A stretch of DNA of 32,390 nucleotides. Origin: an uncultured Pelagibacteraceae bacterium. Its GTDB lineage: Bacteria; Pseudomonadota; Alphaproteobacteria; Pelagibacterales; Pelagibacteraceae. Position 1 is the first letter of the stretch. Each line of letters begins with the position of its first letter. The stretch covers positions 1 to 32,390 of the forward strand of contig CACMJB010000011.1 in the NCBI GenBank assembly GCA_902613915.1. The letters are read 5' to 3'. Shown here piece after piece: positions 1-32,390 of the stretch. A program made the position numbers and the translations under genes. The notes under the pieces are model-generated. The model worked only from the letters and a program-made list of their open reading frames with translations, searched no databases and was not told the origin of the DNA.

Positions 1-1
1 T

Positions 2-115
2 GAGCTTGGAATTAAATATGTTAATGATGCAATCAAAACTAATTCTAATCTAGGAAAAGGAAACGGCCCAATAAATCATTTAAACTCTATTACTCTAAAT
101 AAGAAATTTAAATAA
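2..115 (+). CDS. thiD: ThiD C-terminal fragment (5' end cut by window start)
   Basis: An open frame enters at the first base and ends at TAA 113-115. Its 37 residues contain LGKGNGPINHL, the typical tail of alphaproteobacterial hydroxymethylpyrimidine (phosphate) kinase. This is the missing end of the gene whose N-terminal half lies on the opposite strand at 137-556, so the two halves of one gene face each other. ThiD phosphorylates HMP and HMP-P for thiamine synthesis. Identity rests on a short tail only; the opposite-strand partner and the purA start that follows raise confidence. No start is visible. Confidence 0.6.
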   Translation, partial: ELGIKYVNDAIKTNSNLGKGNGPINHLNSITLNKKFK

Positions 116-556
116 TGAAAAATGTTGCAGTTGTAGGTTCGGAGTGATTAATAAAACTTTTTTCATTAATATATTTTTAATATATGTAATGGCGGCAATA
201 TTTATTAGTTTAGCTCCTCCTTTAGCAACCATTACCGGGTCTAATATAATTTTTTTTATTTTTACTTTATTTAATGATTTGTTGACTGCCGATATTACTT
301 GTTTTGAGTGTAACATGCCTATCTTAATTGCATGAGGACGAATGTCTTTAGCTGAATATTCGATTTGGTTTGAAATCTCTTTTGGAGGGATAGGGATAAT
401 AGATTTTACTCCGGTTGTGTTCTGAGCAGTAATAGCTGTGATGGCAGTCATTGCATAACTGCCTAAAGAAGTCACAGTTTTAATATCAGCTTGAATACCT
501 GCACCTCCAGACGAGTCAGATCCAGCTATTATAAGAACTTTAGATTTCAAACGCAT
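95..556 (-). CDS. thiD: Hydroxymethylpyrimidine/phosphomethylpyrimidine kinase, N-terminal half only
   Basis: ThiD phosphorylates HMP to HMP-P and HMP-PP for joining to the thiazole by ThiE. The N-terminus has the ribokinase-fold signature IIAGSDSSGGAGIQADIKT near residues 9-27, and DPVMVAKGG lies near 106-114. Family length is about 265; this frame has 153 residues and only about the first 140 (to LLITPN, codon ending at 137) are ThiD-like. The last 14 are antisense of purA/thiD sequence and not part of the protein. The C-terminal catalytic region is missing. The gene follows glmM by 3 bp in the same operon. Truncation by a chimeric junction is more likely than a natural mutation. Confidence 0.85.
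   Translation of the reverse strand: MRLKSKVLIIAGSDSSGGAGIQADIKTVTSLGSYAMTAITAITAQNTTGVKSIIPIPPKEISNQIEYSAKDIRPHAIKIGMLHSKQVISAVNKSLNKVKIKKIILDPVMVAKGGAKLINIAAITYIKNILMKKVLLITPNLQLQHFSLFKFLI
115..147 (+). CDS. purA: First codons of purA, broken off at the junction
   Basis: ATG 115 overlaps the last base of the thiD stop (TAATG). It reads MKNVAVVGS, the standard start of adenylosuccinate synthetase (normally followed by QWGDEGKGK), then GAG and a stop at 145-147. PurA makes adenylosuccinate from IMP and would be about 430 residues; only nine codons match here before the sequence switches into the thiD half on the other strand. It cannot be functional as it stands. An intact essential purA would be expected in the real genome, which is why the junction is suspect. 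Confidence 0.5.
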   Translation: MKNVAVVGSE

Positions 557-559
557 TTT

Positions 560-1891
560 TTAATTTATAGATCTTCTGACAATTTCAATGCATCTGTTAA
601 GTAAAATAGAATTGAAAGACTCACACATAATTCTAATTTTTGGTTCTGTGCCAGAAGGCCTTACAAGTAATCTGCCCTGATCTTTTATAACATGATTAGC
701 AAGTTTAATTGCTTTTTTACACTTTGGCGTATTAATAATTTCTTTATTTTTTACTTTTATATTAACTAGTTTTTGAGGCACCGACTGGTAGACTTTAAAT
801 AGTTCACTTGCTACTTTTTTTTTTCTTAAAGCAAATAAACATTCTAATGCTACTAAAAGACCATCACCTGTTGTGGCAAATTTTCCTAAAATTATATGCC
901 CTGATTGCTCTCCGCCTAAATTATAGTTTTTTTTCTTCATTAATTCTTTAACGTAACGATCACCAACTTTTGATCTTTTAAAATTAATTTTTTCTCTTAA
1001 AAAAAATTTTTCTAAACCATAATTGGACATTAAAGTTCCAATCACTCCACCTTTCAGAATTTTTTTTCCTTTCCATCTCTTGGCAATCATGGCAATAATT
1101 TGATCTCCATCGATTAATTGTGATTTTTCATCGCACATTATTACTCTGTCAGCGTCACCATCTAAGGATATTCCAATATTAGCTTTGAATTTTTTCACAT
1201 ACTTTTTTAAAAGCTCAGGATAAGTTGAGCCACACTTTAAATTAATATTTAAACCGTTAGGCTTAATCCCGATTGAAAATACTTTTGCACCTAAATCTGA
1301 GAGAATTTTAGGAGCAGATTTATATCCTGCTCCATTAGCACAGTCTAAAACTATCCTCATTCCTTTAAGACTAAAATTACTTGGGAAATTGCTCTTAAGA
1401 ATTTCAATATATCTATCGTTTCCATCTTCTAATCGCTTTACCCTTCCTAAAAAATCTGGTTTTGATAATTGATTAATAGTTTTTTTGTCAATTAGACTCT
1501 CAATTTTTTTTTCAATTTTATCTGATAGTTTCATTCCATCTGGTCCAAATAATTTTAGCCCATTATCATGAAAAGGATTATGAGATGCTGTTATCATTAT
1601 TCCCAGATTTGCTCTCATTTTTTTTGTCAACATTGCTAATCCATTTGTAGGTAGAGGTCCTAATGTAAAGATATGCATTCCTGCTGAGGCCAATCCTGAT
1701 ACGAGAGCTGGTTCTAAAGTGTATCCTGATAATCTTGTATCTTTAGCAATAATTGCTACCTGCTTTTTTTTCTTTAAGTTTTTAAAATAAGTGCCAGCAG
1801 CTAAGCCAAATTTAAAAAACTTTTCACCATTAATATTGCCTAAATTTACTGTACCTCTTATACCATCAGTTCCAAAATACTTTTTTTTCAT
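560..1891 (-). CDS. glmM: Phosphoglucosamine mutase
   Basis: Interconverts glucosamine-6-phosphate and glucosamine-1-phosphate in the cytoplasm, feeding UDP-GlcNAc for peptidoglycan and lipid A. Seen: FGTDGIRG at 6-13, the phosphoserine loop TASHNP with Ser103, the Mg-binding DGDADR at 244-249, GGEQSGHI in the sugar-binding domain, and the C-terminal phosphate-binding RPSGTEPKIRIM. The 443 residues are normal for the family. ATG 1891 overlaps the folP stop by 4 bp, the usual folP-glmM coupling. GlmM rather than phosphomannomutase is favoured by the FGTDGIRG start and the folP/ftsH neighbours. Confidence 0.96.
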   Translation of the reverse strand: MKKKYFGTDGIRGTVNLGNINGEKFFKFGLAAGTYFKNLKKKKQVAIIAKDTRLSGYTLEPALVSGLASAGMHIFTLGPLPTNGLAMLTKKMRANLGIMITASHNPFHDNGLKLFGPDGMKLSDKIEKKIESLIDKKTINQLSKPDFLGRVKRLEDGNDRYIEILKSNFPSNFSLKGMRIVLDCANGAGYKSAPKILSDLGAKVFSIGIKPNGLNINLKCGSTYPELLKKYVKKFKANIGISLDGDADRVIMCDEKSQLIDGDQIIAMIAKRWKGKKILKGGVIGTLMSNYGLEKFFLREKINFKRSKVGDRYVKELMKKKNYNLGGEQSGHIILGKFATTGDGLLVALECLFALRKKKVASELFKVYQSVPQKLVNIKVKNKEIINTPKCKKAIKLANHVIKDQGRLLVRPSGTEPKIRIMCESFNSILLNRCIEIVRRSIN

Positions 1892-2946
1892 TTATTTAAT
1901 AATTTTTCAAATACTAAGATACCTTGCTTTACCTCCTCAACATTATGGACTCTAAAAATTTTAACTCCTTGTGAAAGCGAATACATTATTGAAGATAAGG
2001 TTCCACCAATTCTTTCTTTAGTATCATATTTTCCAGAAATTTGATTAATAAATCTTTTCCTAGACGTGCCAATTAGTATAGGAAATCCTAAAGAATGAAA
2101 TATTGAAATCTTATTTAATATCATCAAATTATGTTTCAACTTTTTTCCAAAACCAATACCGGGGTCTAAAATTAACTTCTTTTTATATTTGTCATTTTTA
2201 AAATTTGAAATTTCTTTTTCATAAAAATCATAAATATCTAATAAGACATGATGATATTTAGGATTTATTTGCATTGTTTGTGGTGTTCCTTGCATATGGT
2301 GAATTATTTTCCATATATTTTTATTTCTTACAGATGTATAAGAATTTTGATCAAATTTAAAACATGAAACATCGTTTACAATATCTGCTTTTACTTTTAC
2401 AGCGTAATCAATTACCTGGCTTTTCCTCGTATCTATAGATAGCAATGTTTTAGAAAAGCTCTTTTTAAATTTTTTAATCATACTTTTTACTCTTTCGAGT
2501 TCATTTTTTGGATTAATAACTTTGGAGCCAGGTCTAGTAGACTCACCTCCTATATCAATTATATCTGCGCCAGACTTGATAAGATTTTTAATTCTTTGGT
2601 TAGCCTTTTTGAAGGTATTGTACTTTCCACCATCGGAAAAACTATCTGGCGTCATGTTCACTACGCCCATAATTACATGGGATTTTTTTCCAAAAAACTC
2701 TCTTTTACTTGTTATTTTTTTTAGATCTTGGATTACTTTTTTTTTTATTTTTTTTGGTAATTTCTTTATGTCTTTTAAGTCTACAATTTTATTTTTCACT
2801 ATTTTTTTATTTCTAGAAAAAAGTTCAATTTGATTGAAAGATATTGAGCTATTATTGCAAAGAGGGAGTGAAAGTTTCTTTTTAATTAATTGTCTTGAAA
2901 CTTGACCATAAAAAAAATTACACGCGCGAGTGTAATATTTGGTCAT
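1888..2946 (-). CDS. folP: Dihydropteroate synthase with long N-terminal extension
   Basis: Condenses hydroxymethyl-dihydropterin diphosphate with p-aminobenzoate in folate synthesis. Core motifs: MGVVNMTPDSFSDGG at about 93-107, IDIGGESTRPGS, DPGIGFGK for the pterin pocket, LIGTSRKRFI, and a C-terminal RVHNV. At 352 residues it is about 75 to 80 longer than the usual 270 to 280; the extra part is N-terminal, Lys-rich and without a motif I recognise. The start 4 bp after the ftsH stop is consistent with coupled translation, so the extension is probably real, but a start nearer residue 90 (no obvious Met) cannot be excluded. Part of ftsH-folP-glmM-thiD. Confidence 0.95.
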   Translation of the reverse strand: MTKYYTRACNFFYGQVSRQLIKKKLSLPLCNNSSISFNQIELFSRNKKIVKNKIVDLKDIKKLPKKIKKKVIQDLKKITSKREFFGKKSHVIMGVVNMTPDSFSDGGKYNTFKKANQRIKNLIKSGADIIDIGGESTRPGSKVINPKNELERVKSMIKKFKKSFSKTLLSIDTRKSQVIDYAVKVKADIVNDVSCFKFDQNSYTSVRNKNIWKIIHHMQGTPQTMQINPKYHHVLLDIYDFYEKEISNFKNDKYKKKLILDPGIGFGKKLKHNLMILNKISIFHSLGFPILIGTSRKRFINQISGKYDTKERIGGTLSSIMYSLSQGVKIFRVHNVEEVKQGILVFEKLLNK

Positions 2947-2950
2947 TAAT

Positions 2951-4846
2951 TTATATTGCTGGTTTTGGTTTTAATCCTAGGGAACCAAGAGCTGATGAAG
3001 TTTTGCCGTCGTCTTCATCCTCATCTTTAAAAGATCTAGTTGGTTTGATGTTTTTTAAAATTAAATCTCTAATTTCATCGCCTGATAGTGTTTCATAAAT
3101 TAAAAGAGCTTTAGCCAGTTTGTGCAAGTCATCTATTTTTTCAGTTAAAACTTTTCTAGCTCTTTCGTATCCTTTGTCTACAATTTTCTTAACTTCAATA
3201 TCTATTTTTTTTGCTGTTTCCTCAGACATATTTTGTTGTTTTGTAACTGATCTTCCTAAGAATACTTCCTCCTCATTTTCTCCATATGCAATAGTTCCGA
3301 GTTCAGAACTCATTCCATATTTTGTAACCATATTCTTAGCCATTTTAGTAACCATATCTATATCGGATGAAGCTCCAGACGTAACTTTATCATGACCGAA
3401 AATAATCTCTTCTGCAATTCTTCCTCCCATCGCGACTGCTATATCAGAGTGCATTTTTTCTCTTGTTACTGAAAGTTGATCTCTTTCTGGTAATCTCATC
3501 ACCATTCCTAGTGCTCTTCCTCTAGGAATTATAGTTGCTTTATGTATTGGGTCAGAAGCTTTCTCGTTAAGTGCAACAATCGCGTGACCACCTTCATGGT
3601 ATGCAGTAAGTTTTTTCTCATCTTCCGACATAACCATTGATCTTCTTTCAGCTCCCATCATTACTTTATCTTTTGCTTCTTCTATGTCTGACATAGTTAC
3701 AACTCTTTTATTTTTTCTAGCAGCAAGCAAAGCAGACTCATTAATCAAATTTGCAAGATCTGCTCCCGAGAAACCTGGTGTACCTCTTGCAATTGTTCTT
3801 AATTTTACATCTGGTCCAGTGCTTATTTTTCTCACATGTACTTTTAAAATCGCTTCTCTTCCAATTATATCTGGATTACCTACAACAACTTGTCTGTCAA
3901 ATCTTCCAGGTCTCAATAAAGCAGGATCTAAGACATCTGGTCTGTTAGTAGCAGCAATCAGAATAATACCTTCGTTAGTATCAAAACCATCCATCTCAAC
4001 TAGTAATTGGTTAAGAGTTTGTTCTCTCTCATCATTTCCACCACCTAAACCTGCACCCCTGCTTCTTCCAACAGCATCAATTTCATCTATAAAAATAATA
4101 CATGGTGAATGTTTTTTTCCTTGCTCAAACATATCTCTTACTCTAGATGCACCAACTCCTACAAACATTTCAACAAAATCAGAGCCTGAAATCGAAAAGA
4201 ATGGAACGTTTGCTTCACCTGCAATAGCTTTCGCTAATAAAGTTTTACCAGTGCCTGGAGGACCAATTAAAAGAGCACCCTTTGGTATCTTTCCACCTAA
4301 ACGACTAAATTTTCTTGGGTCTTTTAAAAATTCAACTATCTCTTCTACTTCTTCTTTAGCTTCTTCAACGCCTGCAACATCATTAAATGTAACTTTGCCT
4401 TGTGCTTCATTTAAAAGTTTTGCTTTCGATCTTCCAAAACCCATAGCGCCACCTTTACCGCCTTGCATTTGACGCATAAAAAATATCCACACACCAATAA
4501 GCAGAAGCATTGGAAACCACGATAATAATATTCCGAGAAGTGAAGGCATTTTATCTTCTTGTGGTGCAGCTACTATACTCACACCCTTAGAAGAAAGCTT
4601 GTCCACTAATTCTGGGTAATTTGGTGAGTACGTTTTAAAGGTTTTGCCATCAGCTAAAACTCCAGAAATGTTATTTCCTTGTATCTGAACTTCAACAACT
4701 CTACCTGCTTCAACTTCATTTAAAAAATTAGAGAACGCTAGAGAATTTCTCTCTGAATTCATTTTGTTTGGATCTTGAAACATATTGAATAGCCCTACTG
4801 AAAGTAGAACAATTATGACCCACATTATTAAATTTTTTACGTTCAT
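2951..4846 (-). CDS. ftsH: Membrane-bound ATP-dependent zinc metalloprotease FtsH
   Basis: Hexameric inner-membrane AAA+ protease degrading unassembled membrane proteins and regulators. Domains in order: TM1 about 5-22, periplasmic segment, TM2 about 105-124, AAA+ with Walker A GPPGTGKT 195-202 and Walker B IFIDE 251-255, the second region of homology through LLRPGRFDR, then the protease with zinc motif HEGGH (H417, E418, H421; most relatives have HEAGH). The 631 residues are normal. Upstream is the only sizeable gap in this block (94 bp), with a promoter-like sequence and an AGGA ribosome site just before ATG 4846. Confidence 0.98.
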
Positions 4847-4879
4847 AGTTCCTAAATAATCATTTATTTGTTTTTAACA

Positions 4880-4909
4880 AGTATACTTTAACATTTAATA
4901 AGTTGTAAA
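4880..4909 (-). promoter_or_regulatory. Candidate sigma-70 promoter for ftsH
   Basis: On the minus strand TTTACA (4904-4909) is separated by 18 bp from TATACT (4880-4885), about 33 bp before the ftsH start. This lies in the 94 bp gap between tilS and ftsH. Both boxes match the housekeeping consensus in at least four of six positions. No sigma-32-like CCCCAT box was seen. AT-rich sequence makes chance matches common. Confidence 0.45.
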
Positions 4910-4940
4910 TAAGACAAAAAGCAACAAATAATCCTATGAT

Positions 4941-5960
4941 TTAAAGCTTTTCATTTTTTAGACACAAATTCATACCTTTCTTAAAGAAAATACACCCTCC
5001 GAGAGTAGATTTTTTAAAACCCTTTTTATCGATAGCTCTGATTAAATTAATGACCTTTTTTGCCCTAGGATCGTAATAATTTTTTTTAAGTTTTTTGATC
5101 GAAGTATTAATTATAGCCATTTTAATCTCATTATTATGATTTTTAAATTTTTTTAAATTGATAAATATTTCGCTATCTTTTTTTTTAATAATTTTACTAA
5201 ATTCTTTTTTTAAGAAATCATCAAGTGAGTCTCTGCTGTCTGACAAATTACTGATAGATTTGAAAATCTGTTCATATTCAACACCACTTTTTTCTAAAGG
5301 TTTTTTAAGGCTTCTAACTTTTGTTCTCAAATATTTTAAGTTTTTATTAGATGGATCTTTTATAAAATTTCCAAAAGTTTTTTTAGAAATCTTAATCAAA
5401 AAATCTTTCTTTGTATCCAGCAAAGGTCGGTATAAATCAATTTTGCTATTAATTTTACTTTTAGGTCTCATAGCAGATAATCCTCTCAATCCGCTACCTC
5501 TGGAAAGCCTTATTAAAAAAGTCTCAACTTGATCCTCTAAATTATGTGCTGTTATTAATGATCTGGTATTATTTTTTAAACAAAAATTTGAAAGTAGCTC
5601 ATATCTTATTTTTCTAGCTTCACCTTGTATATTTTTCTCAATCTTTTTTTTATTAGAAATAATATTTAAGTTAATTTTTTTTTTTTTAAGTAAATTTTTA
5701 ACTTTTTTTGCTTCATGCAATGAATTTTTTCGTATGTTGTGATTAATCAAAACATAATAAAATTTTGATTTATAACAATATGTATAAGCTTTTGATAAAG
5801 CTGCTAAAGCTAAACTATCCGGGCCACCAGATATTGCAACAACAAATTTTTTTTTATTTGTAAAATTTAATTTACTTTTAAAATTAGAGAATATTTTTGA
5901 TAAATCTTTAAATTCTTTAAAACCGTTCTTAAGATTTACACTTGAATTTTTTTTGCTCAT
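4941..5960 (-). CDS. tilS: tRNA(Ile)-lysidine synthase
   Basis: Converts C34 of tRNA-Ile(CAU) to lysidine using ATP and lysine, so the tRNA reads AUA; this should matter in a genome this rich in AUA codons. Seen: PP-loop SGGPDS at 44-49, the HNLEDQVETFLIRLSRGSGLRGLSAM region split over about 139-165 and the downstream RPLL. At 339 residues it is shorter than E. coli TilS (about 430) and seems to lack most of the C-terminal domain, as in many alphaproteobacteria. Its start overlaps the 3' end of cpoB by 32 bp; no other Met lies before the PP-loop. Lies in the conserved pal-cpoB-tilS-ftsH order. Confidence 0.93.
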   Translation of the reverse strand: MSKKNSSVNLKNGFKEFKDLSKIFSNFKSKLNFTNKKKFVVAISGGPDSLALAALSKAYTYCYKSKFYYVLINHNIRKNSLHEAKKVKNLLKKKKINLNIISNKKKIEKNIQGEARKIRYELLSNFCLKNNTRSLITAHNLEDQVETFLIRLSRGSGLRGLSAMRPKSKINSKIDLYRPLLDTKKDFLIKISKKTFGNFIKDPSNKNLKYLRTKVRSLKKPLEKSGVEYEQIFKSISNLSDSRDSLDDFLKKEFSKIIKKKDSEIFINLKKFKNHNNEIKMAIINTSIKKLKKNYYDPRAKKVINLIRAIDKKGFKKSTLGGCIFFKKGMNLCLKNEKL

Positions 5961-6891
5961 ACTGAGCTTTTTGTAACACAGACTTACTAGCTTTTGGGTA
6001 TTCTTTTTTTAATCCTGAAATCATTTTACATCCTTGATCTTTTTCTCCAAGTTCAACCATAGTAATTCCAAGTTTCAAAAGGTTATCGGGAGCTTTTTTG
6101 CTTTTGGGATAATTTTGATATCCATCTAAATAAGCAGTCGCAGCATCAGAATATAATTGTCTTATTCTAAAAGTTTCACCGTACCAATACTGAGCACTTC
6201 CTGCTAAATCATGGTCTTTATTTTTATCTATAAATTCTTTCAAAGCAAACTCTGCTGTTTCATAATCTCCTACTTTCATAAAACTTACAGCAAACTCATA
6301 TTGTTCTACTGGAGATTTATCTGGTAATAAAGACTCTCTCTCTTGAGGTTCTTGAGTGATAACTGTTTGAGCGCTTTCAATAGAGTTGATTGATTGTTCT
6401 TTTGGCAAGTTTGTTGTTTCATAAGCAGGCGCTGCTCCGAAGTCTTGAGGTTTACTTGATCCTGGAAGTGAAACTTTTTTTTCTTGCGGTGAAGAAATTG
6501 CTCCATTTTCTAAATCTGAAAATCGTAGTTGTGTATCTGATTGAATTTTTGTAACTCGTGTAGATAATTTATCTAATTTAAAATTTACTTCTTCAAATTT
6601 GTTAGTTAGTTCTCTAAATTGATTTTCTATCTCATTTAATTTTAAAAGATGTTTTGTCATTATATCTTCATTTAAGCCATCAGATTTAATAGAGGTTAAA
6701 ACTGAAGATGAGGTAACATCAGATTTTTGGTAAACAGCTTTTTCTAAAGTTTTAAGGTCTTTAGTTATTACTTGTATTTGATCAGATATTGATTGTAGAT
6801 ATATCTCCTCCTGTTCTGCATTAACAGAACTTACAAAAAACATAGTTAATAATAATACTGATGTATATTTGTAATCTTTTAGTCTCCTCAT
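5929..6891 (-). CDS. ybgF: Cell division coordinator CpoB (YbgF), periplasmic TPR protein
   Basis: CpoB/YbgF is a periplasmic partner of Tol-Pal that links outer-membrane constriction to peptidoglycan synthesis. The protein has a signal peptide ending near VNA-EQ, a predicted N-terminal coiled coil (Leu/Lys/Glu heptads), a Pro/Ser/Gln-rich linker, and C-terminal TPR repeats (YEFAVSFMKVGDYETAEFAL, then two more). ATG 6891 is preferred over an in-frame TTG at 6921, because the TTG falls in the T-tract of the terminator after pal and would add ten residues before the signal peptide. About 320 residues. Sits between pal and tilS as in other Proteobacteria. Confidence 0.88.
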   Translation of the reverse strand: MRRLKDYKYTSVLLLTMFFVSSVNAEQEEIYLQSISDQIQVITKDLKTLEKAVYQKSDVTSSSVLTSIKSDGLNEDIMTKHLLKLNEIENQFRELTNKFEEVNFKLDKLSTRVTKIQSDTQLRFSDLENGAISSPQEKKVSLPGSSKPQDFGAAPAYETTNLPKEQSINSIESAQTVITQEPQERESLLPDKSPVEQYEFAVSFMKVGDYETAEFALKEFIDKNKDHDLAGSAQYWYGETFRIRQLYSDAATAYLDGYQNYPKSKKAPDNLLKLGITMVELGEKDQGCKMISGLKKEYPKASKSVLQKAQYEQKKFKCKS

Positions 6892-6920
6892 GATTCTTTT
6901 TTTAAATTGATAAAATGGCA

Positions 6921-6958
6921 AAAAAAAGACCCTTTAATATTTCTATTAAAGGGTCTTT
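6921..6958 (-). terminator. Rho-independent terminator after pal
   Basis: A perfect 15-bp inverted repeat (arms 6925-6939 and 6944-6958) with a 4-nt loop. On the minus strand the loop reads GAAA, a GNRA tetraloop, and the stem is followed by a run of T (7 T at 6921-6927, part of them in the stem). It lies 15 bp past the pal stop and 29 bp before the cpoB start, so it probably ends or attenuates tolQ-to-pal transcription before cpoB. Confidence 0.85.
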
Positions 6959-6973
6959 GTATTTTGTAAAAAA

Positions 6974-7450
6974 TTAATTTACTTTTACTGTTACAGATCT
7001 TCTGTTTTGAGACCAAGCTAACGGTGTAGAGGCTGGGTTAACAGGTTTTTCTTTTCCATAACTAATTGTAGAAATTCTTTTTCCAGAAATTCCATAAGTC
7101 ATTAAGTAGTCTTTTGCAGCGTTAGCTCTTCTTTCACCTAAAGCTAAATTATATTCTCTTGTTCCTCTTTCGTCTGCATGACCTTCGATTGTAACGTTAA
7201 GACTTTTATTCTTTCTTAAATAAGTTGCCTGTTTTCTTAAAGTCTCTCTTGCTGCTGTAGTCAATGAAGACTTGTTAGTTGCAAAAAATATTCTGTCTGG
7301 GACACCTGAGGCTAAAAATTTAACTGTTTCTTTTCCAGTGTAAACGTCACCATCAATGTTACCTGATTTTTTTGCAGTAGAACATGCACTTAAAATTAAA
7401 GTGGTAAATACTACTAGTAATATATTTTTTAAATTCTTATTAAATATCAT
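6974..7450 (-). CDS. pal: Peptidoglycan-associated lipoprotein Pal
   Basis: Outer-membrane lipoprotein that binds peptidoglycan through an OmpA-like domain and pairs with TolB. Seen: signal peptide with lipobox LSAC (lipidated Cys about 23), OmpA-like core with FFATNKSSLT, VTIEGHADERGTREYNLALG and RRANAAKDYL, and a C-terminal SQNRRSVTV. Length 158, normal. ATG 7450 is preceded by a good ribosome site, AGGGG, with 5 nt spacing. A TATAAT box (minus strand, 7487-7492) lies upstream in the 79 bp gap, so pal may have its own promoter besides read-through from tolB. Confidence 0.97.
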   Translation of the reverse strand: MIFNKNLKNILLVVFTTLILSACSTAKKSGNIDGDVYTGKETVKFLASGVPDRIFFATNKSSLTTAARETLRKQATYLRKNKSLNVTIEGHADERGTREYNLALGERRANAAKDYLMTYGISGKRISTISYGKEKPVNPASTPLAWSQNRRSVTVKVN

Positions 7451-7486
7451 TTTTTCCCCTGGGTTTATTATTGTGGTTTATTTCAA

Positions 7487-7492
7487 ATTATA
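7487..7492 (-). promoter_or_regulatory. Possible -10 box upstream of pal
   Basis: A perfect TATAAT on the minus strand, 36 bp before the pal ATG, in a 79 bp non-coding gap. No convincing -35 box is seen at 16 to 18 bp, so this is a weak call supported mostly by position. Confidence 0.3.
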
Positions 7493-7529
7493 AGATATTA
7501 TTCAAGAGTAAATTACATAAAATTCACCC

Positions 7530-8867
7530 TCATTTTGATAATAGAGAGGACCAAGATGGGTCTGAGGCATCGGTTTCAGTATTTAATCTCCTCTCATTAT
7601 ATCCAGTTATATCGATTGACCATAATTTAGCTGAAAACCCCTCTCCTTTTGATCCAGCTTTAGTTTCTCTGTAAAAAACTAAAACTCTTCCATTTGGAGA
7701 CCATGAAGGTGCTTCTTGATAATAGTTTTCTGTCAACAACCTTTCACCTGTTCCATCTATTCTCATCACTCCTATATAAAATCTACCTTTACGCATTTTA
7801 GTAAATGCTATTAAATCTCCTCTTGGAGACCAAACAGGTGTTCCATATATTCCATCTCCAAAAGTAATTCTTTTTACTCCACTCCCGTCACTTCTCATTA
7901 CATATATTTGCTGTAATCCACTTCTATCCGAGTTAAATGCTATAAATTTTCCGTCTGGAGAAAATGAAGGAGATGTATCTATAGATGAATGATCAGTTAT
8001 TCTTTCAACAACTCTAGTGTCTAAATCCATTGTATAAATATCTGAGTTTCCATCTTTTGCAAAACTCATAACTATTTTTTTTCCGTCCGGTGAAAATCTT
8101 GGTGCAAAAGTCATACCAGGAAAATTACCAACAACTTCTTGTGTTCCAGTTTCAATGTCTAGTAAGTAAACTCTTGGCATATTTCTAAAATATGACATGT
8201 ATGTAACCATTTGACTAGTTGGATTAAATCTTGGCGTTAATACTAATTCGTTACCTAAAGTTAAATATTTTGTATTAGCGCCATCCTGATCCATAATAGC
8301 TAATTTTTTTACTCTTTGATTTTTTTTACCACTTTCTGCAACATAAATTATTCTCGTGTCAAAATATCCTTCTTCACCAGTTAGTCGTTCATAAATTTTA
8401 TCCGAAATAATGTGAGCCACTCTTCTCCAATTAGTTGGAGTTGTAGTAAAAGCCAAAGCAGTCATTTCCTTTGCAGCTGCTAAATCCCAAAGTCTAAATT
8501 CAACTTTTAATTTTCCATCTTTAACTAATAATTTGCCAGTTACTAATGCTTGAGCTTTTATTAATCTCCAATCTTCAAATCTTGGTTTTAAGTGGGCGAT
8601 ATCTGGCTTTTGAACGAAAGCCTCTTTTTTAAGTGGGTTAAATAAACCTGTAGCCTTAAAATTTTTCTCAATAATTGAAGATATATTTTCTCCTAGTTCT
8701 TTAATTTTAATTCCCTCAATGTTTTCGGATTTAATATCCACATGTAATGGAGATACTGCTATTGGAAGAGGGTCTAAATTTCCCCTTGTGATATCAACTT
8801 CAATTAATGCAAAAGTGTTCTTAATAAATAGTACTTTTATAATTAATATAATTATTAATTTTTTCAT
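7530..8867 (-). CDS. tolB: Tol-Pal system periplasmic beta-propeller TolB
   Basis: Periplasmic protein that shuttles between Pal and TolA. Signal peptide [20 protein letters not shown], an N-terminal alpha/beta domain (about 21-170) and a six-bladed C-terminal propeller shown by repeated [10 protein letters not shown] / [10 protein letters not shown] / [10 protein letters not shown] / [10 protein letters not shown] blocks. Length 445 is normal. ATG 8867 lies 1 bp after the tolA stop. Identity is firm from the domain arrangement and the operon. Confidence 0.97.
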
Positions 8868-8868
8868 C

Positions 8869-9675
8869 TTACCCTTTAAGCATTTCTGTTGGGTTAAAAT
8901 TTAATTGTATATTCTTCCATTTATCATAACCTGTTGGTGGAACTTTTAAAGGCTGGCAAAGTCTAACTGCTCTTAAAGCGCTTTCTGCTAAAACTTTATA
9001 AAATTTTTGTCCTGGCCTATTCATTCGTTGATGGTCTAAAATTTCTGATTTCATTATTGTTCCATCTTGTTTTAATTCTAACTTAATTCTAACTAGTAAA
9101 TCTTCATCATAAGGTAAACCTAAAGGAACACTCCAACAACCAAAAATTTGTGCTCTTAACGCATCTTCCTCTGAAAGAGTTAATCCAGTTGCAAAAGAAT
9201 TTTTTTGGCTACTTTGTGTAATTTTTTGTTTTGCTTTTTCTTTTACAGCTTGTTCTTCTTTAGCTTTATCAATCAGTGCTGCTATTTGGTTTGTGTCTAT
9301 AATTTCTTTCTTTTCAAACTCTGAAGATTGCCGTATTTCTGGTTTTACTTCTTCTGGATTTTGTTTCTTTTTAACAATTTGTTTTTCCTCTTTTTTTTCA
9401 TTGGGCAGAGGAATTCTATCAGGTTTTTCTTTGGCCTTTGCAGCAGGTGGAGCTTGCTCCGAAACAAGTCTCTCTTCCTCTTTCTTTTTCTCTTCAATAA
9501 TTTTTCTAGCTTTTGGCGCGTAAGGAATATTAGTTTTGTCTGAAATTTGAATTAACTCTACTGAAACTATCGGGGGTAAATCTATTGGCTCTCTAAGCAT
9601 AAAAGGTAAACTTAATATAGTTAATAAGACTATAATTGAGTGAAAAGTTAGAGAATAAATTAAACTTCTTATCAT
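8869..9675 (-). CDS. tolA: TolA-like envelope-spanning protein
   Basis: Energy-transducing link between TolQR in the inner membrane and TolB/Pal. One N-terminal TM (about 7-26), then a Lys/Glu/Pro/Gln-rich stalk (about 55-165), and a C-terminal TonB/TolA-type domain with [20 protein letters not shown] and a Cys pair (GCWS, RLCQPL) as in TolA domain III. The stalk is short compared with E. coli TolA (421 residues). Position between tolR and tolB supports TolA over TonB. Confidence 0.9.
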
Positions 9676-9683
9676 AAATCATT

Positions 9684-10097
9684 TTAATTTTTATACGGCT
9701 CAGATATCAAAGCTACCTTGGAAAAACCTGCACCAGACAATGTGCCCATTACTTCCAGAACTCTTCCATAATTAATATTTTTATCACCTCTTACATAAAT
9801 TCTTGTGTCAGTCCTATTTTTAGCAATAGCTAAAAGTTTTGGTATAAATTTTTGTGTACTAACCTGTATTTCTTGAATATAAATTTCACCCTTAGAGTTA
9901 ATACTTACTGTTAGTGGTTCCTGATCATCTGGAAGTGAGTCCGCTGCTGACTCAGGCAAATCTACCTGCACTCCAACTGTTAACAACGGGGCTGTAACCA
10001 TAAAAATTATTAATAACACCAACATTACATCCACAAATGGTGTAACATTTATTTCACTCATCGGTTCTTTTCTTGAGCGATTAAATTTAAATGCCAT
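9684..10097 (-). CDS. tolR: TolR/ExbD-family proton channel protein
   Basis: Inner-membrane partner of TolQ that uses the proton gradient. One TM at about 18-38 carries the conserved Asp in FVDVMLVLLIIFMV, followed by a periplasmic domain. The N-terminus RKEPMSEINVTPFVDVMLVL is a clear family signature. Length 137 is normal. It is 2 bp from tolQ and 8 bp from tolA. Confidence 0.96.
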   Translation of the reverse strand: MAFKFNRSRKEPMSEINVTPFVDVMLVLLIIFMVTAPLLTVGVQVDLPESAADSLPDDQEPLTVSINSKGEIYIQEIQVSTQKFIPKLLAIAKNRTDTRIYVRGDKNINYGRVLEVMGTLSGAGFSKVALISEPYKN

Positions 10098-10099
10098 TA

Positions 10100-10780
10100 C
10101 TAAATTATTGATAAAAATCTTTTTGAAAAGTTTTCTATTTTTGAAAAATATCTTTGAGTATCACTATTAAATTTATTGTAAGCTACAACAGCTGGTATTG
10201 CAGCTAATAAACCTAATGCCGTAGCAAATAATGCTTCGGCAATCCCAGGAGCAACTATAGCTAGACTTGTGTTTCTTGAAATTGCAATTGATTGAAAAGA
10301 ATTCATAATTCCCCAAACTGTTCCGAACAAACCAATAAAAGGCGCTGTAGAACCTACAGTTGCAAGGAAGTTAAAATTTTTTTCTACTTTTTTCATTTCA
10401 TTATCAGTAGCTATTTCAAGCATTCTTCCAACTCTCGCAGATTGAATTGCTGAAGATTGTCTTTTTGTTTTAATTAGTTCTGTCATAGCAGACTTAAAAA
10501 TTAAAATTGCTGGGTCGTCAGATTTGACAGGCAAACTATTGTTAAAGCTCTCTGCAGATTTTGCTTTCCAAAATTTTTTTTCAAAGTCCTCGATTGAATT
10601 GTTAATATTTTTAAATAATCTGATTTTATCAAAAATTAGAGCCCACGAGAAAATAGAACAAGCTATTAATAAAATTATAACTGATTTAACTACCCAATCA
10701 GCTCTTAAAAAAAGTTTCCATAATGAGAAATCTGTTGCTCCGCCTAAACCAACAACTTGTGCAGCAATATCTTGTTCCAT
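10100..10780 (-). CDS. tolQ: TolQ/ExbB-family proton channel protein
   Basis: Three-TM inner-membrane protein forming the pentameric stator around TolR. Segments: TM1 about 32-50, TM2 about 136-160 (ATVGSTAPFIGLFGTVWGIM), TM3 about 174-198 (VAPGIAEALFATALGLLAAI). The signature APFIGLFGTVWGIM is diagnostic. Length 226 is normal. The usual upstream ybgC thioesterase gene is not present; a ruvC-like gene is next, after a 57 bp gap in which transcription of the tol genes could start. Confidence 0.96.
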   Translation of the reverse strand: MEQDIAAQVVGLGGATDFSLWKLFLRADWVVKSVIILLIACSIFSWALIFDKIRLFKNINNSIEDFEKKFWKAKSAESFNNSLPVKSDDPAILIFKSAMTELIKTKRQSSAIQSARVGRMLEIATDNEMKKVEKNFNFLATVGSTAPFIGLFGTVWGIMNSFQSIAISRNTSLAIVAPGIAEALFATALGLLAAIPAVVAYNKFNSDTQRYFSKIENFSKRFLSII

Positions 10781-10837
10781 AAAAGCTAAATACTTTTAGA
10801 ATGTGTCATGAATTTGGCGTTAATAATCGAAATAGGT

Positions 10838-11329
10838 TTAATTTTCTTCTATTAATCTTGTTTCACTAAAAAACCTAGCTATCAAAATAGCGTCAGATTT
10901 ATTGACATCTTTTTTTTTTGATAGTTGATTTGACAATTTTGGATACATTTCTATAGCTTTTGTCCTACTTGCATCCTTTGATGAGTTTATTAATTCAAAA
11001 TGTTTTTTCCATTTTGATGGTCTTACAAAAAAAATGGGAAGTTCTAGCGCTGCACAAATACCTTTTAAAGCTCCAAAAGTTTGACCAAAATTAAACATAC
11101 TAGTAACCCCTTGACCTGGCATAGCATTTACTTGCTCAACTACAACAGCAACTTCCTCCTCTTTATTAATATTTTCTTTAAGTAAATTAACAAGGAGAGC
11201 GCTATTTAACTGTCTCTTGTTCTTTTTTCCTTCTGACATCACAGGAATATCAAAAATATTTAATACTTTATTGTTTTCTAAAACGGCTATTGCACCACTC
11301 AAACCAGGGTCTATTCCAATTATTTTCAT
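10838..11329 (-). CDS. ruvC: RuvC-like Holliday junction nuclease, phage-type family
   Basis: RNase H-fold nuclease expected to cut four-way junctions. Acidic residues fit the RuvC pattern: Asp in GIDPG (7), Glu in VVVEQVN (near 65), and Asp residues in KKDVNKSDAIL near the C-terminus. However the segment MPGQGVTSMFNFGQTFGALK and the body RPSKWKKHFELI resemble the RuvC-like family common in phages and some proteobacteria more than canonical RuvC. Length 163. It sits directly after yebC (1 bp overlap), the usual place of ruvC, but ruvA and ruvB do not follow. Function as resolvase is inferred. Confidence 0.75.
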   Translation of the reverse strand: MKIIGIDPGLSGAIAVLENNKVLNIFDIPVMSEGKKNKRQLNSALLVNLLKENINKEEEVAVVVEQVNAMPGQGVTSMFNFGQTFGALKGICAALELPIFFVRPSKWKKHFELINSSKDASRTKAIEMYPKLSNQLSKKKDVNKSDAILIARFFSETRLIEEN

Positions 11330-12057
11330 TATTGTAAATTTTTTAAATTTGCATTGGTGAATATATTTTGAACATCATCTAAATCTTCTAGTGAGGTTAA
11401 AACTTCTGCAACATTATTGCTTTGATCTTTATCTAATTCAATGTAATTTAGTGGTCTCCATTCTATTGATGAATACTCAAAAGCATTTATTTTTTTTTCA
11501 AGCTCTATCTTTACTTTATAAAAATCTTCTTTTTCGGTGATTACCTCAAATATATTATCTAAAGTTAGACAATCCTTTGCACCTGCGTTTATTGCTATTT
11601 CAAATAATTCATCCTCTTTTATTTTCTCTTTATTTATATGAAGTACCCCACAGTTGAAAAACATATGTGATGTAGAGCCTGTTTCACCTAGTCTCCCACC
11701 TTTTTTTTGTAAAACAGTTCTAATGGTTGAGGCCGATCTGTTTTTATTGTCAGTTAATGTTTCAATTATTAAAGCAATGTTTGAAGGTCCAAAACCTTCA
11801 TACCTCAAACTTTCGTAATTTTTATCTCCACTCATTTCTGATTTGCTTATCGCTCTTGAAATATTGTCTTTGGGCATGTTAGCTTGTTTTGCAGCTTGAA
11901 TTGCAGTTCTTAATCTTGGGTTCATGTCCGGATCTTTATCTCCAAGTTTTGCAGCAACAGTTATTTCTCTAGAGAGTTTAGAAAATATTTTAGATCTTTC
12001 TTTATCTGCTCTACCTTTTTTATGCTTTATCCCTGCCCAATGTGAATGTCCTGCCAT
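11329..12057 (-). CDS. yebC: YebC/PmpR-family DNA-binding regulator
   Basis: TACO1-type protein; family members act as transcription regulators, and recent work on relatives links some to relief of ribosome stalling. Starts with the family signature MAGHSHWAGIKHKKGRAD, then FSKLSREITVAAKLG and the middle RYEGFGPSNIALIIETLTDN. Length 242 is normal. Lies between a YmdB-like gene (2 bp) and ruvC (1 bp overlap), the common yebC-ruvC arrangement. Confidence 0.95.
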   Translation of the reverse strand: MAGHSHWAGIKHKKGRADKERSKIFSKLSREITVAAKLGDKDPDMNPRLRTAIQAAKQANMPKDNISRAISKSEMSGDKNYESLRYEGFGPSNIALIIETLTDNKNRSASTIRTVLQKKGGRLGETGSTSHMFFNCGVLHINKEKIKEDELFEIAINAGAKDCLTLDNIFEVITEKEDFYKVKIELEKKINAFEYSSIEWRPLNYIELDKDQSNNVAEVLTSLEDLDDVQNIFTNANLKNLQ

Positions 12058-12059
12058 AA

Positions 12060-12866
12060 CTAATTAACTAAGCTTCCTCCATGAATTAGTCTTGTGACTT
12101 TTTTTGCCAAACCAGTTTCTGAATTAGTTTCAACTATAATACCAGATAATGTTGCCTCCCCTTCAGAGGGGAAATGGCTTGTGGCATCTTTTTCCTTTAA
12201 AAATCTTTTTATTGAATTTTCTTTATTCATTCCAATTACAGAATTATAATCTCCACACATACCTATATCTGTTTGATAGGCTGTCCCTTTATCTAAAATT
12301 CTAGTATCAGCCGTTGGAATATGTGTATGAGTTCCAACTACACATGTTGCAAGACCATCAAAAAAATGACCCGCAGCATTTTTTTCACTTGTTATCTCTC
12401 CATGAAAATCAACGACTAGATAATCTACATCCTTTTTTAATTTTATTTTGTTGCAAATCTCTTTTGCTTTTTTAAAAACATCTTCTGTTTTTCTCATAAA
12501 AACATTTCCCATGAGATTAATTACTCCAATTTTAAATTTTTTATCTTTTGACCAATAAACTTCAAAACCTCTACCTGGAGATCCTTCTACAAGATTTGCA
12601 GGTCGTAATAATCTTTTTTCTTTCTCAATAAAATCTGTAGTATCTTTTTTGTCCCAAATATGATTTCCAGAAGTTATAACATCTACACCAGATTTGAAAA
12701 ACACTTCTGTAATTTCTTTAGTGATGCCTTTGCCATCGTCTGAAGCATTTTCTCCATTAACAATCACAAAATCAATTTTGAACTTTTTTATTAAATCTGG
12801 AAGTTTATTAGATATAGCTTTTCTACCAGAAGCTCCCATGACATCGCCCAAAATTAACAAATTCAT
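12060..12866 (-). CDS. YmdB-like metallophosphoesterase (TIGR00282 family)
   Basis: Di-metal phosphoesterase; the Bacillus YmdB relative hydrolyses 2',3'-cyclic nucleotides. Metal-ligand motifs seen: GDVMG at the start, VNGENASDDGKGI, SGNHIWDKKD, DFHGEITSEK and GTHTHIPTADTRIL, in the order typical of the family. Length 268 is normal. It overlaps the cyclo-ligase gene by 4 bp; this pairing is widespread in alphaproteobacteria. The substrate in this organism is unknown. Confidence 0.88.
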   Translation of the reverse strand: MNLLILGDVMGASGRKAISNKLPDLIKKFKIDFVIVNGENASDDGKGITKEITEVFFKSGVDVITSGNHIWDKKDTTDFIEKEKRLLRPANLVEGSPGRGFEVYWSKDKKFKIGVINLMGNVFMRKTEDVFKKAKEICNKIKLKKDVDYLVVDFHGEITSEKNAAGHFFDGLATCVVGTHTHIPTADTRILDKGTAYQTDIGMCGDYNSVIGMNKENSIKRFLKEKDATSHFPSEGEATLSGIIVETNSETGLAKKVTRLIHGGSLVN

Positions 12867-13417
12867 TTATAAATTCCTTTTTCAGTTAAAATAAAATCTA
12901 ATTTAACGTCATTTTTATTTATAGGAAGCTTATTATGTTTTTGAAAAGAAAAAGCAACACCAACGGTCATAATATGTTTATATTGTTTTAAATATTTATT
13001 TAAATAACGATCGTAATATCCTTTTCCATATCCTAATCTAAACTTATCTTTATCAAAAGCTAGCAATGGTACTATTATTACATCAGGAATTTTAGCTTCA
13101 ACCTTAACAGGTTCAAGTATACCAAACTTGTTTACAGTCAACACATCATATTTTTTCCACTGATAAAAATTCATTAAATCATTTTTTTCTACAACAGGTA
13201 GTAAGATTTTTTGATCTGAAAAATATTTCAACTCTAAAACATTAAGAACATTTAATTCAAAATTTGATGGATAATATAAAGCAATTATAATTGATTTCTT
13301 TTTAATATTTTTTTTAATTAATTTATATAGAGGAGAAAAAAACTTTTTATCTATCTCAAAATAATTTTCTTTTCTTATCTTTAAGTACTTTTTTCTTAAT
13401 TTAGATTTTTGTTGCAT
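12863..13417 (-). CDS. 5-formyltetrahydrofolate cyclo-ligase
   Basis: Converts 5-formyl-THF to 5,10-methenyl-THF using ATP, returning a stored folate to one-carbon metabolism. Motifs: N-terminal KLRKKYLKIRKEN, YYPSNFELN, and the ATP-binding LGYGKGYYDRYL near 127-138. Length 184 is normal. Sits 9 bp downstream of zapA; in many Proteobacteria the 6S RNA gene lies between them, but there is no room for it here. Confidence 0.93.
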   Translation of the reverse strand: MQQKSKLRKKYLKIRKENYFEIDKKFFSPLYKLIKKNIKKKSIIIALYYPSNFELNVLNVLELKYFSDQKILLPVVEKNDLMNFYQWKKYDVLTVNKFGILEPVKVEAKIPDVIIVPLLAFDKDKFRLGYGKGYYDRYLNKYLKQYKHIMTVGVAFSFQKHNKLPINKNDVKLDFILTEKGIYK

Positions 13418-13426
13418 CTGCTGTAT

Positions 13427-13864
13427 CTAAGACAGCGACTCTGTATTAGAGATTATTTTTTCTAGTGACTGAGTGGTTTTATCAAGCATTGACTCGTATA
13501 AATAATTATTTTCTTCAATTGTTTTTTTAAAGCTATCTAATTCTTCGTGTAGTTTTTGGATCTCAATATCTTTGTCTTCTTTATATTTTATTGCAAGTGA
13601 CTTGATCTCTTTAAATTTATTTGAAATTTCATCTATTTTTTTTTTCTGATTTGTAATTTTCTGTTTTAAATCAAAGTATTCATCAATTAATTGAATGGTA
13701 GTAATCAATAAAAGTTTATTTTCGCCTATGTTCCCTAACTTATCTTTAAGCTCTGAATATTTCTTATCTAAAAACTTAGTCAGCTTTTTTAAAGACTCTT
13801 CCTGGCCATCATCGCATGAAAGCAAGTAATCTTTATTATTAAATTTGATATTTACATTTGCCAT
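13427..13864 (-). CDS. zapA: Cell division protein ZapA
   Basis: ZapA bundles FtsZ filaments at the division ring. The N-terminal domain (VNIKFNNKDYLLSCDDGQEE, about 4-23) and the central LLLITTIQLIDEYFDL match ZapA, followed by a long C-terminal coiled coil. Length 145 is above the usual 105 to 130, the excess being coiled coil. Its 5' end overlaps the upstream coiled-coil gene by 13 bp. The family is weakly conserved, so confidence is moderate to good. Confidence 0.8.
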   Translation of the reverse strand: MANVNIKFNNKDYLLSCDDGQEESLKKLTKFLDKKYSELKDKLGNIGENKLLLITTIQLIDEYFDLKQKITNQKKKIDEISNKFKEIKSLAIKYKEDKDIEIQKLHEELDSFKKTIEENNYLYESMLDKTTQSLEKIISNTESLS

Positions 13865-14175
13865 TTTTCTATCTCATTAACTAAGCTCTCTGTTTCTTGA
13901 CTTAGTTCCTCAATATCTTGGTTAAATTTATCTTCTAGCTCAGATTTTTTTCTAACTTCTAACTGAAGTTTTTTTATTTTTTCTTTTAGATACTTATGTT
14001 CTCGCATCAATTCTTCGTTTTTTTTTTCGATTTCTACTTTTTGATTAGCTAGTTCGTTTTTTTCTGTTCTAATCTTTTCTAACTCGTAAGTTGGCTGTGA
14101 ATAACTTAATGATAATGAATTTAATTTATCAATTAGCTGGTTTAAATTTTGTTCTTTCTTTTCAAAATTACTCAT
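13852..14175 (-). CDS. Small coiled-coil protein upstream of zapA
   Basis: About 107 residues, almost entirely heptad-patterned helix rich in Glu, Lys and Leu (for example ELANQKVEIEKKNEELMREH). No enzymatic motif and no signal peptide. A small coiled-coil gene next to zapA is common in alphaproteobacteria (DUF4164-like), and a ZapB-like division role is possible; this is inferred from position only. ATG 14175 (MSNFEKK) is preferred to ATG 14190, because the TATTAT box of the likely promoter at 14189-14194 overlaps the earlier start. Confidence 0.65.
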   Translation of the reverse strand: MSNFEKKEQNLNQLIDKLNSLSLSYSQPTYELEKIRTEKNELANQKVEIEKKNEELMREHKYLKEKIKKLQLEVRKKSELEDKFNQDIEELSQETESLVNEIEKWQM

Positions 14176-14188
14176 AAAGATTAATACC

Positions 14189-14217
14189 ATAATATTGATA
14201 TAGTTAGTTTAAGTCTA
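14189..14217 (-). promoter_or_regulatory. Candidate promoter for the coiled-coil/zapA operon
   Basis: On the minus strand TAGACT (14212-14217) and TATTAT (14189-14194) are 17 bp apart, in the short divergent gap before tkt. Start of transcription would fall near 14182, just before ATG 14175. Moderate match, correct spacing, correct place. Confidence 0.4.
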
Positions 14218-14223
14218 TATACG
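14195..14223 (+). promoter_or_regulatory. Candidate promoter for tkt operon, overlapping the divergent one
   Basis: TTGATA (14195-14200) is followed after 15 bp by TATATA (14216-14221) or after 17 bp by TATACG (14218-14223). Transcription would begin near 14228-14230, at or just before the tkt start codon, which predicts an almost leaderless mRNA. It overlaps the promoter of the zapA operon on the other strand, so the two may compete. Confidence 0.35.
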
Positions 14224-14226
14224 TAA

Positions 14227-16215
14227 TTGAAAGTGACTGTTAAATTTAATCAATTATCTAACGCAATAAGATTTTTATCTATTGATGCCGTACAAAAAGC
14301 TAACTCGGGACATCCAGGAATGCCAATGGGTATGGCGGATGTTGCAACAGTTTTATTTAAATACCACCTGAGGTTTAATCCTAAAAATCCGGATTGGATT
14401 AATAGAGATAGATTTGTTTTATCTGCAGGTCATGGATCGATGTTACTTTACTCTCTACTTTATTTAAATGGCTACAAAAGTATTTCTATTGAAGATATAA
14501 AAAATTTTAGACAATTAAATTCCATCTGTGCAGGACACCCTGAGTATAAAAAAAACACGGGAATTGAAACTACCACAGGACCATTAGGACAAGGCTTAGC
14601 TAATGCAGTTGGTATGGCAGTAGCTGAAGAAATTTTTAGAAAAAAATTTGGCTCTGAATTAATTAACAACAAAACATATGTCATCGCCAGTGATGGTGAC
14701 TTGATGGAAGGAATTAGTCACGAAGCAATGAGTTTGGCTGGGCATCTTAAACTAAAAAACTTAATAGTTTTTTTTGACAATAATAAAATTTCAATAGACG
14801 GCTCAACATCTTTAAGTGTTTCGGATAACTATAAAAAAAGATTTGAATCCTATGGCTGGAGCTTTATGGAGGTTAATGGTCATAATGAAAAACAAATATC
14901 AAAAGCGATTACCAAAGCGTCAAAATCAAAAAAACCAACGATCATCTCTTGTAAAACTATCATAGGATTTGGATCGCCTAATAAATCTGGTAAGGCTTCC
15001 TCTCATGGTTCCCCTTTAGGTGATGATGAAATAGCATTAGTAAGAAAAAAATTAAAATGGAACAGCTCGCCATTTGAAATACCCCAAGAAATTTTAGATG
15101 CATGGAGGGAAATAGGAAATAAAGGAGAACAATTAGAGAAAAACTGGTTGCAAATAATTAATAAAAAAAATCCGAAAATTAAAAATGAACTAAACAAATT
15201 TAAAGAAAAATTAGACCTCTCAGGTTTAGAAAGTTTAATCCAAAAAGAGAAGGAGAAATATTTTGAAGCTAAACCAAGTTTAGCAACAAGACAGTGTTCA
15301 ATGGCAGCGATTGAAAAAGTTTCTGCTTTTCTTCCACAGTTGATAGGTGGATCAGCAGATTTAAGTGGTTCAAATAATACAAAAACTAATAACTCTAAAA
15401 TTATTAACTCTAAAAACTTTAATGGAAATTACATTCATTATGGAGTTAGAGAGCACGGTATGGCAGCAGTTATGAACGGTTTAGCGCTTTATGGTGAATT
15501 AATTCCTTATGGAGGAACTTTTTTAATTTTTTCTGATTATTGCAAACCGTCTATAAGACTTTCTGCTTTAATGGGGTTAAAAGTTATTTATGTCTTTTCT
15601 CATGACTCGATTGGTCTTGGTGAAGACGGCCCTACTCATCAACCAATAGAACAACTAGCTGGATTAAGAGCTATACCAAATTTAAATGTGTTTAGACCTG
15701 CAGATATAAATGAAACTTTCGAATGTTGGGAAATTGCTTTAAAAAGCGAAAACACGCCAAGCGCAATTGCATTATCTAGACAAAAAGTTCCTTACATAAA
15801 CCCAAAAAATTCAAAAGAAAACAAATGTGAAAAAGGAGCTTATGTAGTTAATTTAACTTCGCATGAGAACAATGTAACATTGATTGCTTCAGGTACGGAG
15901 GTGGAGCTTGCCTTAAAAGTTCAAGATAAACTTAAAGAAAATAATATTCATTCAAAAGTAGTTTCGATGCCATGTATGGAACTTTTTGATAAACAACCTG
16001 AAGATTATAGAAAAGATATTTTAGAAGAAAACTCATTGATCATCACGTTGGAAGCTGGAAGTGTAATGTCTTGGCAAAAATATATTAAAAACAAAGGTGC
16101 AAATTTAGGTATAGATAAATTTGGTGAAAGTGCTCCTTATAAAGAAGTTTACAAACATTTTAATCTATCAGAGGAAAATATAACAAATTTTATTCAAAAA
16201 AAATTGAGAGAGTAA
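14227..16215 (+). CDS. tkt: Transketolase
   Basis: Thiamine-diphosphate enzyme moving two-carbon units between sugar phosphates in the non-oxidative pentose phosphate pathway. Seen: [20 protein letters not shown] near 18-37, the ThDP/Mg motif [19 protein letters not shown] with FFDNN, and the pyrimidine-domain [13 protein letters not shown], then [20 protein letters not shown]. Length 662 is normal. There is no ATG; TTG 14227 or GTG 14233 (giving a start like VTVKFNQ) are both possible. First gene of tkt-pgk-fba-thiE-efp-suhB; a gap gene, often found between tkt and pgk, is absent. Confidence 0.97.
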
Positions 16216-16224
16216 TTGAAGTCA

Positions 16225-17415
16225 ATGGGTAAAATAAATTACTTTCCTGAGGATTTAGAAGTCAAAGATCAAAAAATAATTCTCAGATTAGATTTAAATG
16301 TTCCTATAAAAGATAAGGTTATTAGAGATGATACTAGAATAACTTTATGCTTACCTTTTATTAATAAACTAATTGAAAAAAAAGCAAAAATTATAATTAT
16401 TAGTCATTTAGGTCGGCCAAAAGGAATTAATGTCCCGGACCTGTCTTTAATACCTATCTACAAATATCTCAAAGATGTGCTTAAAACTAATGTTTATTTT
16501 TTTAGAGGAACTTTTGATGGCGAAACTAAAGAAAAATTTTCTCACCTAAAAGGGGGTGAAGTAATATTAATTGAGAATATTAGATTTTTTAAAGAAGAAA
16601 CCGAAGATGGCCAAGATTTTTCAAAAAAGTTAGGTGAACTTGGAGACATTTATATTAATGATGCATTTTCATGTTCTCATAGAAAACAAGCTTCTGTTCA
16701 TAGTATAACAAAGTTCGTAAAAAAAAGTTATGCTGGTCCATTATTGAAAAAAGAAATTACGGCGATAAACTTTGTAATAAAAAATAAAAAAGAACCAGTC
16801 ACTTGCATTATTGGAGGATCAAAAATTTCAACAAAGATTAATGTTATTACTAATCTATTAAAAAAAGTAAACAATTTAGTAATTGTTGGGGCAATGGCCA
16901 ACAATTTTTTCGTATATAAAAATTTAAAAGTTGGAAAATCTTTGATCGAAAAAAATACGAAAGAGATAATAGAAAATATTTATAGAAAAGCAGAGGAACA
17001 TAATTGTGAAATATTAATACCTGAGGATTGCATGGTAGGAACAGACTTTGAAGGAACTGGTAAAAATAAAAATCTTGGTGAGATTAAAGAAGATGAAATA
17101 ATTTTAGATATAGGCTTCAATACAATCAAAAATATTCAAAAAAAAATAAATGAGTCTAAAACTGTTCTATGGAACGGACCAGCAGGATATTTTGAAAATG
17201 ACAGCTTTTTAAAAGGAACTATGTCTATTGCAGAAAATATCTCAAATAATACTAAAGAGAAATCTTTAATATCTGTTCTTGGAGGTGGGGACACTCTAGC
17301 TGCGATAAATAAAAGTAATAACAAACTTACTTTCTCTCACTTATCAACAGCAGGAGGAGCATTTTTAGAATACTTAGAAGGAAAAGACTTGCCTGGTATA
17401 AGTGTTTTAAAATAA
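16225..17415 (+). CDS. pgk: Phosphoglycerate kinase
   Basis: Interconverts 1,3-bisphosphoglycerate and 3-phosphoglycerate with ADP/ATP. Motifs: LRLDLNVPIKD (substrate site), IISHLGRPKG, ENIRFFKEE, the hinge region NGPAGYFE, and the nucleotide loop LGGGDTLAAI. ATG 16225 gives 396 residues, the usual size; an in-frame TTG at 16216 directly after the tkt stop is less likely. Spacing to tkt is 9 bp, to the aldolase 9 bp, so an operon is likely. Confidence 0.97.
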   Translation: MGKINYFPEDLEVKDQKIILRLDLNVPIKDKVIRDDTRITLCLPFINKLIEKKAKIIIISHLGRPKGINVPDLSLIPIYKYLKDVLKTNVYFFRGTFDGETKEKFSHLKGGEVILIENIRFFKEETEDGQDFSKKLGELGDIYINDAFSCSHRKQASVHSITKFVKKSYAGPLLKKEITAINFVIKNKKEPVTCIIGGSKISTKINVITNLLKKVNNLVIVGAMANNFFVYKNLKVGKSLIEKNTKEIIENIYRKAEEHNCEILIPEDCMVGTDFEGTGKNKNLGEIKEDEIILDIGFNTIKNIQKKINESKTVLWNGPAGYFENDSFLKGTMSIAENISNNTKEKSLISVLGGGDTLAAINKSNNKLTFSHLSTAGGAFLEYLEGKDLPGISVLK

Positions 17416-17424
17416 ATAATTGCT

Positions 17425-18441
17425 ATGACATTAAATGAAATTGCAAAAAAAATGTGTGCTAAAGGAAAAGGTATTCTTGCTGCTGATGAAAGCACAGGAA
17501 CAATAGCTAAAAGATTTAAAAGTATAAACGTAGAAAATATTGAAAAAAATAGACTAAACTTTAGACAAACTCTTTTTAATTCAAGCGCAATGAAAGATTA
17601 TATAGGGGGAGTAATTTTATTTGATGAAACAATAAGACAAAAAACTACCTTAGGTCCATCAATTCCAGAATTGATTTCAAAACATGGAGCTGTACCAGGA
17701 ATAAAAGTTGATAAAGGTGCTAAACCTCTTGCTGGATCTAGCGATGAAACTGTAACAGAAGGCTTAGATGGTTTACGTGAAAGATTAAAGGAGTATTATG
17801 ATTTGGGTGCGAGATTTACGAAATGGAGAGCGGTTTATAAAATTTCTGATAAGTTTCCATCTTTCCAATCTATTAAATCTAATGCCCACGCATTAGCAAG
17901 ATATGCTGCTTTAGTTCAAGAAGCTAAAATGGTTCCAATAGTTGAACCAGAAGTATTAATGGATGGTTCACACAATATAGATAAATGTTATCAAGTAACA
18001 ACCGATGTCCTAAATGAATGTTACAATGAACTTGAAATACATAAGATAGATTTAAAAGGCACAGTTCTTAAACCAAACATGGTCATACCTGGCTCAGAAT
18101 GCAAAGATAAATCTAGCGCTGAAGAGATTGCAAAAAAAACTTTGGATTGTCTAAAAAAAAATGTGCCAAGTGAAGTACCTGGTATAGCTTTTCTGTCAGG
18201 TGGACAGTCAGAAATAGAGTCTAGTAAAAACTTAAATGAAATAAATAGAATAAATGACAGCAATTTTTTAATTACTTTTTCTTATGGAAGAGGATTACAA
18301 GCAAGTGCGTTAAAAGAATTTGGAAAAAGTCAAAAAAATATTGAGAATATCCAAAAAGCTTTTAATCATAGAGCTAGAATGAATGGTCTATCATCTAAAG
18401 GTGAGTGGTCAGAAGAATTAGAGAAAGAATTTGCGGCTTAA
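17425..18441 (+). CDS. Class I fructose-bisphosphate aldolase
   Basis: Schiff-base aldolase cleaving or forming fructose-1,6-bisphosphate. Seen: GKGILAADESTGTIAKRF at 14-31, FTKWRAV with Lys133, VPIVEPEVLMDG, and the Schiff-base lysine in TVLKPNMVIPG (Lys216), then FLSGGQSE and FSYGRGLQASAL. The 338 residues fit the class I family also found in eukaryotes and many alphaproteobacteria. No zinc motif of class II is present. With pgk and tkt it points to gluconeogenic or lower glycolytic use. Confidence 0.95.
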   Translation: MTLNEIAKKMCAKGKGILAADESTGTIAKRFKSINVENIEKNRLNFRQTLFNSSAMKDYIGGVILFDETIRQKTTLGPSIPELISKHGAVPGIKVDKGAKPLAGSSDETVTEGLDGLRERLKEYYDLGARFTKWRAVYKISDKFPSFQSIKSNAHALARYAALVQEAKMVPIVEPEVLMDGSHNIDKCYQVTTDVLNECYNELEIHKIDLKGTVLKPNMVIPGSECKDKSSAEEIAKKTLDCLKKNVPSEVPGIAFLSGGQSEIESSKNLNEINRINDSNFLITFSYGRGLQASALKEFGKSQKNIENIQKAFNHRARMNGLSSKGEWSEELEKEFAA

Positions 18442-18446
18442 TAATT

Positions 18447-19049
18447 TTGAAGAGATTAGTATACTTAGTTTCGCCGAAAAAAATCGATCAGAGTTTCTAC
18501 GCTAGCTTAGATAAAGTATTATCGTTTAAAAATGTAAAGTTTTTTCAACTACGATTAAAAAATATAAATCAAAAAAAACTTTTAAATATCGCTAAGAAAA
18601 TTAAAAAAATTACAATTAAACATAAAGTGAAATTTATCATTAATGACTATTTTATTTTAATATCTAAAATTAAAGCTGATGGGTGTCATATGGGTCAACT
18701 CGATGGATCTTTTAAAATTGCTAGAAAAAAACTCAAAGGGAAGATCTTAGGAATTACATGTCATAATTCAAAAATTCTTGCTAAAAATGCTATTAAGAAC
18801 AAAGTAGATTATGTTGCCTTTGGATCATTTTTTAAGTCAAAGCTGAAACCAAGTGCTGAAAAAGCAAATTTAAATATTTTAAAATGGGCAAAAAAGAATA
18901 TTAAAAAACCAATTGTTGTTATTGGTGGAATTAATAATTTTAATTACAAAAAATTGATAAAAGTTGGTGCAAAATACATTGCATTATCAAGTTATATTTG
19001 GGATAACCCGAAATTAAAACCTGAACAAGCGATAAGAAAATTTAAATGA
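18447..19049 (+). CDS. thiE: Thiamine-phosphate synthase-like protein
   Basis: ThiE joins HMP-diphosphate to the thiazole phosphate. Weakly conserved but with the family landmarks in order: FFQLRLKN (about 30), INDYFILISKIKADGCHMGQ (about 69-88), LGITCHN (about 101), VDYVAFGSFFKSKLKP (about 119) and VVIGGINNFN (about 153). The open frame begins upstream inside the aldolase gene, but TTG 18447, 5 bp after the aldolase stop, gives the natural ThiE start LKRLVYLVSP. About 200 residues. Works with ThiD in thiamine synthesis. Sequence is more diverged than its neighbours, so a related TIM-barrel function (TenI-like) is possible. Confidence 0.72.
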   Translation: MKRLVYLVSPKKIDQSFYASLDKVLSFKNVKFFQLRLKNINQKKLLNIAKKIKKITIKHKVKFIINDYFILISKIKADGCHMGQLDGSFKIARKKLKGKILGITCHNSKILAKNAIKNKVDYVAFGSFFKSKLKPSAEKANLNILKWAKKNIKKPIVVIGGINNFNYKKLIKVGAKYIALSSYIWDNPKLKPEQAIRKFK

Positions 19050-19609
19050 AAATAACTGCTAACGAAATTAAACCTGGAATGATATTAGAACATAAGAACG
19101 ACTATTGGAATGTTCTGAAAACTCAACACGTAAAACCAGGTAAAGGAGGAGCTTTCAATCAGGTAGAATTAAAAAGCGTTATCAAAGGAACAAAATTAAA
19201 TGAAAGATTTAGATCAAGTGAAACAGTTGAAAAGGCTGAAGTTGAAGAAAAAAAATTTAACTTCTTATATATAGATGGTGAAAATTGTCACTTTATGGAT
19301 AATAAAAATTTTGAACAAGTCGAAATTGCTAAATCAATTACAGGAGAACACTACAAGCTTTTAAAAGAAAATTTAGAAGTTAGTATTTCATTTATGGAAG
19401 GAAAACCAATTTCAATTGAGCTTCCTAACAACATAGAGTGCACTATTGAAACTACTGATGCGGCAATTAAAAACCAAACTGCATCATCATCATATAAACC
19501 AGCGATACTTGATTGTGGAATTAAAATTAATGTTCCGCCTTTCATAGAAAGTGGCGAGAAAATTATTATTGATACTCGAACTTTAGAATATGTAAAAAGA
19601 GTAAATTAA
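19046..19609 (+). CDS. efp: Elongation factor P
   Basis: Relieves ribosome stalling at polyproline runs. Three OB-like domains; the modification loop reads VKPGKGGAF with Lys33 at the tip, the residue lysylated in relatives with EpmA/EpmB. Central EKKFNFLYIDGENCHFMD and C-terminal SSYKPAILDCGIKINVPPFI with IDTRTLEYVKR are standard. Length 187 is normal. Overlaps the thiE stop by 4 bp and the suhB start by 1 bp (TAATG). Confidence 0.97.
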   Translation: MKITANEIKPGMILEHKNDYWNVLKTQHVKPGKGGAFNQVELKSVIKGTKLNERFRSSETVEKAEVEEKKFNFLYIDGENCHFMDNKNFEQVEIAKSITGEHYKLLKENLEVSISFMEGKPISIELPNNIECTIETTDAAIKNQTASSSYKPAILDCGIKINVPPFIESGEKIIIDTRTLEYVKRVN

Positions 19610-20394
19610 TGAGGTTGAACTCTCCTCAAATTAATTTGATTACAAAAGCTTGCATGAAAGCTTCAAGGGTTCTAATTAGAGATTTTGGTGAAATTGAAAA
19701 TTTGCAGGTTTCTACTAAAGGACCTGGAGATTTTGTAACTTCTTCTGATAGAAAAATTGAAAAAATTTTAATTGACGAGTTGCAAAAAGCTCATCCGGAT
19801 TACGGAATTATCACAGAGGAAACAGGTGTGATAAATAAATCTAACATTAAGAATAGATGGATAATTGACCCTATTGATGGGACAATGAATTTTATGAATG
19901 GAATTCCTCAATTTGCAATATCTATTGGATATGAAGAAGATGGTGAAATAAAGTGTGGAGTTATATTTAATCCAATTTTGAATGAGATGTTTTGTGCAGA
20001 AAAAGGTAATGGAGCATTTTTAAATAACTCTAGAATTAGAGTATCAAAAAAAAATAAAATCAAAGATGCCTTGCTTGTTACAGGTGGTCCTAAGGGAGAA
20101 AGTAAGATTAAAAAAGAGATTTATTCAGAGTATATAAATGTTTCTAATAATGTTTCTAATATTAGAAAATTTGGAAGTGCTGCGTTAGATATAGCTTATG
20201 TGGCCTGCGGAAGATTTGATGGTTATTGGCAAAGAGAAATTAATTACTGGGATATTGCAGCAGGGATAGTAATACTAAAAGAGGCTGGAGGATTTGTGGA
20301 ATTTTTTGGTGATAATAAAAATTTACCATTAAAAAGAAATATTCTGGCTACAAATTCCTATATTCATGAGGAATTAAAAGGGCTCATTAAATAA
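19609..20394 (+). CDS. suhB: Inositol monophosphatase family protein
   Basis: Mg-dependent phosphatase of the IMPase fold. Seen: metal-site glutamate in IITEETG (about 66), WIIDPIDGTMNFMNGIPQFA (about 83-102), GVIFNPILNEMF, and the second metal site YWDIAAGIVILKEAGG near 214-229. Length 261 is typical. The efp-suhB order is common in alphaproteobacteria. Substrate could be inositol phosphates or another sugar phosphate, and SuhB also acts in rRNA transcription complexes in E. coli; which applies here is not shown. Confidence 0.9.
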   Translation: MRLNSPQINLITKACMKASRVLIRDFGEIENLQVSTKGPGDFVTSSDRKIEKILIDELQKAHPDYGIITEETGVINKSNIKNRWIIDPIDGTMNFMNGIPQFAISIGYEEDGEIKCGVIFNPILNEMFCAEKGNGAFLNNSRIRVSKKNKIKDALLVTGGPKGESKIKKEIYSEYINVSNNVSNIRKFGSAALDIAYVACGRFDGYWQREINYWDIAAGIVILKEAGGFVEFFGDNKNLPLKRNILATNSYIHEELKGLIK

Positions 20395-20438
20395 AAAAGT
20401 TATTGAGTCACAAGAATTAATAATATACAACACCGTTC

Positions 20439-20663
20439 ATGAAAAAAAAAATACATCCAGACTATCATAAAATAAAAGTCGTGATGACTGATGGGACCGA
20501 GTTTGAAACTCGATCAACTTGGGGTAAAGAAAATGATATTTTAAAATTAGATATCGATCCAAAATCTCATTATGCTTGGACTGGAGGTGCTCAAAAAATT
20601 TTAGATAAAGGTAGGGTTAGTAAATATAATAAGAAATTTAGCAACCTTAGATCAAAAAAATAA
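20439..20663 (+). CDS. rpmE: Ribosomal protein bL31, cysteine-free form
   Basis: Component of the large subunit that bridges to the small subunit. The sequence [20 protein letters not shown] and the C-terminal [10 protein letters not shown] are clear bL31. It contains no Cys, so it is the zinc-independent form usual in alphaproteobacteria. Length 74. A 44 bp gap follows suhB and contains TTGAGT and TATACA-like boxes at poor spacing (15 bp), so a promoter here is possible but weak. The next gene begins 2 bp after the stop. Confidence 0.96.
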
Positions 20664-20665
20664 TT

Positions 20666-21250
20666 ATGACCGATTCTCCATTCATGCCAAAAGCGACTGC
20701 AGTTTGGTTAGTTGAAAATACAACTTTAACATTTAAACAAATTGCTGAATTTTGTAATTTACATGAATTAGAAATCAAAGGAATTGCTGATGGTGATGTT
20801 GCGAGAGGAATAAAAGCTTATAATCCAATTTTAGCAGGCCAACTATCAAGAGAAGAAATAGAGGATTGTTCTAAAAACCCAGAGAAGAGACTAAAATTAG
20901 TAAAAAAAATTGAGGAAATTGAAGTTAAAGAGAGAAAGAGACCTAAGTATACTCCGTTATCAAAAAGACAAGATAGACCGGATGCAATTCTATGGCTTTG
21001 CAAAAATGCTCCTGATTTAACAGACGGACAGATTTCTAAATTAGTAGGCAGTACTAAAGGAACAGTTGCTCTTATAAGAAAGAGAAGTTATTGGAATTTT
21101 TCAAATTTAAAACCTAGAGACCCTGTTATATTAGCATTATGTACTCAAGAAACTTTTCAAAAGGCTTTAGAAAAAGCCAAAAGAAGAGTTGAAAGAGAGA
21201 AAAAAGCTAAGATTAGAGAGGAAAAAAAGGCCCAAGCTGCTTCTCTGTAG
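20666..21250 (+). CDS. DUF1013 protein (TrcR-type putative cell-cycle regulator)
   Basis: A 194-residue protein with the alphaproteobacteria-specific DUF1013 pattern: FMPKATAVWLVENTTLTFKQ at about 6-25, FCNLHELEIKGIADGDVA, then a second helix-turn-helix-like block DRPDAILWLCKNAPDLTDGQ with ISKLVGSTKGTVALIRKRSYWN. The C-terminus is a charged Lys/Arg/Glu helix. As I recall, DUF1013 relatives have been described as a transcription-associated cell-cycle factor (TrcR) co-conserved with GcrA/CtrA; that role here is inferred. It lies between two ribosomal protein genes. Confidence 0.85.
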   Translation: MTDSPFMPKATAVWLVENTTLTFKQIAEFCNLHELEIKGIADGDVARGIKAYNPILAGQLSREEIEDCSKNPEKRLKLVKKIEEIEVKERKRPKYTPLSKRQDRPDAILWLCKNAPDLTDGQISKLVGSTKGTVALIRKRSYWNFSNLKPRDPVILALCTQETFQKALEKAKRRVEREKKAKIREEKKAQAASL

Positions 21251-21291
21251 ACAAATAGATTTTCAAATGTTAACAACCATCAAAATTAACT

Positions 21292-21296
21292 GGAGG
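21292..21296 (+). promoter_or_regulatory. Strong ribosome binding site fixing the AUU start of rpsU
   Basis: GGAGG lies 5 nt before ATT 21302. Such a perfect Shine-Dalgarno is rare in this window. An in-frame stop at 21287-21289 closes the frame just upstream, so translation must begin between 21290 and the body of the protein. Confidence 0.8.
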
Positions 21297-21301
21297 TTTT
21301 T

Positions 21302-21496
21302 ATTAAAATAGACGTTAAAGATAATAATGTAGAACAGGCTATAAGAGTATTAAAGAGAAAGCTTCAGAAAGAAGGTTTTTTCAAAGTAATGAAAATGAAA
21401 AGCACTTATGAAAAACCTTCGGAAAAGAAAAAAAGAGTTCAAACAGAAAATCTTAAAAGAATTAAAAAACTCCAAAAATTAAAAAATAGGTACTAA
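21302..21496 (+). CDS. rpsU: Ribosomal protein bS21 with AUU start codon
   Basis: A 64-residue basic protein reading (M)KIDVKDNNVEQAIRVLKRK followed by FFKVMKMKSTYEKPSEKKKR, unmistakably bS21, the small-subunit protein needed for efficient initiation. Aligned with relatives (start MQVLVRDNNV or similar), residue 1 falls on ATT 21302. No ATG, GTG or TTG exists between the upstream stop (21287) and codon 30 (ATG), far inside the conserved region. GGAGG sits 5 nt upstream. Gene finders restricted to ATG/GTG/TTG will miss it. Followed by a csp gene after 26 bp. AUU starts are known for infC, where they allow IF3-dependent control. Confidence 0.93.
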   Translation: MKIDVKDNNVEQAIRVLKRKLQKEGFFKVMKMKSTYEKPSEKKKRVQTENLKRIKKLQKLKNRY

Positions 21497-21522
21497 AATT
21501 ATTTACAATGAGAGGATTAACT

Positions 21523-21726
21523 ATGCCATCCGGTAAAGTAAAATGGTTTAACGCCAAAAAAGGTTATGGATTTATCACTGATGATAAAACACAAAAAGAT
21601 ATATTTCTTCATGTGTCAGCACTTGAAGAATCTAAACTTAGAGTTTTAAAAGAAGATCAAACTATAATTTACGACATAAAAGAAGAAAAAGATAAACTAC
21701 AAGCTATAAATATTAAAAAAAAATAA
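21523..21726 (+). CDS. Cold-shock domain protein
   Basis: Single CSD that binds single-stranded RNA or DNA. Seen: SGKVKWFNAKKGYGFITDD with RNP1 KGYGFI, and RNP2 DIFLHVS. 67 residues from ATG 21523. An earlier in-frame ATG (21508) would add MRGLT, but its own codons form GAGAGGA (21510-21516), a good ribosome site for 21523, so the later start is preferred. The stop lies 5 bp before the initiator tRNA, so csp and the tRNA are almost certainly on one transcript. Confidence 0.95.
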   Translation: MPSGKVKWFNAKKGYGFITDDKTQKDIFLHVSALEESKLRVLKEDQTIIYDIKEEKDKLQAINIKKK

Positions 21727-21731
21727 TTTAC

Positions 21732-21808
<77 letters not shown>

Positions 21809-21810
21809 AA

Positions 21811-23634
21811 ATGGCAAATACAATTAGAAATATTACAATCATTGCACACGTTGATCATGGAAAGACTACCTTAATTGATAATTTAATGAAACAAAGTGGA
21901 ACTTTTAGAGAGAATGAAAATGTAGAAGAACGTATTATGGACTCAGGAGAGTTAGAAAAAGAGAGAGGAATAACAATCCTAGCTAAACCTACTTCAATAA
22001 ACTGGAAAAACTCTAGAATAAATATTATCGATACTCCAGGTCACAGAGATTTTGCAGCTGAAGTTGAAAGAGTTTTACATATGGCTGATGGAGCTTTATT
22101 ACTAATTGACTCAGCTGAAGGTGTAATGCCACAAACAAAATTTGTATTATCAAAAGCTTTAAAACAAGGTTTAAAGCCTATTGTAGTGATAAATAAACTT
22201 GACAAACAAGATCAAAGAGCAAATGAAGTATTAGACGAAACTTTTGACTTATTTGTAAGTTTAGATGCAAATGAAGAACAATTAGACTTTCCAGTATTAT
22301 ATGCAAGTGGAAGATCAGGCTGGGCTTCTAAAGAAATAGATGGTCCAAGAAAAAATTTGCAACCCTTATTAAATTTAATAATTGACCATGTTAAACCATC
22401 GACTTTTGATAAAACAAAACCATTCGCTATGCTTTCTACACTCCTTTATGCCGACAGTTTTTTAGGAAGAAGCTTGGTAGGAAGAATTGCTCAAGGAACT
22501 GCAAAAGCAAATCAGCAAATTAAAGCAATAGATCTAAGTGGAAAAAAAGTTGATGAAGGAAGACTTACAAAAATATTTAGATATGAAGGAACAAAAAAAG
22601 TTCCTATCGAACAAGGCGAGGCTGGAGATATAGTAATTATTGCAGGATTAGAAAAAGCTAACGTTGCTGATACAATTTGTGATTTAGAAATAAACGATCC
22701 AATTAATGCAACCCCTATTGACCCCCCTACCATGTCAATAACAATTACCGTAAATAGTTCTCCTTTAGCAGGGACGGAAGGGAAAAAATTAACAAGTACT
22801 CAAATTAGGGATCGATTAATTTTGGAAGCTGAAAATAATGTTGGGATCAACTTTGAAGAAAATGAAAATAAAGATGCTTTCGTTATAAGCGGTAGAGGTG
22901 AGTTAATGTTAGAGATTCTTTTAACACAGATGCGAAGAGAGGGTTTCGAAATGACCGTAAGCCCGCCAAAAGTTTTAATTAAAAAAGATGATCAAGGTAA
23001 TAAAATGGAGCCAATCGAAGAAATAACAATGGATTTAGATGAAGAGTTTTCATCAAGAATTATAGACTCTATGAATAGAAGAAAAGGTAAATTAATTGAT
23101 CTTAAAGATACTGGAAAAAATAAAAAAAGATTAATTTTTCATGCACCAACTAGGGGATTAATGGGTTACACAAGTAGGTTTTTAACATTAACAAAAGGTA
23201 CTGGCGTAATAAATAGAATTTTTCACTCTTATGGAGAATACACCGGAGACATGGAGGGAAGAAGAAACGGCGCTTTAATTTCCATGGAAAATGGTAAAGC
23301 AGTTGCCTTTGCTATTTTCAATTTACAAGCTCGTGGTGAAATGTTTGTGACACATAATGATCCAGTATATGAAGGGATGATAGTAGGCCTTTCTTCAAAA
23401 AGTGGTGACTTGGAAATTAATGTTTTAAAAGGGAAAAAACTTACAAATATGAGAACTCAAGGAACTGATGAAAATGTAGTTTTAACACCAGTAAGAAAGA
23501 TGGCTATAGCCGAACAGCTAAGTATGCTTAATACAGATGAAGCTTTAGAGATAACACCAAAATCTTGCAGACTTAGAAAATTAATATTAGATCCTCATGA
23601 AAGAAAAAGGCAATTAAGAGCCAAGGCTTCTTAA
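21811..23634 (+). CDS. typA: Ribosome-associated GTPase BipA/TypA
   Basis: Translational GTPase acting on the 50S subunit in ribosome assembly and stress adaptation. G motifs: AHVDHGKTTL (G1, about 12-21), RGITI (G2), DTPGHRDF (G3), NKLDK (G4). Later EF-G-like domains and the BipA-specific C-terminal (HSYGEYTGDMEGRRNGALIS region, then SMLNTDEALEITPKSCRLRK near the end). 607 residues, normal. The ATG is 2 nt after the tRNA CCA end, so after tRNA processing the mRNA would be nearly leaderless. The stop overlaps the convergent transaldolase stop (TTAA). Confidence 0.97.
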   Translation: MANTIRNITIIAHVDHGKTTLIDNLMKQSGTFRENENVEERIMDSGELEKERGITILAKPTSINWKNSRINIIDTPGHRDFAAEVERVLHMADGALLLIDSAEGVMPQTKFVLSKALKQGLKPIVVINKLDKQDQRANEVLDETFDLFVSLDANEEQLDFPVLYASGRSGWASKEIDGPRKNLQPLLNLIIDHVKPSTFDKTKPFAMLSTLLYADSFLGRSLVGRIAQGTAKANQQIKAIDLSGKKVDEGRLTKIFRYEGTKKVPIEQGEAGDIVIIAGLEKANVADTICDLEINDPINATPIDPPTMSITITVNSSPLAGTEGKKLTSTQIRDRLILEAENNVGINFEENENKDAFVISGRGELMLEILLTQMRREGFEMTVSPPKVLIKKDDQGNKMEPIEEITMDLDEEFSSRIIDSMNRRKGKLIDLKDTGKNKKRLIFHAPTRGLMGYTSRFLTLTKGTGVINRIFHSYGEYTGDMEGRRNGALISMENGKAVAFAIFNLQARGEMFVTHNDPVYEGMIVGLSSKSGDLEINVLKGKKLTNMRTQGTDENVVLTPVRKMAIAEQLSMLNTDEALEITPKSCRLRKLILDPHERKRQLRAKAS

Positions 23635-24329
23635 AGACTGAATCTTGATTTTTTACTATCTGTTAGAAAACCTTTAACAGTATCTAGTGTCATAGATTTG
23701 AAACTCTTACCAAATCCTGCAATTTGATTTATTACTTTTGGTGGCATTGTAATTATATTACAGTTTAATTGTTTTGCTTGAATAAAGTTGTAAGCTTCTC
23801 TCGTACTAGCCCAAAGAATTTCGATATTTTTATTTTTCTTGATTAAAGAGATGCTTTTTTTAAATATCGGAAGAGGATCTTTGCCTTTATCAGCCATTCT
23901 GCCTGCAAATATTGAAATTATTGATTTTGTTTTTTTATTTAATTTTTTAAAAATCTTTTCAGTTTGTTCGAATGTATAAACTGCAGTTATGTTGAGTTTA
24001 ATTCCCTTATCACTTAATTCTTTAATGACCGGTCCTGTAAATATTCCTTTAGAATTTACAACTGGAATTTTTACGTAAACATTTTTACCCCAAGAATTAA
24101 TTTCATAAGCTTGTTTCAACATATCTTTAAAATTATCTGCAAATACTTCAAAAGAAATTGGTTTTTTTTTGCAAACCTTTAAAATTTTAAGAGAATATTT
24201 TTTGTAATTTTTTGCTCCAGCTAATCGCATTAAACTTGGGTTAGTTGTAAAACCATCAACTAAAGACTTATTATTAAAAAATTTAATTGTCTTATAGTCA
24301 GCAATGTCACAAAAGATTTTTGTTTTCAT
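23631..24329 (-). CDS. tal: Small transaldolase (TalC/FSA-like)
   Basis: Schiff-base enzyme of about 232 residues from the short transaldolase group. Seen: KIFCDIADYKTI at the N-terminus, DGFTTNPSLM (about 25-34), the lysine in VYVKIPVV (Lys87), LNITAVYTFEQ and SIFAGRMADKG. It transfers dihydroxyacetone units in the pentose phosphate pathway; fructose-6-phosphate aldolase activity is an alternative not separable by eye. Downstream of pntB with a 1 bp overlap. Complements the transketolase at 14227. Confidence 0.9.
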   Translation of the reverse strand: MKTKIFCDIADYKTIKFFNNKSLVDGFTTNPSLMRLAGAKNYKKYSLKILKVCKKKPISFEVFADNFKDMLKQAYEINSWGKNVYVKIPVVNSKGIFTGPVIKELSDKGIKLNITAVYTFEQTEKIFKKLNKKTKSIISIFAGRMADKGKDPLPIFKKSISLIKKNKNIEILWASTREAYNFIQAKQLNCNIITMPPKVINQIAGFGKSFKSMTLDTVKGFLTDSKKSRFSL

Positions 24330-25732
24330 TAATCTAAATTTTTAACTATGTCTTCTGTCATCTTTTTTGCATCTGCAAACAACATTAAAGTATTATCCTT
24401 ATAAAATAGTTCATTATCTATACCGGCATACCCTGGTGATAAACTTCTTTTAACAAACAAAACAGATTTACATTTTTCAACATCAAGCACTGGCATTCCA
24501 AATATTGGACTTTTTGGATCTGTTTTTGCTACAGGATTTGTTACATCATTTGCTCCAATTACAAATGCAACATCGGAATTAGCAAAATCGTTATTTATAT
24601 CTTCTAACTCAAAAACTTCATCATAAGGAACATTTGCTTCAGCTAATAAGACATTCATATGGCCAGGCATTCTTCCAGCTACAGGGTGTATAGCGTAAGT
24701 AACTTTAATATCATTTTTTTTTAATTTATCTACCATCTCTCGAAGAGCGTGCTGAGCTTGGGCTACGGCCATACCGTAACCTGGAACTATAATTACAGAC
24801 GAGGCATTTTTCATTAAAAAAGCTGCATCTTCTGCGTTACCACTTTTAACTGGCTTTTGATCTTTCTTTTCTTTTTTAGAATCAGTAGAATTGTCTGCTC
24901 CAAAACCACCTAGAATTACACTTACAAAAGATCTGTTCATGGCTTTACACATTATATATGAAAGTATTGCTCCTGAGGATCCAACAAGTGCACCTGTTAT
25001 AATCAAAGCAGTATTTTCCAATGTAAAACCTATTCCAGCTGCAGCCCATCCGGAATAGGAATTAAGCATTGAAATTACTACAGGCATATCTGCTCCCCCT
25101 ATTGGAATAATTAATAAAACTCCGACAAGAAATGAGATTATAATTACAGTCCAAAAAATATTTGTAGATTGAGTTTTACATAGATAAAAAATTAAAACAA
25201 ATATACCTATTCCAAGTATCAAATTTAAAATATGCTGACCACTAAATGTAATTGGAGCGCCAGACATTATTCCTCTTAACTTTAAAAAAGCTATTATAGA
25301 ACCTGAAAAAGTTATCGCACCTACCGCCGCTCCAATAGACATTTCAATAAGACTCGCTAATTTTATATTACCGACATTTCCTAGATTAAAAGCTGCGGGA
25401 TTTAAAAAAGCTGCGATCGCAACAAAAACTGCTGCTAAACCTACTAAACTGTGAAAACCAGCCACTAATTCTGGCATTGCAGTCATCGGAATTTTAAAAG
25501 CTATAAATGCACCGATTGCTCCACCGATAACTAAGAATATAACTACATAGACTAGAGATGTTGAAAAATTTCCAATTGATAGGAATGTCACTACGATTGC
25601 AATTATCATTCCAGCAATTCCGAAGTAGTTTCCTTGTCTAGATGTATCTGGTGATGATAATCCTCTAAGCGCAAGAATAAATAGTATTCCAGATACTAAA
25701 TAAAAAACTGCGGCTAGATTAGCTGAGATCAT
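24329..25732 (-). CDS. pntB: NAD(P) transhydrogenase subunit beta
   Basis: Membrane dII plus NADP(H)-binding dIII of the proton-translocating transhydrogenase, which makes NADPH from NADH at the expense of the proton gradient. About eight or nine TM segments over 1-265, then a Lys-rich linker and dIII with VIIVPGYGMAVAQAQHAL (about 313-330), AIHPVAGRMPGHMNVLLAEA and FVIGANDVTNP. Length 467 is normal. ATG 25732 overlaps the pntA2 stop by 4 bp. Confidence 0.97.
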   Translation of the reverse strand: MISANLAAVFYLVSGILFILALRGLSSPDTSRQGNYFGIAGMIIAIVVTFLSIGNFSTSLVYVVIFLVIGGAIGAFIAFKIPMTAMPELVAGFHSLVGLAAVFVAIAAFLNPAAFNLGNVGNIKLASLIEMSIGAAVGAITFSGSIIAFLKLRGIMSGAPITFSGQHILNLILGIGIFVLIFYLCKTQSTNIFWTVIIISFLVGVLLIIPIGGADMPVVISMLNSYSGWAAAGIGFTLENTALIITGALVGSSGAILSYIMCKAMNRSFVSVILGGFGADNSTDSKKEKKDQKPVKSGNAEDAAFLMKNASSVIIVPGYGMAVAQAQHALREMVDKLKKNDIKVTYAIHPVAGRMPGHMNVLLAEANVPYDEVFELEDINNDFANSDVAFVIGANDVTNPVAKTDPKSPIFGMPVLDVEKCKSVLFVKRSLSPGYAGIDNELFYKDNTLMLFADAKKMTEDIVKNLD

Positions 25733-26040
25733 TTCTTTTTATCTTTCTTTTTTTTGTACATTTGAAGCATTCTTTGTGTCACCAAGAAGCCCCCGAAAAT
25801 ATTTATTGCTGCTAAAATGATAGCTATAAATCCAAAGATACTCGATGTATTAAAAATACTTTCGGAAGTTCCTGCTAAAGCTGCAATAATAGCGCCAACT
25901 ATAATAACTGACGAGATGGCATTAGTGACTGACATTAGTGGAGTATGTAGTGAAGGTGTAACACTCCACACTACATAATAACCAATAAAAATAGATAAAA
26001 TAAAAATACTTAATCTAAATATAAAAGGATCTGTTTCCAT
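25729..26040 (-). CDS. pntA2: NAD(P) transhydrogenase alpha subunit part 2 (membrane)
   Basis: The small membrane part of the alpha subunit, separate from the NAD-binding part as in Rhodospirillum rubrum. Three TM helices: about 8-28, 33-55 and 62-85, with TPSLHTPLMSVTNAISSVII a clear signature, and a Lys-rich C-terminus. 103 residues. Two bp from pntA1 and overlapping pntB, so the three genes form one translational unit. Confidence 0.95.
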   Translation of the reverse strand: METDPFIFRLSIFILSIFIGYYVVWSVTPSLHTPLMSVTNAISSVIIVGAIIAALAGTSESIFNTSSIFGFIAIILAAINIFGGFLVTQRMLQMYKKKKDKKK

Positions 26041-26042
26041 AA

Positions 26043-27137
26043 TTAATTTTTTTTGATTAACGATTTTTCTATTATTTCATCTTCTAAATTAATATTAAAA
26101 TCTTTCTTTTCTTTACTATACAAATTACGTATAAAACTAAATAAATTTTTAGCATACAAACTTGAAGCAGTAAGTGGCAAGCTGTTCATCAGACTTTTGA
26201 CACCAATCACTTTTACTCCATTAACATTATTAATTTTACCTGATTCTGAAAATGCAGAGTTTCCTCCTTGTTCTGCTGCTAAATCATAAATGATTGAACC
26301 AGGTTTCATAAGTTTAACTAGATCCTCTGTTAAAATTCTTGGAGCAGGTTTTCCCGGAATTAATGCTGTACAAATTACTATGTCATTTTTTTTAAGCGCT
26401 TCTTTCATCATTTCTCCTTGTTTTTTTTTATATTCATCAGATGCTTCTTTTGCGTATCCGCCGGCAGTTTCCATATCTTCATTTTGTTCAACTGTTAAAA
26501 ATTTTCCACCTAAACTTTCTACCTGCTCTTTTGATGCTGCCCTTACATCTGTTGCTGAAACAATCGCACCTAATCTTTTAGCTGTAGCAATAGCTTGTAA
26601 ACCTGCTACACCTGCTCCAATAACCAAAACTTTAGCTGCTGGAACGGTTCCTGCCGCTGTCATCATCATAGGCACAGCTTTTTCAAATTCTGCAACACAA
26701 TCAATAACTGCTCTATATCCAGCCAAGTTAGATTGAGAAGATAAAACATCCATAGATTGAGCTCTTGTAATTCTGGGTAATAACTCTAGTGAAAAAGGCT
26801 TAATCTTTTTATTAATAATTTTATCAATTTGGTTTTTATTTTTTGATGGATTAAGCATTCCAATTAAAATTGTATTATCTTTTAAAATATTAATTTCGTC
26901 ATCTGAAGGGCAATTAACTTTCATAATCAAATCACTTGAATTTAATACCTCTTTTGATGATGATTTTATTTCAACTCCTGTATTTCTATACTCACTGTCA
27001 TCAATACCGAGATGAAGCGCATATCCTTTTTCAATACACACTTTTAACCCTAGTCCAATTATATTTTTTGCAGATTCAGGGGTTAAAGAAACTCTTTTTT
27101 CAAATGATGAATTTTCTTTTATTGAGCCAACTATCAT
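26043..27137 (-). CDS. pntA1: NAD(P) transhydrogenase alpha subunit part 1 (NAD-binding)
   Basis: Soluble dI domain that binds NADH. Related to alanine dehydrogenase: RVSLTPESAKNIIGLGL near 15-31, RITRAQSMDVLSSQSNLAGY, Rossmann loop VIGAGVAGLQAIATAKRLGA, TDVRAASKEQVESLG, then CTALIPGKPAPRILTEDLV and GSIIYDLAAEQGGN. The 364 residues fit the split type. Lies 19 bp after the tiny oxidase-subunit gene and leads pntA2-pntB-tal. Confidence 0.97.
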   Translation of the reverse strand: MIVGSIKENSSFEKRVSLTPESAKNIIGLGLKVCIEKGYALHLGIDDSEYRNTGVEIKSSSKEVLNSSDLIMKVNCPSDDEINILKDNTILIGMLNPSKNKNQIDKIINKKIKPFSLELLPRITRAQSMDVLSSQSNLAGYRAVIDCVAEFEKAVPMMMTAAGTVPAAKVLVIGAGVAGLQAIATAKRLGAIVSATDVRAASKEQVESLGGKFLTVEQNEDMETAGGYAKEASDEYKKKQGEMMKEALKKNDIVICTALIPGKPAPRILTEDLVKLMKPGSIIYDLAAEQGGNSAFSESGKINNVNGVKVIGVKSLMNSLPLTASSLYAKNLFSFIRNLYSKEKKDFNINLEDEIIEKSLIKKN

Positions 27138-27156
27138 CTTAATAATTTATTTGATT

Positions 27157-27267
27157 TTAAAGTAGTGTGATTGCAAGAATTACTAGCAAAATAATAACTG
27201 CAACTGTTCCCCACAAAACAAACTTTGTGAAACCATTATAAGTTTTTTTGTAATCATTTTCACTCAT
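27157..27267 (-). CDS. Tiny aa3-type cytochrome oxidase subunit IV
   Basis: A 36-residue frame: short charged head MSENDYKKTYNGFTKF followed by one TM helix (about 17-36). The YNGF motif before a single TM matches the bacterial aa3-type oxidase subunit IV family, a non-essential helix packed against subunits I and III. It lies between rpmJ (2 bp) and pntA1 (19 bp). The respiratory link fits the transhydrogenase next to it. Identity rests on this short motif. Confidence 0.75.
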   Translation of the reverse strand: MSENDYKKTYNGFTKFVLWGTVAVIILLVILAITLL

Positions 27268-27269
27268 CT

Positions 27270-27395
27270 TTAACCTTGACGAGCTTTAAATTTTGGATTT
27301 TTTTTATTTATCACGTAAAGTTTACCTCTGCGCTTTACTAATTTTGAGTTAAGATCTCTTTTTTTTAGTGATTTTAGTGAGCTAGCTATTTTCAT
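27270..27395 (-). CDS. rpmJ: Ribosomal protein bL36, cysteine-free form
   Basis: 41 residues: [20 protein letters not shown] then [20 protein letters not shown] and a final Gly, clear bL36. All four zinc-binding Cys/His positions of the C+ form are absent, so this is the zinc-free type. The ATG is about 10 nt after the 3' end of 5S rRNA, leaving little room for a ribosome site. Probably transcribed together with 5S. Confidence 0.95.
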
Positions 27396-27404
27396 AATTT
27401 TTAA

Positions 27405-27522
<118 letters not shown>

Positions 27523-27526
27523 ACGC

Positions 27527-27555
27527 TTTATAGTATGTTTAAATTACTATGTAAA
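27527..27555 (-). promoter_or_regulatory. Dedicated sigma-70 promoter for 5S rRNA
   Basis: On the minus strand TTTACA (27550-27555), 17 bp, TATAAA (27527-27532). The expected start, 6 to 7 nt after the -10 box, falls at 27520-27521, exactly at the mature 5' end of 5S. Consensus 5/6 and 5/6 with perfect spacing and a meaningful position. Confidence 0.6.
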
Positions 27556-27585
27556 TAGTTGATTATTCGCTTTAATTACGGGCTG

Positions 27586-27615
27586 AAGCTAAGTTGATTA
27601 AATTAGTATGAGGTA
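27586..27615 (-). other. Possible remnant of the 23S rRNA 3' end in the 5S spacer
   Basis: In the 108 bp spacer before 5S, the minus strand reads ACCTCATACTAATTTAATC, then AACTTAGCTT. This resembles the universal 23S tail (AACCGGTACTAAT, a few bases, then a segment ending in GGCTT). It would be on the correct strand and side of 5S for the end of an ancestral 23S gene. The similarity is short and read by eye; nothing else recognisable is in this spacer besides the 5S promoter. Confidence 0.35.
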
Positions 27616-27629
27616 AATATAATGTTTTA

Positions 27630-28835
27630 CTAATTAGAATTTAAGTTAAGTATTTTCTCGATATCTAAAGAAATCATCTTTGCCAAAGAATTATAGCCAA
27701 TATCATCAAAGTGAGCCCAAGATATATAATTAAATTTTAGATTATTTTCAGTTTCAATTAAATTTGAAATATCTCTAATTACAATACTAGAGTTATTTCT
27801 GTTTTCATTTTTTAAGTGATTGTAAACCTTTTTAAAATCATCATAATGAAGTAAGAAATTTTTTTTAAAGTCCGGTCTTTTTATTTCCAATTTTTCTAAT
27901 AAAATTTTATCACTTGAATTTATATTTTTTTTTGTAAACAAATTAGGTTGTAAATAAAAAATACCTTTAATATTATTTTTTTTTAATAAATCAATCGTAT
28001 TTTGAAGATTTTTCTTCATGATATCTCCAGCTTTTTTGTGATAATGAGATTTCAAAATTTTATTTTTAAAATCATAGGAATTTATTATCTCTTGAATTTT
28101 ATTGTAAACTCTATTGCAAAGGTTAAGTAATAAAAGTTTTTGAGGAAAAGAAAAAATATTTTTTTTTGTTTCAGATATCTCCATTTTGTGAAAATTTTTA
28201 TCAAACTCTTTTTGCATAAGAGATAAGTGGGCGTCATTTGAACCATCAAGAAATAAAATTAAATCTGGTTGTAAATCTAATAAATATTTTTTTAAATAAA
28301 TATGCTCTGCTTGAGTGTTAAATCCTAACACGCCGGCATTTAAAAATATGAAATTGTGCCTGTTTTTAAATTTTGAATTAATAATTTTACCAACCTGTGC
28401 TGGGTAAGTATTTTCATTTTTACTAGCACCCGTGCCAAAAGTAGTCGAACCTCCTACAAATATTATTCTTTTTTCATTATTTTTTTTTTCTTCTAAAAAC
28501 TTTAAATTGTAATTTTGATCACCATTATGTACAAACTTTAATTTATCTGTTTCGATTAAAGTTTCTTTCCCATTTCCATAATCCCTATACAAGTAAGATT
28601 CGGGACCAAGAGAATAAGGCAAGTACTCATTTTTAATAATAATAGGTTTATATAAATTGTTATTATTTTTAAATAATGGATGAAAATTTTTATAATATTT
28701 TGTTATTTCATTATTTTCACCTAGTGGTCTTGGTTTTGAATTCCATTGATAATTGAGAAAAAAATATAAAAATATTTCTATTAATGAAATTAGTATAATT
28801 AATGAAAATAGATAAAAAGATAATTTTTTGACCAT
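27630..28835 (-). CDS. Membrane-anchored SGNH/GDSL hydrolase-like protein
   Basis: 401 residues. An N-terminal TM helix (about 7-27) is followed by an SGNH fold: block I VGGSTTFGTG with Ser130, block II LNAGVLGFNT with Gly168, block III DGSNDAH with Asn200, and a C-terminal SWAHFDDIGY with His375. The Asp usually three residues before the His reads Ser372. Such proteins act as acyl-esterases or acyltransferases on surface glycans; the island context favours polysaccharide modification, but the substrate is unknown. Last gene of the island, 108 bp before 5S. Rich in Asn, Lys and Ile. Confidence 0.75.
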   Translation of the reverse strand: MVKKLSFYLFSLIILISLIEIFLYFFLNYQWNSKPRPLGENNEITKYYKNFHPLFKNNNNLYKPIIIKNEYLPYSLGPESYLYRDYGNGKETLIETDKLKFVHNGDQNYNLKFLEEKKNNEKRIIFVGGSTTFGTGASKNENTYPAQVGKIINSKFKNRHNFIFLNAGVLGFNTQAEHIYLKKYLLDLQPDLILFLDGSNDAHLSLMQKEFDKNFHKMEISETKKNIFSFPQKLLLLNLCNRVYNKIQEIINSYDFKNKILKSHYHKKAGDIMKKNLQNTIDLLKKNNIKGIFYLQPNLFTKKNINSSDKILLEKLEIKRPDFKKNFLLHYDDFKKVYNHLKNENRNNSSIVIRDISNLIETENNLKFNYISWAHFDDIGYNSLAKMISLDIEKILNLNSN

Positions 28836-28892
28836 ATATGTAAAATTTCTTAACAGATTTAGTTTAAAAAATCTATTTCACGATTTTAATTT

Positions 28893-28967
28893 TGGTGGGC
28901 GTGATAAGAATTGAACTTATGGCCTCTTCGATGTCAACGAAGCGTTCTACCACTGAACTACACGCCC
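28893..28967 (-). tRNA. tRNA-Val (GAC)
   Basis: 75 nt with encoded CCA. Acceptor GGGCGTG/CACGCCC, D stem GTTC/GAAC, anticodon loop TTGACAT with GAC (plus-strand 28933-28935), stem CTTCG/CGAAG, T stem ATAAG/CTTAT. It stands between the glycosyltransferase and SGNH genes on the same strand, 10 bp after the former. Confidence 0.97.
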
Positions 28968-28977
28968 AAATAAATTG

Positions 28978-29898
28978 CTACAATATAAATTTGTATTTTC
29001 TTTGTAATTTATATTGTCTAATTAATTTCTTTATTAGAAAAATTAAAAAAAAAAAAGAGATTATCGGAATATTTAGTGTTAAATAAAAAATATTGAATAT
29101 TTTACTTATTTTTCCATATTTTTTAAAAATTAAAAAAGAAGATTTTATTTCATATAAAATTTTAATTTTTTTCCATAATTTTTCTTTTTTTGAAAATTTT
29201 TGATAATTATAGACATGATATTTTATCACTTTTTTTTGAACTTCAAATGGACTGTCAAGTTTTGCTGACTCACTTTTATTATGAAATAAATGTTTGCCTA
29301 AAGGAATATTTATATAGTGGAAAATACCGTTATTCAAAGCGATATTAAGAAAGAATTCATAGTCTTCTGCAGTGACAAATTCATTTTTTTCATTAAATTT
29401 AACATTGTTATTTAAAAGAAAAACCTTTTTTACGGAAGTAGCTGAAGTACTGTTTCTATTTCCAAATAAAATTAACTTTTTATAAAAATTTTTTTCGTAC
29501 GGTCCATAACTCCAGATTTTTTTTTCTTTACTAGAAGAATCAATTATCCACTCATCATTACAAATTACATCAAAATTTCCCTCTTTAATTTTATCAAAGG
29601 TTTTTGCTAGTTTATTTTCAAACCAAGTATCATCAGAGTCTAGAAAAGATATCCATTGACCTTTGGCTAACTTAATTCCTAAATTTCGTGATTTTGCAAT
29701 TACCCCGTTGTTGTTAATTTTTTTATAAATTACATTTTTATTTTTTTCTAAAAATTCTCCAGTTCCGTCACTAGAATTATTGTCAACTACGATTACTTCA
29801 TAATTAGTAAAAGTTTGTTTTTCTACAGACTGGATAGCTTTTTTCAAAAGATCACACTGGTTATATGTTGGGATAATTACTGAAAAAAAAGGATTCAT
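28978..29898 (-). CDS. Family 2 glycosyltransferase
   Basis: GT-A fold enzyme adding a sugar to a lipid-linked or surface glycan. Seen: SVIIPTYNQCDLLKKAIQSV at 6-25, VVDNNSSDGTGEF (about 37-49), AKSRNLGIKLAKGQWISFLD with the metal-binding DSDD at 87-90, and TAEDYEFFLNIAL near 180. A hydrophobic stretch near 270-292 suggests a C-terminal membrane anchor. 306 residues. The start directly follows the stop of the SDR gene. Donor and acceptor are unknown. Confidence 0.9.
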   Translation of the reverse strand: MNPFFSVIIPTYNQCDLLKKAIQSVEKQTFTNYEVIVVDNNSSDGTGEFLEKNKNVIYKKINNNGVIAKSRNLGIKLAKGQWISFLDSDDTWFENKLAKTFDKIKEGNFDVICNDEWIIDSSSKEKKIWSYGPYEKNFYKKLILFGNRNSTSATSVKKVFLLNNNVKFNEKNEFVTAEDYEFFLNIALNNGIFHYINIPLGKHLFHNKSESAKLDSPFEVQKKVIKYHVYNYQKFSKKEKLWKKIKILYEIKSSFLIFKKYGKISKIFNIFYLTLNIPIISFFFLIFLIKKLIRQYKLQRKYKFIL

Positions 29899-30783
29899 TT
29901 AAATGTTTTTATAATAGTTATATGTTTTCAAAAATTCATTAAAAAAATACTTATCTTTTTTTGGTAAGAAGTTCGTATCTAAGCTTAATAGCTTAAATTT
30001 TTTTTTCTTTTTCAATTTTTTATATTTGTATTTAATTTTGGTTATTTTAAATTTTTTCTTGCGATCTATTAATTCTATTAAATCTGAAATTTTGTAACAT
30101 TTATCTGTAAAGTAATTTAAAATTTTAATATTCTTTGTAAATTTATTTTTATTTAAATTTTTTAAAATTTTTATCAAAAAAAAATTAAACATTTTTATAC
30201 TGCTGTAATACCGGAACTCATCGTATTGAGAGTTAATTGTAATTGGTTTTTTCTTCGCAATACTTTTAATAACATAGTTTAATAACAATTTTTCACAATT
30301 TTTGTTTTTAAAAATTGGATATCCAAAAAGATTGCAAAGTCTTAAAATAATTATTTTAGTTTTGTTTTTATTTTTAATAATTTTTTCCTCACCAAGAATC
30401 TTGCTTTCGGTATAGAGATTCTTTTTAATCAGCTGCGAATTTTCGTTTATTTTTTTTTTATTAAAATCATACACATGATAAGTTGAAATATATATGAAAT
30501 ACTTTACTCCAGAATTACTACCTGCATTATAAATTATGCTTGGTATTTCTGCATTTGCAAATATCGTTTTTTTTCTATTTTTCGAAGTATAAATATCTTT
30601 CCCAATACAATTAATTATGACATCTACTCCTCTACAAGATTTTTCAATTTTTTTTTTTGATTTAAAATTAATCGGTGTATTTTTTTTTCTATTTAGAGAG
30701 ATAACCTTAAAATTTTTTTCTCTAAGAAACTTAAATATTCTGCCTCCCAATAATCCACTTGAACCTGTAATTAGGACTTTCAA
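29899..30783 (-). CDS. NAD-dependent epimerase/dehydratase (extended SDR)
   Basis: Rossmann protein with GSSGLLG at 7-13 and catalytic Tyr124/Lys128 in YTESK, plus YISTYHVYD (about 98-106) carrying the Ser/Thr. 294 residues, Lys-rich C-terminus. It lies 4 bp after the 3,5-epimerase-like gene and before the glycosyltransferase. A likely role is the 4-keto reductase finishing a CDP-deoxysugar, by analogy with RfbD-type enzymes; this is inferred from the order rfbF-rfbG-epimerase-SDR. C3/C4 epimerase activity is an alternative. Confidence 0.82.
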   Translation of the reverse strand: MKVLITGSSGLLGGRIFKFLREKNFKVISLNRKKNTPINFKSKKKIEKSCRGVDVIINCIGKDIYTSKNRKKTIFANAEIPSIIYNAGSNSGVKYFIYISTYHVYDFNKKKINENSQLIKKNLYTESKILGEEKIIKNKNKTKIIILRLCNLFGYPIFKNKNCEKLLLNYVIKSIAKKKPITINSQYDEFRYYSSIKMFNFFLIKILKNLNKNKFTKNIKILNYFTDKCYKISDLIELIDRKKKFKITKIKYKYKKLKKKKKFKLLSLDTNFLPKKDKYFFNEFLKTYNYYKNI

Positions 30784-30787
30784 TGAA

Positions 30788-31225
30788 TTAACTCCATTTA
30801 TAAGGTATAAATTTATCGTAAGGAGATTTTCTTATTATCTCTTCGTCGCTATAGGGCACGGTAGAGCAATTAGCAAGTATAGCATTATCTTTTCCTATAT
30901 TTGTAAATCCATTCCAAATTAGAGGTGGAACAGTGACTAGAAAATAATTTTTAGTTGAAAGAATTATTTCTTGAATTTTATTTTTGGTCTTACTTTCAGC
31001 TCTATCATCAAATAAAACAAGTTTAATTGTTCCGCTTATACAAGCATAATTAAGATAAGTTTCTTTATGGAGATGCCAAGCCTTAATTGCTAGAGGATAT
31101 GCTATTGAAAAATAAATTTCACCGAAAGATCTAAAAATTTTTACATCATTTCGCATCATATGTAACACGCTACCTCTCTTATCGTCTATTTTTTTAAGTG
31201 GTGTTATTTGAACTCCATCAATCAT
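30788..31225 (-). CDS. dTDP-4-dehydrorhamnose 3,5-epimerase-like cupin
   Basis: 145 residues, shorter than RfbC (about 180). Cupin-like with KRGSVLHMMR near 16-25, FGEIYFSIAYPLAIKAWHLH where His53 (or His51) matches the catalytic His of RfbC, and VPPLIWNGFTNIG near 99-111 in place of the usual PxGxAHGF; that second His is lost. It overlaps rfbG by 8 bp. With rfbF/rfbG it probably acts on CDP-4-keto-6-deoxyglucose, rather than the dTDP sugar. Some relatives of this short type may epimerise only one carbon. Confidence 0.78.
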   Translation of the reverse strand: MIDGVQITPLKKIDDKRGSVLHMMRNDVKIFRSFGEIYFSIAYPLAIKAWHLHKETYLNYACISGTIKLVLFDDRAESKTKNKIQEIILSTKNYFLVTVPPLIWNGFTNIGKDNAILANCSTVPYSDEEIIRKSPYDKFIPYKWS

Positions 31226-32276
31226 AAAAGTACTGTTTTATTTGACTTAAAGTAAATTCTCTTAGTTTTTTTTTGCTAAAAATATATTGCTTGTACCACT
31301 TGGCTGTTTCTTGAATTGACTTCCTCATTCCCCAAGTGTTTTTCCAAAGTAATTTTTTATTAGATTTATTTGAATTTAGCTTAAGTAGCTTTGACTCTTT
31401 AAATTTACTCTTACTTCTTAACATTTTTTTTCTTATACCCAATTCTTGAAAAAATATATCGACAACTTTTTTTACTGATAAAGTTTGTGAGGCTGATGGT
31501 CCAAAGTTGTAAGAGGAAGAATAAAGTTTTGGTTTATTTCTTAATTTTTTGCCCAAAATTAAATACCCAGAAATTGGTTCCAAAACATGTTGCCATGGTC
31601 TAGTTGAATTTGGATTTCTTACTACAAGTTTTTTATTTTTTAAAATACTTTTAGCACAGTCTGGGATAATTCTATTTTTAGACCAATCACCTCCACCAAT
31701 TACATTTCCTGCCCTAGCTGTGGCTACTCCTAAATTTTTCAAGTTAATTAGTTTAGATTTTAAATAGGCGTTAAATATTATTTCTGCTGCTGCTTTAGAC
31801 GCGCTATAAGGATCATCACCACCTAATCTATCAGTTTCTTTATATCCCCTGCGTATTTCATTGTTTTTATAGCATTTGTCGGAAGTGATAATAACTAAAG
31901 ATTTTATTTTTTTTATCTTTCTGACGCACTCTATAATGTTTAAAGTTCCATTTACATTTGTATTTATTGTAAGTTTTGGCTTAATAAATGACTCGGATAC
32001 TAAAGGTTGAGCTGCTAAATGAAATATCATATCTGGTTTTGATTTGTTTATAGCTAAATACAATTTTTTATCATCAAGAATATTTCCATAAAAATTTTTA
32101 ACTTTTTTATAGTCACAAAATGTTTGATAATTTTTTTTGTTGTGATCAATGATAGAATAACCATAAACTTTAGCTCCAAAAGATAATAATGCGCTTACCA
32201 ACCAAGACCCTTTAAAACCTGTGTGTCCAGTTACGAAAACTTTCCTATTTTTATAAAAAGATGTTAATTTTTCCAT
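31218..32276 (-). CDS. rfbG: CDP-glucose 4,6-dehydratase
   Basis: Makes CDP-4-dehydro-6-deoxy-D-glucose, the entry to CDP-deoxysugars. Extended SDR with the subfamily-specific GHTGFKGSWL at 17-26, TSDKCYKN at 131-138, and YSASKAAAE with Tyr157/Lys161; ARAGNVIGGGDWS and RPWQHVLEP are typical of this enzyme and not of RfbB. Length 352 is normal. The start overlaps the end of rfbF by 13 bp, as in many rfbFG pairs. Confidence 0.95.
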   Translation of the reverse strand: MEKLTSFYKNRKVFVTGHTGFKGSWLVSALLSFGAKVYGYSIIDHNKKNYQTFCDYKKVKNFYGNILDDKKLYLAINKSKPDMIFHLAAQPLVSESFIKPKLTINTNVNGTLNIIECVRKIKKIKSLVIITSDKCYKNNEIRRGYKETDRLGGDDPYSASKAAAEIIFNAYLKSKLINLKNLGVATARAGNVIGGGDWSKNRIIPDCAKSILKNKKLVVRNPNSTRPWQHVLEPISGYLILGKKLRNKPKLYSSSYNFGPSASQTLSVKKVVDIFFQELGIRKKMLRSKSKFKESKLLKLNSNKSNKKLLWKNTWGMRKSIQETAKWYKQYIFSKKKLREFTLSQIKQYFYD

Positions 32277-32390
32277 GGAGCCTTTTTTTCTTTTAAAAGT
32301 TTTTTTAAGTATTCCTTTTCTCTAGGAGTATCCATACATTGCCAGAAGCCTAAATGTTTATACCCAATAAGTTGTTTCCTTCTTGCTATT
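32264..32390 (-). CDS. rfbF: Glucose-1-phosphate cytidylyltransferase, C-terminal end
   Basis: Not listed among long frames because it is cut by the window end. The last 42 codons read LIGYKHLGFWQCMDTPREKE, then YLKKLLKEKKAPWKN, the characteristic RfbF C-terminus. RfbF makes CDP-glucose from CTP and glucose-1-phosphate and is the partner of rfbG. Stop TAA is at 32264-32266 inside rfbG. Confidence 0.9.
   Translation of the reverse strand, partial: IARRKQLIGYKHLGFWQCMDTPREKEYLKKLLKEKKAPWKN

Follow-up and report, generated by a model that had tools for sequence, protein, structure and literature searches.

The closest experimentally established precedent for control of rpsU, the gene of ribosomal protein bS21, is the SD-dependent autoregulation in Flavobacterium, and not a control by IF3. 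According to the accessible part of that report (PMC9976891), ribosomes lacking bS21 translate rpsU better through its strong Shine–Dalgarno sequence (SD). Like the locus described here, rpsU of Flavobacterium johnsoniae and other Bacteroidota has a strong SD although SDs are scarce in the genome, and the leader of Flavobacterium rpsU is likewise short, with a predicted transcription start 25 nt before the start codon. Nevertheless, the SD helices of Bacteroidota rpsU comprise 9–13 bp, while the match here is GGAGGU, 6 nt, which is shorter than an extended SD. A near-cognate start is not among the features described in the accessible part of the report, where the AUU matches refer to anti-SD mutants, and the host here is alphaproteobacterial.

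Near-cognate starts have been documented in other genes, as far as the available portions of two articles tell. In E. coli the gene infC starts with ATT, in Streptomyces with ATC (PMC5472188) and in S. aureus with AUA, accompanied by an SD (PMC13009471). Like rpsU it is a translation gene with a near-cognate start, and in the S. aureus case with an SD; however, infC encodes the discriminating factor itself whereas the product of rpsU is bS21. IF3 also represses near-cognate starts other than that of infC, for instance sigR (GTC) of Streptomyces (PMC5472188). Where an extended SD precedes a near-cognate start in S. aureus, the yield is ~10% of that from AUG, with ccpN (AUA) reaching up to 30% in rich medium (PMC13009471). 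S. aureus cvfC1 starts with AUU, and the AUU start of E. coli pcnB appears in a title cited within the same article. In pcnB, cvfC1, ccpN and sigR the near-cognate start restrains the yield, as it would here, and the S. aureus genes have strong SD support. None of the four encodes a ribosomal protein, and the available text of these sources mentions no exchange of start and SD.

The present analysis concerns a window of 32,390 nt, the whole stretch of DNA that was analysed, from an uncultured member of the Pelagibacteraceae. No earlier report of a near-cognate rpsU start was found among the papers listed by searches of open-access full texts. SAR11 ranks among the most abundant groups of bacteria, and a conserved AUU in a gene for a ribosomal protein adds to the few near-cognate starts known from nature. 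Gene finders restricted to ATG, GTG and TTG would presumably miss or truncate this rpsU.

The AUU start in the window and in the family

The rpsU frame of the window (Table 1) matches PF01165 (E=9e-15, 54.5 bits, curated cut-off 27) and TIGR00030 (E=6e-15, 54.8 bits, curated cut-off 28.95), both identifying bS21, and is the sole bS21 match in its assembly, which is 93% complete. Near-identical bS21 is encoded at 80 public loci, nearly all titled Pelagibacteraceae or SAR11, one being labelled Rhodospirillaceae. The frame reads CTG GAG GTT TTT ATT AAA ATA GAC around the start, with TTTTT as spacer between SD and ATT. The sequence-only reading had placed the start at an AUU 5 nt after GGAGG and had noted that ATG, GTG and TTG are missing between the upstream stop and codon 30; both statements held when the window was read again, the first such codon in frame being an ATG at codon 30, counted from the ATT.

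Table 1. Features at and around rpsU, in window coordinates
Feature	Position	Strand	Basis or remark
trcR (PF06242), upstream gene	20666..21250	+	profile match
predicted -35, TAGACA	21248..21253	+	GACA at this distance in 201/206 contexts; prediction only
predicted extended -10, TGTTAACAA (TGnTA motif; hexamer 21271-21276), 17 nt after GACA	21268..21276	+	conservation
predicted leader, ~19 nt, holding the SD	21283..21301	+	5' end inferred from promoter motifs
in-frame TAA closing the rpsU frame upstream	21287..21289	+	sequence
SD, GGAGG, 5 nt before ATT	21292..21296	+	sequence, family contexts
ATT initiation codon of rpsU	21302..21304	+	sequence, homologue alignment, family patterns
rpsU (bS21), 64 codons + stop	21302..21496	+	frame, Pfam and NCBIfam profile matches
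tRNA-Met(CAT), initiator-type features	21732..21808	+	context only, not part of the rpsU start

In the family of the window, rpsU was detected in 252 of 297 genomes. The pattern GGAGG-N(2-10)-ATH-AAR-RTH-GAN-GTN-AAR, in which the codons after ATH encode K-(I/V)-(D/E)-V-K, matched 306 of 397 family genomes, the reversed control pattern gave none among the matches listed, and the same pattern with ATG, GTG or TTG replacing ATH matched 0/397. Since these patterns demand GGAGG, loci missed by them were read as well. Altogether 262 family loci were reduced to 206 distinct contexts by dropping L312 (47 nt upstream) and 55 repeats. Some of the loci are non-random picks: L327-L339 and L457-L459 were chosen because the ATH pattern missed their genomes, while L428 and the picks for L460-L476 came from a search with the bS21 of an AUG locus (query without the first residue). 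That query tilts the list to its relatives, so the 12 AUG forms in 206 should not be read as a frequency.

The start codon is ATT in 189 of these contexts, ATA in 3, ATC in 1, ACG in 1 and ATG in 12. An SD stands before every one of the 194 near-cognate starts (GGAGG 182, GGGGG 7, AGGAG 5), and no SD motif was found in the upstream stretch searched in any of the 12 ATG contexts, all of which belong to g4, the most-sampled genus of the family besides the window's own and probably Pelagibacter. In a subset of 156 contexts, GGAGG lies 4, 5, 6 or 9 nt before the start in 142; among the other 14, nine have GGGGG or GGAG and five, the AUG ones, have no SD. Neither chance nor a sequencing or assembly error accounts for the ATT, given hundreds of family genomes with the same start. 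The proposed alignment of rpsU starts across SAR11 thus finds AUU kept in 189/206 distinct family contexts. ATG in relatives, named beforehand as what would speak against the AUU, does occur in the family, only where the SD is lost and, among the loci read, never in the window's genus.

Codon 0, the ATT, aligns with the ATG or GTG start of canonical bS21 homologues, and the ATG at the same place in the 12 g4 contexts marks it as the position of initiation. While the SD spacer differs between contexts, the position of codon 0 in the protein does not, which is what a start codon should show. Isoleucine codons in the sampled genome are ATT 56%, ATA 34% and ATC 10%, against which ATT at codon 0 in 146/156 contexts, with ATA at codon 2 in 145/156, argues that codon 0 is not merely an isoleucine codon. 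On the other hand, that ATA is the third codon of the frame, and in 52/206 contexts, the window not among them, a TTG in frame at codon -4 touches or overlaps the SD; initiation might then occur at this AUA or upstream, for example at the TTG in relatives, with the AUU as ordinary isoleucine. A canonical start without its own SD is formally possible in the contexts that have TTG at -4 or, as in L048, L073, L321, L452 and L461, a different canonical codon, one in each, between -2 and -12. For the window, no upstream canonical start is present in frame. We regard initiation elsewhere as scarcely credible, because the ATG falls on codon 0 where the SD is lost, because codon 0 is aligned with canonical starts and because the in-frame stop is only one or two codons away from codon 0 in 7/206 contexts; in five of the 206, all near-cognate, a single codon (GTT or TTT) separates the two. 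Read from the sequence, translation of SAR11 rpsU begins at AUU.

SD scarcity, promoter and neighbourhood

The frequency of SDs was surveyed over 232 kb from the genome of the window (the window and ten 20-kb stretches, GC 0.295), which hold 227 frames of >=100 codons, 225 with a canonical start in the first 40 codons and two without. Before the first canonical start of the 225, GGAGG was found for 2, GGAG or GAGG for 14, AGGA or AAGG for 25, and none of these for 184. In the sample, the two full-length genes whose canonical start is preceded by GGAGG are a rhodopsin-type and a DctP-type gene, both with ATG. Among the frames that passed the filter for GGAGG with a near-cognate codon, rpsU alone has no upstream in-frame canonical start; the 12 other hits listed were set aside as they have 1-18 such starts upstream in frame. 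By eye, the longest run in the window's SD that matches the general consensus UAAGGAGGUGAUC is GGAGGU, 6 nt. The anti-SD motif was not found in the genome's own 16S stretch, which is partly masked.

A TGnTA motif lies upstream of rpsU in 206/206 contexts, preceded at 17-18 nt by GACA in 201. The pair was present in 0/616 control stretches and TGnTA alone in 66/616. This promoter prediction is based on conservation, with motifs picked after inspection, and a generic sigma-70 scan did not list an rpsU promoter. The stop codon of trcR, TAG (21248-21250), is part of the predicted -35. From the conserved promoter, the mRNA is predicted to start ~19 nt before the AUU in the window, immediately upstream of the SD; across all contexts the distance is 12-29 nt. 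An RNA switch in the leader was considered and rejected: the fold is not unusual (z -0.13) and Rfam finds only the tRNA. Such a short leader, with neither an unusual fold nor an Rfam element, means that regulation, if any, would act via the SD, the codon and the initiating 30S.

A mini-ORF (window 21268-21312) opens with the RTG that precedes the -10 and runs as far as the rpsU start; ribosomes might re-initiate at AUU after translating it. It reaches the rpsU start in 176/206 contexts while 128.7 were expected from shuffled spacers, an excess inflated by the relatedness of the sequences. Translational coupling of this kind is very unlikely, as the mini-ORF start codon lies inside the predicted promoter and would be missing from the short transcript, and as the mini-ORF occurs in two frames, even among same-genus-like contexts, which leaves no conserved peptide. 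The mini-ORF is probably a by-product of the promoter motif.

Regarding the neighbourhood, g4 keeps the order L31-trcR-rpsU (L066, L427-L456, L477-L496). A tblastn comparison of csp/typA (window 21508-23634) with up to 1.8 kb downstream of rpsU at 51 g4 loci gave no match. Of the 123 same-genus-like loci given, in which some genomes occur twice, all 119 with enough sequence encode an initiator-type tRNA-Met(CAT) that follows the rpsU start at a distance of ~430 nt. Its anticodon stem is TCAGG/CCTGA, in which A-U takes the place of the first of three G-C pairs that form the usual initiator signature.

Exchange of start codon and SD within and beyond the family

Only two states were seen in the 206 family contexts, a near-cognate start with an SD or AUG without one, and in this one gene evolution has traded start codon against SD. 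The exchange was mapped onto a tree built from the adjoining L31-trcR sequence (52 rows, 12 of them AUG; L434 was left out). Four changes are needed on this tree, at least 2 of which are forced by well-supported branches, and a single clade for the AUG rows is rejected (AU p 0.011). The ACG + GGAGG locus (L332/L482) groups with two AUG loci lacking an SD. The tree of the rpsU coding sequence alone is weak and gives 3 changes, 1 forced. Supported branches provide only 2 independent pairs, both concordant, which puts significance out of reach. Besides repeated mutation, recombination of the rpsU region has to be reckoned with and could mimic several exchanges. The bS21 of an AUG locus (L328) and that of an ATT locus (L055) differ in one internal residue, so no protein change matching the exchange is seen. 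Taken as read, the exchange of codon and SD points to selection on the strength of rpsU translation.

In a second family of the order, the 38 distinct contexts (50 loci) have ATA in 37 and ATC in 1, located 7-8 nt after GGAGG (37) or GGGGG (1); an upstream in-frame ATG lies at -13 or -17 in 3/38. Another 84 alphaproteobacterial loci (81 of about 130 matched genomes, mostly one per family, and 3 from the search that supplied the non-alpha control below) have GTG 39, ATG 17, TTG 12, ATC 6, ATA 6, ATT 2 and CTG 2. Near-cognate starts, defined here by the lack of ATG, GTG and TTG at -2 to +1, therefore number 16/84; an SD-like stretch lies 5-8 nt before every one of them, a weak one in L172. One or two canonical codons without SD lie further upstream in L148, L150, L152, L167, L183 and L198, and the CTG starts are the least sure because of a long upstream frame in L152 and L189. 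No near-cognate start was found at 44 loci of non-alpha Pseudomonadota (of 87 matched genomes), which have ATG 31, GTG 10 and TTG 3. Weak rpsU starts, as predicted from these loci, recur across Alphaproteobacteria and are most consistent in the SAR11 order. AUG with an SD exists in alphaproteobacteria outside the order, e.g., at L125, L174, L204 and L211, so the constraint on codon and SD is not class-wide.

Phages of the group carry bS21 genes of their own. Those of pelagiphages HTVC008M and Aegir start with ATG and that of Mosig with TTG after GGAGG (L273, L274, L275), the host form being AUU. Viral contigs also hold two distant bS21 copies, which stand outside the counts.

Control of bS21 output

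While the position of the start, its conservation and the exchange of codon and SD are read directly from the sequences, we infer that selection acts on bS21 yield. It is likely, though some way from certain, that the near-cognate start and the strong SD form a single initiation module, maintained as a unit, which sets bS21 output. In such a module, the strong SD would recruit the 30S subunit in a genome mostly without SDs, and the poor codon would limit the yield and make initiation depend on SD pairing. Output may be held within bounds by a near-cognate start with SD or by AUG without SD; combinations with both elements strong or both weak were unseen in the contexts read. Against this balanced-module reading stands the small number of exchange events.

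Such a balance may need no sensing at all, the weak codon simply trimming the strong SD to the right dose of bS21. We give this static attenuation nearly an even chance. It explains the exchange with the fewest assumptions, and the near-cognate starts behind extended SDs in S. aureus, with the yield of about a tenth quoted above (PMC13009471, available part), also speak for it. Nevertheless, an SD of medium strength combined with AUG or GUG looks like the simpler solution, yet the extreme pair is kept in 194/206 contexts, and AUU instead of GUG or UUG would be odd for pure trimming.

Coming back to the module of weak codon and strong SD, its dependence on SD pairing could also serve feedback. 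A 30S subunit lacking bS21 would have a freer anti-SD and would be best at reading rpsU. That the SD dependence closes a feedback loop through such subunits is, by analogy with Flavobacterium, a tentative proposal that we hold to be possible and not probable. Slightly more doubtful is the broader suggestion that throughout the SAR11 order, and on several occasions elsewhere in the Alphaproteobacteria, rpsU is a sensor, with a near-cognate start that functions only by strong SD pairing, through which bS21-less 30S subunits make bS21 until all are complete, and that part of one genus dropped the sensor for AUG without SD; the pelagiphage bS21 genes read have canonical starts. The AUG form without SD in g4 shows that SD-based control is dispensable there. 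SAR11 rpsU offers a direct test of whether control of bS21 by SD pairing evolved outside Bacteroidota.

The sequence-only reading had suggested feedback by initiation capacity, pointing to the IF3 autoregulation of infC; in such a loop IF3 would reject the AUU and bS21 synthesis would follow free IF3. AUU, AUA, AUC and ACG are indeed the kind of codon against which IF3 acts, IF3 represses sigR through its GTC start and E. coli infC has ATT (PMC5472188, available part), and IF3 sensitivity of an AUU rpsU is expected. A dedicated loop is nevertheless improbable. By eye, infC in the window's genus has GTG directly after a stop, without SD, at 15/15 loci (of 22 matched genomes), and AUG forms of rpsU are present in the family. 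Nor is bS21 known to affect discrimination by IF3. The 12 g4 contexts, having neither the weak codon nor the SD, imply that no IF3-type loop is indispensable. What stands of that reading is the conserved AUU behind a perfect SD, with signs of selection for restrained initiation; the GTG of infC and the joint loss of codon and SD in those 12 contexts speak against a special tie to IF3. Static tuning, feedback of bS21 through the SD and IF3-linked control are not fully exclusive. In favour of a link to IF3, infC of the second family resembles its rpsU: read by eye, it starts behind GGAG with ATA in 14 and ATC in 1 of 15/15 matched genomes (L214, L217-L224, L227, L230, L233, L239, L240, L242).
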